DNA from: Gaiellales bacterium
Lineage (GTDB): Bacteria; Actinomycetota; Thermoleophilia; Gaiellales; JAICJC01
DNA: 64,000 bases
NCBI GenBank assembly: GCA_036403155.1
Contig: DASWRM010000070.1
Location: 1-64,000 of the forward strand
Direction: 5' to 3'
Part shown: positions 1 to 64,000 of the stretch, in pieces
Layout of the letters: each line of letters starts with the position of its first letter
Numbering within the stretch: position 1 is the stretch's first letter
Notes under the pieces: model-generated
Database searches by the model: none
What the model saw: the letters and a program-made list of their open reading frames with translations, nothing else
What the model was told of the DNA's origin: nothing
Made by a program: the position numbers and the translations under genes

Positions 1-6
1 CCCGAT

Positions 7-127
7 CGACTTGGTCACCGGGGGTTGGGGTGGGGCGGCGATCAGCCCAACCATCCCGGCCGCCGTCACGCGCGTCTGACAGCCGTGCAACACCCGCCGC
101 GAACGACTTGGTCTCCAAGAGTTGGGG
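7..127. repeat. Imperfect direct repeat in the window's first 163 bases
   Basis: Two 24-base segments at 7-30 and 104-127 both read CGACTTGGTC, then a variable middle, then GTTGGGG. The second copy contains a perfect small palindrome, CTTGG-TCT-CCAAG, at 107-119. No convincing gene was found in bases 1-163, which lie downstream of the minus-strand MFS gene. The pair may be part of a transcription termination region or a remnant of an intergenic repeat. The function is unknown. Confidence 0.4.
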
Positions 128-163
128 CGCCTGCGTCATGCGTTTCGTGACACCGGCCGCCGT

Positions 164-1525
164 TCACGCCGGCGTCGGGTCCGGCGCCGGCTCCGCCGTC
201 GCGTCGTAGCGCCGGAATGCGGGCAGCGCCAGCCCGACCGCCAGCACTCCGACCACGCACAGCGCGCCGCCGGAGACGATCGCCCCCCGCACGCCGATCA
301 GCGACGCCGCGATCCCCGACTCGACGTTCCCGAGCAGCGGGCCGGTCGAGTAGCTGACCTGCTCGATCCCGGCGAGCCGCCCGCGCAGCTCGTCGGGAAT
401 GGTCTGGTTCCACACGGTCGAGCGGAAGATCCCCGAGACGGTGTCCGCGCCGCCTGCGAGCGCGAGCCCGAGCAGGACCAGCGCAAGGTTCGGCGCAACC
501 CCCACCGCGACGATGGCCGCGCCCCACCCTGCCGCGGCAACGCAGATCGCAGCTCCGTGGCGGCGCACCTGACCGCTCCAACCGCTCGTCACCGTCGCAA
601 GCAGCGACCCCACCGCGGGGGCCGCGTACATCAGCCCGAGCACGTCGGCGCCGCCGAACTCCTTCGCGAATGCGGGAAAGAGCGCCATCGGCATGCCGAA
701 GAACATCGCCACGATGTCGACCACGTACGTCCCCATCAGCACCTGCCGGGATGCGGCGTAGCGGACGCCCTCCGCGATGCTGCTCAGGCTCACCTCCGCA
801 TCCTCGACCGGCGGCGGCGCCGCCTGCATCAGCCTGAGCGTCGCAAGCGAGACAAGAAACGTCGCGACGTCAACGCCGTAGGTGGCCGGCAGCCCGATCA
901 CGGCGATCAGCAGGCCGCCGACGGCCGGCCCCAAGATCATCCCGATCGTGAAGCGGACGGTGCTGATCGCCGCAGCAGCGGTCAGCTCGTCGCGGTCGAC
1001 GAGCCGGGGGATCAGCGCCTCGAGCGACGGCCGCTGCAGCCCGTCCACCGCGGCCATGCCGGCGGACACCACGAACAGCAGCCACAGCTGCGGACTCGGG
1101 ATCACCGCATTGACGAGCAGGATGGTCGAGCCGGCGGCGAACGACAGCTCGGTCAGCTGCAGCATCCGGCGCCGGTCGCGTGCGTCCGCCAGGGCGCCGC
1201 CGAGGAACGCCGCAACGAGCAGCGGCAGCAGCTCGGCCACCCCGAGCAGGCCGACCACCAGCGAGCTGCCCGACAGCTGGTAGGCCTGGTAGGGGAGCGC
1301 GACGTAGGTGATCATCGAGCCGAGGAAGGTCACGCTCTGCCCGGCCATCAGCAGGCGGAAGTCGCGGTGCCGCCGAAGCGGCGTCAGGTCGATGGCCGCA
1401 CGCCGCAGAAGCCCGCTTACCCCGGATTCCTGCGTTGCCATTCCGGGAACCGGTGGAACCGGCGAGAGCCGGCCGGCCTCGCGCTCGGCGGCGGCCTCGT
1501 CCTCGGGCGTCGGGTGGTCGGGCAC
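164..1525 (-). CDS. MFS efflux transporter (EntS/MFS_3-like)
   Basis: Predicted proton-coupled efflux permease of the inner membrane. The 453-residue product has about twelve hydrophobic segments. The first begins near LLMAGQSVTFLG, and it is followed by a charged loop (ADARDRRRM) of the kind found between helices 2 and 3 in the major facilitator superfamily. The C terminus is Pro-rich (PAPDPTP). The GTG start at 1525 is favoured because TATCCT sits 8 nt upstream on the same strand (complement of 1534-1539), as expected for a leaderless transcript. A Met at 1441, beginning MATQESG, is the alternative. The gene is divergent from an HD-domain gene that starts 29 bases away. The substrate cannot be told from sequence; the family exports siderophores, macrolides and other small molecules. 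Confidence 0.85.
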   Translation of the reverse strand: MPDHPTPEDEAAAEREAGRLSPVPPVPGMATQESGVSGLLRRAAIDLTPLRRHRDFRLLMAGQSVTFLGSMITYVALPYQAYQLSGSSLVVGLLGVAELLPLLVAAFLGGALADARDRRRMLQLTELSFAAGSTILLVNAVIPSPQLWLLFVVSAGMAAVDGLQRPSLEALIPRLVDRDELTAAAAISTVRFTIGMILGPAVGGLLIAVIGLPATYGVDVATFLVSLATLRLMQAAPPPVEDAEVSLSSIAEGVRYAASRQVLMGTYVVDIVAMFFGMPMALFPAFAKEFGGADVLGLMYAAPAVGSLLATVTSGWSGQVRRHGAAICVAAAGWGAAIVAVGVAPNLALVLLGLALAGGADTVSGIFRSTVWNQTIPDELRGRLAGIEQVSYSTGPLLGNVESGIAASLIGVRGAIVSGGALCVVGVLAVGLALPAFRRYDATAEPAPDPTPA

Positions 1526-1533
1526 GACGGATG

Positions 1534-1547
1534 AGGATAGTTACGAT
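1534..1547. promoter_or_regulatory. Divergent leaderless promoters for MFS and HD genes
   Basis: On the minus strand TATCCT (complement of 1534-1539) lies 8 nt before the GTG at 1525. On the plus strand TACGAT (1542-1547) lies 6 nt before the GTG at 1554. Both fit the TANNNT -10 hexamer of actinobacterial leaderless promoters. No Shine-Dalgarno sequence is visible before either start. Confidence 0.5.
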
Positions 1548-1553
1548 GCCGCC

Positions 1554-2126
1554 GTGCTGACCGCCGGCTTCCAGGACGCCCTCGTCTATGCCGCCCAGGT
1601 GCACGAGGGGCATGCCCGGAAGGGCGCCGCGGCGATCCCCTATCTCGCTCACCTCATGTCCGTCGCCGCGCTCGTGCTCGAGAACGGCGGCGACGAGGAA
1701 CAGGCGATCGCGGCCCTGCTCCACGACGCCATCGAGGACCAGGGCGACCGCACGAGCGTGGGGGAGCTGCGTGACCGCTTCGGCGAACGCGTGGCGCGCA
1801 TCGTCGAGGCGTGCAGCGATACGGATCAGCGCCCGAAGCCGCCGTGGCTCGCCCGCAAGCAGGCCTACATCGACCGCATGCAGGACGAGCCGGACGATGT
1901 CTTGCTGGTGGTGCTCGCCGACAAGGTGCACAACGCTCGCTCCACCGCCACCGACCTGCGCGTCCACGGCACCGCAACATGGCGTAAGTTCGGCGGCACG
2001 GTCGAGCAGCAGCTCTGGTACTACCGCTCGCTGTCCGAGCTGTTCTCCCGGCGCATGCCGGGGCCGCTGGCAGACGAGCTGGCCCGGCTGGTCGACGACA
2101 TCGCCGACCGATCGCACTCCGCCTAG
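1554..2126 (+). CDS. HD-domain phosphohydrolase, possibly small alarmone hydrolase
   Basis: A soluble 190-residue HD-fold hydrolase. The metal-binding set is visible: His33, His57-Asp58 in LLHDAIED, and Asp123 in LADKVHNARS. The HDxxED arrangement (Glu61-Asp62) and the spacing resemble the (p)ppGpp hydrolase domain of SpoT and the stand-alone MESH1-type small alarmone hydrolases. A role in removing guanosine alarmones is therefore reasonable but inferred. The start is taken as GTG 1554, 6 nt after a TACGAT -10; a longer reading frame upstream runs through the divergent gene and is not credible. Its TAG stop overlaps the TAG of the convergent exonuclease gene in a shared CTAG (2123-2126). Confidence 0.8.
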   Translation: MLTAGFQDALVYAAQVHEGHARKGAAAIPYLAHLMSVAALVLENGGDEEQAIAALLHDAIEDQGDRTSVGELRDRFGERVARIVEACSDTDQRPKPPWLARKQAYIDRMQDEPDDVLLVVLADKVHNARSTATDLRVHGTATWRKFGGTVEQQLWYYRSLSELFSRRMPGPLADELARLVDDIADRSHSA

Positions 2127-2758
2127 GACGGCGTCCGGAACCAGTGGTTGTGCGTGGCCACGCGGTGGCCCGCATGCACCAGCTCGCGAAGCGAGCCGTG
2201 GCCGAGGCGCTCGAGTCGGGTCGCCAGCGCCAGGAACACCTGGGCCGTGGTCAGCGCATCCCCGAGCGCCTGGTGGGGGTGGTGGCTCGGCAGGCCGAGC
2301 GCGTCGGTCACCTCCCGCAGCGGCCGGTAGCCGGGATCCCGCCGCTCGCGGACGACGGCGAGCAGCCGCCACAGCATGGCCGTGTCGATGATGCCCTTCG
2401 GCAACCGGCCGCCGGCGCGGCGGAGCGCGGGCCCGAGGAAGGCCTGCTCCACCCATGCGGCGTGCGCGATCGGCGTTCTGCCCGTCATCGCGGCGGCGAG
2501 CGGGACCAGCGCCTGCTCCAGCGGTGGAGCCCCGTCCAGGTCGTGCGGCAGGATCCCGTGGATCTGCTCGGAGCCGCCGCTCGGGTGCCTGCCCGAGGGG
2601 GCCACCATCCCCGCCACGGCCCCGGCCGCCTGGATGCGCCCACCGTCGATCGGCACGGCGCCGAACGCGATCACCTCGTCGGCGCTGGGGTCGAGCCCCG
2701 TCAGCTCCACGTCGACGCAGAGCAGGTGCGCCTCGCGCCACGACCCGCGCAGCCTCAC
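2123..2758 (-). CDS. DnaQ-like 3'-5' exonuclease (DEDDh)
   Basis: A 211-residue exonuclease of the RNase T/DnaQ fold, likely to trim DNA or RNA 3' ends. The Exo I motif is LLCVDVELTG (Asp16, Glu18), and the Exo III motif near the C terminus contains HQALGD, giving the His and Asp of the DEDDh class. The GTG start at 2758 overlaps the stop of the upstream DUF294 gene as GTGA, so the two are translationally coupled. This pairing of a CBS/nucleotidyltransferase-like protein with an epsilon-like exonuclease recurs in bacteria. It is too short to be the polymerase III proofreading subunit with extra domains, so a repair or RNA-processing role is more likely. Confidence 0.85.
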   Translation of the reverse strand: MRLRGSWREAHLLCVDVELTGLDPSADEVIAFGAVPIDGGRIQAAGAVAGMVAPSGRHPSGGSEQIHGILPHDLDGAPPLEQALVPLAAAMTGRTPIAHAAWVEQAFLGPALRRAGGRLPKGIIDTAMLWRLLAVVRERRDPGYRPLREVTDALGLPSHHPHQALGDALTTAQVFLALATRLERLGHGSLRELVHAGHRVATHNHWFRTPS

Positions 2759-4593
2759 GTCAGTCCAAGCTCGTTGCCCAGGCCGCGCTGAACGTCGGCG
2801 ACCGCCCGGAATGCGTCCTTCAGATAGCGGCGGGTGAGCGGCTCGAGCGTGCGTGGGTCGATCGCGTCGTCCGGCCGGCGGTTCGCCCGCACCGCCTCGA
2901 TCTGGTGACCCATCCGCAGGTCGCTGAACAGCTCGAACGCGACGCGCAGCGTGGCGACCGCCTGCGGGGGGAGCGTCTCGTGGCGCTCCGCGGCGTCCAG
3001 CCGGGCGAGCGTCGACGCCTCGGCCACCCCCGCCTTCATCCCCGCCCAGCGGGCGATGTCGATCACCGGAACCAGGCCGCCGCGCTTGATGTCGAGCGTG
3101 CCACGCCGTTCGCCGTCGTGCTCGACCACGAAGTCGCGGAAGAAGCCGGTCGGCGGCTTGTGGCTGAGGGCGAAGGACGCCAGCCTCCGCATCAGCAGCG
3201 GGTGGCGCGCCCCGCCGGTGAACACGTCGGACAGCGAGCTGCGTCCCTCCTCCGGCCAGACCGGCCGGCCGTCGACCAGCACCGAGACGAGGATCAGCGC
3301 CTTCTCCTGCGTCGGGTCGTCCAGCCACGATGTCGCCACGCGGCGCCATTCCCGTTCCGAGCGAAGGAACAGCGGCTTCGACGCGACGGCGCCGTTCGGG
3401 CAGGCCGGAACGCCGCTGTGCGCCATCCCGGCGACCACGTGCGCCGCGAGCTCGGCCAGCGGCGTGCGCACCGCATCGCCGTCCCCCTCCCCGTGCCAGA
3501 CCATCGCGCTGTCCTGGTCGGAGCTCGGGAACGCCTCCCGCCGCGCGACGCTGCCGAGGACGAGCCAGGTGAACGGCGTCTCGACCGGGTGCTGCTCGAG
3601 GGCGAGCTCGATCAGCCGGCGCGTGATCGCATCGTGCACGGTGGCGATCACGCGGCCGATCGAGCTCGCCGCGACCCGCGCGTCGTGCAGCGCCACGACC
3701 GTCCCGGGGAGTGCCGCCGCGGCCGACGCGACCTGCTCGGGCGTCCCCGCGCGGGCGATCGCCCGGCGCAGGTGAAACGGCGTGCGGGTCTCGACCGCCA
3801 TGAGATCCGTGTCCGAGATCACGCCGATCACCCGTCTCGTCGCGTCGATGACGGGAAGATGCCGGATCCCGCGATCGAGCATCGCGAGCAGGGCGTCGGC
3901 GCCCATGACGTCGCCCGGGATGGTGGTTGCCGGCTCTGTCATCACCATGGACACCGGCGTGTCGGGCGACACGCCCGCTGCGACCACGCGCTCGCGCAGG
4001 TCGCGGTCGGTCACGATGCCGAGCCGGTCGCCGAGGTCGACCAGGAGCGACGACGACCCGGCCTCGACCATGCGCTGAGCCGCCTCGCGCACCGTGGCGT
4101 CCGGTGCCGTGACGACCGGGCTGCCGCGAAGCAGCTGGGCGACCGGCTTGCGGGCGGGATCGACGACCGCGGTGGCCAGCGGGTCGAGGTCGCGCATCCG
4201 CATCTCGAGGCGGCCCGACAGTGACCGTGCGGCGAAGCGCAGGGCCGCCGGTCGCGCGAGCACCGGGCGCAGCACGCTTGCGGGGATGCGGTAGAGCAGC
4301 GAGTCCTCGCCCGTCCGCGCGGCCAGGGCGGTGGGCCACTCCGAGAGGAGCGCCGCGTGCCCGAACATCTCGCCCTCGCCGAGCATGTCCACGATGCGCG
4401 GCCCGTCGAGCAGCTCGACGGCTCCGCGGCGGATCACCCAGGCGAATCCCGGGGTCTCGACCGCCTGCTCGAGCACCGTCGTGCCGGCCTCCGCGTACTC
4501 GATCTCGACCACGGCGGCCACGCCCGCCAGCTCGTCCTGGTCGAGCGTGTCGAACGGCGGATGTCCGACGAGGAACTCGGCGATCTCGTGCAT
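2755..4593 (-). CDS. cNMP-binding/CBS/DUF294 nucleotidyltransferase-like protein
   Basis: A 612-residue soluble signalling protein. An N-terminal cyclic-nucleotide-binding-like beta barrel (about residues 1-125) is followed by two CBS domains (about 145-275, with GIVTDRDLRE and GVISDTDLMA), a GlnD-like nucleotidyltransferase domain with LGSVARREAFPSSDQDSA (the G-S and DxD pattern), and the DUF294 C-terminal helical domain. Proteins of this architecture are thought to respond to nucleotides through the CBS pair; the target is unknown. ATG 4593 is chosen because TAGGAT lies 7 nt upstream; GTG 4599 is also in frame. The gene is the first of a two-gene operon with the exonuclease. Confidence 0.85.
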   Translation of the reverse strand: MHEIAEFLVGHPPFDTLDQDELAGVAAVVEIEYAEAGTTVLEQAVETPGFAWVIRRGAVELLDGPRIVDMLGEGEMFGHAALLSEWPTALAARTGEDSLLYRIPASVLRPVLARPAALRFAARSLSGRLEMRMRDLDPLATAVVDPARKPVAQLLRGSPVVTAPDATVREAAQRMVEAGSSSLLVDLGDRLGIVTDRDLRERVVAAGVSPDTPVSMVMTEPATTIPGDVMGADALLAMLDRGIRHLPVIDATRRVIGVISDTDLMAVETRTPFHLRRAIARAGTPEQVASAAAALPGTVVALHDARVAASSIGRVIATVHDAITRRLIELALEQHPVETPFTWLVLGSVARREAFPSSDQDSAMVWHGEGDGDAVRTPLAELAAHVVAGMAHSGVPACPNGAVASKPLFLRSEREWRRVATSWLDDPTQEKALILVSVLVDGRPVWPEEGRSSLSDVFTGGARHPLLMRRLASFALSHKPPTGFFRDFVVEHDGERRGTLDIKRGGLVPVIDIARWAGMKAGVAEASTLARLDAAERHETLPPQAVATLRVAFELFSDLRMGHQIEAVRANRRPDDAIDPRTLEPLTRRYLKDAFRAVADVQRGLGNELGLT

Positions 4594-4658
4594 CTCCACG
4601 ATCCTAACCGTCCCGCTCCCGTCCCCACCGCGAGGTTTGGAAACGGTAAAAGCTGCAC

Positions 4659-4690
4659 GCCGGGGGATTGACGCACCGTGCGCCCCCGGC
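4659..4690 (+). other. GC-rich hairpin in the 4.6-4.73 kb intergenic region
   Basis: GCCGGGGG (4659-4666) pairs with CCCCCGGC (4683-4690), and an inner GCACCGTGC can form a second short stem. It lies between the divergent DUF294 gene and a candidate 31-codon ORF that starts at 4733. It could be a leader structure or a chance GC palindrome. Confidence 0.3.
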
Positions 4691-4732
4691 TACCCCGAGA
4701 TGTAGGAGAGTCATCGACGAAAGGGGTCAACG

Positions 4733-4828
4733 ATGACCGTGCCATCACCAGCGGCGCCGCCGGAGCAGCCGGCCGTCCGCAAGCTGACCGCGCCGATCGC
4801 GGTGCGGCGCATCGTGCCCGCCAGATAG
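4733..4828 (+). CDS. Candidate small ORF, 31 residues, Pro/Ala-rich
   Basis: An ATG at 4733 follows AAGGGG (4721-4726) by 6 nt, a reasonable Shine-Dalgarno spacing, and the frame ends with TAG at 4826-4828. The peptide starts MTVPSPAAPPEQPAV and ends with a basic tail (VRRIVPAR). It has no membrane segment and no recognisable family. The gene ends 45 nt before the next ORF. It is listed because of the ribosome-binding site; a 31-codon open frame is easily found by chance at this base composition. Confidence 0.3.
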   Translation: MTVPSPAAPPEQPAVRKLTAPIAVRRIVPAR

Positions 4829-4873
4829 CGCGGCACAATGGGATTCCGTCGGGTGGTTTGCTAGCGTGAAGCC

Positions 4874-5380
4874 ATGCGGCGGGCGAGATATCACGGCGGA
4901 TTCGACCATCCGGTGCGCGCGTTCGTCATCGGCACGACGCTCCTGCTGCTGCTCTTCGGCGGCTTCGTGGTCGGTATCGAGGCGGGCACGCACCCGCTCG
5001 AGCAGGCGGCTGTCACGCGCGTGCCGGTGACCACGGTGGGCGCCCACACCGTGACGGTGCAGACGCCGGTCGTGAGCACGGTCGTCCACGGCAGCGCGCG
5101 GCTCGTGCGGCTGACGACCACGGAGACGCGCGTCGTCGTCATCCACCGCAACGGCAAGACGATCATCGCCTACGAGCCGGCGCCGGGCAGCGCGGCGACC
5201 AGCGGACCGCTCAGCGAGAACCCGCCCACCTTCTACACGGTGCCGACCGAGACGGTCACGGAGACTCAGCCGAGCGACACGGTGACCGAGACGGCCCCCC
5301 CCGAGACCGTGACCGTCACGGTGACCGAGCCCGGCAGCACCGACCAGACGACGTCGAGCACGGACTCCGCCTCGCCGTAG
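4874..5380 (+). CDS. Single-pass membrane protein with Thr/Val/Glu repeat tail
   Basis: A 168-residue protein of unknown function. A short basic N terminus (MRRARYHGG) precedes one transmembrane segment (about residues 15-37), so the rest should be outside the cell. The extracellular part is rich in Thr, Val and Pro, with a C-terminal run of TVTET-type repeats (TVTETQPSDTVTETAPPETV and similar) ending in a Ser/Thr-rich tail. Such tails are often glycosylated or act as wall-spanning stalks. The ATG is preceded by TAGCGT six bases upstream, so the mRNA may be leaderless. It stands alone, converging with the YgjP-like gene 15 nt downstream. Confidence 0.65.
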   Translation: MRRARYHGGFDHPVRAFVIGTTLLLLLFGGFVVGIEAGTHPLEQAAVTRVPVTTVGAHTVTVQTPVVSTVVHGSARLVRLTTTETRVVVIHRNGKTIIAYEPAPGSAATSGPLSENPPTFYTVPTETVTETQPSDTVTETAPPETVTVTVTEPGSTDQTTSSTDSASP

Positions 5381-5395
5381 CGTCGAGCGCTCGAG

Positions 5396-5992
5396 CTAGG
5401 GCTCGAGCGCCTGCAGTTCCGGGCCGTGCGTCCGGAGCCATGCCCGCGCCTCGGCGTGGCGCGGATACGCGGTTCGCACCATGTCCCAGAACCGGGCAGA
5501 GTGGTTCATCTCGCGGAGATGGCACAGCTCGTGCACGACGACGTAGTCGGCCACCAAGGCCGGCGCCACCACGAGCCGCCACGAGAATGACAGCGTCCCC
5601 CGCGCCGAGCAGGATCCCCACCGGCTGCGCGGGTCGCCGATCCTGATGCGTGCCCATCCGGCCAGGTCCAGCCGCTGGCCCTCACGGTGGACGGCGGCCG
5701 TCAGCCGGCTCCGCGCCTGAGCGCGGTACCACCGCTCCGGGTCGCCGGCGGGCGCCGGCAGCGGCCGGCCGTCGAGCCAGACGGTGCCCGGCCGGTCGAG
5801 GCCAAGCACGGGCAGCCGGTCGAGCTGGGCGCGCCGGCGGGCGATCCACTCGCTGTGCCGCGCGAGCAGGCGGTGCACCGCCGCGTCCGGCGTGCCGGGC
5901 GGGACGATCACCTCCACCGGACGCCCGGGGGCGACCAGGATGCGCGCCCGGCGGACACGCCGCGACGTGCGGATGAGTGGTTGTGCCGTCAC
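5396..5992 (-). CDS. YgjP-like (DUF45/M48-type) zinc metallopeptidase
   Basis: A predicted soluble zinc peptidase of 198 residues. The HExxH-type motif is HELCHLREMNHSARFW near residue 155, with a third His in MNHS, as in the YgjP/UPF-DUF45 family. The segment RIGDPRSRWGSCS just before it is the conserved family block R-W-G-S-C. The upstream half is the usual beta-rich region of the family. The start is the GTG at 5992, with TAGCGT (complement of 6001-6006) 8 nt upstream. A longer open frame continues upstream but overlaps the divergent MFS gene. The physiological substrate is not known; in other bacteria these genes often sit with restriction or repair genes, which is not the case here. Confidence 0.85.
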   Translation of the reverse strand: MTAQPLIRTSRRVRRARILVAPGRPVEVIVPPGTPDAAVHRLLARHSEWIARRRAQLDRLPVLGLDRPGTVWLDGRPLPAPAGDPERWYRAQARSRLTAAVHREGQRLDLAGWARIRIGDPRSRWGSCSARGTLSFSWRLVVAPALVADYVVVHELCHLREMNHSARFWDMVRTAYPRHAEARAWLRTHGPELQALEP

Positions 5993-6000
5993 GGATCCGA

Positions 6001-6016
6001 ACGCTATCCGTAGACT
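6001..6016. promoter_or_regulatory. Closely spaced divergent -10 elements
   Basis: ACGCTA at 6001-6006 (TAGCGT on the minus strand) serves the peptidase gene. TAGACT at 6011-6016 serves the MFS gene, whose GTG follows 6 nt later. The two hexamers are only four bases apart, so RNA polymerase probably cannot occupy both at once. Confidence 0.45.
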
Positions 6017-6022
6017 CGGCGG

Positions 6023-7159
6023 GTGCGGCGCCTGCTGATCCTGATGTACGCACTGATCTTCGTGGACGAGATGGCGCTGCTCTCGCTGGTGCCGCTCGTG
6101 CCGTCCTACCGTGACGCGCTGCACCTGTCCGGCTTCGAGTCGGGCGTGCTGCTGTCCGCCGCCAGCCTCGCGATCGTCGCCGGCTCGATCCCGGGCGGCC
6201 TTGCCGGCGACCGGCTCGGCTCCCGCCGGGTGACGCTCGCGGCCGGCTGCCTGCTGTCGGCGTCCTGCCTCGCGCAGGGGCTCGCGCCCGAGCTGTGGAC
6301 GCTGCTCGCAGCGCGGCTGGCGTTCGGCCTGGCGTCGGCGGTGATCTGGTCGGCCGGGCTGTCCTGGCTGTCCGATTCCACCGGCGACCGGCCCGGGGCG
6401 CTGGGCGCGGTGATGGCGATCGCGGGTGCGGGCGGGATGGTCGGCCCCGCCTTCGCCGGCGTGCTGGCGGACCGCGTGTCGCGCGGTGCGCCGTTCCTGG
6501 TGCTGGCCGTGCTGGCGGGCGTGCTGGTCGTGGCGCTGTCGCTGGCCGACCGCGGCGCGGAGCGGCGCCACGAGCATCATCCGCTGAGGACGGTGCTCGG
6601 CCTTGCGCGCCGGGACACGCTGATCGCCGGCGCGGTGATCATGATGCTGCTCGGCGGGTTCTCGGACGGCGTGGTCAACCTGGTGGGCCCGGCGCAGCTC
6701 TCCGACGCGGGCCGGTCGTCCGCCTGGATCGGCGTGGTGCTATCGGTTGCGGCCGGGCTGTTCATCCTCTGCGCCGCGGTGACAGCGCGGGCCGGAAGGA
6801 CTGCCGTGACACTCGCCCTGGGCGCGGTCTGCACGGCGCTCTCGGCCGCGGTGCTCGGGCCCGTCCTCGCGAGCGGCTCCGTTGCCGTGGTGGCGTCCAT
6901 GCTCCTGCTCCGCTCGCCGCTGCTCGGTGCCATGTATGCCATCTGCTTTCCGCTCGGCGTCGACGGTGCCCGTCGCGTGGGCGTCGGGGCGGGCTCGATC
7001 AACGGCCTGCTCGGGTTCGCGTGGGGCGGCGCGAGCTTCGTGGGCGCGGTGGTCGCCGGCTCGTTCGTGGAGACGGCAGGCGCGAAGGCGGTGTACGGGG
7101 TGCTGGGCGCGAGCTGCATCGCGGCCACCGCGACGCTCGTGTCGCTGCGCCGGCGCTGA
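6023..7159 (+). CDS. MFS transporter
   Basis: A 378-residue major facilitator with about twelve membrane helices and almost no soluble extension. The helix 2-3 loop GGLAGDRLGSRRVTLA matches the conserved G-x-L-aD-r-x-G-r motif of MFS drug and sugar transporters. Acidic Asp/Glu residues in helix 1 (FVDEMALLSL) are typical of proton-coupled exporters. The GTG start six bases after a TAGACT -10 suggests a leaderless transcript. It is followed after 117 nt by an MMPL exporter on the same strand, so the pair may be an efflux cassette, though each could have its own promoter. The substrate is unknown. Confidence 0.85.
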   Translation: MRRLLILMYALIFVDEMALLSLVPLVPSYRDALHLSGFESGVLLSAASLAIVAGSIPGGLAGDRLGSRRVTLAAGCLLSASCLAQGLAPELWTLLAARLAFGLASAVIWSAGLSWLSDSTGDRPGALGAVMAIAGAGGMVGPAFAGVLADRVSRGAPFLVLAVLAGVLVVALSLADRGAERRHEHHPLRTVLGLARRDTLIAGAVIMMLLGGFSDGVVNLVGPAQLSDAGRSSAWIGVVLSVAAGLFILCAAVTARAGRTAVTLALGAVCTALSAAVLGPVLASGSVAVVASMLLLRSPLLGAMYAICFPLGVDGARRVGVGAGSINGLLGFAWGGASFVGAVVAGSFVETAGAKAVYGVLGASCIAATATLVSLRRR

Positions 7160-7276
7160 GCCGCCGGGCGGCTGTTCGGATTTCCCCACCGCAAGACGCA
7201 GGCTTTCCCCATACCGCAGGGATCCCCGGTCGGCGACGCTGGGACGCAGTCAATCCGATCCGAAGGGATTTCTGCA

Positions 7277-9682
7277 ATGTCATCCAGCCCCACAAAGAGG
7301 AACCTGGCCGCCCGGATGGGCGGCTGGAGCGCCCGGCGCAGGTTCACCGCGCTGGGGCTCTGGTTGCTGTTCGTGGTCGCGGCCATCGGCATCGGCGTCG
7401 CGACCGGGCAGGTCAATGTCTCGGACGCGCGCCTCGGCGACGGCGAGTCCGGCCACATCAACCGCGTCATCGACGATGCCAAGTTCCACAGTCACGCCCA
7501 CGAGATGGTGCTCGTCCAGTCGTCCTCGCTGACGGCGAAGGACCCCGCCTTCCGGGCGGGCATAGACCGCGTGATCGCCAAGCTGCACGGCTACCGGGAG
7601 GTGATCGACGTCGAGAGCCCGTACTCGCCGCAGTATGCCGGCCAGATCAGCAGCGACGGCCACTCGGCGCTCGTGCGGTTCCAGATCTTGGGTGACAGGG
7701 AGACCGCCCCCGACCGCATCCAGCCGGTGATGGACGGGATCGAGTCGCTCGGGCCGGACAGCCCCGGCCTGACGCTTCGCCAGTTCGGCGAGGCCTCGGC
7801 GGTGCACGTCCTCAACGACAAGATCAACGCGGACTTCGAGAACGCCCGGAACATCTCCCTGCCGCTGACCATGGTGATCCTCCTGATCGCGTTCGGCGCC
7901 CTGGTGGCGGCCGGCGTCCCGGTGCTGCTCGCCTTTTCGGCGGTGCTGGCGACGTTCGGTCTGAACGCGATCGTCAGCCACCTGATCCCGACGGTCGACG
8001 TGGCGCAGGAGGTCATCCTGATGATCGGCATGGCGGTCGGCGTCGACTACTCGCTGTTCTACCTGCAGCGGGAGCGCACCGAGCGCGAGCCGACGAAGGC
8101 GGCCGACGTGGCGGCGATCAAGGCCGCCAAGCTGGCCGTCAAGTCGGCGAAGCGGGCCGGCGATCGCCAGTCCGTGGCCGAGGCGCGCGCGGCGGTCAAG
8201 GCCGCGAGGGCGGAGTCGCGGGCAAACCGCCGGCGGGCGCTGGAGATCGCGGCGTCGACCTCCGGCCAGGCGGTGCTCATCTCCGGGTTCACCGTGATGA
8301 TCGCCATGGCCGGGATGCTGATGGCGGGCGACGCGACGTTCGTCGCTCTCGGCGTGGCCTCCATGCTGGTGGTGGCGGCCGCGATGGTCGGCTCGCTGAC
8401 CGGCCTGCCCGCCGTGATCGCCCTGCTGGGCGACCGCGTCGAGCGGGGGCGGGTGGCGTCCTGGGTCACCTACCCGGTGCGCCGGATCGCCTCCCGCGGC
8501 CGCGTGCGCACCCGGCAGCCGAAGGGCCGCGTCTGGGCAGCCGTGCTCGACCGCGTGCTGCGGCGCCCGGCGGTCTCGGCCGGCCTTGCGGCCGCGCTCC
8601 TGATCGCGCTCGCGATCCCGGCGTTCAGCCTCAAGACCGAGACGCCGTCGTTCAAGTTCCTGCCGCCGAACCTGGGTGTGGTGAAGACGTACAACGCCAT
8701 CCAGAAGACCTTCCCGGGCAAGGGCGACCCCGCCACGGTCGCGATCAAGGCCGACGACGTGGGCTCGCCCCGGGTGCAGCAGGCGATCCGGGACTTCAAG
8801 CGGGCCGCGGTCGCCACGGGACAGGTGAGCCTGCCGATCGACGTCAGCACCAACCCGGCCAAGACCGTGGCCGTGCTGACGGTGCCGATCCAGGGTGACG
8901 GCGCCAACGCCGCCTCCCAGCAGGCCATCCACACCCTTCGAGACCGGGTGATCCCGGCGACGCTTGGGGCGCAGCTGCCCGGAGCCGACATCGGCGTGAC
9001 CGGCGACACCGCCGGCTCGATGGACTTCAACGACCTGATGCAGGTGCGCACGCCGATCGTGTTCGCGTTCGTGCTCGGGCTGGCGTTCCTGCTGATGCTG
9101 GTGACGTTCCGGTCGATCGTGATCCCGGTGAAGGCGATCATCCTCAACCTGCTGTCGGTCGGCGCCGCCTACGGCGTGCTGGTGGCCGTGTTCCAGCACG
9201 GGATCGGGGCGTCGCTGCTGGGGTTCCACTCGACCGGCACGATCGCGAACTGGCTGCCGCTGTTCCTGTTCGTGATCCTGTTCGGGCTGTCGATGGACTA
9301 CCACGTCTTCATCCTCAGCCGGGTCAAGGAGCTCGTCGACAACGGCATGCCCACCGAGGACGCGGTGACGCAGGGCATCAAGGACACGGCCGGCACGGTG
9401 ACCAGCGCGGCCGCGGTGATGGTGGCGGTGTTCGGCATCTTCGCCACCCTGTCGGTGCTCGACGTGAAGCAGCTGGGCGTGGGCGCGGCAGCCGCCGTGC
9501 TGATCGACGCCACCGTGATCCGGGCGGTGCTGCTGCCCGCCACGATGAAGCTGCTGGGCGACTGGAACTGGTACCTGCCGGCCTGGCTGGACTGGCTCCC
9601 GACGCTGACGCACAACGGCTCGGTGGAGCCGGAGCCGACGCCGGCGCCGGTCTCGATCGATCCCGCCCCGGCCGCCGCATAG
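7277..9682 (+). CDS. MMPL/RND-family membrane exporter
   Basis: An 801-residue transporter related to mycobacterial MmpL proteins and hopanoid/lipid exporters. It has two repeats, each with one helix, a large extracytoplasmic domain and five helices. The proton-relay Asp-Tyr pairs are present: Asp257-Tyr258 in GVDYSLFYLQRER and a second in GLSMDYHVFILSR near residue 672. Between helix 4 of repeat 1 and the next helix there is an Ala/Lys/Arg-rich insert (about residues 271-322) that is roughly twice the usual loop length and looks helical. The C terminus is Pro-rich. The ATG follows GAAGGG. The likely cargo is lipid or a hydrophobic compound. Confidence 0.88.
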   Translation: MSSSPTKRNLAARMGGWSARRRFTALGLWLLFVVAAIGIGVATGQVNVSDARLGDGESGHINRVIDDAKFHSHAHEMVLVQSSSLTAKDPAFRAGIDRVIAKLHGYREVIDVESPYSPQYAGQISSDGHSALVRFQILGDRETAPDRIQPVMDGIESLGPDSPGLTLRQFGEASAVHVLNDKINADFENARNISLPLTMVILLIAFGALVAAGVPVLLAFSAVLATFGLNAIVSHLIPTVDVAQEVILMIGMAVGVDYSLFYLQRERTEREPTKAADVAAIKAAKLAVKSAKRAGDRQSVAEARAAVKAARAESRANRRRALEIAASTSGQAVLISGFTVMIAMAGMLMAGDATFVALGVASMLVVAAAMVGSLTGLPAVIALLGDRVERGRVASWVTYPVRRIASRGRVRTRQPKGRVWAAVLDRVLRRPAVSAGLAAALLIALAIPAFSLKTETPSFKFLPPNLGVVKTYNAIQKTFPGKGDPATVAIKADDVGSPRVQQAIRDFKRAAVATGQVSLPIDVSTNPAKTVAVLTVPIQGDGANAASQQAIHTLRDRVIPATLGAQLPGADIGVTGDTAGSMDFNDLMQVRTPIVFAFVLGLAFLLMLVTFRSIVIPVKAIILNLLSVGAAYGVLVAVFQHGIGASLLGFHSTGTIANWLPLFLFVILFGLSMDYHVFILSRVKELVDNGMPTEDAVTQGIKDTAGTVTSAAAVMVAVFGIFATLSVLDVKQLGVGAAAAVLIDATVIRAVLLPATMKLLGDWNWYLPAWLDWLPTLTHNGSVEPEPTPAPVSIDPAPAAA

Positions 9683-9691
9683 CGGACGACG

Positions 9692-9734
9692 GCAGAAGGG
9701 GCCCGGCCGCCGCCGGCGGCCGGGCCCCTTCTGC
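9692..9734 (+). terminator. Perfect 20-bp hairpin after the MMPL gene
   Basis: The arms GCAGAAGGGGCCCGGCCGCC (9692-9711) and its exact complement (9715-9734) enclose a three-base GCC loop. The hairpin begins ten bases after the MMPL stop. There is no T-run, which is usual for actinobacterial terminators. It separates the exporter from the PAP2-flippase gene. Confidence 0.8.
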
Positions 9735-9841
9735 GTGCCGGGGGCCGCGGTGTCCGCCCCCGGGCCTCCCGGGGGATAACCGAACCGAACACGCTGGCTC
9801 TCCGTATGGGGCGCGACCCCCGCCGCTGGCAGGGTATGCCC

Positions 9842-11605
9842 ATGATCCTCGCGAACCCCGCATACCGCCCCGTCGCGCTCTCCCGGCGCATCCTGCCACG
9901 GGGCTGGGCGCACCTGGCCATCCAGCTCGCGCTGTTCGCGGTGCTCGACCTGGTCTACGAGACGACCCGCATGCTGGCGGTCGGCGACCGCGGCGTCGCG
10001 ATCGGCCACGCGCACGACATCGTCTCGGCGGAGCGGACGCTCGGCATCTTCCACGAGCTGTCCGTCCAGCACTTCGCCGCGCGGCACGATCTCGTCCAGT
10101 CGATCGCGAACTGGATGTACTTCAACTGCCAGTTCACGATCAGCTTCGGATTCCTGCTCTGGGTGTACCTGCGGCGGAACGACGCCTACCCGATCGTCCG
10201 CAACGTGTTCCTCGCAGCGAACGCGATCGGGCTCGTCTGCTACGCGCTGTATCCCGCGGCGCCCCCGCGCATGCTCGGCGGCCTCGGCTTCGTCGACACG
10301 CTGAACCAGACCAGCGTGAATCACAACTCCGGCCTGATCGCCTCGCTCGCGAACCCGTACGCGGCGATGCCCAGCCTGCACACGGCATACGCGCTCACCG
10401 TCGGCGTCTCCGCGGTGCTGCTCGTCCGCAACCCGGTCCTGCGCGTCGCCTGGGCGTTCTACCCGGCGCTGGTCGTGTTCTCGATCGTCGCCACCGCAAA
10501 CCACTTCTTCCTCGACGCGGCCGGCGGCGCCTCAGTGGCGGCAGTTGCCGCTCTCTCGGTCGTCGCCGCCCGCCGGCGCAGCCGCCGCATCGCGGCTGCG
10601 CTGGTCGCGCTGCCGGTCGCGTCGTTTCTGGCCTACCGCTTTGCCGGGGAGGCGCGCGACACGGTCTCGACGCTGGCCGCCGTCGCCATCGGCGCGCTGC
10701 TCCTGTCGCTCGCGGCAAACCTGCTCTCCGTGTGGCTGAAGGCGGCGGTCTGGCGGCGCACCCTCACGGCGCTTCCCGACGCGCCCCGCCTGACCACGCG
10801 CGACCTGCTGCCGAGCGTGTTCATCGGCTTCCTCTTCAACACCGTGCTCGTCGCCCGCCTGGGTGAGGTGGCCAAGGTCGCCGTGCTCCGCCGCCGGCTC
10901 CGCCGTGACGGCTCGGAGGTGGGACTGCCCACGATCACCGGCACGCTCGTGGCCGAGCAGCTCGTGCTGGGTGCCGCTCTGGTCGCCGTGGGCGCCGTGC
11001 TCGCCCTCACCATCGTCGAGCTGCCCGCGTGGGCCGTGACCACCTTGATCGTCCTCGGTGCGGTGACCGGCGGCGCCGTCGTCGCCGGGCTGCTTGCCAG
11101 GCGCGCAAGCATCGAGCTCCCTCCCCGGCTGGCGCGCCTGGCCGGCCCGGCCCGTGAGCTGGCTGCGGGCGGCATGCACATCGCCCGCCGCCCGCGGCAG
11201 CTCGGAGCCGCCCTCGCGCTCGGCGCCGGCTCGTGGGCTGCGCAGATCGCCGGGATCTACTGGACGCTCGACGCCGTCGGCCTCACGCACAGCCTGGCCG
11301 CCGCGTCCGCCGTCTTCCTCGTGTCCACGCTCGTCGGCCTGTTCCCCGTGATGCCGGGCAACGTCGGCGTGTTCCAGCTGGCCGTCGCCGGGGTGCTCGC
11401 CACGTCGTTCGGCGTGTCGGCCGAGGCCGGCGCAGCGTTCGCCGTCGTGCTGCAGGCGAGTGAGGTTGCGCTCGGCGCCGGCATCGGCGCGCTGTACCTT
11501 GTCGCCGAGGGGCTGTCGTTCGCCGACCTGCGCCGCCAGGCCGCGCCGGTCAGCACGCTCCCCGCGCGCGATGCGGACGAGCCGCGTCTCGCCTACGCTG
11601 CCTGA
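9842..11605 (+). CDS. PAP2-type (IPC synthase-like) phosphotransferase fused to LPG-synthase/flippase-like domain
   Basis: A 587-residue integral membrane protein with two domains. Residues about 1-245 form a PAP2_3/Aur1-like domain with the expected blocks YPAAPPRM, MPSLHTAYA and NHFFLDAAGG; the two His residues are the catalytic pair of phosphatidate/inositolphosphotransferase enzymes. Residues about 270-565 match the UPF0104/lysylphosphatidylglycerol-synthase transmembrane family, with FNTVLVARLGEVAKVAVLRR and VMPGNVGVFQ. A head-group transferase joined to a possible lipid flippase suggests synthesis and movement of an inositol- or glycosyl-phospholipid; this is inference. ATG 9842 is chosen because AGGG precedes it by 7 nt; in-frame ATGs at 9836 and 9806 are alternatives. 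Confidence 0.85.
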   Translation: MILANPAYRPVALSRRILPRGWAHLAIQLALFAVLDLVYETTRMLAVGDRGVAIGHAHDIVSAERTLGIFHELSVQHFAARHDLVQSIANWMYFNCQFTISFGFLLWVYLRRNDAYPIVRNVFLAANAIGLVCYALYPAAPPRMLGGLGFVDTLNQTSVNHNSGLIASLANPYAAMPSLHTAYALTVGVSAVLLVRNPVLRVAWAFYPALVVFSIVATANHFFLDAAGGASVAAVAALSVVAARRRSRRIAAALVALPVASFLAYRFAGEARDTVSTLAAVAIGALLLSLAANLLSVWLKAAVWRRTLTALPDAPRLTTRDLLPSVFIGFLFNTVLVARLGEVAKVAVLRRRLRRDGSEVGLPTITGTLVAEQLVLGAALVAVGAVLALTIVELPAWAVTTLIVLGAVTGGAVVAGLLARRASIELPPRLARLAGPARELAAGGMHIARRPRQLGAALALGAGSWAAQIAGIYWTLDAVGLTHSLAAASAVFLVSTLVGLFPVMPGNVGVFQLAVAGVLATSFGVSAEAGAAFAVVLQASEVALGAGIGALYLVAEGLSFADLRRQAAPVSTLPARDADEPRLAYAA

Positions 11606-11628
11606 CGCAAGCGAGCGGTGGAGGACCG

Positions 11629-12395
11629 GTGCGGCGCGTCGTGCTGAGCGGGCTGATCGTTGTGGCGACCATGGCCGGTGCGGCCGCGGGCTGCGGCGTC
11701 GCAGCGAGCGCCGGTGACGGATCGTCGGCGGCCTCGAGCACGGCCAAGCCGCCGCCCACCTCGACCGGCCTCACCGACACCGTGCCGGCCACCACGTCGG
11801 CTCCGCCTCCGCCCCCGGCGCCGTCGCCGCGGCGGCCGGCGATCACCCGCGATCCGATCCACTACGGCCGTGCGCGGCTGGCCGAGATGTCGGCCTACGC
11901 TCGCCGCCACTACGGAATCTCCAGCCACCGGCTGCGGCCGCACGTGATCGTGCTCCACTTCACCGACTCGGGGCCCGGCTCGTACCCGGGCGTCCACGCG
12001 CTGTTCGATGCGAACAGGCCCAACGGCGGCGAGCTGCCCGGCGTCTGCGCGCACTTCGTCGTCGACCAGGACGGGACGATCTACCAGCAGGTGCGGCTGA
12101 CCGTCATGTGCCGCCACGCGATCGGGCTCAACGACCGCGCGATCGGCATCGAGATGATCCAGCAGCAGGGCGTCTCGTCGCACTGGGCCGACCAGCAGAT
12201 CCTCCACCGCCGGCCGCAGATCCGCAGCGTCCTGCACCTCGTCCGCTGGCTGCAGGCCCGTTACGGGATCGCGGTGCGCAACGTGATCGGACACGCCATG
12301 GCGAACGACTCGCCCTTCTTCCACGACCACGAGGGGTGGCGCAACGACCATACGGACTGGCAGCGCGCGGACGTCCTGGCGCTCCGCCGGCGCCT

Positions 12396-12399
<4 letters not shown>
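11629..12399 (+). CDS. Secreted N-acetylmuramoyl-L-alanine amidase (Amidase_2)
   Basis: A 256-residue exported peptidoglycan amidase. The N terminus is a signal sequence ending AGAAAGC, compatible with lipoprotein processing although the lipobox is weak. A Thr/Pro-rich linker (about residues 35-75) follows. The catalytic domain shows VIVLHFTDS (first zinc His), CAHFVVDQDGTIYQQ, CRHAIGLNDRAIGIEM and, near the end, IGHAMANDS with DHEGWRNDHTDW, the layout of the T7 lysozyme/PGRP fold. The GTG 11629 start has GGAGG just upstream. The stop overlaps the GTG of glycerol kinase (GTGA), so the two are co-transcribed even though their functions look unrelated. It may act in wall turnover. Confidence 0.82.
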
Positions 12400-13781
<1,382 letters not shown>

Positions 13782-15239
13782 TCAGGCCGGCTCCGGCTCC
13801 GCGACTGCTTCGACCGCCAGCTCTGACGCGACGCCGCGAGGGACGAACAGCAGCGTTGCGACCAGCCCGACGACCGCGAGCGCCGCGCCCGCGAGGAACG
13901 CCACGTTGAACCCGTCGACCAGCGCATGCGGGAAGACGGTCGCCGGATTTCCGGGATGCGACCCGACGTAGTCGTTCACGCGAGTGAACGTGATCGTCGA
14001 GAGGATTGCGACGCCGAGCGCGCCGCCCACCTGCTGCGAGGTGTTGATCAGGCCCGATGCCACGCCCGCCTCGTCGTGACCGACGCCGACCAGCGACGCG
14101 ATCTGCACCGGGACGAACGAGAAACCGAGCCCCAGCCCCGCGAGGATGAAGCCGGGCAGGAGATCCGCCTGGTAGGAGCCGCCGACCGAGACCTGGGAGA
14201 ACCAGAGCAGGCCTGCGGTCGTCAGCACCATCCCGGCCAGCAGGACGGTGCGCACGCCGATCTTCGTCACGAGCGCCTGCGAGGCGCCCGCGGCCACGAT
14301 GATCGTGCCCGCGATCAGCAGGTACGCGAGGCCCGCCTTCAGGGCCGAGTACCCGAGCACCTGCTGCATGTAGAGCGACAGCAGGAAGAACATCGAGAAG
14401 ATCGACGCGCCCAGCAGGAACCCGACGATGTTGCCTCCGGTCAGCGAGCGCAGCCGGAAGATCGAGAACGGCAGCAGCGGCGCGGCCGCGCGCAGCTCGA
14501 TGGCCACGAACGCGGCGAGCAGCACCACCGACGCGGCAAGCGAGCCGACCACGAGCGAGGACGTCCAGCTGTGCGAGTCGGTCGACACCAGCCCGTACAC
14601 CAGCGCCGTCAGCCCGCCGGTCACCGTGATCGCGCCCAGCACGTCGAAGCTCCGGTTCGCCATCTCGACGCGGCTCTCGCCCAGCACCCGCTGTCCCGCG
14701 AGGATTACGAGCAGGCCGATCGGCACGTTGAGGAAGAAGATCCACTCCCAGCTCACCTGGTCGGTGAGGATGCCGCCGAGCAGCACGCCGACCGCGCCGC
14801 CCATGCCGGCGATCGCGCCCCAGATGCCGAGCGCCTTGTTCCGCTCCTCACCCTCCTGGAACGTGGTGGTGAGGATCGAGAGCGACGCGGGTGAGATGAT
14901 CGCCGCGCCGAGGCCCTGGATGGCCCGAAACGCGATCAGCTGCGTGTCGGACTGCGAGAGGCCGCAGGCCAGCGATGCGCCCGAGAACAGGACGAGGCCG
15001 CCCATGAACAGGCGTTTGCGCCCGAGCAGGTCGGCCACGCGGCCGCCGAGCATCAGGAAGCCGCCGAAGGTCAGGGTGTAGGCGCTGACCACCCACTGCA
15101 GGTTCGCGTCCGAGAAGTCCAGGGCCTTCCGGATTGTCGGCAGTGCCACGTTGACGATCGAGACGTCGAGCACCACCATGAACTGGACGGCGCACAGCAG
15201 GACGAGCGCCAGCCATTTGTGTGAATGTTCGTTGCTCAT
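13782..15239 (-). CDS. DHA2-family (EmrB/QacA-like) multidrug exporter
   Basis: A 485-residue MFS exporter with fourteen predicted helices. Family marks include LDVSIVNVALPTIRK in helix 1 (motif D1), LGGRVADLLGRKRLF between helices 2 and 3 (motif A), and GGILTDQVSWEWIFFLNVPIG in helix 5 (motif C, antiporter). The ATG at 15239 follows GGGAG by 7-8 nt. The gene is divergent from a TetR regulator across an 87-bp region holding a palindrome, so it is very likely repressed by that regulator and induced by an exported compound. The substrate is unknown. Confidence 0.9.
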   Translation of the reverse strand: MSNEHSHKWLALVLLCAVQFMVVLDVSIVNVALPTIRKALDFSDANLQWVVSAYTLTFGGFLMLGGRVADLLGRKRLFMGGLVLFSGASLACGLSQSDTQLIAFRAIQGLGAAIISPASLSILTTTFQEGEERNKALGIWGAIAGMGGAVGVLLGGILTDQVSWEWIFFLNVPIGLLVILAGQRVLGESRVEMANRSFDVLGAITVTGGLTALVYGLVSTDSHSWTSSLVVGSLAASVVLLAAFVAIELRAAAPLLPFSIFRLRSLTGGNIVGFLLGASIFSMFFLLSLYMQQVLGYSALKAGLAYLLIAGTIIVAAGASQALVTKIGVRTVLLAGMVLTTAGLLWFSQVSVGGSYQADLLPGFILAGLGLGFSFVPVQIASLVGVGHDEAGVASGLINTSQQVGGALGVAILSTITFTRVNDYVGSHPGNPATVFPHALVDGFNVAFLAGAALAVVGLVATLLFVPRGVASELAVEAVAEPEPA

Positions 15240-15258
15240 GGTTCGGTTCTGCTCCCAG

Positions 15259-15295
15259 TTGGTGAATGGTTTAGGATACGATACAGTGGTGTATC
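15259..15295. promoter_or_regulatory. TetR operator and promoter between exporter and regulator
   Basis: GATACA-GTGG-TGTATC at 15280-15295 is a perfect 6-bp inverted repeat. On the plus strand TTGGTG (15259-15264) and TACAGT (15282-15287) have a 17-nt spacing, so the palindrome covers the -10 of the regulator gene. A further GATAC copy just to the left overlaps TATCCT on the minus strand, a likely -10 for the exporter. This is the expected layout for a TetR protein that represses both genes. Confidence 0.7.
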
Positions 15296-15326
15296 AAAAG
15301 TACGCGCCGAGTGTCAAATTGCCACG

Positions 15327-15932
15327 ATGTCTGATCTGACAACCTCCGAAGAGCTGCGGCGCCCGCCCGGTCGACCGCGAAACGAGGACGCGGACCGGCA
15401 CATCATCGCGGCCGCGCTGCGCCTGCTTGCCGAGCAGGGGTACGACCGCACGTCGATGGAGGCCGTGGCCGCGGAGGCGGACGTGACCCGGGCGACGGTG
15501 TACCGGCGCTGGCCATCCAAGCCGGAGCTGGTCTGCGCCGCGCTCTCGGCGTATCCGGACGACGCCTACGCGGCCGAGCCGGAGGACGTGCGCGGCTTCC
15601 TGGTGAACATGCTGTCCGCGTTCCGGGACGGCGTCCAGGCCTGCGACGGCGTTGCGATCTGCAGCTCGCTCTACCTGAACCGGCACGAGCATCCCGAGAT
15701 GCTCGAGGAGTTCCGCCGGACGATCGTCGAGCCGCGCATGGAGCGGATGGCGTCCGTGCTGGAGGCGGCGATCGCGTCCGGGGGCGTGCGTGAGGGCATC
15801 GACGTCGAGATGGTGGTGTGCATGCTGTTCGGCGCCGGCATCCAGCGGATGCTGACCGGCCACAGCCTGCCCTGCGAATGGCCCGAGCGGGCCGTCGACG
15901 CGGTCTGGCCGCTGCTGTCGCCCGGCCCCTGA
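15327..15932 (+). CDS. TetR/AcrR-family repressor
   Basis: A 201-residue one-component regulator. The N-terminal helix-turn-helix is typical (AEQGYDRTSMEAVAAEADVT then RATVYRRWPSKPELV, about residues 30-72). The larger C-terminal helical domain binds an inducer and dimerises. The start is ATG 15327, giving MSDLTTSEEL; an in-frame ATG at 15225 would place the start inside the operator and the neighbouring gene. It is divergent from a DHA2 exporter with a palindromic site between, so it should be the local repressor and also autoregulate. Confidence 0.88.
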   Translation: MSDLTTSEELRRPPGRPRNEDADRHIIAAALRLLAEQGYDRTSMEAVAAEADVTRATVYRRWPSKPELVCAALSAYPDDAYAAEPEDVRGFLVNMLSAFRDGVQACDGVAICSSLYLNRHEHPEMLEEFRRTIVEPRMERMASVLEAAIASGGVREGIDVEMVVCMLFGAGIQRMLTGHSLPCEWPERAVDAVWPLLSPGP

Positions 15933-15968
15933 CGCCGGCGCGCTACCGCGCCGGGGCTGAGGCCGCGG

Positions 15969-16487
15969 TCACGGCTTCCACTTGATGCTGCATCCGACCG
16001 GCTCGGTCTCTGGGCGCCGCAGCTCGACGCCGGAGAGCACCTCGTCGATGGCCTCCCGCAGCCACACGGCGTTCGCGGCCGGATCGTCATGATCCTCATC
16101 CGGCGCGCCGCGGTAGCGGACGCGCATCTCGCGGTCGACGACGAACACGTCGGGCGTGACCTGGGCGCCGAACTCGCGGGCCACTTCCTGGCTCTCGTCG
16201 TGGAGATACGGCCCGGGCCAGTCCTCACCGGCGACCCGCTCGCGCATGGCCTGGAGCGAGTCAGCGGGGTAGCGCTCGCCGTCGTTGGGGTTGACGAACA
16301 CCATCCGGACGCCGCGCGGCTGGTAGTCCCGGGCCACGTCCACCAGGCGGCGGTGCCACGCGAGCGCGTAGGGGCAGTGGTTGCAGGTGAAGACGACGAC
16401 GACCGGCCCGTCGCCGACGAGCTCGGACAGCCGGTGCTCGCGACCGTCCGTGTCGGGCAGCGCGAAGTCGCTCGCGGCCGCGATCAT
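15969..16487 (-). CDS. Thioredoxin-fold peroxiredoxin-like protein (AhpC/TSA-like)
   Basis: A 172-residue cytoplasmic redoxin. The N terminus FALPDTDGREHRLSEL and the strand VVVVFTCNHCPYA are typical of the PRX_like1 group. Cys35 and Cys38 form a CNHC pair; Pro in TPDVFVVD is the cis-Pro loop. Members are thought to be thiol oxidoreductases or peroxidases, mostly uncharacterised. The ATG at 16487 overlaps the stop of the upstream thioredoxin-like gene (ATGA), so they form a two-gene operon. It is divergent from the TMADH-ETF fusion gene, which suggests a redox link but does not prove one. Confidence 0.8.
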   Translation of the reverse strand: MIAAASDFALPDTDGREHRLSELVGDGPVVVVFTCNHCPYALAWHRRLVDVARDYQPRGVRMVFVNPNDGERYPADSLQAMRERVAGEDWPGPYLHDESQEVAREFGAQVTPDVFVVDREMRVRYRGAPDEDHDDPAANAVWLREAIDEVLSGVELRRPETEPVGCSIKWKP

Positions 16488-16816
16488 GCCGCGACCGCCC
16501 GCGCCAGCGCCGCGCGGACGGCGTCCGGCTCCGGGGTGGGCGAGACGCGGCCGTCCGCACGGCGGTAGACCCGGCAGGTGAGCGCCGGGGGCTCGTCGCT
16601 GGGGAACAGGTCGGCGCCGTCGACGCGGATCGTGGGCGACCCGGGAAACCGCTCGCGCACGGCCTGCTCATCGTCGGCGATCTCGCGGACGTCGACGGCC
16701 TCCGGGTCGAGGCCCGCGTCGTCGAGCGCAGCGCGCAGGTCGTCGAGCGCCCGTGTCGTGGACGGGCACCCCTGCCACCAGAGAAGCTCGACATGCGGTG
16801 TCACGCCGGGCAGCAT
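16484..16816 (-). CDS. Small thioredoxin-like protein
   Basis: About 110 residues with a thioredoxin-like beginning, HVELLWWQGCPSTTRALDDL, and the cis-Pro segment FPGSPTIRVDGADLFP. Only one Cys is present at the usual active-site position (CPST); another is found in LTCRVYR. The pattern recurs in small actinobacterial proteins annotated as thioredoxin-like or related to alkylmercury lyase accessory proteins. ATG 16816 is chosen; an ATG at 16855 would add 13 residues, and a GTG at 16804 would give VTPHVELLWW. It lies upstream of, and overlaps, the redoxin gene. Confidence 0.65.
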   Translation of the reverse strand: MLPGVTPHVELLWWQGCPSTTRALDDLRAALDDAGLDPEAVDVREIADDEQAVRERFPGSPTIRVDGADLFPSDEPPALTCRVYRRADGRVSPTPEPDAVRAALARAVAA

Positions 16817-16871
16817 ACCCGGGCCGGTTCGCCGGAAATCGGCTCGTGCGATCATCTAGGATCGCCAGCCG

Positions 16872-19430
16872 ATGCCGTGCGATCCGCGCCACGCGATCCT
16901 CTTCGAGCCGGTCACGATCGGCCCCAAGACGCTCGCCAACCGCTTCTACCAGGTGCCCCACTGCACCGGGTTCGGCGTCGAGAAGCCCTGGTCGCAGGCG
17001 CGCCACCGCGCCGTGAAGGCGCAGGGCGGCTGGGCCGCGGTGTGCACCGAGTACTGCACGATCAACCAGGAGTCGGACGAGACGCCCTACGTCTCGGCGC
17101 GGATGTGGGACGACCACGACGTCCGCATGCTCGCGATCACCGCCGACCAGGCCCACGAGCTCGGCGCGCTGGCCGGGATCGAGCTGTCACACACCGGGGT
17201 GCACGGCGAGAACAGCGAATCGCGCCTGCCCGCGCCCGGCCCGTCGCAGATCGCGAGCGACTTCGCGGTCGGCGTCGTGCCCAAGGCGATGACGAAGCGC
17301 GACATCCGCCGCGTGCAGGACGACTGGGTGGCCGCGGCGCGCCGCTCGCGAACCGCGGGATTCGACATCGTCTACGTCTACGGCGCCCACACGTACCTCC
17401 CCGGCCAGTTCCTGTCGCCCCACTACAACCGCCGGACGGACGAGTACGGGGGGTCGCTGGCAAACCGTGCCCGCTTCTGGCTGGAGACGCTGGAGCGCGT
17501 GCGCGAGGCGGTGGGCGACGACTGCGCAGTCGCGTGCCGGGTGGCGGTCGACGCCCGGGGCGCGCTTGGAGTTGATCTGGACGAGGGCCTGGAGTTCGTC
17601 ACGCTCGCCGACCACCTGGTCGACCTGTGGGACGTGAACGTCGGCTCGATCGGAGAGTGGTCGCTCGACTCCGGCCCGTCGCGGTTCTTCGCCGAGGGCT
17701 GGCAGCTCGAGAGCACGGGCCGGGTGCGCGAGGCCACGCGCAAGCCGATCGTCGGCGTCGGCCGTCTGACCAGCCCGGATCTGATGGCCGACATCGTGCG
17801 CAGCGGAGCCTGGGATCTGATCGGTGCAGCGCGGCCGACCATCGCCGACCCGTTCCTGCCGGAGAAGATCCGGCAGGGCCGGGTCGACGAGATCCGCGAG
17901 TGCATCGGCTGCAACGTCTGCATCTCGAAGGCCGACAGCCGCCGGCACCTCGGCTGCACCACCAATCCGACCGCGGGGGAGGAGCACCGCCGCGGCTGGC
18001 ATCCCGAGCACGTGCCGCCGCTCGAACAGCCGATGCACGTCCTGGTGGTCGGCGCGGGCCCCGCCGGGATGGAGTGCGCGATCACGCTCGCGCGGCGGGG
18101 AGCGCGCGTCGACCTGGTCGAGCGGGGACCCGCCGCGGGCGGCTCGCTCGCCTGGATCACCCGGCTGCCCGGCTTCGGCGAGTGGGGCCGGCTCGGCGCA
18201 TACCGTGCGGTGCAGATCGCCCGGCTTCCGAACCTCGAGCTGCACCTGGGCCGCGAGCTGGACGCGGACGCCGTTCGCGGCTGGGGGGCGGACGCCGTGG
18301 TGCTCGCCACCGGGTCGGGCTGGTCGGGTGACGGGCTGAACGGCTTCACCCGCGAGCCGATCCCGGGCGCGGACGCGACCCAGCCGCACGTGCTGACCCC
18401 CGAGCAGGTGGTGCTCGAGGGCAAGCGCCCGCCCGGCGCCCGCGTCGTCGTCTACGACGCCGACGGGTACTACGCGGGGCCCGGCGTCGCCGAACTGCTC
18501 GCCCGGGAGGGTCACCGCGTGGCGCTTGTCACCGCGCACGACACCGTGGCCCCGTTCGCCGCGGAGACCCTCGAGGACGCGCTCACCCGCGACCGCCTGC
18601 ACGCGGCCGGTGTTGCGATGCGGCGATCGACGGTGGTCACCGGCATCGAGCCCGGCCTGGTGACCGCGACCGGCGAGTTCGGCGAGCCGGAGACGATCGA
18701 GGCGGACGGGATCGTGCTCGTCACCCAGCGCGTGTCCCACGACGGCCTTTTCCACGAGCTGGACGGGACGCTCTCCACCCTCCACCGGGTCGGCGACTGC
18801 GTCGCGCCGCGGCTGCTGGCCGACGCGGTGTTCGACGCGCACCGCCTCGCGCGCGAGATCGACCGGCCGGACGCCGCGGTCGCCCAGCCGTACCTCCGGG
18901 AGCGCCCGATGATGGATCCGCCGCCGGCGGCGACGATGCCCGAGCCGGCCTTCCTGCCCGAGCGGGCTTCGCCGGCGGCCCGGTCCGTCCAGATGCTCGA
19001 CGGCGACGCCGCGCAGGTCGCAGGGCGCCTGGCCCAGATCGCACGGGAGCATGGGCCGCTGGTCGTCGCCGCAGGGCGCGGCGCGGGCGACGACCTGGCT
19101 CCCTTCCGGAGGCTGGCCGAGCTCTGCGGCGCCCGCTTCGCCGTCTCGAGGCCGCAGGTGGAGGCCGGCCGCGCCGTCCGCGCCGAACTGGTCGGCGCAA
19201 GCTCCGCCACGGTCAGCCGCGGCACCTATGTCGCCTTCGGCATCTCCGGGGCGCTTCCCCACCTCGTCGGCCTCGGGTCCGGGGCGCGGGTGGTGGCGGT
19301 CAACATCGATCGCAGCGCGCGCATCTTCGAGCACGCGGACGTGGGCGCCGTGGCGGACGCGGCCGAAATCGCGAGCCTGATGTGCGACGAGGTGGTTGCG
19401 CATGACCTCGAAGCGCCCCCTTTTGGGTGA
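16872..19430 (+). CDS. Trimethylamine-dehydrogenase-like flavoprotein fused to ETF-alpha FAD domain
   Basis: An 852-residue iron-sulfur flavoprotein. Residues 1-340 form an OYE-type FMN barrel very like trimethylamine dehydrogenase (TMADH): ILFEPVTIGPKTL, and VPHC with Cys31 at the position of the 6-S-cysteinyl-FMN Cys30. Tyr61, Tyr170 and His173 match TMADH active-site residues. The 4Fe-4S ligands are Cys344, 347, 350 and 362. A nucleotide-binding domain begins at VVGAGPAGME (392-401). Residues about 705-835 are not part of TMADH; they match the C-terminal FAD domain of ETF alpha (VVAAGRGAG, SRPQVEAGR, FGISGALPHLVG, IFEHADVG). The family oxidatively demethylates amines and passes electrons to ETF, so the fusion could carry its own electron acceptor. 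The TMADH aromatic-bowl Trp355 is replaced by Ala354. TAGGAT lies 9 nt before the ATG. Confidence 0.88.
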   Translation: MPCDPRHAILFEPVTIGPKTLANRFYQVPHCTGFGVEKPWSQARHRAVKAQGGWAAVCTEYCTINQESDETPYVSARMWDDHDVRMLAITADQAHELGALAGIELSHTGVHGENSESRLPAPGPSQIASDFAVGVVPKAMTKRDIRRVQDDWVAAARRSRTAGFDIVYVYGAHTYLPGQFLSPHYNRRTDEYGGSLANRARFWLETLERVREAVGDDCAVACRVAVDARGALGVDLDEGLEFVTLADHLVDLWDVNVGSIGEWSLDSGPSRFFAEGWQLESTGRVREATRKPIVGVGRLTSPDLMADIVRSGAWDLIGAARPTIADPFLPEKIRQGRVDEIRECIGCNVCISKADSRRHLGCTTNPTAGEEHRRGWHPEHVPPLEQPMHVLVVGAGPAGMECAITLARRGARVDLVERGPAAGGSLAWITRLPGFGEWGRLGAYRAVQIARLPNLELHLGRELDADAVRGWGADAVVLATGSGWSGDGLNGFTREPIPGADATQPHVLTPEQVVLEGKRPPGARVVVYDADGYYAGPGVAELLAREGHRVALVTAHDTVAPFAAETLEDALTRDRLHAAGVAMRRSTVVTGIEPGLVTATGEFGEPETIEADGIVLVTQRVSHDGLFHELDGTLSTLHRVGDCVAPRLLADAVFDAHRLAREIDRPDAAVAQPYLRERPMMDPPPAATMPEPAFLPERASPAARSVQMLDGDAAQVAGRLAQIAREHGPLVVAAGRGAGDDLAPFRRLAELCGARFAVSRPQVEAGRAVRAELVGASSATVSRGTYVAFGISGALPHLVGLGSGARVVAVNIDRSARIFEHADVGAVADAAEIASLMCDEVVAHDLEAPPFG

Positions 19431-19660
19431 GGCACTAGACTTCGGGGTGCGCTGAAATCTGGGGTGGCGCACCTACAGGGTGCGCGGCAGCCACGGTGCG
19501 CGGGCGAATCTGGGGTCTACTCCTGGTTTTGTCGTGGCGCCATACGTGGCTGTTGCCGAGGTCCCCGGGTTGGAGCCCCCGGGGGCCTCGGCCCGTGCCC
19601 GCGAGTTGCCCGCGGCGCATGGCTGCGTGACACTGCCGCCGTCAACGAACGGAGGCGCAC
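19431..19660 (+). other. Structured intergenic region with short repeats
   Basis: No gene was found in these 230 bases. The segment holds GGTGCGC three times (19446, 19479, 19495) and an inverted GGCGCACC (19466-19473) that can pair with the second copy as a 7-bp stem with a 5-base loop. AATCTGGGGT occurs twice, at 19456-19465 and 19507-19516. A GC-rich terminator-like hairpin follows at 19556-19591. It could be a transcript 3' end plus a leader RNA for the reductase gene. No known riboswitch consensus was recognised. Confidence 0.35.
19556..19591 (+). terminator. Terminator-like hairpin upstream of the reductase gene
   Basis: CCGAGGTCCCCGGG (19556-19569) pairs with CCCGGGGGCCTCGG (19578-19591) over 14 bp with one G-T wobble and an 8-base loop. 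It lies 126 nt after the fusion gene and 70 nt before the next start. It could end transcription of the fusion gene or act as an attenuator; no T-run is seen. Confidence 0.55.
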
Positions 19661-20992
19661 ATGGCCCGAGATCACGTGGTCGTTCTTGGAGGGGGCAGCA
19701 CGGGGGAGGCGTTCGTGTCGGCGCTGCGGGAGTACGAGCCCGACACGCCGATCACCCTGGTCGAGCGGGAGCTGGTCGGCGGCGAGTGCTCCTACTGGGC
19801 GTGCATGCCCACGAAGGGCATGCTTCGCCCGCTCGAGGCGGTTGCGGCGGCGCGCAACGTGCCCGGCGCCGCCGAAGCCGTCTCGGGTGATGTCAGCTGG
19901 GACGGCGTCCTGCGCCATCGCGACGCGATCACGGGCGGCTGGGACGACGCGAGCCAGGCATCGTGGCTGGCCTCGAAGCACGCCGAGCTCGTGCGCGGGG
20001 AGGGCCGGGTCGCCGAGCCTGGGGTCGTCGACGCCGGCGGCCGGCGGCTCGAGTACGGGCGCCTGGTCATCGCAACCGGCTCGGTGCCGTCCGTCCCGCC
20101 GGTACCCGGGCTCGCCGAGACGGGATACTGGACGAACCGCGAGGCGACGGCCGTGCGGGAGATCCCCGCCAGCCTGATCGTGCTCGGCGCCGGACCCGTC
20201 GGGTGCGAGCTTGCACAGTTCTTTCGGCGGATGGGCAGCACGGTGTCGATCGTCGACGTGGCGGAACGACTGCTCCCGCGCGAGCACGCGGACGCCGGCG
20301 CGCTGCTCGGACGGTTCTTCGAGGAAGAGGGCATCGCCCTGCATCTCGGTGAGCCCGTCGAGCGCATCGAGCCCGGCATCCGGCTCCACCGCGGCTCCGG
20401 CGACGTGGTCGAGGCCGAGCGTCTGCTCGTGGCCACCGGGCGGCGGGCGAACGCGTCGGGCTTCGGCTTCGAGCAGCTCGGCGTGACCACCGGCCGGTCG
20501 GGCATTCGGGTCGACGACCGCATGCGTGCTGGCGACGGCGTCTGGGCGATCGGCGACGTCAACGGCATCGCGATGTTCACCCACGCAGGCAAGTACCAGG
20601 CGCGCATCGCGGCCGCCGACATGGCCGGGCGGCCGGCGCACGCCGACCACCGCGCCGTACCGGCCGTCACCTTCACGGATCCCCAGGTGGCGTCGGTGGG
20701 AGTCACGTCGGGCGACGGGCTGGTGACCGGAGAGCGTGCCATCGACCAGGTCTCGCGGACGTCGACGTACGAGCGGCCGAAGCGGCCGGGGTTCCTCAAG
20801 GTGGCTGCCGACCCGGAGCGCGGCGTGCTGGTCGGGGCGGTCGCCGTGGGGCCCGAGGCGGGCGAGTGGCTCGGCCAGCTGACGCTGGCGGTGCGCGCGG
20901 AGGTGCCGATCGCCGTGCTGCGCGACACGATCCAGCCCTACCCGACGTTCTGCGAGGCGATCCAGTTCGCGCTCCGCGACCTGCCGCTCTGA
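19661..20992 (+). CDS. NAD(P)/FAD-dependent disulfide-reductase-like oxidoreductase
   Basis: A 443-residue class I pyridine nucleotide-disulfide oxidoreductase homologue. It has an N-terminal FAD motif (VVVLGGGSTGEA), the redox pair Cys43-Cys48 in GGECSYWACMPTK, a second dinucleotide motif (VLGAGPVGCELA, about 175-186), ATG and GD (WAIGDVNG) motifs and a dimerisation domain. The C terminus has QPYPTFCEA where lipoamide or mercuric reductases have HPT with catalytic His, so classical disulfide chemistry at the dimer interface is uncertain. The ATG follows GGAGG at 6-7 nt. It lies downstream of the TMADH-ETF fusion and might accept or donate electrons in the same pathway; this is inference from position. 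Confidence 0.82.
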   Translation: MARDHVVVLGGGSTGEAFVSALREYEPDTPITLVERELVGGECSYWACMPTKGMLRPLEAVAAARNVPGAAEAVSGDVSWDGVLRHRDAITGGWDDASQASWLASKHAELVRGEGRVAEPGVVDAGGRRLEYGRLVIATGSVPSVPPVPGLAETGYWTNREATAVREIPASLIVLGAGPVGCELAQFFRRMGSTVSIVDVAERLLPREHADAGALLGRFFEEEGIALHLGEPVERIEPGIRLHRGSGDVVEAERLLVATGRRANASGFGFEQLGVTTGRSGIRVDDRMRAGDGVWAIGDVNGIAMFTHAGKYQARIAAADMAGRPAHADHRAVPAVTFTDPQVASVGVTSGDGLVTGERAIDQVSRTSTYERPKRPGFLKVAADPERGVLVGAVAVGPEAGEWLGQLTLAVRAEVPIAVLRDTIQPYPTFCEAIQFALRDLPL

Positions 20993-20999
20993 CCTCCCG

Positions 21000-22193
21000 T
21001 CAGGTGCCAAGCGCCGGGAGCAGCTGGTTCGCCGCACGCCGTCCGCTGCGTAGCGCGCCCTCCATCGTCGCGTACCAGACCGGCTCGGTGTGCTCGCCCG
21101 CGAACGCGACCCGCCCGACCATCCGGCTCAGGCGGTCGTCCAGATCCCCCGGGCGGCCGGCTTCGCGCGCGGAGTAAGCGCCGCCCGGCCAGGTTGCGAG
21201 CACCGCGGCGTCGGGCACCAGCGCCAGGTCGGGTCTCAGGGCGGCGACGCGCTCGACGTACCCCGCCGGACCGCCGTCGACGGCCAGGGCGTCCACCGCC
21301 TCGCCCGAGCCCGCGAACGCGGCGACGAGCGGGGCGACGTCGCCGTCCTCCCCGAGCGCGGTCCACGTCCAGAAGTGGCCTGGCACGGACAGCACGGAGC
21401 TCGGCTGCGGCCGCTCCGCCAGCGGGACAGCCAGCTTGGCGGCCTGTCCGTACACGACCTCGTGCTGCGCCGAACGCTTCCAGTCCGGCAGCGGCGGCTC
21501 GAGGCGGATGCCGGAGACCGCATGTGCGGGAACCGCGACGATGAGGCCGTCCACCCGCAGGTCGCCGTTCACCACCAGGGACCCGCCGGCGTTCTGGCGC
21601 ACCTCGCGCGCGGGGGTCGACAGCAGCACTCGAAGTGGTGCTGCGAGGCGCTCCGCGACCTGCTGGTTGCCGCCGGCCACGCGGCGGGCCTCGCCCTCCC
21701 GGAACAGATGGCCGACGTCGCGGACGGCGTCCGCCGCCAGGCGCGACGTCTCGTGCGCGTAGCTGACCTGTATCCGGCAGGCGATCAGCTCTCGCGCGCC
21801 CGCGTCGAGATGCAGGCGCGCGAGCAGCTCGTCGACGGTCGCTCCGGCACCGTCGCCGCGGGCGAGCGCCGTCTCGACGACCCGGAGCGCACGCTCGAGA
21901 CCCGGGCCGTCGACGCCCATGCCGCCTCGCGGCTCGCGCCGCGCGAAGCTCATCCCCATCGGTGCCAGCTCGAGGCCGAGCCGGCCGATCAGCTCGGGCA
22001 GCACCTCGTAGCCCTCCGTCACGAACTCCGCGCCCATCTCGATCACCGAGCCGTCGGGGAGGCGCTGGGACCAGACGCGGCCGCCGACGCGGTCGCCCGC
22101 CTCGAGGACGATCGGCTCGACGCTCGCGCGGGCCAGCTCGTCGGCGGCCGCGAGGCCCGCGAGCCCGCCTCCGATCACCGCGACCGCCGTCAC
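21000..22193 (-). CDS. Flavin-containing amine oxidase
   Basis: A 397-residue FAD-dependent amine oxidase of the MAO/polyamine-oxidase superfamily. The FAD-binding N terminus is VAVIGGGLAGLAAADEL, followed by VLEAGDRVGGRVWS, the second family fingerprint. The C-terminal FAD contact GRVAFAGEHTEPVWYATMEGA is complete. It probably oxidises a primary or secondary amine, giving an aldehyde and hydrogen peroxide; the substrate is unknown. It ends eight bases from the convergent reductase gene. Its ATG overlaps the stop of the upstream cation-exchanger gene (ATGA), so it is the last gene of that minus-strand operon. It is shorter than typical MAO (450-500 residues). Confidence 0.85.
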   Translation of the reverse strand: MTAVAVIGGGLAGLAAADELARASVEPIVLEAGDRVGGRVWSQRLPDGSVIEMGAEFVTEGYEVLPELIGRLGLELAPMGMSFARREPRGGMGVDGPGLERALRVVETALARGDGAGATVDELLARLHLDAGARELIACRIQVSYAHETSRLAADAVRDVGHLFREGEARRVAGGNQQVAERLAAPLRVLLSTPAREVRQNAGGSLVVNGDLRVDGLIVAVPAHAVSGIRLEPPLPDWKRSAQHEVVYGQAAKLAVPLAERPQPSSVLSVPGHFWTWTALGEDGDVAPLVAAFAGSGEAVDALAVDGGPAGYVERVAALRPDLALVPDAAVLATWPGGAYSAREAGRPGDLDDRLSRMVGRVAFAGEHTEPVWYATMEGALRSGRRAANQLLPALGT

Positions 22194-23239
22194 GCGCGGG
22201 CGATCACGAGCAGCCCGACGATCCCGAGCGCGTAGGTCAGGGCGACGGTGGCCGAGTCGAGCCCCATGCAGAGCACCTGCCTGCGCGGGCGGAAGATCAG
22301 GCCGGCGATGTAGATGGTCGTCAGCAGCCCGCCGAGCGCGGTCAGGTAGATGTCGGTGCTCTGCGCCTGCGGCAGCACGGCCCGCCCGCCGAGCAGATCG
22401 GCGACCAGGAAGAGGACGGGGAGGAACGCGTTTCCTCCGAAGATGTCGCTGACGGCCAGCTGGTAGTCCTCGAGCTTGACGGACGCAAGGCCGGTGGATA
22501 CCTCGGGCAGCGCCGTCGCAGCGGCCAGGATCGTCGCGCCGAACACCACCCCCGTCATGCCGATGTGCGACGCGATGTGCTCGCCGCTGCGCTCGAGCGC
22601 GATGCCGCCGGCCAGCGTGGCGAGCGCTGCGGCCGTGAAGACGACCACGGCCCTGGCCGTGCCCATGCGCTTGGCGACCTGCTCGCGCGAATGGCCGCGA
22701 GGCTTCGGCTGGCCGTCAGGGGCGCTGCCGGAAGCGTGCCAGGGCAGCCCCCGCCGCGCACGGCCGATCAGCGCGAGGCCGAGCAGCCAGACGGCCACGA
22801 TCAGCAGTGCGGCCGGCTCCATCCGCAGGATGGTGGCGGAGGGCAGCTGCGTTCCCATGACGACGATCACGAGCACCGCGATCACCAGCCCCGCCTCGAG
22901 CACCAGCGTCAGTGAGGCGGCCCGGTACATCAGCGCGGCCGAGCGCCGGAGCCCCACGAGGTCGATCACGGCGAGCACGACCGTCTGGAGGGCGATGCCG
23001 CCCAGGATGTTGCCGATGGCGATGCCCAGCGTGTGCGCGAGAGCCGCGCTCGCGGTGATCGCGATCTCGGGCAGGTTGGTTGCGACCGCCAGGAGGATCA
23101 GCCCGCCCAGCGCCTCTCCCAGCCCCAGCCGGTGCGCGAGCACGTCGGTCGTCTTCGAGAGCTGGATGCCGGCGAACCAGACGGCGGCGGCGGCGACGCC
23201 GAATACGGCGATCAGCGCGGGCAGTGGCAGGGAGTCCAC
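22190..23239 (-). CDS. Ca2+/cation antiporter (Na+/Ca2+ exchanger family)
   Basis: A 349-residue CaCA-family membrane antiporter. There are two alpha repeats: LAVATNLPEIAITASAAL in the first half and LAAATALPEVSTGLASVK in the second. The Pro-Glu in each is the conserved cation-site pair. About ten to eleven helices are predicted, with a charged cytoplasmic loop between the halves (PDGQPKPRGHSREQ). It likely exports Ca2+ in exchange for Na+ or H+. The GTG 23239 start follows the GNAT stop by one base; an ATG at 23272 would overlap that gene. The operon order is GNAT, exchanger, amine oxidase. Confidence 0.85.
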   Translation of the reverse strand: MDSLPLPALIAVFGVAAAAVWFAGIQLSKTTDVLAHRLGLGEALGGLILLAVATNLPEIAITASAALAHTLGIAIGNILGGIALQTVVLAVIDLVGLRRSAALMYRAASLTLVLEAGLVIAVLVIVVMGTQLPSATILRMEPAALLIVAVWLLGLALIGRARRGLPWHASGSAPDGQPKPRGHSREQVAKRMGTARAVVVFTAAALATLAGGIALERSGEHIASHIGMTGVVFGATILAAATALPEVSTGLASVKLEDYQLAVSDIFGGNAFLPVLFLVADLLGGRAVLPQAQSTDIYLTALGGLLTTIYIAGLIFRPRRQVLCMGLDSATVALTYALGIVGLLVIARA

Positions 23240-23240
23240 G

Positions 23241-23870
23241 TCAGCCTGCCGCGACCGGCCGCCCGGCGGCATCGAAGGCTCGGATCGGCACGGCGGCGGC
23301 CGGTGTCCCCTCGAACCCGTCGGAGAACATCGTGAACAGCAGGACGTCGCTTCGCGGCCGCCCCGGAGCCGTCGGCGGCAGCCGCCGCCGAAGCAGCGCC
23401 TCCCGTCTGTAGCCGAGCCGCTCCGGGATGCGGGCGCTCCGCTCGTTCCGGGGATCGACGCGGATCTCCATGCGGTCGACGCCGCAGATGCGGAGCCCCG
23501 CCCGCGTCAGCGCGGCGGCCGCCTCTTCGGCCAGCCGCTGCCCGGTCGCGTCCGTGCGGATCCAGTATCCGATCTCGAGCGCGTCCAGGCCGCCGCGCGG
23601 GTGCAGGCCGGTCCCGCCCAGCACGCGCGACCCGTCCGGGGAGAAGATGCCGTAGATCGCGTCCTCGCCGCTGTCGAACTGCGCGCGGAACCCTCGCAGG
23701 AGCTCGATCCGCCGGTCGATGGAGATCGGCTCGTCGTGCACCCACGGCATCCATTCGCTCAGCTCGGGCAGGCTGGACGTGACGGCGTCCTCGAGCAGCG
23801 GGGCGTCGCCGGGATTCCAGCAGCGCAGGAGCAGCCGGTCGGTCTCGATGCGGTAGGGCGGGGTCGCCAC
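23241..23870 (-). CDS. GNAT-family N-acetyltransferase (RimJ/RimL-like)
   Basis: A 209-residue acetyl-CoA-dependent acetyltransferase. The N-terminal YRIETDRLLLRCWNPGDAP is the standard start of RimJ/RimL-like proteins. The acetyl-CoA loop region includes RTDATGQRLAEEAAAAL, and the late ERSARIPERLGYRREALLRR segment is conserved in the family. The acceptor could be a ribosomal protein N terminus or a small molecule; it cannot be told. The GTG start at 23870 has TACCAT nine bases upstream. It is the first gene of a likely operon with the Ca2+ exchanger and amine oxidase. Confidence 0.82.
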   Translation of the reverse strand: MATPPYRIETDRLLLRCWNPGDAPLLEDAVTSSLPELSEWMPWVHDEPISIDRRIELLRGFRAQFDSGEDAIYGIFSPDGSRVLGGTGLHPRGGLDALEIGYWIRTDATGQRLAEEAAAALTRAGLRICGVDRMEIRVDPRNERSARIPERLGYRREALLRRRLPPTAPGRPRSDVLLFTMFSDGFEGTPAAAVPIRAFDAAGRPVAAG

Positions 23871-23899
23871 GCAGGCGCCATGGTATTCGCTTGCGCCGC

Positions 23900-24535
23900 T
23901 CAGTCAGGCGGTCTCCGCGCGGTGACCCACACGAACTCGATCGGCCGGCCGCCTTCCCGCTGCGTCTCGTCTTCGGCCTCGAGGATGTCGAAGCCGGCCG
24001 AGCGGACCGTGCGGAGGAGCTCCGCGCGCGGCATGCCGTCGATGAACATCGGCACGCCGAGCCACTCGTGTACGCCGCCGAGCCCCTCGTCCAGCGGCTC
24101 CGCGCTGAGGAGCAGGCGGCCGCCGGGCCGCAGCCAGCCGAGCACCCGCCGCAGCACCTCGGAGAGCTCCGCGGCCGGGATGTTGTCTACGAGGTACAGC
24201 GCGAGCACCGCGTCGAAGGACGCCGGCGCGAGTGCGAGCGTCCGGACGTCGGCGCAGACGACCGCCGCCGCGGGGACGTTCCGCCGGGCGCGCGCCGCCT
24301 GCTCCGGTGAGACGTCCACCGCCGTGACCGCGTGCCGCTCGGCCAGCTCGAGCGTCGCCGGCACGCCGTTCCCGCACCCGAGGTCGAGCACGCGGCTGCC
24401 GGCCGCGAGCCCCGCAGCGAACGCTCGCACCCGCCGCATCCGCGGCCAGGGGTCGTTCGGCGACTCCAGCGCGGCGTAGGCGTCGGCGACCCGGTCGTAG
24501 CCCTCCGCAATCATCCGTGCGATCTCGTCGCCCAT
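23900..24535 (-). CDS. SAM-dependent methyltransferase
   Basis: A 211-residue class I methyltransferase. Motif I is SRVLDLGCGNGVP (about residues 49-61). The acidic residue at the end of strand 2 is in VTAVDVSPEQ, and motif IV-like DAVLALYLVDNIP follows. The start is ATG 24535, giving MGDEIARMIAEGYDRVADAYA, a common beginning for Methyltransf_11/25 proteins; longer frames upstream overlap the next gene and are not credible. The substrate is unknown. It lies between the GNAT and an uncharacterised membrane-anchored protein on the same strand. Confidence 0.82.
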   Translation of the reverse strand: MGDEIARMIAEGYDRVADAYAALESPNDPWPRMRRVRAFAAGLAAGSRVLDLGCGNGVPATLELAERHAVTAVDVSPEQAARARRNVPAAAVVCADVRTLALAPASFDAVLALYLVDNIPAAELSEVLRRVLGWLRPGGRLLLSAEPLDEGLGGVHEWLGVPMFIDGMPRAELLRTVRSAGFDILEAEDETQREGGRPIEFVWVTARRPPD

Positions 24536-24576
24536 GGTCGTACAACGGCGGCGGCCCGCGCCGCGTGAGATCCGGC

Positions 24577-25575
24577 TCAGGAGTTGTTCAGGATGAACAG
24601 CACGAAGTAGCCGACCAGCAGGATCGCCCACCCGGCGAGCTGGACGAGGTCGAGCACACGCCGCCACGAGAACACGAGGCTCTCGCGGACGGTCGCGTCG
24701 ATCGCCGCCAGGCTCTCGAGCTTGCCGCTCACGCTGCGCCGCCAGTCGTCGAGGTAGAGGCGGTCGACGAGCAGCTGGTAGACCCGTGCCGAGTACCAGT
24801 TCCCGATGAAGAGCAGCGACTGGGCCGTCTTCTCGAATGCGAGCAGCAGCTCGAGCCGCTGCTCGACGACCGTGGCGATCGTCCGCTGGCGCCCCGGCCG
24901 CCACCTCGGGCGCGGGTCGTCGAGCTGGCGGCGCAGCTCCTCGAGGTTTCGCTCGATCGCCCGGTCGAGCATGCGGTAGCGGAGCAGCTGGTAGTTCCCG
25001 ATCTTGCACAGGTCGATGTCGTACTGGTGGCCGCCCGCCTCGGTGACGATCACGCCGCCGAGCCAGTCCACGACGGTCATGTCGGACGAGGACCAGCGGG
25101 CGCGCGAGCGCAGGATCTCCTCCACCTGGAGCGGATCGGGACGCTTGGGCAGCGAGCGCACCAGCCGGGCGAGCGGCACCGCATGTGTTTGGACGAACGC
25201 CTCCGGGTCGTCGCTCCCGTCGACGAGCACGAGCGAGTACCGGACCTCGAGGTCCCCGCTCTGCGCGCCCGCCTGGCGCACCAGCTCGTCACCGAGTGCC
25301 TCCTCGATCGCCTGCTTCCGCAGCGGCGCGTCCTCGGCCAGGGCGTCCGCCAGGCGGTACCGGCAATCCGCCACCCATACCCGCTCGTCCAGCACCTGAC
25401 AGCTCACGTCGGCCCGCACGCCGTTCGCGTCGACCGCGCGGCCGCCGGCCGACCGGAACTCGATGTCGACGGCGAAGAAGTCGGGTGCGTCGCGAGGCTC
25501 GGGGGCGGGCTCGAGCGCGCCGGGCGGGGCCGAGCCGGCGGGGAGCAGCAGCAGATGGCAGATGTCGAGATCCAC
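24577..25575 (-). CDS. Uncharacterised protein with C-terminal transmembrane anchor
   Basis: A 332-residue protein of no family I can name with confidence. The first 290 residues are soluble and mixed alpha/beta with many charged helices. The last about 25 residues are one strong hydrophobic segment (WAILLVGYFVLFILNNS). The C-terminal half, with RRQLDDPRP, LLFIGNWYSARVYQLLVDRL and repeated helical Leu/Arg stretches, has a layout slightly reminiscent of DUF155/RMD1 proteins, which also end in membrane segments; this is a weak impression only. GTG 25575 (VDLDICHLLLLPAG) is taken as the start because the longer frame runs into the aldose-epimerase gene. It is the gene after aldose epimerase, 20 nt away. 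Confidence 0.6.
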   Translation of the reverse strand: MDLDICHLLLLPAGSAPPGALEPAPEPRDAPDFFAVDIEFRSAGGRAVDANGVRADVSCQVLDERVWVADCRYRLADALAEDAPLRKQAIEEALGDELVRQAGAQSGDLEVRYSLVLVDGSDDPEAFVQTHAVPLARLVRSLPKRPDPLQVEEILRSRARWSSSDMTVVDWLGGVIVTEAGGHQYDIDLCKIGNYQLLRYRMLDRAIERNLEELRRQLDDPRPRWRPGRQRTIATVVEQRLELLLAFEKTAQSLLFIGNWYSARVYQLLVDRLYLDDWRRSVSGKLESLAAIDATVRESLVFSWRRVLDLVQLAGWAILLVGYFVLFILNNS

Positions 25576-25595
25576 GGCGCCTTGCGCCGCGGACG

Positions 25596-26537
25596 CTACT
25601 GCACCTCGATGGAGAACCGGGCGCGGTACTCCTCGCCGGGCTGGAGCACGGCAAGGCCCTCGCCGCTCGCGAGCGCGTTCGCCGGTGCGGTCATCGGCTC
25701 GAAGCACACGACGTCCGCCTCGGCAGGGGCGAACAGCTGGGTGAATGGGTACCCCTCGCCGAACGTCACCGTGATCCGGCGGTCGGCTCCCGCGAGGCTG
25801 AACACCGTCCCCTGGGCGACGTCCGCGTAGCCGTCGTCGAACGTCCGGCTCCCGAGCGGGCCGGAGGCGACCGGTTCGCGGATCCGCTGCCCGGTCGGGA
25901 TGCCCCGCTCGTCGAGCACGAGCCGCCGGTCGACCGGCGCCTCGATCTCCCAGCCCGGCCGCGGTGCTCCCGGGATCCGCAGGTACGGGTGGTATCCGAA
26001 CGCGACCGGGACGGGGACGTCAGCTGCGGCCGACAGCGTGGTGGTGATCTCGAGCCGCGATCCGGCGAGCCGCGCCTCGACCTCGACGCGGTGGGGGAAC
26101 GGGAAGATCCGTCCCAGCTCGGGGCTGCGGCCGCTGTCGAGGTGCGCGACCACCCTGGCGTCGTCTGCGGTTGCGCTGTGCGTCGTCACTTGGAAGGGGA
26201 GGTAGCGGGCGAGCGCGCCGTGGATCGGAAGCCCGTGCTCCTCGAGGTGGAGCACCGCCAGGTCGGGCGGGAAGCTGACATCCCTGCCGGCCGCCCGGTA
26301 CGAGGTGCCGTCGAGCCGGTTGGCCCAGGGAAAGAGCAGCGGGACGCCCATCGTCGACCCGCGCCGGGCGTAGGCCGCCAGACCGCTGCGCCGGCCCAGC
26401 AGCTCCTCACCGCGGTGGAGAAGGGTGCAGCAGACCATCCCCAGCTCGGGCACCAGCTCCGCTCGCGTCTCGCCTGCCGGCGCCACCAGGGCCCGGGCGG
26501 CGTAGCCGTCGCACATGGTAGTGGCCACGCTGTGCAT
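25596..26537 (-). CDS. Aldose 1-epimerase (galactose mutarotase-like)
   Basis: A 313-residue beta-sandwich enzyme that interconverts alpha and beta anomers of hexoses. The catalytic base and acid regions are visible: GLPIHGALA and FGYHPYLRIPG (His) and, near the C terminus, VVCFEPMTAPANAL (Glu). The overall length and the beta-rich content fit COG2017. The start may be ATG 26537 or ATG 26516 (MCDGYAARAL); no clear ribosome-binding site decides. It lies seven bases downstream of rsgA and 20 nt before the membrane-anchored unknown. Confidence 0.85.
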   Translation of the reverse strand: MHSVATTMCDGYAARALVAPAGETRAELVPELGMVCCTLLHRGEELLGRRSGLAAYARRGSTMGVPLLFPWANRLDGTSYRAAGRDVSFPPDLAVLHLEEHGLPIHGALARYLPFQVTTHSATADDARVVAHLDSGRSPELGRIFPFPHRVEVEARLAGSRLEITTTLSAAADVPVPVAFGYHPYLRIPGAPRPGWEIEAPVDRRLVLDERGIPTGQRIREPVASGPLGSRTFDDGYADVAQGTVFSLAGADRRITVTFGEGYPFTQLFAPAEADVVCFEPMTAPANALASGEGLAVLQPGEEYRARFSIEVQ

Positions 26538-26544
26538 CGCCGGG

Positions 26545-27642
26545 TCAGTCGCGGTCGGGCCGCCCCGCGTTGCGCATCGCCTTGCTCACCGAACGCCACC
26601 GCCGCCGCTCGTCAGCCCGCGCCCGCTTGTCCTGCTTCAGCTCCTGGAAGCGAAGCTCGCGGAGCAGCTTGGTGTAGCTCGCGAGCCGCTCTGCAGGCAG
26701 CGTCCCCGCCGTGATCGCCGCGGTGACGGCACAGCCGGGCTCCTCTTCGTGCCGGCAGTCGGTGAAGCGGCAGCTCGTCGCCAGCTCCTGCACGTCGGAG
26801 AAGGTCTGCTCGAGCCCGGCCCCGCCGTCGCCGTCCCAGAGCCCGACCGACCGCATGCCGGGCGTGTCGATCACGACCCCGCCCGCCGGGAGTGGGATCA
26901 GCTCGCGGTGCGTCGTGGTGTGGCGGCCGCGGCCGTCCTGCCGCACGTCCTGCGTGCGCAGCCGCTCCTCGCCGATCAGCTGGTTGATGAGCGTCGACTT
27001 CCCGGAGCCCGAGAGGCCGAGCAGCGCGACCGTGCGGTGGCCCTCGAGGTGTCCGCCGATGCGGTCGAGCCCCTCGCCGGTCGCGACGCTGACGGCCAGC
27101 ACTTCGACACCGAAGGCGACCGACTCCGCCTGCCGCACGGCGCCCTCGACATCGTCGCACAGGTCGGTCTTCGTCAGCACGATCACCGGGGTCGCGCCGC
27201 TCTGCCATCCCAGCGTCAGGTACCGCTCGAGGCGCCGCAGGCTGAAGCGCTGGTCGAGCGCGTTCACGAGGAACACGACGTCGACGTTGGCGGCGACCAC
27301 CTGCTCGAGCGTCTCCTCGCCTGCCGCCTGCCGTGTGAAGCTCGTTCGCCGCTCGAGCAGGGCTCGCACCGCGGCGTCGTCGCCGCCGGGTACGGCGGGT
27401 CGCACGGCCGCCCAGTCGCCCACCACGGGGGGCGCCACTCGGGGCGGCACCGCCGCCCGGTGGACGACGTCAGCGGCCAGCACGGTGCACACGCCGCGGT
27501 CGACGCGTGCCACGCGTCCCGGCACCGCTCCGCCGGTGTCCAGTGCGTCGAACTCCTGCTGTCGTCGGTCGTCCCAGCCCAGCCGGGGCAACCGCTCGCT
27601 CTCGGCCGTCCCGGCGGGCGGCCACGAGGGGAAGTCGGTCAC
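26545..27642 (-). CDS. rsgA: Ribosome small-subunit-dependent GTPase RsgA
   Basis: A 365-residue circularly permuted GTPase that matures the 30S subunit. The G motifs occur in permuted order: G4 TKTD (157-160), G1 GLSGSGKST (209-217), G3 DTPGM (259-263). An N-terminal OB-fold (about 38-100) and a C-terminal zinc knuckle with Cys291, Cys296, His298 and Cys304 complete the family layout. The GTG start at 27642 is preceded by GGAGA. A short 18-codon ORF with a strong Shine-Dalgarno lies 43 nt upstream and could be translated from the same mRNA. Aldose epimerase follows at once. Confidence 0.93.
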   Translation of the reverse strand: MTDFPSWPPAGTAESERLPRLGWDDRRQQEFDALDTGGAVPGRVARVDRGVCTVLAADVVHRAAVPPRVAPPVVGDWAAVRPAVPGGDDAAVRALLERRTSFTRQAAGEETLEQVVAANVDVVFLVNALDQRFSLRRLERYLTLGWQSGATPVIVLTKTDLCDDVEGAVRQAESVAFGVEVLAVSVATGEGLDRIGGHLEGHRTVALLGLSGSGKSTLINQLIGEERLRTQDVRQDGRGRHTTTHRELIPLPAGGVVIDTPGMRSVGLWDGDGGAGLEQTFSDVQELATSCRFTDCRHEEEPGCAVTAAITAGTLPAERLASYTKLLRELRFQELKQDKRARADERRRWRSVSKAMRNAGRPDRD

Positions 27643-27685
27643 GTCACTCTCCAGGTAGAAGATTCTCCCCCGGAGGCCGCGAGAC

Positions 27686-27742
27686 TCAGCGCTGCGGCCG
27701 GAGGGGGCATGCGCGATGGCTCTTCTGCGAGGTCACAACCAT
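27686..27742 (-). CDS. Candidate 18-residue leader peptide upstream of rsgA
   Basis: AAGGAGG precedes an ATG at 27742 by about 7 nt on the minus strand, the best Shine-Dalgarno in the neighbourhood. The frame encodes MVVTSQKSHRACPLRPQR and stops at 27686. The peptide is basic with one His and one Cys. It is too short for a normal protein, and its position 43 nt before the rsgA start fits an upstream leader ORF or a small regulatory peptide. No family is recognised. Confidence 0.45.
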   Translation of the reverse strand: MVVTSQKSHRACPLRPQR

Positions 27743-27955
27743 GGTCCCACCTCCTTGGCGGTTTCGCCGGTCTGCGTGCAGGGCAGCATAGCAACCGGGT
27801 GCGTCGAGCAGTTGGCGCGCACCCGGCACGGGGCAGCTACCCTGTGCCGGCTCCATAGCGGGTCGCCGGGGTCGGCGCACCCATCTAGCGCTCTCTGCAC
27901 CCGGAGGCATGCCTTCCGGTGAGCGCCGTCCTGTCCCCGAGTAGGAGGTCGAATC
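27743..27955. other. Intergenic region between leader ORF and Rpf-like gene
   Basis: These 213 bases hold no further gene. The minus-strand part must contain the promoter for the leader peptide and rsgA; a possible -10 TATGCT is seen near 27785 on that strand. The plus-strand part holds the leader hairpin and ribosome-binding site of the Rpf-like gene. No c-di-AMP (ydaO) riboswitch consensus, which precedes many actinobacterial rpf genes, could be found. Confidence 0.35.
27888..27926 (+). other. Leader hairpin before the Rpf-like gene
   Basis: GCGCTC (27888-27893) pairs with GAGCGC (27921-27926). The enclosed bases 27899-27920 form a near-perfect inner palindrome centred on GGCATGCC. The AGGAGG ribosome-binding site follows at 27943. 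The structure may stabilise or regulate the mRNA 5' end. Confidence 0.4.
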
Positions 27956-28510
27956 CTGCGGAAGGCACTGCTCATCGCCGTCGTCATGCTGGCGGCTACC
28001 ACCCATACGGCATTGGCTGACACGAGCACCACCGCCACGAGCACCGACGAGCAGCTGCTCGCGCACGCTCGTACCGTCCACCATCTCCACCACCTGATCC
28101 GCCACCGGCGCCACCGCGCGGTGCGCCTGGCCCGGAGCCTCGGCATCCGCTACCGCCCGCACCGGACCTACAGCACGGACGTCGACCACCTCCGCCACGT
28201 CGCGCACAAGCTGAGGAAGCGCAACCGTCACTACCGCGCGCTGCGCCGCCGGCTGTTCCCCAAGCTTCGCTGTATTCACCACTACGAAGGTGCCTGGAAT
28301 GCGTACAACGCCGCCGGCCCGTACTACGGCGGGTTCCAGATGGACCCGGCGTTCATGCAGCGCTGGGGGGCCGACAAGCTGCGGAAGTACGGCGGCGCCG
28401 ACGCGCGCTCGTGGTCCGCTCGCGACCAGATGGCGGTGGCAAGCCGCGCCGCGCGTCACATCGGCTTCGGGCCCTGGCCGCACACGGCCGCGATGTGCGG
28501 GCTGCTGTAG
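27956..28510 (+). CDS. Secreted Rpf/transglycosylase-like protein with probable CTG start
   Basis: A secreted protein of about 184 residues whose C-terminal 75 residues resemble the resuscitation-promoting-factor/transglycosylase-like fold: YEGAWNAYNAAGPYYGGFQMDP with an acidic residue before W, then WSARDQMAVASRAARHIGFGPWPH and a late Cys. Two Cys (in LRCIHHYEG and AAMCGLL) could form the Rpf disulfide. The middle is His/Arg-rich. An ATG lies at 27986, but AGGAGG (27943-27948) is 7 nt before an in-frame CTG at 27956. Starting there adds LRKALLIAVV and restores a full signal peptide ending ALA. It likely cleaves peptidoglycan. Confidence 0.7.
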   Translation: MRKALLIAVVMLAATTHTALADTSTTATSTDEQLLAHARTVHHLHHLIRHRRHRAVRLARSLGIRYRPHRTYSTDVDHLRHVAHKLRKRNRHYRALRRRLFPKLRCIHHYEGAWNAYNAAGPYYGGFQMDPAFMQRWGADKLRKYGGADARSWSARDQMAVASRAARHIGFGPWPHTAAMCGLL

Positions 28511-28538
28511 CGCCGAACCACGTATGCACAACGGGGCC

Positions 28539-28559
28539 TGAGCGCGCTCGCGCGGCTCA
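28539..28559 (+). terminator. Short hairpin after the Rpf-like gene
   Basis: TGAGC (28539-28543) pairs with GCTCA (28555-28559), and the GC-rich interior can extend the stem with a one-base bulge. It lies about 30 nt after the stop and before the GGDEF-EAL gene. Confidence 0.35.
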
Positions 28560-28591
28560 AGCAGGGCGGCCGCACCGCCGATGTCGGTACC

Positions 28592-31189
28592 GTGGCCTCT
28601 TCCGACCGACTCCGCGCGCTCGTGGACCTGTCGCGGACGCTTGCCTCCAGCTTCGACCTGGAGGAGGTGCTGCGGCGCTTCACAACGCATGCAACGGCCG
28701 TCACCGGCGCCGCGGCCACCTCCGTCTCACTCTGGGACCGCCAGCATGACGTCCTGCGGACGCTGACCGACTACCACAGCAACGTCACGCACGAGGTTGC
28801 CGACACGGACACGGAGTATCCGCTCGACGACTACCCACAGTCACGGCGGGTGATGGAGGACCGTATCGCGCTGGTGATCCGCACGGCCGACGCGAGCTGC
28901 GACCCCGCCGAGCGCGCGATCCTCGAACAGAACGGCTACGCCTCGATGCTGATGCTCCCGCTGCTCTCGCGTGGCGAGCCGATCGGGCTGATGGAGATCG
29001 CCGACGTGCGCGACCGCGCCTGGGACGAGGATCTCGAGTTCTACCGGGCACTCACCGACGTGCTCGCCGTCGCGGTGCACAACGCGGTGCTCCACGACGA
29101 GTTCCGCAAGGCCGAGTCGCAGTACCGGGCGCTGGTCGAGAACCTGCCCGCGATCACCTATGTGGACGAGGCCGGCACCGGAGATCCGATCTACGTCAGC
29201 CCGCAGATTCTCGATCTGATGGGCGTCCCCGCCGACGAGTGGCTCGACGGCTTCGACGGGTGGGAGCGCCGGATGCACCCTGACGACCGGCACACGATCG
29301 AGACGTACCGGCGCACGGTCCAGACGGGAGAGCCGTACAGCTCGCAGTACCGGATGCGCGGGCTGGACGGCCGCACGCGCTGGTTCCGCGACGACGCCGT
29401 CGCCGTGCGCGACGAGCACGGCGTTCCGCGGCTGATTCAGGGCGTGATCTTCGACGTCACCGAGCAGAAGACCGCCGAGAACGAGCTGCTTGCGTCCGAG
29501 GCGCGGTTCCGCGAGATGCTCGAGAACGTGCGGCTCGCCGCCGTCATCACCGATCCGCACGGGGCGATCGTCTTTTGCAACGACTACTTCGCCGAGCTCT
29601 CGGGATGGTGGACGGACGAGCTGATCGGCCGCGGGTGGATCGAGACGTTCACGACCGAGGAGGATCGCGACCTCGAGCTGCGCGCCTCAGAGACGGTGCA
29701 GCGCGGCGCCGTGATCTCGCACTACGAGAGCGCGATCCTCACGCGCACCGGCGAGCGGCGGTTGTTCTCGTGGAACAACACGCTGCTGCGCGATGCCGAC
29801 GGCAACGTGTTCGGGCAGGCCTCCCTGGGCGAGGACATCACAGACCGCCGGCGCGCGGAGCAGGAGCTGGAGCGGCTCGCGTACCACGATCCGCTCACGG
29901 GCCTGCCCAACAGGATCCTCTTCCAGGAGCACCTGGAGGTCGCCCTCGCCCGCGCGCAGCGCGGCGGGCGCGGCGTGGCGGTGCTGTACGTCGACCTGGA
30001 TGACTTCAAGCTCGTCAACGACAGCTTCGGGCACGGCGCCGGCGACCAGCTGCTCTGCGAGGTCGCAGCCCGGCTGACCGGCTCCACGCGGGCGACCGAC
30101 GTGGTCGCGCGTCAGGGCGGCGACGAGTTCCTGATCCTGATCGCCGATGTCGACACGACCGAGGAGGGGGAGGAGGTCGACGTCTCGGAGGTCGCCCGGA
30201 GGGTCGCCGACCAGGTGCGCGCCGCGCTCCAGGCGCCGGTGGTGCTCGCTGACACGGAGATCTACACCAGCGCCAGCCTCGGCATCAGCCTGTTTCCCGT
30301 CGATGCGCAGGACGCGGAGAGCCTGCTCAAGCACGCCGACATCGCCATGTACAAGGCGAAGGAGTCGGGCCGCGACGGCTACCAGCTGTTCTCGGCCACG
30401 GGGCACGACCCGCGCGCGCAGCTCTCCATGGCCGGCCGCCTGCGGCGTGCGGTCGAGCGCGAGCAGCTGATCCTGCACTACCAGCCGCTGGTCGCGCTCG
30501 ACACCGGCGAGATCGTCGGCGCCGAGGCCCTGCTGCGCTGGCAGGACGACGACCGCGGCCTGGTGATGCCCGGCGACTTCATCCCGCTGGCCGAGCGAAC
30601 CGGCCTGATCGGGCCGATCTCGGATTGGGTGATCGAGGAGGCCTGCCGCCAGAGCGCCGAGTGGCGGGCGCAGGGGCTCGACCTCTACGTCTCGGTGAAC
30701 CTGCCCGCGGTGTTCTGGCAGCCGACGGCGATGCGGCAGGTGCTCGCCACCATCGAGCGGTTCGGGCTCTCCGCCGACCGGATGATGGTCGAGATCACCG
30801 AATCGACCGTGATGGCGGACACGCTTCGGTCGGAGCCGATCATCGCCGAGCTCCACGAGCGCGGCCTGCGGCTGGCCATCGACGACTTCGGCACCGGCCA
30901 CTCGTCGCTCTCGCGACTGAACCAGATGCTGGTGACCACACTCAAGATCGATCGCTCGTTCATCGCCGACCTGCCGCACGACGCGAGCGCCGCGGTGCTC
31001 GTCTCGACGATCATCCAGCTTGCCCGCAACCTCGGCCTGCATCCGCTGGCCGAGGGCATCGAGACCGAGGAGCAACGCCGCTTCCTCGTCGAGCACGGCT
31101 GTCCGCTGGGCCAGGGATTCCTCTTCTCGCGCGCCGTGCCGGCGGCCGAGATCCACGCCCTCTACCGGGCGCGCCGCGAGGCCGCGTAG
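28592..31189 (+). CDS. GAF-PAS-PAS-GGDEF-EAL c-di-GMP turnover protein
   Basis: An 865-residue soluble sensor with both diguanylate cyclase and phosphodiesterase domains. A GAF domain (about 15-165) is followed by two PAS domains (about 172-295 and 300-420), GGDEF (about 425-600) and EAL (about 612-860). The active site RQGGDEF (509-513) is intact, and an RxxD inhibitory site (Arg500-Asp503) lies at the correct five-residue distance. The EAL motif GAEALLRW (645-647), DDFGTGHSS and PLAEGIET are complete, so both activities are possible. No membrane segment is present, so the signal is probably intracellular: redox, ligand or light. The GTG start is used. A PilZ protein lies at 55.3-56.1 kb. 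Confidence 0.92.
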   Translation: MASSDRLRALVDLSRTLASSFDLEEVLRRFTTHATAVTGAAATSVSLWDRQHDVLRTLTDYHSNVTHEVADTDTEYPLDDYPQSRRVMEDRIALVIRTADASCDPAERAILEQNGYASMLMLPLLSRGEPIGLMEIADVRDRAWDEDLEFYRALTDVLAVAVHNAVLHDEFRKAESQYRALVENLPAITYVDEAGTGDPIYVSPQILDLMGVPADEWLDGFDGWERRMHPDDRHTIETYRRTVQTGEPYSSQYRMRGLDGRTRWFRDDAVAVRDEHGVPRLIQGVIFDVTEQKTAENELLASEARFREMLENVRLAAVITDPHGAIVFCNDYFAELSGWWTDELIGRGWIETFTTEEDRDLELRASETVQRGAVISHYESAILTRTGERRLFSWNNTLLRDADGNVFGQASLGEDITDRRRAEQELERLAYHDPLTGLPNRILFQEHLEVALARAQRGGRGVAVLYVDLDDFKLVNDSFGHGAGDQLLCEVAARLTGSTRATDVVARQGGDEFLILIADVDTTEEGEEVDVSEVARRVADQVRAALQAPVVLADTEIYTSASLGISLFPVDAQDAESLLKHADIAMYKAKESGRDGYQLFSATGHDPRAQLSMAGRLRRAVEREQLILHYQPLVALDTGEIVGAEALLRWQDDDRGLVMPGDFIPLAERTGLIGPISDWVIEEACRQSAEWRAQGLDLYVSVNLPAVFWQPTAMRQVLATIERFGLSADRMMVEITESTVMADTLRSEPIIAELHERGLRLAIDDFGTGHSSLSRLNQMLVTTLKIDRSFIADLPHDASAAVLVSTIIQLARNLGLHPLAEGIETEEQRRFLVEHGCPLGQGFLFSRAVPAAEIHALYRARREAA

Positions 31190-31205
31190 CGCCTCGGCGA
31201 TCGCC

Positions 31206-31233
31206 CGGGTGGGCGGCGCGTGCCGCCCACCCG
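31206..31233. terminator. Bidirectional terminator hairpin
   Basis: CGGGTGGGCGGC (31206-31217) and GCCGCCCACCCG (31222-31233) form a perfect 12-bp stem with a GCGT loop. It lies between the convergent GGDEF-EAL and beta-helix genes and could stop both transcripts. Confidence 0.7.
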
Positions 31234-31249
31234 AGGTCTCGCGGTCAGC

Positions 31250-32314
31250 TCAGCTGCAGATCGAGCCGGGCTGCGATGTCGCGCAGGTGTTGCCGGTGAA
31301 CGTGTTGTTGAACCCGGAACCATCCCAGAAGATGTCGAACGCCTGGTTGCCGGTGATCACGTTGTGGCGGATGTGATCGTTGCGCACCGGGCTGCCGCCG
31401 AAGGGCTTGGCCGACACCAGCACCACGCCACCCGACACGATGCTGTCGCCGCTCGGGACGTTGTTCGTGATCGTGTTGTCGTGGAGGACGGTGTGGCGTG
31501 CACCGAACAGCAGGACGCCGATGCCCGAGAGCGGCGGTGCGCCCTCGTCATCAGCCGCGCACGCCTTGGTGTTCGCCGTGGCCGTGTTGTCCCACATGAT
31601 CATGTCGTGCAGGCCGCCGGTCTCGCCGTCGTCGAGCAGGAAGGCGCCGATGCAGTTGCCCCACATCGTGTTGTCATGCACCAGCCCATGGGCCGAGTGC
31701 CGGATGAAGATGCCGTACTGGTTGCCCGACGCGCTGTTGTGCGCGATGACGTAGTCGGCATCCGGCGAGTCGCCCAGGTAGAAGCCGGGCTCTCCGTTGT
31801 TCCGCGCGACGTTCCACAGGTACGCGCCGCCGTGCTGGATGAAGCCGGCGATCCCGTAGCCGGTGTTGCGCAGCGCCTTGACGTGCTCGATCCGGCTGTC
31901 CGCGACGTGGACCATGAACAGGCCGTCGCCGTGGAACCCGACGATGCGCAGGCCGCGGATCGTCGTCTCGCGCACGGGTGCGCCGATGGGCGCGCCGGTC
32001 TGGAAGTCCATGCCGCCGAGCACGCAGATGCCGTCGACCTCGGGGGCGGCCGCCTGCGCGCACAGGCCGCGCGGGTGCGCGGGCTGGCGGAGCGTTGCGT
32101 GCCGGCCGACGATGGTGAGCCGGCTCTTGCGGATGGTGAGGCTCTCGTGGTAAACGCCGCGGTGCACGACGATCGTGTCGCCCGGCGAAGCGTGGCGAAT
32201 CGCACGCTGGATCGACCCTCCCGGCCAGACATGCCACGTGGCCGCGAACGCGGACGTGGTGGAGACGAGCAACGCGGCCAGCGCGAGCAGGAGCGTCACA
32301 ACGAGTCGTTTCAC
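31250..32314 (-). CDS. Secreted right-handed parallel beta-helix protein
   Basis: A 354-residue exported protein. The signal peptide MKRLVVTLLLALAALLV ends at AFA. The rest is a run of irregular coils with Asn-rich turns (HNSASGNQYGIFI, VHDNTMWGNCIG, LHDNTITNNVPSG), the pattern of PbH1 repeats in pectin-lyase-like folds. Members bind or cleave polysaccharides, but many lack known activity; no catalytic set can be assigned here. A pair of Cys occurs near the C-terminal end (TGNTCATSQPGSICS). The GTG start at 32314 is preceded by GGGAGGGGG. Confidence 0.75.
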   Translation of the reverse strand: MKRLVVTLLLALAALLVSTTSAFAATWHVWPGGSIQRAIRHASPGDTIVVHRGVYHESLTIRKSRLTIVGRHATLRQPAHPRGLCAQAAAPEVDGICVLGGMDFQTGAPIGAPVRETTIRGLRIVGFHGDGLFMVHVADSRIEHVKALRNTGYGIAGFIQHGGAYLWNVARNNGEPGFYLGDSPDADYVIAHNSASGNQYGIFIRHSAHGLVHDNTMWGNCIGAFLLDDGETGGLHDMIMWDNTATANTKACAADDEGAPPLSGIGVLLFGARHTVLHDNTITNNVPSGDSIVSGGVVLVSAKPFGGSPVRNDHIRHNVITGNQAFDIFWDGSGFNNTFTGNTCATSQPGSICS

Positions 32315-32423
32315 AGGTCCCCCTCCCTGAATCGGTGTGTGCGCGAAGACCGTACCGGGTCACCCGCAACGTGTAAAGGCGGGGGGATGCGACCCCGCGT
32401 GCGCGCGCAACTATCCTTCAGAC

Positions 32424-33041
32424 ATGTCCATCTCCATCACGCCCGAGGCGATCGCGAAGGTGCTCGAAGTCCGCTCGCGGGAGCACGACCCGGACGACCT
32501 GGCGCTCTGGGTCGAGATCGTGGGGATCGCCGGCTCCGCCTACGAGTACGACATGGCGTTCCTCCGCAGGGACGAGATCGACGAGACGGATGTCGTCGTC
32601 GAGCACGACGGGCTCACGATCGTGGTGCCGCGGCTCGACGGCCCTGCCCTCGAGCAGGCGACGATCGCGCTGGACGGCCGGCTGGGAGGCGGTCTGGTCA
32701 TCGACAATCCGAAGGCGCCCGCGCCGACCAGCCCGGCGCTCGCGCTCCCGCCGCTGCCGCAGCTGGAAGGCAGCGTCTCGGAGCGCGTCGACCAGGTGCT
32801 GACCCTGCAGATCAACCCTGCCATCGCAACGCACGGCGGCAGCGCCGAGCTCGTGGCCGCCGAGGGTGACACGGCATACGTGCGGCTCGGCGGCGGATGC
32901 CAGGGCTGCGGGATGGCGGCGATGACGCTGAAGCGGGGCGTGGAGTCGGCGATCCGCGCGGCGGTGCCGGAGATCGAACGCGTGATCGACGTGACCGACC
33001 ACGCGGCCGGCGCGAGCCCGTACTACCAGCCGGCCTCGTAG
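32424..33041 (+). CDS. NfuA-like Fe-S cluster carrier (HesB-like + NifU C-terminal domain)
   Basis: A 205-residue iron-sulfur scaffold or carrier. The N-terminal part (about 1-95) has the HesB/IscA-type fold but no conserved Cys triad, as in the degenerate A-type domain of NfuA. The C-terminal NifU domain (about 118-195) carries the cluster ligands Cys159 and Cys162 in GGGCQGCGMA. NfuA-type proteins deliver 4Fe-4S clusters to target enzymes. ATG 32424 follows TATCCT by 6 nt. The gene ends just before the first of two large direct repeats and stands alone. Confidence 0.88.
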   Translation: MSISITPEAIAKVLEVRSREHDPDDLALWVEIVGIAGSAYEYDMAFLRRDEIDETDVVVEHDGLTIVVPRLDGPALEQATIALDGRLGGGLVIDNPKAPAPTSPALALPPLPQLEGSVSERVDQVLTLQINPAIATHGGSAELVAAEGDTAYVRLGGGCQGCGMAAMTLKRGVESAIRAAVPEIERVIDVTDHAAGASPYYQPAS

Positions 33042-33105
33042 CGAAAATCCCGCACGTTGCGGACTTGCGGGTTGCAGGCGCGGGCACGCATCGGTAGCTT
33101 TCCGT

Positions 33106-33427
33106 CTGCGCCGCTCAGGGCAGCCGAGTAGGTCGAACCCGGGCAGACGGATCGTAGAGGCGACTCGAACGTTCGTTTGACCGGTGGACGAAAGGCACGC
33201 CGGAGCGGCGAATCTTGTTAACGCCTGGGGGCTGGGGTACTCGAGTGCCACGTGCCGACCGGCCGGGTCAGCCCCTGCCGGGTCAGCCCCGATCCGAGCC
33301 CCACCGGCCGGGTCAGCCCCTGGCGGGGCAGACCCGATCCAAGCCCCACCGGCCGGATCAGCCCCTTGCGGGGCAGACCCGATCCAAGCCCCACCGGCCG
33401 GATCAGCCCCTTGCGGGGCAGACCCGA
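33106..33427. repeat. Direct repeat copy 1 (322 bp), 3' of adenine deaminase
   Basis: This block is repeated at 35223-35499 at a constant offset of 2117 bases. The first 214 bases differ at only one position (A at 33239, G at 35356). The 3' part is a tandem array of 45-bp units (33259-33303, 33304-33348, 33349-33393 and a 34-base partial unit 33394-33427), one unit more than copy 2. The 5' part holds the perfect palindrome CGAACGTTCG (33166-33175). The array ends about ten bases from the stop of the minus-strand adenine deaminase gene. Confidence 0.93.
33259..33427. repeat. 45-bp tandem palindromic units (three full, one partial)
   Basis: Units 2-4 hold an imperfect palindrome: GGGTC or GGATC, A, GCCCC, a 4-base loop, GGGGC, A, GACCC. 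Unit 1 has a variant second half (CCGGGTCAGCCCC). Because 45 is divisible by three all frames stay open, giving apparent 15-residue periodic peptides on both strands (PAGSAP-type on plus, GLPRQGLTRPVGLG-type on minus). The hairpins could act as bidirectional terminators. Confidence 0.85.
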
Positions 33428-33437
33428 GCAACGGTCG

Positions 33438-35129
33438 CTACGCCTCCAGCTCCACCAGCTGGAAGGCATCCACGTCCACCAGCCCGCGGTCGGTGATCTT
33501 CAGCGCCGGTATCACGGACAGCGCCAGGAACCCCATCGCGTGGAACGGCGCATCGATCTGGCAGCCGAGCGCCTGCACCGCGGCGGCCAGCTGCTCGCTC
33601 TGGCCGAGGACGGCGGCCAGTGGCTGGTCGCTCAGGAGCCCGGCGACCGGCAGCGGCAGCTCGGCGCGGACCCCTCGCTCTTCGACCACGACCATCCCTC
33701 CGCCCAGCTCCGCAAGCCGTGCGATCGCGCGCGCCATGTCGCCGTCGTCGACGCCGACGCAGACGATGTTGTGGGCGTCGTGCGCGACCGTGGAGGCGAT
33801 CGCGCCGCGCTGGAGCCCGAACCCTCGCACGAACCCGACCGCGTGCCGCCCCGTGCCGAGGTGGCGCTCGACGACGGCGATCTTCGCCATGTCGCGGCCG
33901 GGATCCGCGCATGCGAGGCCGTCGCGGACGGTCGGCGCCTCGGTCAGAGCAGACGTCACGATCTGGCCGGGGATCAAGCCGATCACACGCACGGGCGCGC
34001 CGTCCGAGCGGACATGCAGGTCGTTCGAGGAGATCGGCTGCACGCGCACCGTGCGCCGCGCCCACTCGGGCACCGGTGGGGTGGGCGGGTACTCTGGCGG
34101 GCGGCCTTCCTTGAGCACGATCTCGGGGACGAACCGCTCGAGGTCGCGCAGGATCAGCAGGTCCGCGCGCCGGCCCGGCGCAACGGCACCGCGATCGTGC
34201 AGCCCGTGCCACGTGGCGGCGTTGTGCGAAGCCATCGTCAGCGCGTCCCGGGCGTCGATGCCCCGTTCGACCGCGCGGCGCACCATCGAGTTCACATGTC
34301 CTTCCGCGGCGATGTGCGCGGGCTCGCGGTCGTCCGTGCAGAAGGCGATCCGTCCTGGGCCGAACTCCTGGACCAGCGGCAGCAGCGCATCGAGGTTGCG
34401 GGCGCCGGACGCCTCGCGGATCAGGAGCCACATGCCCGCGCGGAGCCGCTCCCGGCCCTCCTCGAGCGTCGTCGCCTCGTGGTCGGAGCCGATCCCGGCC
34501 GCGGCGTACGCCTGCAGCAGCGGGCCGAGCACCCCGGGGGCGTGGCCGTCGACGTGCGCGGCGCCGCCAAGCGCCAGCTTGGCGAGCTCGGCCTCGTCGC
34601 CCGCGATGACGCCCGGGAAGTTCATCATCTCCGCGAGCCCGAGGACGCGCCGGCGGCGCAGCAGCCCCTCGAGGTCGCCGGTCGTGAGCGCCCTGCGCGG
34701 CGACTCGAAGGAGGAGGCCGGCACGGACGACGGTGCCATGAAGAAGACATCGAGCGACAGCTCGGCGCAGGCATCGGCGAGCCAGTGGACGCCGTCGGTT
34801 CCAAGCACGTTCGCGATCTCGTGCGGATCGGCGACGACCGATGTCGTTCCCAGCGGAAGCACGAGGCGGGCGAACTCGTCAGCGAGCAGCATGGAGGATT
34901 CAAGGTGGACGTGGGCGTCGATCAGGCCCGGGACGACGTACCGGCCCGCCGCGTCGAGCTGCTCCCGGCCCTCGTAGCGGCCGACGCCGGCGATCCAGCC
35001 GTCGCAGACTGCGACGTCCGCGTCCAGCCACTCGCGGGTGTGCACCGAGAGCACCCGCCCGCCGCGGATGACGAGATCCGCGGGCTCGTCGCCCCGGGCC
35101 ACCGCCAGTCGCCGCAAGAGGTCGGTCAT
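33438..35129 (-). CDS. ade: Adenine deaminase
   Basis: A 563-residue metal-dependent amidohydrolase that converts adenine to hypoxanthine and ammonia in purine salvage. Metal-site motifs are GLIDAHVHLESSML near the N terminus and ADPHEIANVLG. The late blocks FCTDDREP and GRRADLLIL are typical of the family, and the C-terminal domain with VAHDAHNIVCVGVDD is diagnostic of Ade (COG1001). Full length. TACACT lies 8 nt before the ATG on the minus strand, and an 18-bp palindrome lies further upstream. The gene is bracketed by near-identical direct repeats, one 3' of it and one 5', so it could be lost by recombination between them. Confidence 0.92.
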   Translation of the reverse strand: MTDLLRRLAVARGDEPADLVIRGGRVLSVHTREWLDADVAVCDGWIAGVGRYEGREQLDAAGRYVVPGLIDAHVHLESSMLLADEFARLVLPLGTTSVVADPHEIANVLGTDGVHWLADACAELSLDVFFMAPSSVPASSFESPRRALTTGDLEGLLRRRRVLGLAEMMNFPGVIAGDEAELAKLALGGAAHVDGHAPGVLGPLLQAYAAAGIGSDHEATTLEEGRERLRAGMWLLIREASGARNLDALLPLVQEFGPGRIAFCTDDREPAHIAAEGHVNSMVRRAVERGIDARDALTMASHNAATWHGLHDRGAVAPGRRADLLILRDLERFVPEIVLKEGRPPEYPPTPPVPEWARRTVRVQPISSNDLHVRSDGAPVRVIGLIPGQIVTSALTEAPTVRDGLACADPGRDMAKIAVVERHLGTGRHAVGFVRGFGLQRGAIASTVAHDAHNIVCVGVDDGDMARAIARLAELGGGMVVVEERGVRAELPLPVAGLLSDQPLAAVLGQSEQLAAAVQALGCQIDAPFHAMGFLALSVIPALKITDRGLVDVDAFQLVELEA

Positions 35130-35137
35130 CGGGGAGG

Positions 35138-35164
35138 AGTGTATGTGTATTCTGTTCTGAATAC
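35138..35164 (-). promoter_or_regulatory. ade promoter with palindromic operator candidate
   Basis: GTATTC-TGTTCT-GAATAC at 35147-35164 is a perfect 6-bp inverted repeat with a 6-base spacer. It ends 18 bases before the ade ATG. The -10 TACACT (complement of 35138-35143) sits between it and the start. A dimeric repressor or activator sensing purines is plausible; no local regulator gene is obvious. Confidence 0.5.
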
Positions 35165-35222
35165 GCGCAAAATGCGCCGAAAACCGGGTTGCGCGTGGGC
35201 TCTCCGTGCCGTACCTTCACTC

Positions 35223-35499
35223 CTGCGCCGCTCAGGGCAGCCGAGTAGGTCGAACCCGGGCAGACGGATCGTAGAGGCGACTCGAACGTTCGTTTGACCG
35301 GTGGACGAAAGGCACGCCGGAGCGGCGAATCTTGTTAACGCCTGGGGGCTGGGGTGCTCGAGTGCCACGTGCCGACCGGCCGGGTCAGCCCCTGCCGGGT
35401 CAGCCCCGATCCGAGCCCCACCGGCCGGGTCAGCCCCTGGCGGGGCAGACCCGATCCGAGCCCCACCGGCCGGGTCAGCCCCTGGCGGGGCAGACCCGA
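35223..35499. repeat. Direct repeat copy 2 (277 bp), 3' of the permease gene
   Basis: This block matches copy 1 at 33106-33427 and lacks one 45-bp unit. Its array is 35376-35420, 35421-35465 and a partial unit 35466-35499. It ends 23 bases from the stop of the minus-strand APC permease gene, so in minus-strand order both permease and adenine deaminase are followed by the same block. Between the ade start and this copy (35130-35222) there is only promoter sequence. Confidence 0.93.
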
Positions 35500-35522
35500 A
35501 CGGTCGGCGAGTGATCGCTCGT

Positions 35523-37112
35523 CTAGTCGCCTGCTGCGACGGAAGCGGGAGCGTCCGGGATGTCGATCGTGCGGATCGGGCCCGTGAACCAGTTCTTCGC
35601 CCACAGGTTCCAGGAGAGGAATGCGTAGAGGGCCACCAATCCGACGATCACCGGGCAGTAGTTGATCAGCCCGTTGTCCCAGGCGAAGTCCGCGTTGCCC
35701 GGGATGCCGCCCGGTGACGTCGGCATGAACGCGATCAGGCACACGACGATCACCTCGACGATCGCCACCGGGCACATCCACCTGTACCGCGAGCCGAGCG
35801 TCCAGGGCCCCGGCACGAACTTGTCCCCCATCCGCCAGCGGAGGTAGACGGGGATGACATACGCGATGTAGAGGCCCACCACCGTGACCGAGGCCAGCGC
35901 GTAGAACGCCACGGGCACCCTCGAAGCGTTCCCGTAGAGCGCTGGGAGCGTCACGATCGCGGCAACGGTGGCCATGGCAAGGGTCGCATTCCGCGGGGCC
36001 CGGTTGGCCGCGACACGCGACCAGATCTGGTGGCCGGGGACGGCACGGTCGCGGCTGAAGGCGTACATCATCCGCGAGGCGCTCGTGAGGCCGGAGCCGC
36101 CGCAGAAGAACTGGCCGATGGTCGAGATCACCATGATCGTCTTGAATCCGGCCAGGCCCAGCGCGGTCGCGAAGATGCCGATCGACGAGCCGGCTCCATA
36201 CGGGTTCGCGGTCGAGATCACGTCCGCGTTCTTCACGGCGAACAGGAAGCACAGCAGGACGATCCAGCCGCCGATCGCCGAGTAGAAGACCGACCGCCAC
36301 AGGCCCTGCGCGGCCGCCTTCGACGCTCCTGTCGTCTCCTCGGAGAGGTGAGCGGAGGCGTCAAAGCCGGTGATCGTGTACTGCGTGAGAATCACCCCGA
36401 GCGGCACCACGTACAGGAAGAACTTGAGGCTGCTCGTTCCGCCCGAGAAGCCGGAGTTGTTCACCCAATGCGTGAACACGAACGACACGCTCTGGTGCGT
36501 CGTCGGGCCGAAGATCAGCACCAGGACGACGATTGCCGGGCCGATCACGTGCCAGTAGGCGGACGCGTTGTTCCAGTACGACAGGATGTGCGCGGGAAAC
36601 AGGTTCAGGAGGACGTGGATCACCAGGATCCCGAGGAAGATCAGGAAGATGTACTTCAGGTTGAACGCGTCGTAGCTCGTGTCGAACAGGCCGATGGTGT
36701 ACGAGAGGAACGACGCGCACGCATAGTCCACGGACGCCACCACGGCGACCAGGCCGATCAGATTGAACCAGCCGGTGAACCATCCCCAGCTCGGGCCGCC
36801 CAGTTTCGACGACCAGTAGTAGATGCCGCCGGCGGTGGGCATGGCCGAGAGCACCTCGGACATGCAGAACGCCACGATCAGGATCAGCGACGCGACGACC
36901 GGCCAGCCGATCGCCACCATCACCGGGCCGCCGTTGTTCCAGGCCGCGAAGAAGTTCGTGAAGCAGCCGGCGAGGATCGAGATGATCGAGAACGAGATCG
37001 CGAAGTTGGTGAATCCCCCCCACGAGCGCTCGAGTTCCTGCTTGTAGCCCAGCTCGGCGAGAAGGCGCTCGTCCTCGTTCATCGGGCGGGCTGCTGGCGA
37101 TTGATCGCTCAT
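35523..37112 (-). CDS. APC-family amino acid/purine-type permease
   Basis: A 529-residue transporter with about twelve helices. The N-terminal LGYKQELERSWGGFTNFAISFSIIS is characteristic of the BAT1/GABA-permease branch of the APC superfamily. Other blocks are AMPTAGGIYYWSSKLGG and GFDASAHLSEETTGASKAA, the latter strongly conserved. Substrates in this branch include GABA, other amino acids and choline-like compounds. Being next to adenine deaminase it may also import a purine or its breakdown product, but that is a guess. ATG 37112 follows AGGAGG by 6 nt; an upstream in-frame start at 37181 would overlap the divergent gene. Confidence 0.87.
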   Translation of the reverse strand: MSDQSPAARPMNEDERLLAELGYKQELERSWGGFTNFAISFSIISILAGCFTNFFAAWNNGGPVMVAIGWPVVASLILIVAFCMSEVLSAMPTAGGIYYWSSKLGGPSWGWFTGWFNLIGLVAVVASVDYACASFLSYTIGLFDTSYDAFNLKYIFLIFLGILVIHVLLNLFPAHILSYWNNASAYWHVIGPAIVVLVLIFGPTTHQSVSFVFTHWVNNSGFSGGTSSLKFFLYVVPLGVILTQYTITGFDASAHLSEETTGASKAAAQGLWRSVFYSAIGGWIVLLCFLFAVKNADVISTANPYGAGSSIGIFATALGLAGFKTIMVISTIGQFFCGGSGLTSASRMMYAFSRDRAVPGHQIWSRVAANRAPRNATLAMATVAAIVTLPALYGNASRVPVAFYALASVTVVGLYIAYVIPVYLRWRMGDKFVPGPWTLGSRYRWMCPVAIVEVIVVCLIAFMPTSPGGIPGNADFAWDNGLINYCPVIVGLVALYAFLSWNLWAKNWFTGPIRTIDIPDAPASVAAGD

Positions 37113-37171
37113 GCGAATCCTCCTGACGCGTTGGTGCGGGAAGCCACGGGGCGCCGAGTATACGGCGTGCA

Positions 37172-38077
37172 GTGAGCCCATTCGACCCGGCAGGACGCAA
37201 CTCCTTGGCGCAGAACTCGTTCGCGGTGCAACCCCCGCTGTCCCCCGTCGCGCTGCGAATGGCCGGCCTCGCGCTGCTGTTCGTCGCGTTCGGCAGCCTG
37301 CTCGCCGCCCAGCGGTCGCTGACGACCCACGAGACGGGCGCGCTCGTGCTCGCGTTCTGCGCCGTCATGACGGGGGCGCACCTGCTCACCGCCCGCCCGC
37401 CGTCGCGCCGGGCCGCCGAATCGAACCTGGCCGCGCTGCTTGCTGCGGCCACGCTCCCCGTCGGCATGCTGCTCGTCTTCTGGCAGCGGCCGGGACTCGA
37501 TGCGACCGTGTTCCTGCTGTTCGGCGTCGCAAACGGCGCCGCATCGAACGCCCTGCTCGCCACCGCGCTGGTCGCCGTCGCGGCGTTTGCCGCCGGCCGT
37601 CAGCCCCGCTGGCTGCTGCTCGCCCCGCTGGCGCTGGTCGCCGGCATCCAGTTCTCGCTTGCCAGCGGCCGCAGCGAGCCGTCGGTGGGCGACGGCAGCT
37701 GGACGCGGGTCGCCGTGTTCGCGATCTCGATCGCCGCGCTCGTCGCCGGCGGCCGCGTGGTGCGCGGCGCCGTCGAGCGCAACCTGCTGATCGCCGCCGG
37801 CCTGCTCGCACCCTTCATGCTGCTCTCGGTGCCCGGCAGCGACGGAGCCGTGGCCCGCGACCTGATCGGCGTGGCCATGCTGATCGGGTTCGCCGCCGTG
37901 GTGCGTGACCGCCTCACGCCCGGCACCGGCGCCGGGCTCCTGCTGCTCGCACTGGCCGAGATCGGATCCCTGGCATCGCACGGTGCGACGCTCATGCCCG
38001 GCCTGCTGGCGGGAGCGGCCGCCGTGGCGCTGATCGCGGTGTCCGCGCGCGGGGCGCTCGCTCAGCCGAACGCCTGA
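37172..38077 (+). CDS. Multi-pass membrane protein of unknown function
   Basis: A 301-residue integral membrane protein with eight to ten hydrophobic segments, mostly Ala, Leu, Val and Gly, and short charged loops (RPPSRRAAES, RDRLTPGTG). No family motif was recognised. The GTG 37172 start lies 59 bases from the divergent permease ATG. Its last 16 bases overlap the end of the convergent cystathionine gene. It may be a transporter subunit or enzyme embedded in the membrane; nothing in the sequence decides. Confidence 0.65.
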   Translation: MSPFDPAGRNSLAQNSFAVQPPLSPVALRMAGLALLFVAFGSLLAAQRSLTTHETGALVLAFCAVMTGAHLLTARPPSRRAAESNLAALLAAATLPVGMLLVFWQRPGLDATVFLLFGVANGAASNALLATALVAVAAFAAGRQPRWLLLAPLALVAGIQFSLASGRSEPSVGDGSWTRVAVFAISIAALVAGGRVVRGAVERNLLIAAGLLAPFMLLSVPGSDGAVARDLIGVAMLIGFAAVVRDRLTPGTGAGLLLLALAEIGSLASHGATLMPGLLAGAAAVALIAVSARGALAQPNA

Positions 38078-39189
38078 TCGAGATCGTCGATCAGGTCGTC
38101 GGCCGACTCGATGCCGACCGACAGCCGAACCAGGTTCGGCGGTGTGGCGAACGGCGCGTCCGCGGTGGAGGCGTGGGTCATCTGCGCGGGCGTCTCGATC
38201 AGGCTCTCGACGCCGCCGAGGCTCTCGGCGAGCGACCAGACCTTCGTCCGTGCGACCAGCGACACGGCGTGGTCTGGCGTGTCGACGAGGAAGGAGATCA
38301 TGCCGCCGTAGTCCCGCATCTGGCGGGTGGCGATGTCGTGGCCGGGGTGGCCGGGTATCCCCGGATAGAGCACGCGCTCGACGCTCGGGTGGCCGCCGAG
38401 GAACCCGGCCACTGCGCGAGCGTTCTCGCAGTGCTGGCGCATGCGCACGGGCAGCGTCTTCAGCCCGCGCAGGACGAGCCACGAGTCGAACGGCCCCGCG
38501 ATCGCTCCCAGGGAGTTCTGCAGGAAGGCCAGCCGCTCGCCCACCCCGTCGTTCGACGTCGCGGCAAAGCCCGACACCAGATCGGAGTGCCCTCCCAGGT
38601 ACTTGGTGGCCGAGTGGACGACGATGTCCGCGCCGAGTTCGAGCGGGCGCTGGAGGTATGGCGAGGCGAAGGTGTTGTCGACCACCAGCAGGGCGCCGGC
38701 GGCGTGTGCCGCCTCGGCCGCGGCCTGGATGTCGATCACGTTCAGCAGCGGGTTGGTAGGCGTCTCCAGCCAGACGAGCTTCGCGCCCTCGACCCGGTCT
38801 CCCGCTCCGGCCGCGAAGTCCTCAGCCGAGAGGTAGTGGAACCGGACGCCCTTCGGCTCGTACACCTTGTTGAACAGGCGGTACGTCCCGCCGTACACGT
38901 CGTTCACCGAGACGACGGTGTCACCGGGATCGACCAGATGCATCACCGTGGTGGTCGCGGCCATGCCGCTCGCGAACGCAAAGCCGTGGCGTGCGCTCTC
39001 GAGCGACGCGAGGCAGCGTTCCAGGGCGCGGCGGGTCGGGTTTGCGGTGCGTGAGTAGTCGTACCCGTCCTTGAGCTGCCCGACGGCCTCCTGGACGTAG
39101 GTGGAGGTCTGGTAGATCGGGACGGTCACCGCGCCGGTCGAGGGATCGGGATCCTGGCCGTCGTGGATGGCGCGGGTGTCGAACTCCAT
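38062..39189 (-). CDS. Cystathionine gamma-lyase/synthase (PLP-dependent)
   Basis: A 375-residue Cys/Met-metabolism PLP enzyme. The Schiff-base Lys196 is in HSATKYLGGHSDLVSG. The PLP-phosphate loop FASGMAATT and Arg/Tyr contacts (YDYSRTANPTRRALE) are conserved. With cystathionine beta-synthase in the same minus-strand cluster it most likely acts as gamma-lyase in reverse transsulfuration, giving cysteine from cystathionine, but family members are often bifunctional and sequence alone does not separate them. ATG 39189 has TATCCT 6 nt upstream, giving MEFDTRAIHDGQDPD, the usual N terminus of the family. Confidence 0.9.
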   Translation of the reverse strand: MEFDTRAIHDGQDPDPSTGAVTVPIYQTSTYVQEAVGQLKDGYDYSRTANPTRRALERCLASLESARHGFAFASGMAATTTVMHLVDPGDTVVSVNDVYGGTYRLFNKVYEPKGVRFHYLSAEDFAAGAGDRVEGAKLVWLETPTNPLLNVIDIQAAAEAAHAAGALLVVDNTFASPYLQRPLELGADIVVHSATKYLGGHSDLVSGFAATSNDGVGERLAFLQNSLGAIAGPFDSWLVLRGLKTLPVRMRQHCENARAVAGFLGGHPSVERVLYPGIPGHPGHDIATRQMRDYGGMISFLVDTPDHAVSLVARTKVWSLAESLGGVESLIETPAQMTHASTADAPFATPPNLVRLSVGIESADDLIDDLDQAFG

Positions 39190-39209
39190 CGGGAGAGGAT
39201 ATCCGCTGG

Positions 39210-40355
39210 TCAGCGGCTGTCGGCACGCTCGACGGCGTCGAGCCCGGCCGCCGCCGCCAGCCGCGTGAGCGCCTTCTCGAGCCCGGACTCGTGGCGGGCG
39301 CCCCATCGCACGCGCGGCTCGCGGTGCACGGCCAGGACGCGGAGCGTCGAGGCGGGCCGGTCGCTCCTGATGTCCACGCGGGCAACAATCCGGTCCCCGA
39401 GCAACAACGGCAGCACGTAGTAGCCGTAGCGGCGCTCGTGAGCGCGCTTGTAGACCTCGATCAGGTGGATGAAGCCGAGCACGCGCTCAGCGAACGGGCG
39501 GTCCCAGAGCAGGTTGTCGAACGGCGAGAGCAGCACGGCCGCTCTCGGAGCGCCGGGGGCGTCGCCCGGCGGGAGCAGCACGGGCGGCCCGCCGTCCTCC
39601 ACCTGGCGGCGGACGAGCAGGCCGTCGGCGACGAGCTCCTCGACGTGCGGCCGGATGCGCCTCGTGCCGCCGCTCAGCCGGTTGTGCTCGACGATGCCGT
39701 ACTCCGTGAGCACCCCTCGCGCGCGGACCGCGCGCAGCGCGAGCGCCCGCAGGTACTCGCGCTCGGTCGGAACCGGTGCGTCCAGCACGTCCCGGGCGAT
39801 CACCCGGTCGGGCAGGTCGTACTGCCGCTGGAAGTTGACCCGTCCGCGGATGACCAGCTGCCCGGCCGTCCACAGCGCGTCCAGCATCCGCTTCGCCGGC
39901 TTCCAGTTCCACATCCCCCCGCCGCCCGCGCCCTCGAAGTCGCGCGACCCGAGCGGGCCGCGCTCGCGGATCTCGGCGAGCACGCGCTGGGCCAGCTCCG
40001 GGTCGTCGTCGATGACCGGGCCGTACCAGTGGTGCGCGCGCCGCGCCTCCATCCGGCGCCGCCACACCGGCCAGTCGCATATCGGGACCAGGCACGCCTC
40101 GTGCGCCCAGTACTCGAACACCCGGCCGGCGCCGAGCAGGCGCGACACCGTGCCTCGCGGGTAGGTGCCGGCGCGGCCGCAGAGCGCGATCCGGTGGCTT
40201 CGCTCGACCGCCGAGATGGAGTCGAGCTGCACGCATGCGAGCCGCTCGATGGCCGCTTCGACCTCGGCCGGCCGGCCCCGCCGGGTGCGCGCGGCGTACC
40301 CCTGTGCCGCGACGGCGCGGTGCCGCAGCTCGGCCACCGTGACCGGAGGCGTCAC
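39210..40355 (-). CDS. Winged-helix YcaQ/AlkZ-like DNA glycosylase family protein
   Basis: A 381-residue member of the HTH_42/YcaQ family. Family marks are RLACVQLDSISAVERSHRI near residue 40, where QLD aligns with the catalytic Q-x-Q/D of interstrand-crosslink glycosylases AlkZ/AlkX, VFEYWAHEACLVP and, late, LLSPFDNLLWDRPFAERVLGF. It probably removes alkylated or crosslinked bases; many actinobacterial paralogues are untested. The ATG overlaps the stop of the CBS gene by 4 bases, so a repair-type gene sits inside the sulfur-amino-acid operon. Confidence 0.85.
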   Translation of the reverse strand: MTPPVTVAELRHRAVAAQGYAARTRRGRPAEVEAAIERLACVQLDSISAVERSHRIALCGRAGTYPRGTVSRLLGAGRVFEYWAHEACLVPICDWPVWRRRMEARRAHHWYGPVIDDDPELAQRVLAEIRERGPLGSRDFEGAGGGGMWNWKPAKRMLDALWTAGQLVIRGRVNFQRQYDLPDRVIARDVLDAPVPTEREYLRALALRAVRARGVLTEYGIVEHNRLSGGTRRIRPHVEELVADGLLVRRQVEDGGPPVLLPPGDAPGAPRAAVLLSPFDNLLWDRPFAERVLGFIHLIEVYKRAHERRYGYYVLPLLLGDRIVARVDIRSDRPASTLRVLAVHREPRVRWGARHESGLEKALTRLAAAAGLDAVERADSR

Positions 40356-41749
40356 ACCGCGGTTCGCCGGTCGGCGAGGTACTCGAGCAGGTCGGATCGG
40401 GTCAGCATGCCCGCCGGGCGGCCGTTCACCGCGACGACGACCGCGGGGCTGCCGGCGGTCAGGTCGGCGAACACGCGGTCGACCGACTCGCTCGACTCGA
40501 CCACGTGCAGCGGCGGCTGCATCGCCTGCGCCACGCCCTCGTTGAGGGCATCGGGGCTCTTGAACACGCGGTCGAGCAGCCCGCGCTCCTGCAGCGAGCC
40601 GACCACGTCGGACAGCGACGCCGCGGGGCTCGTGCGAACGACGGGCAGCTGGGAGATCGAGTAGCGCTGCATCAGGTCGATCGCCTCGCCCACCTTGTGG
40701 CTGGCCTCGATGGTGACGAGCTCCGGCATGTCGGCGTGCTCGCGACGGGTGTGGCGGAGCACCTCCTCGACGGTCGGCGAGGGAGCGGTTCGCTCCAGGA
40801 AGCCGTACTCGAGCATGTAGTTGTCGTCGTAGAACTTGGAGAGGTACGCGCGCCCGCCGTCGGGGATGATCGTGAGGATGGTTGCGTCGGGGCCGTGCTT
40901 ACGGGCCGTCTCCAGGGCGGCCCAGACCGCCGTGCCGCCGGAGCCGCCGACCAGCAGCCCTTCCTCACGCGCCATCCGCCGCGCCGTGACGAACGAGTCA
41001 CGGTCGCTGACCGTGACGAAGTCGTCGATCAGCGAGAGATCCATGGTCGTCGGGTAGAAGTCCTCGCCGATGCCCTCGACCATGTAGGGGTGGACGTCGT
41101 CGGGCTGGGAGTAGATCGAGCCCTCCGGATCGGCGCCGACGATGACCAGGCGGGGGTTCTGCTCCTTGAGGTAGCGGGCGACGCCCGAGACGGTGCCGCC
41201 CGTGCCGAGCGCGATCACGACGGCGTCCAGCTCGCCGCCGGTCTGCTGCCAGATCTCCGGCCCGGTGGTCTCGTAGTGGGCCTGTGGGTTCGCCATGTTC
41301 GCGTACTGGTTCGGCTTGAACCCGCCGGGGATCTCCTCGGCCAGGCGGTCGGAGACGGAGTAGTAGCTCTCGGGCGACTCGGGCTCGACGGCGGTGGGGC
41401 AGATCACCACCTCAGCGCCGTAGGCGCGGAGCAGCGAGATCTTCTCCTGGCTCATCTTGTCGGGCATGACGAAGATGCAGCGGTAGCCGCGTATGGCCGC
41501 CGCGATGGCCAGGCCGACGCCGGTGTTGCCTGACGTCGGCTCGACGATGGTGCCGCCCGGGCGGAGCTTGCCGTCCCGCTCGGCCGCCTCGATCATGCGC
41601 AGCCCGATCCGGTCCTTGACGGAGCCGCCGGGGTTCAGGTACTCGAGCTTGGCGAGCACGGTCGGCGCGAGGCCCTGGGTGATGCGCTGGAGCCGAACGA
41701 CCGGGGTGTTGCCGACGAGGTCGAGGACGGTCGGGTAGTCGCGCGACAT
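40352..41749 (-). CDS. Cystathionine beta-synthase
   Basis: A 465-residue PLP enzyme that condenses serine and homocysteine. The N-terminal catalytic domain (about 1-320) has the PLP Lys45 in NPGGSVKDRIGLRM, EPTSGNTGVGLA and the phosphate loop GTGGTVSG. Two CBS domains follow (about 340-460, with TRSDLLEYLADRR at the end), as in eukaryotic and actinobacterial CBS; there is no heme-binding N-terminal extension. ATG 41749 has TACAGT 8 nt upstream, consistent with a leaderless mRNA. It is the first gene of the operon followed by the YcaQ-like gene and cystathionine gamma-lyase. Confidence 0.92.
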   Translation of the reverse strand: MSRDYPTVLDLVGNTPVVRLQRITQGLAPTVLAKLEYLNPGGSVKDRIGLRMIEAAERDGKLRPGGTIVEPTSGNTGVGLAIAAAIRGYRCIFVMPDKMSQEKISLLRAYGAEVVICPTAVEPESPESYYSVSDRLAEEIPGGFKPNQYANMANPQAHYETTGPEIWQQTGGELDAVVIALGTGGTVSGVARYLKEQNPRLVIVGADPEGSIYSQPDDVHPYMVEGIGEDFYPTTMDLSLIDDFVTVSDRDSFVTARRMAREEGLLVGGSGGTAVWAALETARKHGPDATILTIIPDGGRAYLSKFYDDNYMLEYGFLERTAPSPTVEEVLRHTRREHADMPELVTIEASHKVGEAIDLMQRYSISQLPVVRTSPAASLSDVVGSLQERGLLDRVFKSPDALNEGVAQAMQPPLHVVESSESVDRVFADLTAGSPAVVVAVNGRPAGMLTRSDLLEYLADRRTAV

Positions 41750-41815
41750 CGGCGCACACTGTAGTCGAGCGCGCCATCACCGCGGCCGTCTGCGCCGACC
41801 GGTACCGTGCGCACG

Positions 41816-42004
41816 ATGGACGAGCCCGCCTCCGTCAGCGACCGCCGCATCTCGCCCGTCCGCTACTGGTTGTGCGTCGTCGCGCTGGCGGTCTGCGCGG
41901 GCGTGGCGGCGCCGGCGCTCTTCCTGCTCGGCTTCTGGGAGATGGCGCCGCTCGTCTTCGTGGCCACCTGGCTCGCCCCCAAGGTCGCCCGCGTGCCGCG
42001 ATGA
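41816..42004 (+). CDS. Small two-helix membrane protein
   Basis: 62 residues with two hydrophobic segments (about 19-40 and 41-57) and a basic C terminus (KVARVPR). No family is recognised. ATG 41816 has TACCGT 7 nt upstream, and a GTG nine bases earlier is in frame. The stop overlaps the ATG of the following membrane hydrolase gene (ATGA), so it is probably made with it and may be its partner. Divergent from cystathionine beta-synthase. Confidence 0.65.
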   Translation: MDEPASVSDRRISPVRYWLCVVALAVCAGVAAPALFLLGFWEMAPLVFVATWLAPKVARVPR

Positions 42005-42732
42005 GCTGGGCAGCGCACGACCTCGAGCCGTACCTGTTCCGGGCGAAGTTCGGCGCCCGGATCAGCCTCGTCTTCTGCCTGCTCGGCTCCTACTCGCCGG
42101 ACGTCCTGACCAAGTGGGCCGTCTACGGGTTCGGCTTCACCCACCATGACGCCATCCTCTCCGACCCGGTGAAGTTCCACCGCGGCTGGCCGGGCGCCGG
42201 CTTCACGCACAGCCCCGCCTACGGAGCGCTCGTGGCCGGTCTCATCCTGCTGTTCACGCGCAATCGCGTGTGGGCGGTCTCCTACCTCGTGGGTGCGATC
42301 GCCCATGACCTCTCCGACACGCTCGACTCGGTCGGCGTGATGATGCTGTTCCCGCTCACCACCTGGCACATGCACTTCGGGCTCTGGGAGTACGTCGGCG
42401 AGGTCGGCCGTGCTCACGACGCCGTCGCCTACTACACCTCGCTGGGCGGGGTGTGGGACGCGTTCTGGGCCGTCTGGCTGCTCAGGTACTGGCGCATGTT
42501 CTCGGTCACGTACTTCCGCTCGGAGATCGAGCCCACGGATCCGTTCTGGGGGTGGATGCGGCGGTGGACGAACGAGACCGTGATGCTGACCGTCTACCGC
42601 ACCAGCGCCTTCTTCGGCTACGCGTCGATCATCGGCTGGTACATCTGGGTGCTGTTCGTGAACCAGTTCCACCCCCACCTGGACTGGACGGGTGGAGGGC
42701 CCCACTGGGCGCCCAGGCAGGGCCCGCGTTAG
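42001..42732 (+). CDS. YdjM-like membrane-bound metal-dependent hydrolase
   Basis: A 243-residue integral membrane protein of the LexA-binding, inner-membrane hydrolase group (PF04307-like). Conserved His/Asp clusters lie near membrane segments: SYSPDVLTKW, FTHHDAILSD, FTHSPAYGAL and IAHDLSDTLDS. About five helices and many aromatic residues are seen near the C terminus. The biochemical activity of the family is not established. It is translationally coupled to the small two-helix protein. It converges with the DUF4395 gene 16 bases downstream. Confidence 0.7.
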   Translation: MSWAAHDLEPYLFRAKFGARISLVFCLLGSYSPDVLTKWAVYGFGFTHHDAILSDPVKFHRGWPGAGFTHSPAYGALVAGLILLFTRNRVWAVSYLVGAIAHDLSDTLDSVGVMMLFPLTTWHMHFGLWEYVGEVGRAHDAVAYYTSLGGVWDAFWAVWLLRYWRMFSVTYFRSEIEPTDPFWGWMRRWTNETVMLTVYRTSAFFGYASIIGWYIWVLFVNQFHPHLDWTGGGPHWAPRQGPR

Positions 42733-42748
42733 AGGCGACGCGCGCGGG

Positions 42749-43459
42749 TCAGGCGAGCCGTGACAGCACGCGCCCGGTGCCGTCCACCGCCACCGCCGTC
42801 GGCACCACCCCGACGCCGTACTTGCGCGCAAGCTCCGGCCTGCGGCGCACGTCCACCGTCACCACCCGCCGGCCGCTCTCGCGCAGCTCCCGCTCCAGCC
42901 GGCGGCAGTCCGAGCACAGCGGGTGCGTGAACTCGACGACGGTGTTCTCGGCCAGGTCGCCGCCGAAGTCGGCAGGCTCGATCCGCTCGATGTGGCCGTG
43001 GCCGCGCCCGAGGCCGCGCACCCGGGCGTAGAGCCGGTACATCTGGCAGCCGGTGCAGAAGCCGGTGACCGCAGACAGCAGTGCGAGCGCCGCGACCAGG
43101 AGGCCGAGCACCGCTCCCACGGGGCGGGCGCCCACAAGGTAGGCCGCGGTCGCCGCGCCGAGCACCACGACGCCGAGCAGGTTCGCGAACCGCGGCGGCC
43201 GGGCGTCCTCGAGCGGCCCCTCGCCGATCCTCGGCTGCACGAGCTCGAAGTACGCCACGCAGGCGAGGCACCACCGGCGACCGAGCGTCAGCCCGAGCGC
43301 GAGCTGGAGCGCGACCAGCGTCAGGAGCCACCACTCGCCCGACACCACCCCCGCCAGCGACACCAGCCCCACCGCCAGCTGGTTTGCGCGCGGACCGCGT
43401 GCGTCGATCACGTCGGTGTCGCGGTACGGGTCGGCGGTGGGGTACGAGCGGTCGGCCAC
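42749..43459 (-). CDS. DUF4395 membrane domain fused to thioredoxin domain
   Basis: A 236-residue thiol-redox membrane protein. Residues about 1-155 form DUF4395, with three to four helices, ARPPRFANLLG and GFCTGCQMYRLYARVRG. Residues about 168-236 form a short thioredoxin-like domain with HPLCSDCRRLERELRESGR. Three CxxC pairs are present: Cys64/67 (CLAC), Cys135/138 (CTGC) and Cys182/185 (CSDC). The arrangement suggests passing reducing equivalents across or along the membrane, as in CcdA/DsbD systems, which is inference. The GTG start at 43459 follows TACACT by 14 nt. Confidence 0.78.
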   Translation of the reverse strand: MADRSYPTADPYRDTDVIDARGPRANQLAVGLVSLAGVVSGEWWLLTLVALQLALGLTLGRRWCLACVAYFELVQPRIGEGPLEDARPPRFANLLGVVVLGAATAAYLVGARPVGAVLGLLVAALALLSAVTGFCTGCQMYRLYARVRGLGRGHGHIERIEPADFGGDLAENTVVEFTHPLCSDCRRLERELRESGRRVVTVDVRRRPELARKYGVGVVPTAVAVDGTGRVLSRLA

Positions 43460-43487
43460 GGATTTGGATCCAAAGTGTAGCGGCGGC

Positions 43488-45251
43488 TCAGACGCCGACC
43501 ACGGCGTCGCGCTCCACCAGGGCGGCGTACCGGCCGCCCAGCGCGACCAGCTCCTCGTGCGTGCCGCGCTCGGCGATCCGCCCCTCGTCCACGACCAGGA
43601 TCTGGTCGGCGTCGCGGATGGTGGAGAGGCGATGGGCGATCGCGATCGTCGTGCGCCCGCGCGAGAGCTGCTCCAGCGCCTCCTGCACCGCGCGCTCCGT
43701 CTCGACGTCGAGTGCGCTGGTCGCCTCGTCTAGCACCATCACCGGCGCGTCGCGCAAAATCGCCCGGGCGATCGCCAGCCGCTGCTTCTCGCCGCCCGAG
43801 AACCGGTACCCGCGCTCTCCGACCACCGTGTCGTACCCCTCGGGCAGCGACGCCAGGTGCTCGTGGATCTGCGCCGCGCGAGCCACCCGCTCCAGCTCCT
43901 CGTCGGTTGCCGACGGCCGTGCGAACCGCAGGTTCTCGCGAACGGTGCCGTGGAACAGGTACGTCTCCTGCGAGACCACGCCGACCGTCGCCCGCAGGTC
44001 GTCGAAGCTGAGGTCGCGGACGTCGACTCCGTCGATAAGCACCGCGCCCTCGGTCACGTCGTACAGCCGTCCGGTCAGGTACCCGAGCGTCGTCTTGCCC
44101 GATCCCGTCTCGCCCACGATCGCGACGCGGCTGCCGGCCGGCGCAACGAAGCTGATGTCCTGCAGCGTCGGGCCGCCCGCCTCCTCGTAGCGGAATCCGA
44201 CGTCGCGGAACTCGACGCGGCCCGCGGCGCGGGACGGGTCGAACGGCACCGGCTCCGCAGGCTCCTCGATCTCGACCGGCAGGTCGAGGTACTCAAACAC
44301 GCGCTCGAACAGCGCGGTGGACGTCTGCAGGTCGGCCTGGACGTTCAGGAGCGACCCGATCGGGAACAGCAGCCGGGTCTGCAGGGTGGTGAACGCGACC
44401 AGCGTTCCGATCGAGATGGCCCCTCCGCCGTGGGCGATCGTCAGGCCGGCGATCCCGTACATCAGGGCGGGCATGATCGCGAACGTTGCCTGCACCGTGG
44501 CCATCATCCACCGCCCGGCCATCCGCTGGCGCAGCTCCAGGTCGGCGAGGTGGCGGCTCTCCTCGGTGAACCGCCGGGTCAGGTCGCCGGTCTGCCCCAT
44601 CGTCTTTGCCAGCAGGACGCCGGACACCGAGAGCGACTCCTCCACGAGGGTCGAGATGTCGGCGAGCGACCCCTGCATCGTGGCCGCGAGCGCCTTGCGG
44701 ACACGGCCGACGCGGCGCGTCATCCACACGAACAGCGGCAGGATCGCGAACGACGCGATCGTCAGCCGCCAGTCGAGCACCGCCATCGCGACCGTGGTGG
44801 CGAGGACGGTCGTCGCGTTCGAGACGATCGAGGTGGCCGTGGTGGTGACGACGGTCTGCACGCCGCCGATGTCGTTCGCGATGCGCGACTGCACCTCGCC
44901 GGTGCGCGTCCGCGTGAAGAAGGCCAGGGAGAGGCGCTGGAGGTGGGTGTAGACCGACGCGCGGAGGTCGTGCATCACCTGCTGGCCGATCCGGTTCGAC
45001 TGCCATGTCTGCCCGACGCCGATCACGCCCGTCACGATCGGGATCGCGACCATGCCCCCGACAAGCAGCGCCAGCCGGGTGGTGTCGAGGTTCTGCCCGC
45101 GGCTGAGCACGTTGTCGAGCAGGTCCCGCAGCAGGAACGGGGAGATCAGGCCGATGCCGGCGGAGACCGCGATCATCGCCAGCACGGCGAACAGCCTGCG
45201 GCGGTAGGGCCGGAACAGCGCCAGGATCCGGCGCGTCTGCGGCGCGATCAC
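43488..45251 (-). CDS. ABC exporter, fused permease-ATPase half-transporter
   Basis: A 587-residue MsbA/LmrA-type exporter half. Six helices (about 15-320) are followed by a nucleotide-binding domain with Walker A GETGSGKTTLG, Q-loop VSQETYLF, signature FSGGEKQRLAIAR and Walker B VMVLDEATSALD, with an H-loop AHRLSTI. It should work as a homodimer exporting drugs or lipids. Its start overlaps the stop of a MarR-family gene (ATGA), so expression is probably controlled by that regulator. The divergent neighbour is Lon. Confidence 0.9.
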   Translation of the reverse strand: MIAPQTRRILALFRPYRRRLFAVLAMIAVSAGIGLISPFLLRDLLDNVLSRGQNLDTTRLALLVGGMVAIPIVTGVIGVGQTWQSNRIGQQVMHDLRASVYTHLQRLSLAFFTRTRTGEVQSRIANDIGGVQTVVTTTATSIVSNATTVLATTVAMAVLDWRLTIASFAILPLFVWMTRRVGRVRKALAATMQGSLADISTLVEESLSVSGVLLAKTMGQTGDLTRRFTEESRHLADLELRQRMAGRWMMATVQATFAIMPALMYGIAGLTIAHGGGAISIGTLVAFTTLQTRLLFPIGSLLNVQADLQTSTALFERVFEYLDLPVEIEEPAEPVPFDPSRAAGRVEFRDVGFRYEEAGGPTLQDISFVAPAGSRVAIVGETGSGKTTLGYLTGRLYDVTEGAVLIDGVDVRDLSFDDLRATVGVVSQETYLFHGTVRENLRFARPSATDEELERVARAAQIHEHLASLPEGYDTVVGERGYRFSGGEKQRLAIARAILRDAPVMVLDEATSALDVETERAVQEALEQLSRGRTTIAIAHRLSTIRDADQILVVDEGRIAERGTHEELVALGGRYAALVERDAVVGV

Positions 45252-45667
45252 GCCTGCTGCTCCATCGCGCGCGCAAGGATCTCGCGCAGCACTCGCTGGT
45301 CGTCCGCGGACAGCCTGGCGATCGGCTCGGGCGCCTGCGCCAGGCGCCTCAGGATGCGGCGGCGCATCGCGACCCCGTCGTCGGTCACGACCAGCATGCG
45401 CACCCGGCGGTCACCCGGCGCCGCCGCCCGGCGCACCAGGCCGCGTTCCTCCAGCCGGTCGACGATGCCCGTCACGTTCGACGCGTCGCAGCACAGCTTG
45501 CGGGCCAGCGTGCGCATCGGCAGCGGCTGGCCGGGCTCCAGCAGCCGGAGCACGTGCGCCTGCATGGGGGAGAGCTCGAACTCGGCAGCGACCTGGGGAA
45601 CGCGTCCGCGCTGGGACACGAACAGCCGGAACAGGAGGCCCCAGGCTTCGCTTGCATCGTTGCTCAT
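45248..45667 (-). CDS. MarR-family regulator
   Basis: A 139-residue winged-helix repressor. The fold is shown by SPMQAHVLRLLEPGQPLPMRTLARKLCCDASNVTGIVDRLEERGLV and the wing GDRRVRMLVVTDDG. Two adjacent Cys (KLCCDAS) lie in the recognition region and could be oxidant-sensing, by analogy with OhrR-type proteins, though the position differs. ATG 45667 is used because TATTAT lies 6 nt upstream; a longer frame upstream overlaps the lon promoter. It is in one operon with the ABC exporter. Confidence 0.85.
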   Translation of the reverse strand: MSNDASEAWGLLFRLFVSQRGRVPQVAAEFELSPMQAHVLRLLEPGQPLPMRTLARKLCCDASNVTGIVDRLEERGLVRRAAAPGDRRVRMLVVTDDGVAMRRRILRRLAQAPEPIARLSADDQRVLREILARAMEQQA

Positions 45668-45673
45668 GCGTTC

Positions 45674-45724
45674 ATAATAATCACAAAGCCCGATATTTGA
45701 AAACCTCAAAGGTCGAGGTAGACT
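45674..45724. promoter_or_regulatory. marR/lon divergent promoter region with inverted repeat
   Basis: TTTGA-AAACC-TCAAA at 45696-45710 is a 5-bp inverted repeat. For lon, TTGAAA (45697-45702) and TAGACT (45719-45724) have a 16-nt spacing, so the repeat covers the -35. For marR, TATTAT (complement of 45674-45679) is the -10. The 64-bp region is unusually AT-rich for this genome. The spacing does not match the HspR-associated repeat known for some actinobacterial heat-shock genes. MarR binding is plausible. Confidence 0.55.
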
Positions 45725-45731
45725 CCGATCC

Positions 45732-48008
45732 ATGGAAACCTATCTGCTCATCCCGCTGGAGGACACGGTCGTCTTCCCGAACATGAACATCACCCTCCCC
45801 ATCGACGTGGGCGACGAACAGCGCGTGCTGCTGGTGCCCACCCACGACGGCGAGTACGCCAAGGTCGGCGTCGTCGCAGAGGTGGAGGAGAAGGCGCGCC
45901 TGCCCCGCGGCGTCACCGCCGTGTCGCTGATCGCGCTTCACCGCGCGGTGCTCGGCGCCGCGCACGCCGATCCGCAGGGCCGTCTGCGGGTGCAGGCGGA
46001 ACGGCATGACGACGAGGATCCGGCCCCGGTCAAGACCCGGGAGCTGGAGCAGGAGTACCGCGCGGTGGTCGAGGAGCGCCTCGAGCTGCGCGGCGACGAC
46101 GGCCGTGTGACCGCCTTCCTCCGCTCGATCACCGGCGCCGCTGCGCTGGCCGACACCGCGGGCTACTCGCCCGAGCTGTCGTTCGAGCAGAAAGTGCGGC
46201 TGCTCGAGGAGCTGGACGTGATCGAGCGGCTGAAGCTGGCGCTCGAGCTCCAGCGCGAGTCGCTGGCCCAGGCACAGGTGCGGCAGCGCATCCGCGACGA
46301 CGTCGAGACCGGCGCGCAGAAGCAGCAGCGCGAGTACTTCCTGCGCAAGCAGATGGACTCGATCCGCAAGGAGCTCGGCGAGGACGACGCGTCCGTGGTG
46401 GACGAGTACCGCACCAAGATCGAAGAGGCCGGCATGCCCGAGGACGTTCGCGAGCAGGCCGACCGCGAGCTGAGCCGACTGGAGCGCATGGGCGAGCAGT
46501 CCGGCGAGGCCTCGATGATCCGGTCGTACCTCGACTGGCTGATCGCCGTGCCGTGGGGCGCGCGCAGCGAGGAGCGGCTCGACCCGGTCCACGCCCGTGA
46601 GGTGCTGGACGCGGACCATGCCGGTCTCGAAGACGTCAAGGATCGCATCACCGAGTACCTGGCCGTGCGCAAGCTGCGGCAGGACCGCGGCATCAGCGCG
46701 GACAAGCGCTCGGGTGCCATCCTCACCCTGATAGGCCCTCCCGGCACGGGCAAGACCTCCATCGGCGAGTCGATCGCGCGTGCCACCGGCCGTGAGTTCG
46801 TGCGCATGTCGCTCGGCGGCGTTCGTGACGAGGCGGAGATCCGCGGGCACCGGCGCACCTACATCGGCGCCCTGCCAGGCCGGCTCGTGCGGGCGTTGCG
46901 AGACGCGGGCACGATGAACCCGGTGATCATGCTGGACGAGGTCGACAAGGTCGGCGCCGACTGGCGCGGCGACCCGTCGTCGGCGCTGCTCGAGGTGCTC
47001 GACCCTGCGCAGAACCACTCGTTCCGCGACCACTACCTGGACGTCGAGCTCGACCTGTCCGAGGTGCTGTTCATTGCGACGGCCAACGTCGCCGACTCGA
47101 TCCCGGGCCCGCTGCTCGACCGCATGGAGGTGATCCGCTTCGACGGGTACACCACCGACGAGAAGGTCGCGATCGCGCGCGGCTACCTGTGGCCGCGGCA
47201 GCGCGAGCGCAACGGCCTGCTCGAGGACGAGGTCAGCGTGTCGGACGACGTCCTGAAGACGGTCGTCACGGAGTACACCCGCGAGGCCGGCGTCCGCCAG
47301 CTCGAGCGCGAGCTCGGCACGGTGCTGCGCAAGACTGCGACACAGATCGCGTCCGGCACGGCGCAGGCGCCCGTGGACGTGACCCTCGAGCAGGCTCGCT
47401 CGGCGCTCGGCAAGCAGCGGTTCTTCCAGGAGGCGGCGATCCGCACGGCGGTGCCCGGAGTGGCAACCGGCCTCGCGGTGACCGGCACCGGCGGCGACGT
47501 GCTGTTCGTCGAGGCGACGTCCGTTGCCGGAGGCTCGGGGCTCGAGCTGACCGGCCAGCTGGGCGACGTGATGAAGGAGTCCGCGCGAATCGCGCTCTCC
47601 TACGTGCGCGGCCACACGGCCGAGCTCGGCATCGACGCGTCCGCGTTCGAGGACAAGGGCTTCCATGTCCACGTCCCGGCCGGCGCGATCCCCAAGGACG
47701 GCCCCAGCGCGGGCATCACGATGGTCACGGCGCTGGCATCGCTCCTCACCGACCGCAAGGTGAGGCACACGGTCGGCATGACCGGCGAGGTCACGCTCCA
47801 GGGGCGCGTGCTGCCGATCGGCGGACTGAAGCAGAAGGTGCTGGCCGCGCACGCGGCCGGCCTGACGGACGTGATCTTGCCCGAGCGCAACCGGGCCGAT
47901 CTCGAGGACGTCCCCGCCGACGTGCGCGAGAGCATGACGTTCCACCCGGTGATGACGGTGGACGAGGTGCTCGCCGTGGCGCTCGAGCCGGCGACCGTCA
48001 CGGTCTGA
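45732..48008 (+). CDS. lon: ATP-dependent protease Lon
   Basis: A 758-residue cytosolic AAA+ serine protease that degrades damaged and regulatory proteins. The N-terminal substrate-binding domain (about 1-195) is followed by an ATPase domain (Walker A GPPGTGKT at 335-342, Walker [10 protein letters not shown]) and the protease domain with the catalytic dyad Ser659 in [10 protein letters not shown] and Lys702 in [14 protein letters not shown]. It is slightly shorter than E. coli Lon (784). TAGACT lies 7 nt before the ATG, so the mRNA is probably leaderless. Confidence 0.96.
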
Positions 48009-48020
48009 GCCGACCTTCCC

Positions 48021-48053
48021 ACGGGCCGCCCGGGAGTCTCCCGGGCGGCCCGT
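48021..48053 (+). terminator. Terminator hairpin after lon
   Basis: ACGGGCCGCCCGGGA (48021-48035) and its exact complement (48039-48053) form a 15-bp stem with a GTC loop, twelve bases after the lon stop. Confidence 0.8.
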
Positions 48054-48108
48054 CGTCGTCTGCGGGCGGGGCGCTTGCGCTTGAGAACCACGGAGTCATC
48101 CGCTACGA

Positions 48109-48888
48109 ATGCGTCGGATGCTTCCATCCGCGACATACGCGTTCCGGGCCGGCTCCCCCCGCGAACGGAGCGGGCGCCGCGTCGCGCTGATCGGCGCGGT
48201 CTCGGTCGTCTGGATCGTCGTCGTCCTGGTCGCCGACGAGGGCGCCGGCGTGTGGTTCCAGCGCTTCCTCGGCGCCTGCACCTGGGCGCTCCTGATCGCG
48301 CTGCTGCGCGGCGAGGCGCGCTCGGTGCGCTACCAGGTGGGCGCGGTGATCGTCGCCGCAACCATGCTCGAGTACTCGGCATCCCCGCTGCTCGGCCTCT
48401 ACACCTACCGGCTGCACAACGTTCCCAGCTTCGTCCCGCCCGGCCACGGGCTGGTCTATCTGGCCGCGCTGACGATCGCAGGCGACCTCGCCGGGACGCG
48501 CCCCGGCGTGTGGTTCCCGCGCGTCGTGCTCGTCGTCGGCGGAGGCTGGGCGCTGTGGGGGGCGCTTCTCAGCCCCCGTCCCGACACCGGCGGCGCGCTG
48601 CTCTTCGTCTTCCTCGCCGCCTTCATCCTCCGCGGCCGGGCGCCCCTCGTCTACGCGGGGGCGTTCGTCGTCACCGCCTACCTCGAGCTGGTCGGCACGC
48701 ATGTCGGCACGTGGGCATGGGCACACCACGACTTCGTCGGCGTCACCACGCTCGGCAATCCGCCGAGCGGTATCGCGGGCGGCTACTGCTTCCTGGATAT
48801 GGTCGGGATCTACGTGGCAACGCGGCTCTCCCGCGTCCACGTGCCGGACGTCGCCCCGGTGCCGGATCCGGCACCGGCCACCGCCTGA
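48109..48888 (+). CDS. Multi-pass membrane protein, unknown function
   Basis: A 259-residue membrane protein with seven to eight hydrophobic segments. Its C-terminal half carries the block GNPPSGIAGGYCFLDM with TWAWAHHDFVGV before it, a pattern seen in uncharacterised integral membrane proteins near carotenoid or terpene genes; I cannot name the family firmly. Conserved His-His and Cys-Asp near the membrane suggest an enzymatic or metal-binding role. ATG 48109 and the ATG three codons later are both possible. The 2-oxoglutarate oxygenase gene follows after 19 bases. Confidence 0.6.
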   Translation: MRRMLPSATYAFRAGSPRERSGRRVALIGAVSVVWIVVVLVADEGAGVWFQRFLGACTWALLIALLRGEARSVRYQVGAVIVAATMLEYSASPLLGLYTYRLHNVPSFVPPGHGLVYLAALTIAGDLAGTRPGVWFPRVVLVVGGGWALWGALLSPRPDTGGALLFVFLAAFILRGRAPLVYAGAFVVTAYLELVGTHVGTWAWAHHDFVGVTTLGNPPSGIAGGYCFLDMVGIYVATRLSRVHVPDVAPVPDPAPATA

Positions 48889-48907
48889 GAGCCGGTAGCA
48901 TCGCCTC

Positions 48908-49711
48908 ATGGCCGCCGTGCTCCCGCTCGACCTCGACCGCTACCCGATCGACGACCTCGCTCGGCCGAAGGCCCGGGAGCTCGTTGAGCGCTGCCGGGCG
49001 CGCCTGGCCGCAGACGGCGTCTGCCTGCTGCCCGGATTCCTGACCGCGGAGGCCGTCGACAGCACGGCGCGCGAGATCGAGGCCGAGGTGCCGGAGGCGT
49101 TCCGCAAGGAGCGGTCGATCGTGGCGCTCGACGACGAGGCGATCGATCCGGCGCTGCCCGGCGACGACACGGTGCGCACGGCGCATCGCCACTCGATGCG
49201 GACGATTGCCTACGACCTGATCGACCAGACCTCGCCGATCCGGGCGCTGTACGAGTGGGACGGGCTGACGGCGTTCCTCAGCGCGGTGCTCGGATACCGC
49301 GTGCACCGCTGCGCGGACCCGCTGCTCTCGCTCGTCATCACCGCCATGCCGCCCGGGGGCGAGCAGGGGTGGCACTTCGACGACAACGAGTTCGTCGTCT
49401 CGCTGCTGCTGCAGAAGCCGGCGCGCGGGGGAGCGTTCGAGTACGTCCCGTCAATCCGCACGGATGACGATCCCGCCTGGGAGCGGATCCGCCGCGTGTT
49501 CGAGGGGACGAGCGATGAGGTGCGCGTCGCGCCGATCGAGCCCGGCACGCTGGCGCTGTTCCGCGGGACGCGGTCGCTGCACCGGGTGTCGCCGGTGGCG
49601 GAGGGGCCGACGCGCCTGATCGCCCTCCTCAGCTTCGACCCGGAGCCCGACATGGTCTTCCCCGCCGAGGTGCAGCGCAACAACACGGGCCGCACCTCGA
49701 GCGGCGTGTGA
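48908..49711 (+). CDS. Fe(II)/2-oxoglutarate-dependent oxygenase-like protein
   Basis: A 267-residue cupin-fold oxygenase. The iron triad is visible as His156 and Asp158 in GEQGWHFDDNEFVVSLLLQ and His225 in LFRGTRSLHRVSPV, with Arg236 in PTRLIALLSF as the likely 2-oxoglutarate salt bridge. This resembles the ArpA/HalD-like actinobacterial group. The substrate could be an amino acid or a secondary metabolite. TAGCAT lies 6 nt before the ATG. Its stop overlaps the GTG of the arylamine acetyltransferase, so the two are coupled and may modify the same compound. Confidence 0.82.
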   Translation: MAAVLPLDLDRYPIDDLARPKARELVERCRARLAADGVCLLPGFLTAEAVDSTAREIEAEVPEAFRKERSIVALDDEAIDPALPGDDTVRTAHRHSMRTIAYDLIDQTSPIRALYEWDGLTAFLSAVLGYRVHRCADPLLSLVITAMPPGGEQGWHFDDNEFVVSLLLQKPARGGAFEYVPSIRTDDDPAWERIRRVFEGTSDEVRVAPIEPGTLALFRGTRSLHRVSPVAEGPTRLIALLSFDPEPDMVFPAEVQRNNTGRTSSGV

Positions 49712-50394
49712 ACGTCGACGCGTACCTCGGGCGAATCGGATTCCGGGGCAGCCGCGAGCCGACCGCCGAGACGCTTGAGGCCCTTCAGCGCGCCCACATG
49801 CTGACGGTCCCGTTCGAGAACATCGACATTCACCTCGGCCGCCGGCTGGTGCTCGACCGCGAGGCGAACTTCGCGAAGATCGTCGAGCGGCGCCGAGGCG
49901 GCTGGTGCTTCGAGCTGAACGGCCTGTTCGCCTGGCTGCTCGAGCAGCTCGGGTTCGAGGTGACGCTGCTCGGATCGCGCGTTCACGGCACCGATTGGGT
50001 CAGCGAGGATCTCGCGCACCTCCTGCTGCTCGTCGACCTCGACGAGCCGGTGATCGCGGACGTCGGCTTCGGCGCGGGCCAGGAGTTCGCTCCGCGGCCG
50101 CTGGCGCAGCTGCCCGACCGCGTGATCCGCCATCTCGACGGCCTGTCCGTGCAGTTCAGCACCGAGCCGCGGGCGCTCACGGACTTCCAGGCGATGTGCG
50201 ACCGCCTCCAGACCGCTCCCGACTCCGGCTTCGTCCGCACCCGCGTGGCGCACATCGCCGTGCCGGGCGGCCGGGTGTCGCTGCGCGAGCTGACGCTGGT
50301 CGAGCAGGTGGGCGGCGAGCGGCGCGAGCGCGAGCTCTCGGGCGAGGAGGAACGGCAGGCGGTGCTGCGAGACCGCTTCGGGATCGTCCCGTAG
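49708..50394 (+). CDS. Arylamine N-acetyltransferase, short form
   Basis: A 228-residue NAT-family enzyme; typical members have 270-290 residues. The Cys-His-Asp triad is complete: Cys67 in RRGGWCFELNG, His104 in SEDLAHLLLLV and Asp118 in VIADVGFG. The segment after DVGFG is about 40 residues shorter than usual, which removes part of the second (beta) domain and the lid. The enzyme may use an unusual acyl donor or be a streamlined form. GTG 49708 overlaps the oxygenase stop. NAT-like enzymes also close ansamycin amides, but no polyketide genes are here. Confidence 0.83.
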   Translation: MNVDAYLGRIGFRGSREPTAETLEALQRAHMLTVPFENIDIHLGRRLVLDREANFAKIVERRRGGWCFELNGLFAWLLEQLGFEVTLLGSRVHGTDWVSEDLAHLLLLVDLDEPVIADVGFGAGQEFAPRPLAQLPDRVIRHLDGLSVQFSTEPRALTDFQAMCDRLQTAPDSGFVRTRVAHIAVPGGRVSLRELTLVEQVGGERRERELSGEEERQAVLRDRFGIVP

Positions 50395-51228
50395 CTACCC
50401 GTCGACGGCGCGGAAGAACGTGAAGTAGAACTGCCGCCAGGCCGTCCACCAGTCGTCGGCGTGCGAGCGAAGCGTCCGGCCGTCCACGATCTCGACGACC
50501 GGGTGGTGGCGGTACCGCTCGACCTCTTCGCTGGCCGCGAGCTCGACCGTGATCTCACATGGGCTGCCCGGACTGTACGGCTTCACCGCGGCGGTGTCCT
50601 CGAGCGCTGCGGCGGCCGCGCTCTCGATCAGCTCGCGCGCACGCTTGGGTGCGATGTGCCGCGCGCTGAACCGGCCGAGCCCCTGCTTCACCGCGACGGT
50701 GGTGACGCCCTCGCCAAGCAGGGCCGTCGCCTCGCGGCAGACGGCGCGGTCGCCGGTCACCATGAGCACGGGGCAGCCCCAGGTTCCGCAGAGTGCTGCA
50801 TTGATGCCCGTCTCGCCGACCAGCGTGCCGTTGAACGCCAGGTTCCGCCAGCCGGTGCCCGACACGGTGTGGTTCATGACGCCGTCGGACGTGCCGGCCA
50901 TGGCGTGCATGCCGATGAAGAGTGCGGCGTCGCAGCCCTGTTCGAGGAACTCCGTGTACTCCGTCCACTCGTGCTGCACGACGAAGTCGCAGCGCGGGTC
51001 GAGCAGATCCGGGATCAGTGAGTTGAACGTCCAGCCCTTGCCGGCGCCGTGGCAGTCCATCACGACCACCTCGGTTGCCCCGCCGGTGAACGCTCCCCGC
51101 ACGGCGGCGTTGATCTCCTCCGTGTAGAGGCGTGAGCGGTCGGCGTGCAGCGGCTCGCCGCCGTCGACCTCGTACCAGTTGGTGACGCCGGCAACGCCCT
51201 CCATGTCGCTCATGATGAAGACCTTCAC
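50395..51228 (-). CDS. M55-family D-aminopeptidase (DppA-like)
   Basis: A 277-residue zinc aminopeptidase releasing D-amino acids, usually as a self-compartmentalised decamer. The metal ligands match DppA: Asp8 and Glu10 in MSDMEGVAG, a His in MDCHGAGKG, a His in IGMHAMAGT and a Glu in LVGETGINAALCG. It could recycle D-Ala peptides from peptidoglycan. GTG 51228 follows TAGGCT by 7 nt on the minus strand; an upstream in-frame ATG lies inside the divergent gene. Its promoter overlaps that of the DUF6624 gene. Confidence 0.9.
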   Translation of the reverse strand: MKVFIMSDMEGVAGVTNWYEVDGGEPLHADRSRLYTEEINAAVRGAFTGGATEVVVMDCHGAGKGWTFNSLIPDLLDPRCDFVVQHEWTEYTEFLEQGCDAALFIGMHAMAGTSDGVMNHTVSGTGWRNLAFNGTLVGETGINAALCGTWGCPVLMVTGDRAVCREATALLGEGVTTVAVKQGLGRFSARHIAPKRARELIESAAAAALEDTAAVKPYSPGSPCEITVELAASEEVERYRHHPVVEIVDGRTLRSHADDWWTAWRQFYFTFFRAVDG

Positions 51229-51234
51229 GGTCGA

Positions 51235-51241
51235 TAGCCTA
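51235..51241. promoter_or_regulatory. Shared symmetric -10 element TAGCCTA
   Basis: TAGCCT (51235-51240) lies 7 nt before the GTG at 51248. Read on the other strand, TAGGCT (complement of 51236-51241) lies 7 nt before the GTG at 51228. One seven-base element therefore provides a -10 in both directions, so firing of one promoter should block the other. Confidence 0.5.
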
Positions 51242-51247
51242 CAGACC

Positions 51248-51847
51248 GTGATCGAGCTGTTCCTCCGCGAAGAGCTGCTCACCATGGCGGCGGAGGACGG
51301 CGCCGTGCGCGAGCGCCTGGTCGCAGACGGGGCGCTGTTCGACGGGTACAACCCGCTGATGGCGATCGTGCACCGGCGAAACGGCGACCGGCTCGCCGAG
51401 ATCGTCGAGGGCCACGGCTGGCCCGGGCGGTCGCTGGTCGGCGACGACGGCGCCGACGCCGCGTGGCTGGTGGTTCACCACGCGATCGGCGACCCGGCGC
51501 TGCAGCGCCGGTGCCTCCCGCTGCTCGAGGCGGCGGCGGCGCGTGGCGACGTGCCCGCATGGCATCCGGCCACGCTGCTGGACAGCATCCGGTTCCAGGA
51601 GGGGCGGCCTCAGGTCTATGGCACCGTGTTCCACTGGGACGACCACGGCGTGATGGCGCCGAGTGCGATCGAGGACGAGGCGGGCGTCGACATGCGGCGC
51701 GCGCTGGTGGGGCTGCCGCCGCTGGCCGAGCAGGGTGTGACCGTGCGGGAGGCGGCCGTCATCGAGGGCGATGTCGCGCCCGCAGACCCCCGCGCGCGGC
51801 GGCGTGAGGCCGAGGCGTGGGCTCACTCGGTCGGCTGGCGAGAGTGA
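51248..51847 (+). CDS. DUF6624-family protein
   Basis: A 199-residue protein resembling the DUF6624 group: RRNGDRLAEIVEGHGWPGRSLVGDDGADAAWLVVHHAIGDPALQRRCLPLL is the diagnostic segment, followed by DSIRFQEGRPQVYGTVFHW. The function is unknown; it is soluble and mostly helical. The GTG 51248 start is supported by the -10 seven bases upstream; a frame starting at 51179 would overlap the peptidase gene. Convergent with the methyltransferase gene. Confidence 0.75.
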   Translation: MIELFLREELLTMAAEDGAVRERLVADGALFDGYNPLMAIVHRRNGDRLAEIVEGHGWPGRSLVGDDGADAAWLVVHHAIGDPALQRRCLPLLEAAAARGDVPAWHPATLLDSIRFQEGRPQVYGTVFHWDDHGVMAPSAIEDEAGVDMRRALVGLPPLAEQGVTVREAAVIEGDVAPADPRARRREAEAWAHSVGWRE

Positions 51848-51871
51848 GCCGGGGTTGACTCCCCTGTAGCG

Positions 51872-52585
51872 CTACGACCGGTCGGGCTCAGCCGTGCCCA
51901 CGCGGAAGAGCAGCAGGGCAAATCCCAACGTGTCGCGGCCGCCCAGCTCGCGGTAGCGCCGGCGTCCGGCGCGGATCCAGTCCAGGAACTGGCCGACGCC
52001 GGGCTCGTCCGGGTGTGCCCGGGCGTAGTCCTCGCCGTTCGCGGCCCATGCGTCCTCGTAGGCGTCCCACTCGTCGACCGTCGCGGGCCGCGCGCGCAGC
52101 AGCTCGAGGCCGGCCGGGTCGCCGAGCTGGATCGTCGCGCTCCAGTCGCCCAGCTCGTCGCGCGCCGCGCCGAGCGCCTCGAGGTATCTATCGTCCGGCG
52201 CACGCTTCCAGTAGCCCTCGCCGAGCAGCACCAGGCCGCCGGGTCGCGCCAGCTCGGCCAGCCGGTGGAGCGGCGTCACGGCCCCGACCGAGCACGCGAG
52301 GTCGTAGGACGCGGGCTGGGCCGGGAACTCGTTCGCGTCGCCCACGAGCAGCCGGATCCCCGGCGCGTCCAAGGCGCCCGGCTGGAGATCCACGCCGGTG
52401 CCGTCGATGGCCCAGCGGCCCGCGAGCCAGCGCAGCAGGGCGCCGTTGCCGCAGCCGAGGTCCAGCACCCGCGGCCCGGGCGGCAGCTCCACTCCGTCGA
52501 ACAGCTCCGCGAAGGAGCTCGCGTCGTAGGGGCCCATGAACTCGAGATCTCCGTGCGCGGCGCGCGACCACTCCGACCGGTTCAT
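51872..52585 (-). CDS. SAM-dependent methyltransferase
   Basis: A 237-residue class I methyltransferase with motif I PRVLDLGCGNGALL, the acidic residue in TGVDLQPGAL, and motif IV DLACSVGAVTPLHRLAEL. The C-terminal part (EDYARAHPDEPGVGQFLDWIRAG) is the cap typical of small-molecule methyltransferases. The ATG overlaps the stop of the nitroreductase gene by one base (TGATG), so they are coupled. Substrate unknown. Confidence 0.82.
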   Translation of the reverse strand: MNRSEWSRAAHGDLEFMGPYDASSFAELFDGVELPPGPRVLDLGCGNGALLRWLAGRWAIDGTGVDLQPGALDAPGIRLLVGDANEFPAQPASYDLACSVGAVTPLHRLAELARPGGLVLLGEGYWKRAPDDRYLEALGAARDELGDWSATIQLGDPAGLELLRARPATVDEWDAYEDAWAANGEDYARAHPDEPGVGQFLDWIRAGRRRYRELGGRDTLGFALLLFRVGTAEPDRS

Positions 52586-53100
52586 CAGTCGAGGTACGTG
52601 GCGAACCGCTCGGGCGGCTCGCGACCGGGCGGCTGCCACGCGCGGCCGGCATAGCCGAGGTGCAACAGCCCGAGGACGTGCTCGCCGTCCGCGATCCCGG
52701 CCGCAGCGCGTCCAGCCGGTGACCGGAGCACGCCCGGCGTCCGCCAGTACGTCGCGATCCCCCGCCCGTGCGCCGCCAGCATCACCGCATAGACCGCGCA
52801 CGCGCCGGCGCAGACGTCCTCCTCGTTCTGCTCGGCGTCGCCGCCCTGCACGACCGAGCATGCGACCAGCGTCGGCGCCCGGTCGAGCTTCGCGGCGCCG
52901 GCCGGGTGCGCCTGCTTGAGCGCTTCCAGCGCGCGCGGCCCCAGCACGCGGAAGCGCCACGGGTTGGTGAGGTGGTGGTTCGGCGCCCACCGCGCGAGCT
53001 CGAACAGCGCGTCCAGCTGCTCGCGCGGAACCGGGTCCGGGCGGTACACCTTGTGCGTCCGCCGGGTGCGGATCGCCTCCTCGACGTCCATCCGAGCCAT
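52585..53100 (-). CDS. Nitroreductase-family flavoprotein (YdjA-like)
   Basis: A 171-residue FMN-dependent oxidoreductase, short as in the YdjA/TM1586 group. The N-terminal DVEEAIRTRRTHKVYRPDPV and the segment FELARWAPNHHLTNPWRF are typical; the latter contacts FMN. Late GLLHLGYAGRAWQPPGR closes the fold. It reduces nitro or quinone compounds or has a dedicated metabolite. ATG 53100 has TACAGT about ten bases upstream. It is the first gene of a two-gene operon with the methyltransferase and is divergent from AdhC. Confidence 0.83.
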   Translation of the reverse strand: MARMDVEEAIRTRRTHKVYRPDPVPREQLDALFELARWAPNHHLTNPWRFRVLGPRALEALKQAHPAGAAKLDRAPTLVACSVVQGGDAEQNEEDVCAGACAVYAVMLAAHGRGIATYWRTPGVLRSPAGRAAAGIADGEHVLGLLHLGYAGRAWQPPGREPPERFATYLD

Positions 53101-53110
53101 CGTCGGCGGA

Positions 53111-53120
53111 ACTGTAGACT
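53111..53120. promoter_or_regulatory. Overlapping divergent -10 elements
   Basis: ACTGTA (53111-53116), which is TACAGT on the minus strand, and TAGACT (53115-53120) share the bases TA. They lie 10 nt and 8 nt from the nitroreductase and AdhC starts. Confidence 0.45.
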
Positions 53121-53128
53121 CACGCCCC

Positions 53129-54238
53129 ATGAAGATCCGGGCAGCGGTGCTCGAGGAGTTCGGCAAGCCGCTCGAGGTGCAGGAGATCGACCTCGCGGAG
53201 CCGCGCGCGGGCGAGGTGCTGGTGCGACTGGTCGCGTGCGGCGTCTGCCACACCGACCTCTACACCGCCTCGGGCGCCGATCCGTCCGGCTATGCGCCGA
53301 CCGTGCTCGGCCACGAGGGCGCCGGCGTCGTCGAGCGCGTGGGCGAGGGCGTCACGTCCCTGTCCCAGGGCGACCACGTGGTCACGCTCTTCTCCCCCCA
53401 GTGCGGCGAGTGCATCCACTGCCGCAGCCCCAAGACGAACCTGTGCCTCGCGATCCGCGACATGCAGGGCAAGGGGTACCTGCCGGACGGCACCACTCGG
53501 CTGTCCCGTGACGGCGAGCCGATCCGCCACTTCATGGGCACGTCGACCTTCGCCGAGTACACGGTGATGCCCGAGATCGCGCTGGCCAAGGTCGCGCCCG
53601 AGGCGCCGCTCGAAGGAGCGGCGCTGTTCGCCTGCGGCCTGTCCACCGGGCTGGGCGCTGCAATCAACACGGCCAAGGTGGAGGCCGGTTCGACGTGCGT
53701 CGTCTTCGGGGCCGGGATGGTCGGCCTTGGTGCCGTGGCCGGATGCCGGCTGCAGGGCGCTGACCGGATCATCTGCGTCGACATGTCGGAGGGCCGGCTC
53801 GAGCTGGCCCGCGGCCAGGGCGCGACCGAGACGATGATCGGTGGTGAGGACGCTGTCGAGCGGATCGTCGAGATGACCGGCGGCTTCGGTGCGGACTACA
53901 CATTCGAGGCGACCGGCAACGTCAACGTGATGCGTCAGGCGGTCGAGTCGGCGCGCATGGGCTGGGGCCTCTGCACCGTCGCCGGCGTGGCCGGCAAGGG
54001 CGAGACCCTGAACGTGGTCCCGCGGTTCCTGATCACCGGCCGGCGCATCGCCGGCAGCAGCTTCGGCGGGGTCAAGGGCCGCGAGGGGGTGCCGCGGCTG
54101 GTCGACCGGTGGATGGCCGGGGAGATCGACGTCTCGCCGTTCATCTCGCATCACATCTCGCTTGACGAGGTGAACCACGGGTTCGAGCTGATGGAGGCGC
54201 AGGACGGCATCCGCAGCGTGATCCGGTTCGCGACGTGA
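53129..54238 (+). CDS. Class III-type zinc alcohol dehydrogenase (AdhC/MscR-like)
   Basis: A 369-residue NAD-dependent medium-chain dehydrogenase. Catalytic zinc ligands are in VACGVCHTDLY and GHEGAG, structural zinc ligands in CGECIHCRSPKTNLC (C-x2-C-x2-C-x7-C), and the cofactor loop is VVFGAGMVGLGAVAG. Class III members oxidise the thiol adduct of formaldehyde and reduce nitrosothiols; in actinobacteria the thiol is mycothiol (MscR, Rv2259). TAGACT lies 8 nt before ATG 53129. The next gene is an MBL protein, the same order as Rv2259-Rv2260, and the start/stop overlap is GTGA. Confidence 0.88.
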   Translation: MKIRAAVLEEFGKPLEVQEIDLAEPRAGEVLVRLVACGVCHTDLYTASGADPSGYAPTVLGHEGAGVVERVGEGVTSLSQGDHVVTLFSPQCGECIHCRSPKTNLCLAIRDMQGKGYLPDGTTRLSRDGEPIRHFMGTSTFAEYTVMPEIALAKVAPEAPLEGAALFACGLSTGLGAAINTAKVEAGSTCVVFGAGMVGLGAVAGCRLQGADRIICVDMSEGRLELARGQGATETMIGGEDAVERIVEMTGGFGADYTFEATGNVNVMRQAVESARMGWGLCTVAGVAGKGETLNVVPRFLITGRRIAGSSFGGVKGREGVPRLVDRWMAGEIDVSPFISHHISLDEVNHGFELMEAQDGIRSVIRFAT

Positions 54239-54936
54239 TCGTCGAGCGCGCCGAGCACCCGCAGTGGACGTCCAACGCGTACCTCGTGGCCGAGGGCCCG
54301 GGCGGAAGCGGCGTCTTCATCGACGGCAACGGCGTCACGGAGCCGCTCGAACAGCGGGTTCGGGACGACGGCATCACGATCACGCACCTGCTGGTGACCC
54401 ACGGCCACGGCGACCACGTCGTGGGGGTGGAGGAGACGGCTCGCCGCCACGGGGTGCCGTTGCTGCGCTGGCCCGAGCTGGGCGATGGGGCGGTGGTGCG
54501 ATCGGGAGGCCTGGAGATCCGTGCGATGCACACCCCCGGCCACAGCCCCGACCACGTCGCCCTGCTGGTCGACGGCAGCGACGTGTTCACCGCGGACGTG
54601 CTCTTCAGGGGCACGCTCGGCGGCACCGTCAACGGCGGGCCGACCGGCTATGCGGATCTGCGGCGCTCGATCGACCGGCTGATGGAGCTCGACCCCGCCG
54701 TGCGCGTGCATCCCGGCCACACGCTGCCGACGACCATCGGCGAGGAGTGGGAGCACAACCCGTTCATCCGCATCTGGCGCGGTGTCGACCCGGAAGGCGA
54801 CGAGCCGTGCACCGTGCGCGGCGAGCCGGCCACGCTGATCCTGTGGGCCCCCGACTACGACGGCACGAACAAGGCCTGGGTGCGATACCCCGACGGCCGC
54901 GATCAGATCGTCGGCGGGTCCCAGGTGCAGCGGTGA
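54235..54936 (+). CDS. Metallo-beta-lactamase-fold hydrolase
   Basis: A 233-residue MBL-fold enzyme with the dinuclear metal motif THGHGDHV, a further His in HTPGHSPDHVA, the bridging Asp in DVFTADVLFRG and a late His in VHPGHTLP. By position after the MscR-like dehydrogenase it probably hydrolyses a thioester such as formyl-mycothiol or protects thiols, but that is inference. The GTG 54235 start overlaps the dehydrogenase stop, and its own stop overlaps the GTG of the cupin gene. Confidence 0.87.
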   Translation: MIVERAEHPQWTSNAYLVAEGPGGSGVFIDGNGVTEPLEQRVRDDGITITHLLVTHGHGDHVVGVEETARRHGVPLLRWPELGDGAVVRSGGLEIRAMHTPGHSPDHVALLVDGSDVFTADVLFRGTLGGTVNGGPTGYADLRRSIDRLMELDPAVRVHPGHTLPTTIGEEWEHNPFIRIWRGVDPEGDEPCTVRGEPATLILWAPDYDGTNKAWVRYPDGRDQIVGGSQVQR

Positions 54937-55331
54937 GCGGCTGGCGGGCCTCGCAGATCGAGGAGCTGCCGAGCACCGCGCCGGCAGGGTTCTGGGACGA
55001 ATGGGCGCGGGAGGCCGACTACGGCGGCCGCTGGCACTCGGTCGGCGAGCAGCTCGGCATCCGCGGCTTCGGCGTGAACGCGAACGAGGCCGACGCGGGC
55101 CGCGAGCTGGTCGTCCCGCACACCGAGACGGAGTACGACGAGCAGGAGGAGCTCTACGTCGTGGTGCGCGGCCGGGCGCGGTTCACGTGCGACGGCGAGA
55201 CCGTCGAGCTCGGCCCGGGAGGCCTGCTCTTCGTCGAGCACGCGGTGCCGCGGGAGGCGGTCGCGGTCGAGGACGGCACGCTCGTCCTGTGCGTCGGCGG
55301 CACGCCCGGCCGGCCGTACTCGCCGTCCTGA
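54933..55331 (+). CDS. Cupin-domain protein
   Basis: A 132-residue single-cupin protein. Cupin motif 1 is within HTETEYDEQEELYVVVRGRARF and motif 2 within GPGGLLFVEHAVPREAV. The His/Glu metal set is partly conserved, so it may bind a metal or sugar. It is the third gene of the operon with AdhC and the MBL protein (GTGA overlap), suggesting a role in the same detoxification step, unproven. Confidence 0.8.
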   Translation: MSGWRASQIEELPSTAPAGFWDEWAREADYGGRWHSVGEQLGIRGFGVNANEADAGRELVVPHTETEYDEQEELYVVVRGRARFTCDGETVELGPGGLLFVEHAVPREAVAVEDGTLVLCVGGTPGRPYSPS

Positions 55332-55337
55332 CCGCCT

Positions 55338-56099
55338 TCAGCGGTCGCGGCGGATGCGACTGAGCCAGCCGCCACCGGCGGCTTCGTCGTCCTCGTCGTC
55401 GACCGCCGGGGCCGTCGCGGCAAGTTCGCGCAGAGCGGCGATGGACAGTCCGCCGGGCTGCTCCGGACCACCGTCGCGGCCGCCGGAGAGGATGCGGTCG
55501 ATCCGGGCGATGCTGTCGCCGTCCAGCTCGAGGAAGCGGCAGCCGACGATCGTGTGGCCCGGGATCGATGCCGGCCGGACGGAGGCGACGCGCACCTCGC
55601 CGCTGATCGAGTCGGCGAAGAACCGGCCGTGGAAGATCAGGCGGTCGCCGACGCGCAGCAGCCGGGCGGTCGCGAAGGCGACGCCCGTCCGTGAGAGATC
55701 TTCGAGCGTGCCGTCGACCCGGTCGGCGTCCACGACGTCCTGGCAGTTGACCGCCTCGAGCCACGCCACCCCGCCGATCGGGACGCGCTCGGCCGCTCGG
55801 CGGCTCTCGTCGATGGCGATGGACGTCGGATGGAGGCGCACCATCGCCAGGTCGGGCGTGTGGTAGCTCGCGTCGTCGACGAGGAGGTGGATCTCCCAGG
55901 GGCGCGAGTCCGGCCCGACGACGCGCCCGGTGAGCGTCATGCCGGTCGCCACCGAGAGGCGCGGCGCCGTGACGACCGCGCGCTCACCGTCGAGCGTCAT
56001 CAGCGTCACGCGCAGGACGCCGCCGCCGTCGAGTTCCAGCTCGGACTCGGGACGGCTGAACAGCAGGGACATGGCATCCACCGGCGAGAGCGGTGTCAT
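55338..56099 (-). CDS. PilZ-domain c-di-GMP receptor-like protein
   Basis: A 253-residue protein with an N-terminal YcgR-like domain (about 10-95) and a PilZ domain. The two c-di-GMP-binding motifs are present: RRAAER (RxxxR) and, further on, DLSRTGVAFAT (D-x-S-x-x-G). A linker with acidic residues ends the protein (VDDEDDEAAGGG). It probably couples c-di-GMP to motility or surface growth; the GGDEF-EAL protein at 28.6 kb could be one source of signal. ATG 56099 is used; the frame further upstream overlaps the next gene. Confidence 0.85.
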   Translation of the reverse strand: MTPLSPVDAMSLLFSRPESELELDGGGVLRVTLMTLDGERAVVTAPRLSVATGMTLTGRVVGPDSRPWEIHLLVDDASYHTPDLAMVRLHPTSIAIDESRRAAERVPIGGVAWLEAVNCQDVVDADRVDGTLEDLSRTGVAFATARLLRVGDRLIFHGRFFADSISGEVRVASVRPASIPGHTIVGCRFLELDGDSIARIDRILSGGRDGGPEQPGGLSIAALRELAATAPAVDDEDDEAAGGGWLSRIRRDR

Positions 56100-56191
56100 G
56101 GCCCAACTATCGGCCGGAACGGGCGCCGGCTGTAGCGCGATCTCCGCCACACCACCCGTTGGAGTCAACGGAGGGGTATGAACGGGCCGTC

Positions 56192-57082
56192 TCAGAGGAC
56201 GGTTGCGATGACGGCGATCGCGATCGGCACGACGAACCAGGCGAGTGCGGTCAGCACGATCGCCGCCGCCGCGATCGTCTCGCTCTCGTCCTCGGGTGGC
56301 CGTCCGGCATGGCCGATCGTCTCCCACAGCGCGGCCAGCGACGGTGCGAGCGCCACCGCGATCCGCCGGTGTGCGAGCCCGGCGCCCTGCAGCAGCAGCC
56401 ACGCGAGCGCGCCGAATACCACCGCGAGCAGCACGCCGAGCGCGACGATGACCGGCGTGCCGGCACCCTTCAGCGCCCCGGCCGACCGCGCCACCGACGC
56501 CAGCACCGGCACCGCCGCGCCGCCTATCAGCACGGTGGGCAACGGCAGGCTGCCACCGCGGTAGCCGAGTGCCAGGCGGTCGGTCTGGATGCGTGCCCGC
56601 GCCAGCATCCGCCGCTCCTCCGAGCCGGTCTGGGACTGGCTCTCGCGGCGAGCGTATAGCCGTGAGAGCGTGCGCACGACCTGCGCTACGTAGCCGCGCA
56701 CGATCGTCCGCGCCACGAACTCGACCACGAGCCGCGCCGGCCCCGTCGCCGCGCCGAGCGACCGCAGCTTCGGATTGCGCCAGCCGTCCCGGTCCGCCAC
56801 CTCGAGCGCCCGCATGGCCAGCCGGTGGCTCTGCTCGAACCGGTCGCCGTGAGCGAGTGGCCCCGCGGCGGCGATCTGGCTCAGCAGCGACGCCTCGGTG
56901 CGCGTGTCGATCCCGATCTCGGCAAACGCCCGCTCGGCCGCCTCGTCGGGATCGCCGGTCAGCAGCTGGAGCGTCGTGGTGAGCTGCTCGGTGACGTCGT
57001 CGAGCAGGAGCCGGTCGCTGCCGGCACGGCCGTGCTCGCGGCTGTGCCGGCCGTCGGGATGCGGCGTCGGCGGCTGCTCCAT
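56192..57082 (-). CDS. Uncharacterised membrane protein
   Basis: A 296-residue protein. The first about 165 residues are soluble and helical, with many Arg/Ala. The second half has three to four hydrophobic segments (LPLPTVLIGGAAVPVLA, VIVALGVLLAVVFGALAW, AIVLTALAWFVVPIAIAVIA). No family is recognised. ATG 57082 has TAGCGT 8 nt upstream. It lies between the glycosidase-like lipoprotein and the PilZ gene on the same strand. Confidence 0.6.
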   Translation of the reverse strand: MEQPPTPHPDGRHSREHGRAGSDRLLLDDVTEQLTTTLQLLTGDPDEAAERAFAEIGIDTRTEASLLSQIAAAGPLAHGDRFEQSHRLAMRALEVADRDGWRNPKLRSLGAATGPARLVVEFVARTIVRGYVAQVVRTLSRLYARRESQSQTGSEERRMLARARIQTDRLALGYRGGSLPLPTVLIGGAAVPVLASVARSAGALKGAGTPVIVALGVLLAVVFGALAWLLLQGAGLAHRRIAVALAPSLAALWETIGHAGRPPEDESETIAAAAIVLTALAWFVVPIAIAVIATVL

Positions 57083-57112
57083 CGCGGCCAACGCTAGCGA
57101 CGGCGCCGGTCG

Positions 57113-59167
57113 CTACGGGTGCGACGCCTCGGCGATCGCGTTCCGGATCGCGTTCCAGCTGCCCTTGCGCCGCTCGTGCCAGGTGACCCGGTTCCAGGGC
57201 TTCCAGGAGAAGCCCGCCGTGCCCGTGATGGACTCGCCGGCGACCACGGTGATGCCGATCCGTCCCGCGGCTGTCGACGACACCGTGCCGTCGGTGTGCG
57301 GGACCCAGATGCGGCTGCTCGACGGGTCGCTGTAGGTCAGGTACGCCCAGGGGATGCGGACGTCGAGCCGGTCGCCGCGCCCGCGCAGCAGCTGCACGGG
57401 ATCGCTCCAGTCACCCCACCGCAGCGCCCCCACGTCGACCAGCTGGGGAGGGTGGATGCGGCCGGTTTCCGGGATCGCGTAGGGCCGGTCGAGCATCAGC
57501 CGCGGTGAGTCCCAGGCGCCGCTGCCCGGGCGAAGGTCGCGCGCGCGGGCCGCGACGTAGTGGTGGACGAGCCCGTACATGAAAGGGATCGGGTCGGCCC
57601 ACGCGGCCTCGGCGATGCGGGCGGCGCCGTCCCGCCCGATCGTCAGCGCGACGTCCGCATCGGGATCGACGTCCGGCACCCCGGGCAGCCCGCGGTTTCC
57701 CCCAGGGCGGACGTCCAGTCCGATGGCGAACCGCCCCGCGCGCCACGGGCTCGGCCTGTCGAGCTTCAGCCGCAGGTACAGATACTCCTCGTCCTTGGCC
57801 GCACGCATCTCGCGCACCGTTCCCGCGCCGCCGCCGATCACCTCGCCGCCGTCCGCCGGCGGGCCGGCGGGGTCGGCCGCGATGATCCCGAACTGCTCCT
57901 CGTTGGTCATCGCGTTGTGCCAGAGCTGGCGACGCTCCGCCGGCTGCTCGGTGTCCACGGTGTTCCACGTGGCCTTGAACCACTCGTCGATCCACTCGAA
58001 CAGCACTCCCCCGGCGTAGCCCTCCCGCCTGATGTCGCGCAGCATGGCGGCGTCCATGCGCCCCGCCTCGGCCTCCGCGTGGCCGCCCTGGTCGCGGCCG
58101 GCCGGGCCGGTGTGCGCGAGCCCGATGCCGGTCGGCACGCCGAACTCGGTGACCATGACGGCCTGCCCGCGGTGGTGCGCGCGCAGCTGCGCCAGGAAGG
58201 CTGCGTACGGATCCCCGCGCCGGTATGCGGGGGTGAGGCCGAGGAAGTCGGGATAGTACGGATACACGTGATAGCTCGCGAAGAACCCTCCGGGCCACGC
58301 GCGGGTCGCGGCGACGTGCATCGCGTCGACCGGCACCATGTCCTCGCGCGGCAGCGGCTCGGAGGGGTGGCGGAGCGGGTCGGTCGTGAGCCAGTTGGTG
58401 AACGTCATCGGCCGGCTCCAGCCCCGTTCCGCTTCCAGGCCCGCCGTGTAGTCGAGCATCCCGGCCAGCCAGCTCTCCATGGGTGTCGCGTCGTCCGTGG
58501 CACGGAAATACCTGCCGCGGAAGGGCGGCCGGCCGGCGTTCAGCCGGTCGGTCGAGCGGGTCGCGAGGGGATCCCACTCCACGCCGATCGACCATGCCAG
58601 CAGCCAGGGCGAGATGTCGCTGCGGTACCGGCCGTCGGCGTGCCCGGGCCGCACCGGGAGGTCGCCGTCGCCGTGGACGACGTCCACGGCGTCGTGCAGC
58701 TCGGCGCGGAACCCGTCCGTCACGGATCGCGCGTAGGCGTTCCCTGTTGCGACGAACTCGTCCTCGGGGATCCACACTCCCTGGATGACGCGGATCGGAT
58801 GCTCCGGATGAGCCAGGTCGTAGGCGCGGACGGCGTCGTAGAACGAGGGCCGCAGGATCGTGTAGACGCGCACGACGGAGGCTCCCAGCGCTCCCATGCC
58901 GCGCAGCCACCGGTCGTAGTCCGACCGTGTCGCGGCCACCTCGCCCGGAAGATGGCCGGGCGTCGTCGAGCCGAGGTTCACGCCGGCCCAGAAGCGGGGC
59001 ACGAGCCGTCCGTCCTGCACCGCGTCGATGCGGGTTCCGTCGACACGCGCCGGGAGTCGCAGCCCGTCCACGGTGACGGGGCTCGGCGGCTGCGGGCGGG
59101 TGGCCGCGCTCGAGCCGCAGCCGCAGAGCAGCGCGACGGCGATGGCGGCGAGCGCGCGGGGGGACAT
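57113..59167 (-). CDS. Glycosidase-like lipoprotein
   Basis: A 684-residue exported protein. The N-terminal signal MSPRALAAIAVALLCGCGSS has a Cys at a lipobox-like LCGC, so it is probably a lipoprotein. Residues about 50-420 resemble a (beta/alpha)8 glycoside hydrolase: FWAGVNLGSTTPGHLPGE at the start, ASVVRVYTILRPSFYDA, and VMVTEFGVPTG, where the Glu is a candidate catalytic acid or nucleophile. The C-terminal 200 residues are beta-rich and may bind sugar. Substrate and GH family cannot be named from sequence alone. Confidence 0.7.
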   Translation of the reverse strand: MSPRALAAIAVALLCGCGSSAATRPQPPSPVTVDGLRLPARVDGTRIDAVQDGRLVPRFWAGVNLGSTTPGHLPGEVAATRSDYDRWLRGMGALGASVVRVYTILRPSFYDAVRAYDLAHPEHPIRVIQGVWIPEDEFVATGNAYARSVTDGFRAELHDAVDVVHGDGDLPVRPGHADGRYRSDISPWLLAWSIGVEWDPLATRSTDRLNAGRPPFRGRYFRATDDATPMESWLAGMLDYTAGLEAERGWSRPMTFTNWLTTDPLRHPSEPLPREDMVPVDAMHVAATRAWPGGFFASYHVYPYYPDFLGLTPAYRRGDPYAAFLAQLRAHHRGQAVMVTEFGVPTGIGLAHTGPAGRDQGGHAEAEAGRMDAAMLRDIRREGYAGGVLFEWIDEWFKATWNTVDTEQPAERRQLWHNAMTNEEQFGIIAADPAGPPADGGEVIGGGAGTVREMRAAKDEEYLYLRLKLDRPSPWRAGRFAIGLDVRPGGNRGLPGVPDVDPDADVALTIGRDGAARIAEAAWADPIPFMYGLVHHYVAARARDLRPGSGAWDSPRLMLDRPYAIPETGRIHPPQLVDVGALRWGDWSDPVQLLRGRGDRLDVRIPWAYLTYSDPSSSRIWVPHTDGTVSSTAAGRIGITVVAGESITGTAGFSWKPWNRVTWHERRKGSWNAIRNAIAEASHP

Positions 59168-59245
59168 CGGCTGCAGGATCGGCCGGCGCCGCGCCGACTT
59201 GAGGAGCCGGGCAGTTCACCCTTCTGCGCCGCGCGGCGGCGGCCG

Positions 59246-60241
59246 ATGCAGAGGCTGATGCGATCGCTCGTGATCATCGGGCTCGCGCTGGCGGCCGCGG
59301 TCGCGTCGGCGCCGGCGGCCCAGGCGCGGCCCGCGGTGGCTGCTGCCGGCCCCTCGCCGCTGTGCGGAGCTCTCACCGGCGCTCCGGTGGATGTCCGCCA
59401 CGTGCTGGTCGTGGTGATGGAGAACCACAGCTACCGCGACGTGATCGGCCCGCGCGGCTCGGCCGTGGCCGCGCACGCACCCTTCATCAACCGCACGCTG
59501 AAGCGGGGGTGCGGCCTGGCGACGGCCTACCGCGCGGTCACGCATCCGTCGCTGCCGAACTACCTTGCGCTGGTTGCCGGCACCCGCGGCGGAATCGCCA
59601 CCGACTGCACATCGTGCACGAGCGCGGCGCCGACCCTCTTCGAACGGCTCGCTGCGGCCGGGCGCGGCTGGCGCGTCTGGGCCGAGTCGATGCCGGGCCG
59701 CTGCTCGCAGGCCGCGTCATCGGGCGAGTATCTGAAGCGGCACAACCCGGCCACCTACTTCCCGGCGATCGCCGCCGGCTGCGCCCGCTGGGACGTCCCG
59801 ATGGGCGGCGCGACCGGCCGGTTCGCGAGGGCCCTGTCAGGCGGCCCGCTTCCGGCCTACGGGATGGTGGTGCCCAACGCGTGCAACGACATGCACGACT
59901 GCTCGGTGGCCACGGGCGACCGGTGGCTCGCACGGTGGGTCCCGAGGATCGCGGCCACGCCGTCCTACCAGGCGGGTCACACGGTGGTGTTCGTGGTCTG
60001 GGACGAGGGCGAGGGGGGCGGGTATGGCGGCGAGAACTGCCTGCGCGCGGTCTCGGACGAGAGCTGCCACGTCGCGGCGCTCGTGCTCAGCGAGCACACG
60101 CGCCCGGGCACCCGGTCGTCCGAGGTGGTGTCGCACTACTCCGTGCTCCGCGCGGCCCAGGCGCTGCTCGGTTCCAGGCCGTTTCTCGGCAAGGCGCGGA
60201 CGGCGCCTTCGCTGCGCGCCGCATTCGGCCTCGGCGGGTAG
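59246..60241 (+). CDS. Secreted phosphoesterase (AcpA/PLC family)
   Basis: A 331-residue exported enzyme. The signal peptide ends near AQA (MQRLMRSLVIIGLALAAAV start). The segment VLVVVMENHSYRDVIG is the family's metal/nucleophile region with conserved Glu-Asn-His, followed by THPSLPNYLALVAG, PNACNDMHDC and VFVVWDEGEGGGYGGE. This is the PF04185 layout of phospholipase C and acid phosphatases. Several Cys pairs may form disulfides. It is divergent from the glycosidase-like lipoprotein and close to the TetR operon. Confidence 0.84.
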   Translation: MQRLMRSLVIIGLALAAAVASAPAAQARPAVAAAGPSPLCGALTGAPVDVRHVLVVVMENHSYRDVIGPRGSAVAAHAPFINRTLKRGCGLATAYRAVTHPSLPNYLALVAGTRGGIATDCTSCTSAAPTLFERLAAAGRGWRVWAESMPGRCSQAASSGEYLKRHNPATYFPAIAAGCARWDVPMGGATGRFARALSGGPLPAYGMVVPNACNDMHDCSVATGDRWLARWVPRIAATPSYQAGHTVVFVVWDEGEGGGYGGENCLRAVSDESCHVAALVLSEHTRPGTRSSEVVSHYSVLRAAQALLGSRPFLGKARTAPSLRAAFGLGG

Positions 60242-60245
60242 CGAT

Positions 60246-60274
60246 TTGCATAGTTAGTAAGCGTTCACTAACCT
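60246..60274 (+). promoter_or_regulatory. TetR operator inside a leaderless promoter
   Basis: TTGCAT (60246-60251), a 17-nt spacer and TAACCT (60269-60274) form the promoter, and the ATG at 60282 follows the -10 by 7 nt. The palindrome GTTAGT-N8-ACTAAC (60253-60272) fills the spacer and overlaps the -10, the expected place for autorepression by the TetR protein. Confidence 0.7.
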
Positions 60275-60281
60275 GCGCTGC

Positions 60282-60902
60282 ATGGCAGTTGCACCACGTC
60301 AGCGGCTCACCCACGACGCGCGCCACGCGATGATCCTCGCGGCCGCCCGCACCGTCTTTGCGAAGCACGGTTTCCACGGTGCGAGCACCGCCGAGATCGC
60401 CCGGCTCGCGGACTGCTCGGAGCCGATGCTCTACAAGCATTTCGCCTCGAAGCAGGCGCTGTTCGCGGCTGTTCTGGTCGACGCGACCGAGCAGCTGAAG
60501 GAGCGCATCCACGCCATGCTCGAGGGCCACGGCACGGGGCTCGAGCAGATGGTGCAGATGGTCGGCCCCCTGGCCAACGACCCGGTCATGATCGAGGTGT
60601 CGCGCCTGCGCATGCTGGCGATCACGCTCGCCCACGAGCCCGAGATCCGGTCGGCACTGGCGGCCAGCGTCAGCGAGATGCGGCGCCGGGTGGTCGGCTC
60701 CGTGCGGCAGATGCAGGAGATGGGAACGGCCCGGAGGGACATCGATCCCGACCAGATCGGCTGGCTGTGGCTCGGCTTCATCCTGGCCGCCGGCTTCCGC
60801 ATGGCGATCGAGGGCCCCGGCGCCGCGGAGCAGCTTCCCGAAATTCCCCAGACACTGATCGCGCTGCTGCGCGTGAACGATGACAAGGAGGTGGACGGAT
60901 GA
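60282..60902 (+). CDS. TetR-family repressor of the exporter operon
   Basis: A 206-residue regulator with a typical helix-turn-helix (AARTVFAKHGFHGASTAEIARLA then CSEPMLYKHFASKQALFAAV, about residues 18-65). The ligand-binding half contains many Met and Leu. It is followed by a DHA2 exporter with an ATGA overlap, so it represses its own operon through the palindrome upstream. The inducer is likely an exported toxic compound. Confidence 0.9.
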   Translation: MAVAPRQRLTHDARHAMILAAARTVFAKHGFHGASTAEIARLADCSEPMLYKHFASKQALFAAVLVDATEQLKERIHAMLEGHGTGLEQMVQMVGPLANDPVMIEVSRLRMLAITLAHEPEIRSALAASVSEMRRRVVGSVRQMQEMGTARRDIDPDQIGWLWLGFILAAGFRMAIEGPGAAEQLPEIPQTLIALLRVNDDKEVDG

Positions 60903-62437
60903 CGAAGGACCATCCAAACCACAAGTGGTGGACGCTGTTCGCCATGTGCTTCGCGCTGTTCATGATCATGCTCGACAACACCGTGGTGAACGTCGCGCTG
61001 CCGACGATCCAGCGGTCGCTGCACATCAGCAATCCCGAGAATCTCGAGTGGACCGTCAACGCCTACGTGCTCACGTTCGCCGCGCTGATCCTGCTCGGTG
61101 GCAAGCTCGGCGACCGGTTCGGCCGTAAACGGATCTTCATCCTCGGCCTGGCCATCTTCACCGTCTCGTCTGCAGCCTGTGCGCTGGCGACGACCGATAC
61201 GCAGCTGATCGTGTTCCGTGCTCTGCAGGGTGTCGGCGGTGCGTTCCTCAACCCGCTGTCGCTCTCGATCCTCGTGGCCGCGTTCCCCCGCAAGCAGCTG
61301 CCGACGGCGATCGGCATCTGGGCCGGCATCTCCGGGCTCGGGCTTGCAATCGGGCCGCTGCTCGGCGGGTTCCTGACCGAGAACGTCTCCTGGTCGGCGG
61401 TGTTCTGGATCAACGTTCCGATCGGCATCCTCGCCGCCGCGGTGGCGGTGTGGGCGGTCGCTGAGTCGAGCGACACGACCACCAGGTCGCTCGATCTGCC
61501 GGGCGTGGTGCTCGTCACCGGGGGTCTGTTCACGCTGACGTGGGCGCTGATCAAGACCAGCAGCCACTCCTGGACGGGGCCCTACACGCTCGGGTTCCTC
61601 GCGCTCACCGTCGCGCTGCTGGGTGGGTTCATCTGGCGGGAACGCACCACCGCCGAGCCGATGCTGCCGATGCGCTTCTTCAGCTCCCGCGTGTTCTCGG
61701 CCTCGAGCACCGTCGTGCTGTTCGTCGGCTTTGCGATGTTTGGGATCTTCTACTTCGTCACGCTGTACTTCCAGAACGTGCTCGGCTACTCGGCCCTCGA
61801 GGCGGGGGTGCGGTCGCTGCCGATGACGATGATGGTCATCTTCGTGGCCCCGATCGCCGGTCGGCTGAGCGGGAAGATCCAGCCGCGCTTCCAGATGACG
61901 GTCGGCATGCTGATGATGACCGCCGGCCTGCTCGAGCTCTCGCGGCTCGATGTCAACAGCTCCTACAACATGATCTGGCCGGCGTACATCATTGCCGGGG
62001 CCGGGATCGCCATGACGATGCCGGCGGTGTCCGCGGCCGGGATGGCGGCCGTCGACCAGGCCAAGGCGGGCGTCGCGTCGGGCGTGATCAACGCCTCGCG
62101 GCAGGTGGGTGGCGCGCTCGGCGTGGCGGTGCTCGGCGCCGTCGTGTCTGTACGGGTCAGCAACGTCTGGACGCACGGAGACCAGCTGGTGCCGCTTGTG
62201 ACCGGCGGCCAGGGCGCCAAGATCCATGCAGCCGCGCTGCAAGCGCACATGTCGCCCCAGGCGGCGGCGGCGCTGCAGGCGGAAGCTCTGCGGGCGTTCG
62301 TGCACGGGGTGCAGGGGGCCATGCTGGTGGGTGCCGTGTTCTCGTTCGCTGCAGCGATGACCGCGTTCTTCGGCCTGCGCCACGCGCCGATCGCCCAGCA
62401 TGCGGGCGACCAGGCGCCGGTGATGGTCGAGGCGTAG
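60899..62437 (+). CDS. DHA2-family multidrug exporter
   Basis: A 512-residue, fourteen-helix MFS exporter. Motifs include MLDNTVVNVALPTIQRS (motif D1), LLGGKLGDRFGRKRIF (motif A) and GPLLGGFLTENVSWSAVFWINVPIG (motif C). Helices 9-14 are well formed, with VAPIAGRLSGKIQPRF between halves. It is translationally coupled to the TetR gene. It is a paralogue of the exporter at 13.8-15.2 kb, which has a different regulator site. Confidence 0.9.
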   Translation: MTKDHPNHKWWTLFAMCFALFMIMLDNTVVNVALPTIQRSLHISNPENLEWTVNAYVLTFAALILLGGKLGDRFGRKRIFILGLAIFTVSSAACALATTDTQLIVFRALQGVGGAFLNPLSLSILVAAFPRKQLPTAIGIWAGISGLGLAIGPLLGGFLTENVSWSAVFWINVPIGILAAAVAVWAVAESSDTTTRSLDLPGVVLVTGGLFTLTWALIKTSSHSWTGPYTLGFLALTVALLGGFIWRERTTAEPMLPMRFFSSRVFSASSTVVLFVGFAMFGIFYFVTLYFQNVLGYSALEAGVRSLPMTMMVIFVAPIAGRLSGKIQPRFQMTVGMLMMTAGLLELSRLDVNSSYNMIWPAYIIAGAGIAMTMPAVSAAGMAAVDQAKAGVASGVINASRQVGGALGVAVLGAVVSVRVSNVWTHGDQLVPLVTGGQGAKIHAAALQAHMSPQAAAALQAEALRAFVHGVQGAMLVGAVFSFAAAMTAFFGLRHAPIAQHAGDQAPVMVEA

Positions 62438-62448
62438 GGATTCCGGTG

Positions 62449-62478
62449 GCCGGGTCAGCCCCGGGGGGCTGACCCGGC
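62449..62478 (+). terminator. Perfect hairpin sharing the repeat core
   Basis: GCCGGGTCAGCCCC (62449-62462) and GGGGCTGACCCGGC (62465-62478) form a 14-bp stem with a GG loop, twelve bases after the exporter stop. The arm is the same sequence that starts each 45-bp unit at 33.3 and 35.4 kb. It probably terminates the exporter mRNA. Confidence 0.75.
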
Positions 62479-62547
62479 AGGCTGGCACCCGGCACGCCTG
62501 GTCCCCCCCATGTGATGTCCCTCCGCGGCGGTGCCGGAGCTGCCCTC

Positions 62548-62553
62548 TACGCT
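62548..62553 (+). promoter_or_regulatory. -10 element TACGCT
   Basis: TACGCT lies 7 nt before the GTG at 62561 and supports that start over the in-frame GTG at 62531. Confidence 0.4.
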
Positions 62554-62560
62554 CCGGTGC

Positions 62561-63493
62561 GTGGCACGCCGCACGAACCTGACGCTGCTCGCCGCGCTGG
62601 GCGTCGCCTTCGCCTCGGGAGTGCTCAGCCTCTGGGTGGGCGATGCGCGCGCGTGGGCCGTCACCTGGGCGCATGGGGCCGCGGGGTTTGCGGTGCTGCT
62701 GCTCGTCCGCTGGAAGCTCCCGATCGTCCGGCGGGGGCTGGCGCGCCGGCGCGGCGAGTCGGGCGGCTCGGTCGTGGCCGGCGCCGTCGCGGTCGGGATG
62801 TTGATCACCGGCGTCGGACACTCGCTCGGCGTGCGCGACGCCGGCCCGGTCACCGTGCTTGGGTTGCACATCGCGCTTGCGGTCGCACTCGTCCCGCTGC
62901 TCGGCCTGCACGTCGTCGCCCACCCGCAGCGGCCGCGTCGCGGCGACCTCACCCGCGCGGGATTCCTGCGGCTCGCCGGCGTGACGGCCGCGGCGCTGAC
63001 CGCGAAGGCGCTGTTCGAAGGGACGGTCGGCACCTCACGGGCGGCGACCGGGTCGCTGCGCCAGGCGCTGCCCTCGCCGACCTCGTGGCTCGACGACACC
63101 GCGCCCGACGTCGACCGGCAGGAATGGGCGGCCCGGCTGGCGGGCCTTCCCGTGCGGTCGGTGACCTGCGCGCTCGACTGCACCAGCGGCTGGTACAGCG
63201 TGAACCGCTGGGCCGGCGTTGCCGTCGCCGACCTGCTGGGTGCCCTCCCGACCGGGACGCGCAGCGTCCTCGTCCGGTCGCACACCGGCTACACGCGCCG
63301 GTTCGCCGTCTCGGAACTGGAAGGCATGCTGCTGGCCACGCATCTCGACGGCGTGCCGCTCGGTCCGGGCAACGGCGCCCCGGCCCGGCTCGTCGCCCCC
63401 GGGCGTCGCGGGTTCTGGTGGGTGAAGTGGGTCAGCAGCGTGGAGCCGAGCACGCGTCCCGCGTGGTGGCAGCTGCCGTTCCCGCTCGGCTGA
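62561..63493 (+). CDS. Membrane-anchored molybdopterin oxidoreductase (sulfite oxidase-like) with heme-b-like anchor
   Basis: A 310-residue protein. The first about 125 residues hold four hydrophobic segments with well-spaced His residues (38, 87, 103, 117, 121), suggesting b-type heme ligands. The C-terminal domain resembles sulfite-oxidase-type molybdenum cofactor proteins: CALDCTSGWYSVNRWAGV with Cys207 as the likely Mo ligand, VRSHTGYTRRF and WWVKWVSSVEP. It looks like a YedYZ-type pair joined in one chain. A twin-arginine signal is not evident, so topology is uncertain. The Mo domain is short compared with YedY. Confidence 0.75.
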   Translation: MARRTNLTLLAALGVAFASGVLSLWVGDARAWAVTWAHGAAGFAVLLLVRWKLPIVRRGLARRRGESGGSVVAGAVAVGMLITGVGHSLGVRDAGPVTVLGLHIALAVALVPLLGLHVVAHPQRPRRGDLTRAGFLRLAGVTAAALTAKALFEGTVGTSRAATGSLRQALPSPTSWLDDTAPDVDRQEWAARLAGLPVRSVTCALDCTSGWYSVNRWAGVAVADLLGALPTGTRSVLVRSHTGYTRRFAVSELEGMLLATHLDGVPLGPGNGAPARLVAPGRRGFWWVKWVSSVEPSTRPAWWQLPFPLG

Positions 63494-64000
63494 TCAGGAG
63501 ATCAGCTTGATCTTGTAGATCGCGGTCGGCCCGCTGATCGGGCCGGTCGAGCCGTTCGGCAGGTTCGCGGTCGCCTCGATCAGGATTCCCTTGATCTCGC
63601 CGCCGCCCCACGACGTGATGAAGAAGTACGCGAAGCCGACGATGCGGACGTCCTTCTTCCCGTTCGGGAACGCGCTCGAGCCGGATCCGGCGTCGACGAC
63701 GATCGGCACCTCCACCAGCCGCGGCGAGTCGGGCTTGATGATCGTCGAGAGCCCGCCGTTGGGGTCGGTGCGAACCACCTGGTCGAACGTGTCGGAGTTC
63801 GAGCCGATCCGCTGATCCATGCCCTGGTCGGTCGGCCCGGTGGCCACGCCCGGCTGCGTCGGCACCGTGTCGCCGACGTGCAGCGTGCACGGGTCGGTGC
63901 TGCCACCGAGCAGGTCGCTCCAGTCGCGCGCGCCCGTGCCGGGCGTGCAGCCGTTCTGCTCGGACGGCAGCTGCAGGGCGCCGTAGTTGCCCGTCGTCCC
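63494..64000 (-). CDS. TadG-like pilus assembly protein, 3' part only
   Basis: At least 168 residues are visible, and the gene continues beyond the window edge. The readable part begins GTTGNYGALQLPSEQNGC and contains HVGDTVPTQPGVATGPTDQG, VPIVVDAGSG and VRIVGFAYFFITSWGG, a pattern found in the extracytoplasmic part of TadG/TadE-like Flp-pilus proteins (GNFG..., GPT-Q-G-, GFA-FF). A Cys pair is present (NGC and DPC). The stop at 63494 abuts the stop of the convergent oxidoreductase. A Tad locus probably lies beyond 64.0 kb. Confidence 0.7.
   Translation of the reverse strand, partial: GTTGNYGALQLPSEQNGCTPGTGARDWSDLLGGSTDPCTLHVGDTVPTQPGVATGPTDQGMDQRIGSNSDTFDQVVRTDPNGGLSTIIKPDSPRLVEVPIVVDAGSGSSAFPNGKKDVRIVGFAYFFITSWGGGEIKGILIEATANLPNGSTGPISGPTAIYKIKLIS

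Follow-up and report, generated by a model that had tools for sequence, protein, structure and literature searches.

A trimethylamine dehydrogenase-family protein whose C-terminal extension looks like a single-chain, base-free domain II of electron transfer flavoprotein

Introduction

Which part of an electron acceptor has been joined to an amine dehydrogenase when the two are read from a single open frame, and might that part still carry electrons? In a normal electron transfer flavoprotein (ETF), the base, formed by domains I and III and including the recognition loop of EtfB, docks on the dehydrogenase, and domain II searches the dehydrogenase surface. Enzymes of the trimethylamine dehydrogenase (TMADH) family use ETF as their acceptor (PMC8097209, PMC7688666), and in the crystal of the TMADH:ETF complex it is the base that does the anchoring, the FAD domain (domain II) being invisible because it is mobile (PMC8097209). 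The gene considered here lies in the genome of a Gaiellales bacterium, an actinobacterium of soil type, within a stretch of 64,000 nucleotides (contig DASWRM010000070.1 of assembly GCA_036403155.1) that was analysed as a whole and is called the window below. A preliminary description of the gene proposed a TMADH-like enzyme with the FAD domain of EtfA built in, so that part of the acceptor would be tethered to the dehydrogenase.

Results

One frame joins a TMADH-family module to an ETF-derived end

The open frame at 16872-19430, on the forward strand like all features of the protein given below, encodes 852 residues with no internal stop. That its first 680 or so residues (16872-18911) are TMADH-like, as had been proposed, is borne out by a match to Oxidored_FMN at residues 10-339 (272 bits) followed by Rossmann-type domains from residue 388, with Pyr_redox_2 and the OYE-like second domain also matched, and by a search of solved structures in which TMADH (1djn) comes first with 690 bits over residues 4-679 and histamine dehydrogenase stands behind it at 528-537 bits for two structures (3k30, 6de6). 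Cys31 (16962-16964) aligns with the FMN-linking Cys30 of TMADH and thus corresponds to the cysteine of 6-S-cysteinyl-FMN, cysteines 344, 347, 350 and 362 (17901-17957) align with those of the 4Fe-4S cluster, both as previously assigned, and the active-site triad Tyr169-His172-Asp267 (TMADH numbering) is conserved. With homology along its full length, the module belongs with the Fe-S flavoenzymes TMADH, DMADH and HADH.

It does not have the full aromatic pocket of TMADH in the narrow sense. In the alignment with TMADH, Y60 and W264 (W263 here) are kept, but W355 is Ala and W105 is Ser, and we therefore speak of a TMADH-family member and not of a TMADH; these replacements also suggest that the enzyme probably acts on a larger amine than trimethylamine. 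The nearest unfused relatives likewise have neither W105 nor W355, whereas most of the operon-type TMADHs encoded beside etfBA keep both. We also considered a change specific to the fusion at V344 and Y442 of TMADH, which we take to be the electron path to ETF, and rejected it, as almost all members of the family have Glu and Arg at these positions.

The same fusion is carried by another genome of the genus (G004, a Thermoleophilia MAG; contig L001), where it is 78% identical over its whole length including the linker.

The extension looks like a whole domain II

The domain search put forward earlier as a check on the C-terminus returned a strong match to ETF_alpha (PF00766) at residues 730-801, with 58 bits for the whole protein and 61 bits for the C-terminus alone against a cut-off of 27 bits, and the last 169 residues alone retrieve ETF-alpha chains among solved structures with E values down to 4e-18. 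The EtfA FAD domain had been placed at residues 705-835; the assignment to EtfA stands for residues 729-835 (19056-19376), but residues 705-727 (18984-19052) resemble the C-terminal arm of EtfB, which had been missed. Directly N-terminal of the EtfA part lies a piece that matches the one described in PMC9232219, SVQMLDGDAAQVAGRLAQIAREHG, with RVELLEGAAGQVAARIDELVQGRG as its G004 counterpart, and the fused arm resembles the C-termini of EtfBs whose genes adjoin a TMADH gene, for example AEMLDGGAAEVAQRIKEIVQEK.

This likeness was first noticed by eye and then tested with a profile of EtfB ends that was built without the fusions and run on 6,103 ORFs. EtfBs ranked first, followed by the two fusions (E 5e-4 to 2e-3) and then by noise from 0.3, such that EtfBs and the two fusions were the only entries below E 0.01, although the match is short and modest; a broader EtfB profile gave the same ranking with weaker values. 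In an AlphaFold2 model of residues 679-852 (mean pLDDT 85), a strand at 707-709 and a helix at 713-726 are predicted with high confidence, and strand plus helix is the form that the EtfB arm takes in ETF domain II (PMC5691135). When the model of the C-terminus was submitted to Foldseek, ETF-alpha structures came first. In the full-length model the ETF-derived domain has low confidence, and the Pro/Ala-rich linker preceding it (residues 681-703; 18912-18980), partly conserved in G004, is predicted to be disordered (pLDDT below 50).

No match to the ETF base domain (PF01012) was found in the fusion protein or on the window's contig. The protein thus does not contain a complete ETF, being without domains I and III and the EtfB recognition loop, and it appears to have both components of domain II, namely the C-terminal FAD-binding fold of EtfA and, by a short match, the strand and helix of the EtfB arm. 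The plan therefore appears to be a TMADH module, a flexible Pro-rich linker, an EtfB arm and an EtfA FAD domain, in that order. What is new here is that the extension looks like a complete single-chain ETF domain II without its base, and so goes beyond an EtfA FAD domain alone; as far as sequence and model show, it is the whole moving domain of the acceptor, and not a slice of it, that has been tied on.

The flavin site and a possible tethered relay

In human ETF the flavin is contacted by R249 (pi-cation), T266 (at N5) and H286 (at N1-C2=O) (PMC5827430). The corresponding residues of the fusion are R760, S777 and H797, and Ser is also found at the S777 position in 15 of 17 TMADH-linked EtfAs. 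The equivalents of N300, D302 and D318 are intact, as is GISGA. Both fusions retain 23 of the 31 columns conserved in 90% or more of a set of 33 free EtfAs; the otherwise nearly invariant Q265, G267 and Q285 (human numbering) are changed in both. The shared changes fall mostly in the loop at 767-779 (19170-19208), which is rewritten in both copies with S777 retained, and comprise W to R, Q262 to L, Q265 to A and G267 to S, so that the usual QVGQ(T/S)GK reads LVGASSA in one fusion and LVGASSR in the other. Part of this rewriting is to be expected because the base is gone: in human ETF, N259 of the equivalent loop makes contact with EtfB E165, a partner that is absent here. The changes at Q265 and G267 could also alter the cofactor site, and the fusion lacks what the base, EtfB Tyr16 included, normally contributes to the flavin pocket. 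The preliminary description had noted LVGASSATVS in place of the motif and suggested that FAD binding may differ; the replacement is real, but S777 would preserve the hydroxyl that contacts N5, and the alignment indicates that all three ring contacts survive. In our estimate the fused domain would still bind FAD.

We consider it fairly probable that this single-chain domain II serves the TMADH-family amine dehydrogenase as a tethered relay whose FAD receives electrons one at a time from the 4Fe-4S cluster. The substrate amine would reduce the cysteinyl-FMN, as the conserved C31 and Tyr-His-Asp triad imply, and electrons would pass singly to the cluster, whose cysteines are conserved, and from there to FAD in domain II, whose architecture is supported by the profile and the model; the linker, in place of the absent base, would keep the domain tethered. 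The earlier idea of a tethered acceptor is upheld, as are the earlier domain assignments, residues and coordinates, the TMADH and ETF_alpha matches lying in one frame, and we infer the carriage of FAD and electrons. Least certain is the final step, in which the reduced domain would most likely hand its electrons to ETF-quinone oxidoreductase (ETF-QO), encoded once in the genome, on contig C79.

Contigs C79 and C53 of the same genome encode two complete etfBA pairs, to which its four PF01012 matches belong, in keeping with the earlier remark that the window itself holds no etfA or etfB. These complete ETFs could serve the TMADH part without any extension, which counts against the relay, and they also favour a reading in which the ETF fold has been kept and its FAD and electron role lost, leaving a structural or docking module, for instance for the genome's ETF or ETF-QO. 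Consistent with such a loss, the nearly invariant Q265, G267, Q285 and Trp positions are changed in both copies, and the ETF-derived domain evolves faster than the TMADH part, with dN/dS between the window and G004 copies of about 0.28 for the EtfA part and about 0.18 for the TMADH part. The value of about 0.28, however, still places the fused EtfA domain under purifying selection, and this, together with the retention of the isoalloxazine contacts, of the N300, D302 and D318 equivalents and of GISGA, makes the loss of the flavin role unlikely in our view. With complete EtfB/EtfA bases encoded on C79 and C53, the tethered domain II might also be imagined to plug into the base of one of these ETFs and displace its domain II to form a hybrid complex. 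This is very unlikely, as the free ETFs already have a domain II of their own and both fusions have a rewritten version of the loop that faces the base in human ETF, where N259 forms a pair with EtfB E165.

Gene neighbourhood in two genomes

Eight neighbouring genes keep their order around the fusion in the window and in G004: amidase, glycerol kinase, MFS transporter, TetR regulator, redoxin and a small ORF on one side of it, pyridine nucleotide-disulphide oxidoreductase and amine oxidase on the other. The oxidoreductase (19661-20992, forward strand) adjoins the fusion in both genomes and could be taken to mean that the added flavin partners a nicotinamide system of this kind and not the quinone pool, but about 230 bases separate the two genes in the window, adjacency says little because the whole neighbourhood is syntenic, and we found no precedent, so that we give this reading scant credence. 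We rule out with near certainty that two genes were joined by an assembly or frameshift error, for which the preliminary description had allowed near 18.9 kb and which has only the draft state of the genome (79 contigs) in its favour, because a second species has the same full-length chain between the same genes.

Genes of thiol-redox type flank the fusion on both sides, all of them syntenic in G004. At 15969-16855 on the reverse strand are the redoxin and the small ORF with a CPST motif, the small ORF having no Pfam match, and the oxidoreductase on the other side has a CSYWAC motif. The flavin-containing amine oxidase (21000-22193, reverse strand), two genes downstream of the fusion, is also kept in G004.

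Distribution and origin of the fusion

Such fusions had been thought at least uncommon, and the survey agrees: when about 85,000 species genomes were scanned, the G004 protein was the only fused one among the 80 best relatives kept, and no further fusion was seen in samples of 399 genomes of the class and 397 of the phylum (partly the same genomes). No other TMADH homologue in these samples matches along the ETF part, and, to judge from their open frames, the listed proteins of other genera that match the C-terminus are ordinary EtfAs. In a plasmid collection nothing matched the C-terminus above 60% identity, and we found no paper describing such a fusion in the open-licence literature. The fusion looks restricted to the genus, in the sense that within the sampled genomes it is seen there only; uniqueness is beyond the reach of the sampling. 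Two candidates were set aside: in G084, an open frame of 1001 residues that matches EtfA proved to be a normal etfB/etfA pair lying within one long frame, and a 635-residue frame on C53 merely runs on upstream of EtfA.

In the sister genus of the family the orthologue is unfused (65-66% identity), and the match ends at residue 688. This gene (in the region L143:7024-14378; G003 contig C96) has a tryptophan 2,3-dioxygenase and two amino-acid permeases as neighbours, which may hint at N-methylated amino acids as its substrates. The window's own genome has an unfused paralogue, about 60% identical, on contig C57 (in the region L138:2128-5669), directly adjoining a methyltransferase of the MTTB family (PF06253), a neighbour that points to the breakdown of quaternary or tertiary amines.

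As to the source of the ETF part, related operons are ordered TMADH-etfB-etfA, which is also the order of the pieces in the fusion, and this suggests that the fusion arose from such an operon by losing the parts in between. A tree of 35 EtfA C-terminal domains gives no placement, the fusion lying on a long branch with support of 45/0. Descent of the fused domain from the C79-type EtfA was rejected (p 0.011) and descent from the C53-type was not (p 0.109). Judged by similarity, in the EtfA part as well as in the arm, a TMADH-linked etfBA is the favoured source, though this is no proof.

Discussion

The closest solved relative of the fusion is the TMADH of Methylophilus methylotrophus W3A1 (1djn; ETF complex, 1o94), with which it has in common the FMN cysteine, the Tyr-His-Asp triad, W264 and the 4Fe-4S cysteines. 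TMADH, however, ends where the linker of the fusion begins and relies on a separate ETF, and its pocket residues W105 and W355 are Ser and Ala in the fusion. Histamine dehydrogenase and 6-hydroxypseudooxynicotine dehydrogenase (Pno) are of the same family, and Pno too has ETF as its acceptor (PMC7688666), but neither possesses a C-terminal ETF domain, Pno being a 73-kDa protein. From the side of the acceptor, the extension recalls domain II of EtfAB (1efv, 5ol2, 7qh2) in combining the EtfA C-terminal fold with a strand and helix like the EtfB arm; there, domain II is formed by two chains and hinged to a base, whereas here it would be a single chain, free of the base and tied to the dehydrogenase. 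The TMADH-etfB-etfA operons found in related Thermoleophilia and in alphaproteobacteria (for example L144, L146, L150 and L018) encode the same partners in the same order, with EtfBs that end like the fused arm, but as three separate genes with a complete ETF, and their TMADH parts are only 46-53% identical to that of the fusion.

Should the tethered relay operate, it is tempting to go further and to imagine an amine dehydrogenase that is self-wired, its base-free domain II with FAD relaying electrons from the cluster straight to a quinone-reducing partner so that no soluble ETF is needed, a proposal that we advance only tentatively. With domain II alone tethered to it, the chain amounts to a test set up by nature of whether the docking role of the base can be separated from electron transfer by a freely sampling domain II. 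If it works, it would be a one-gene, ETF-independent amine dehydrogenase, useful for trapping the electron-transferring state and for bioelectrodes.

Variation in the family also extends to the active site. Three TMADH homologues (L152:8346-10478, L145:8573-10714 and L137:1438-3630) have Glu-Glu in place of the Tyr169-His172 pair and keep the FMN cysteine and the cluster, and those of L152 and L145 adjoin etfBA; their chemistry may differ.
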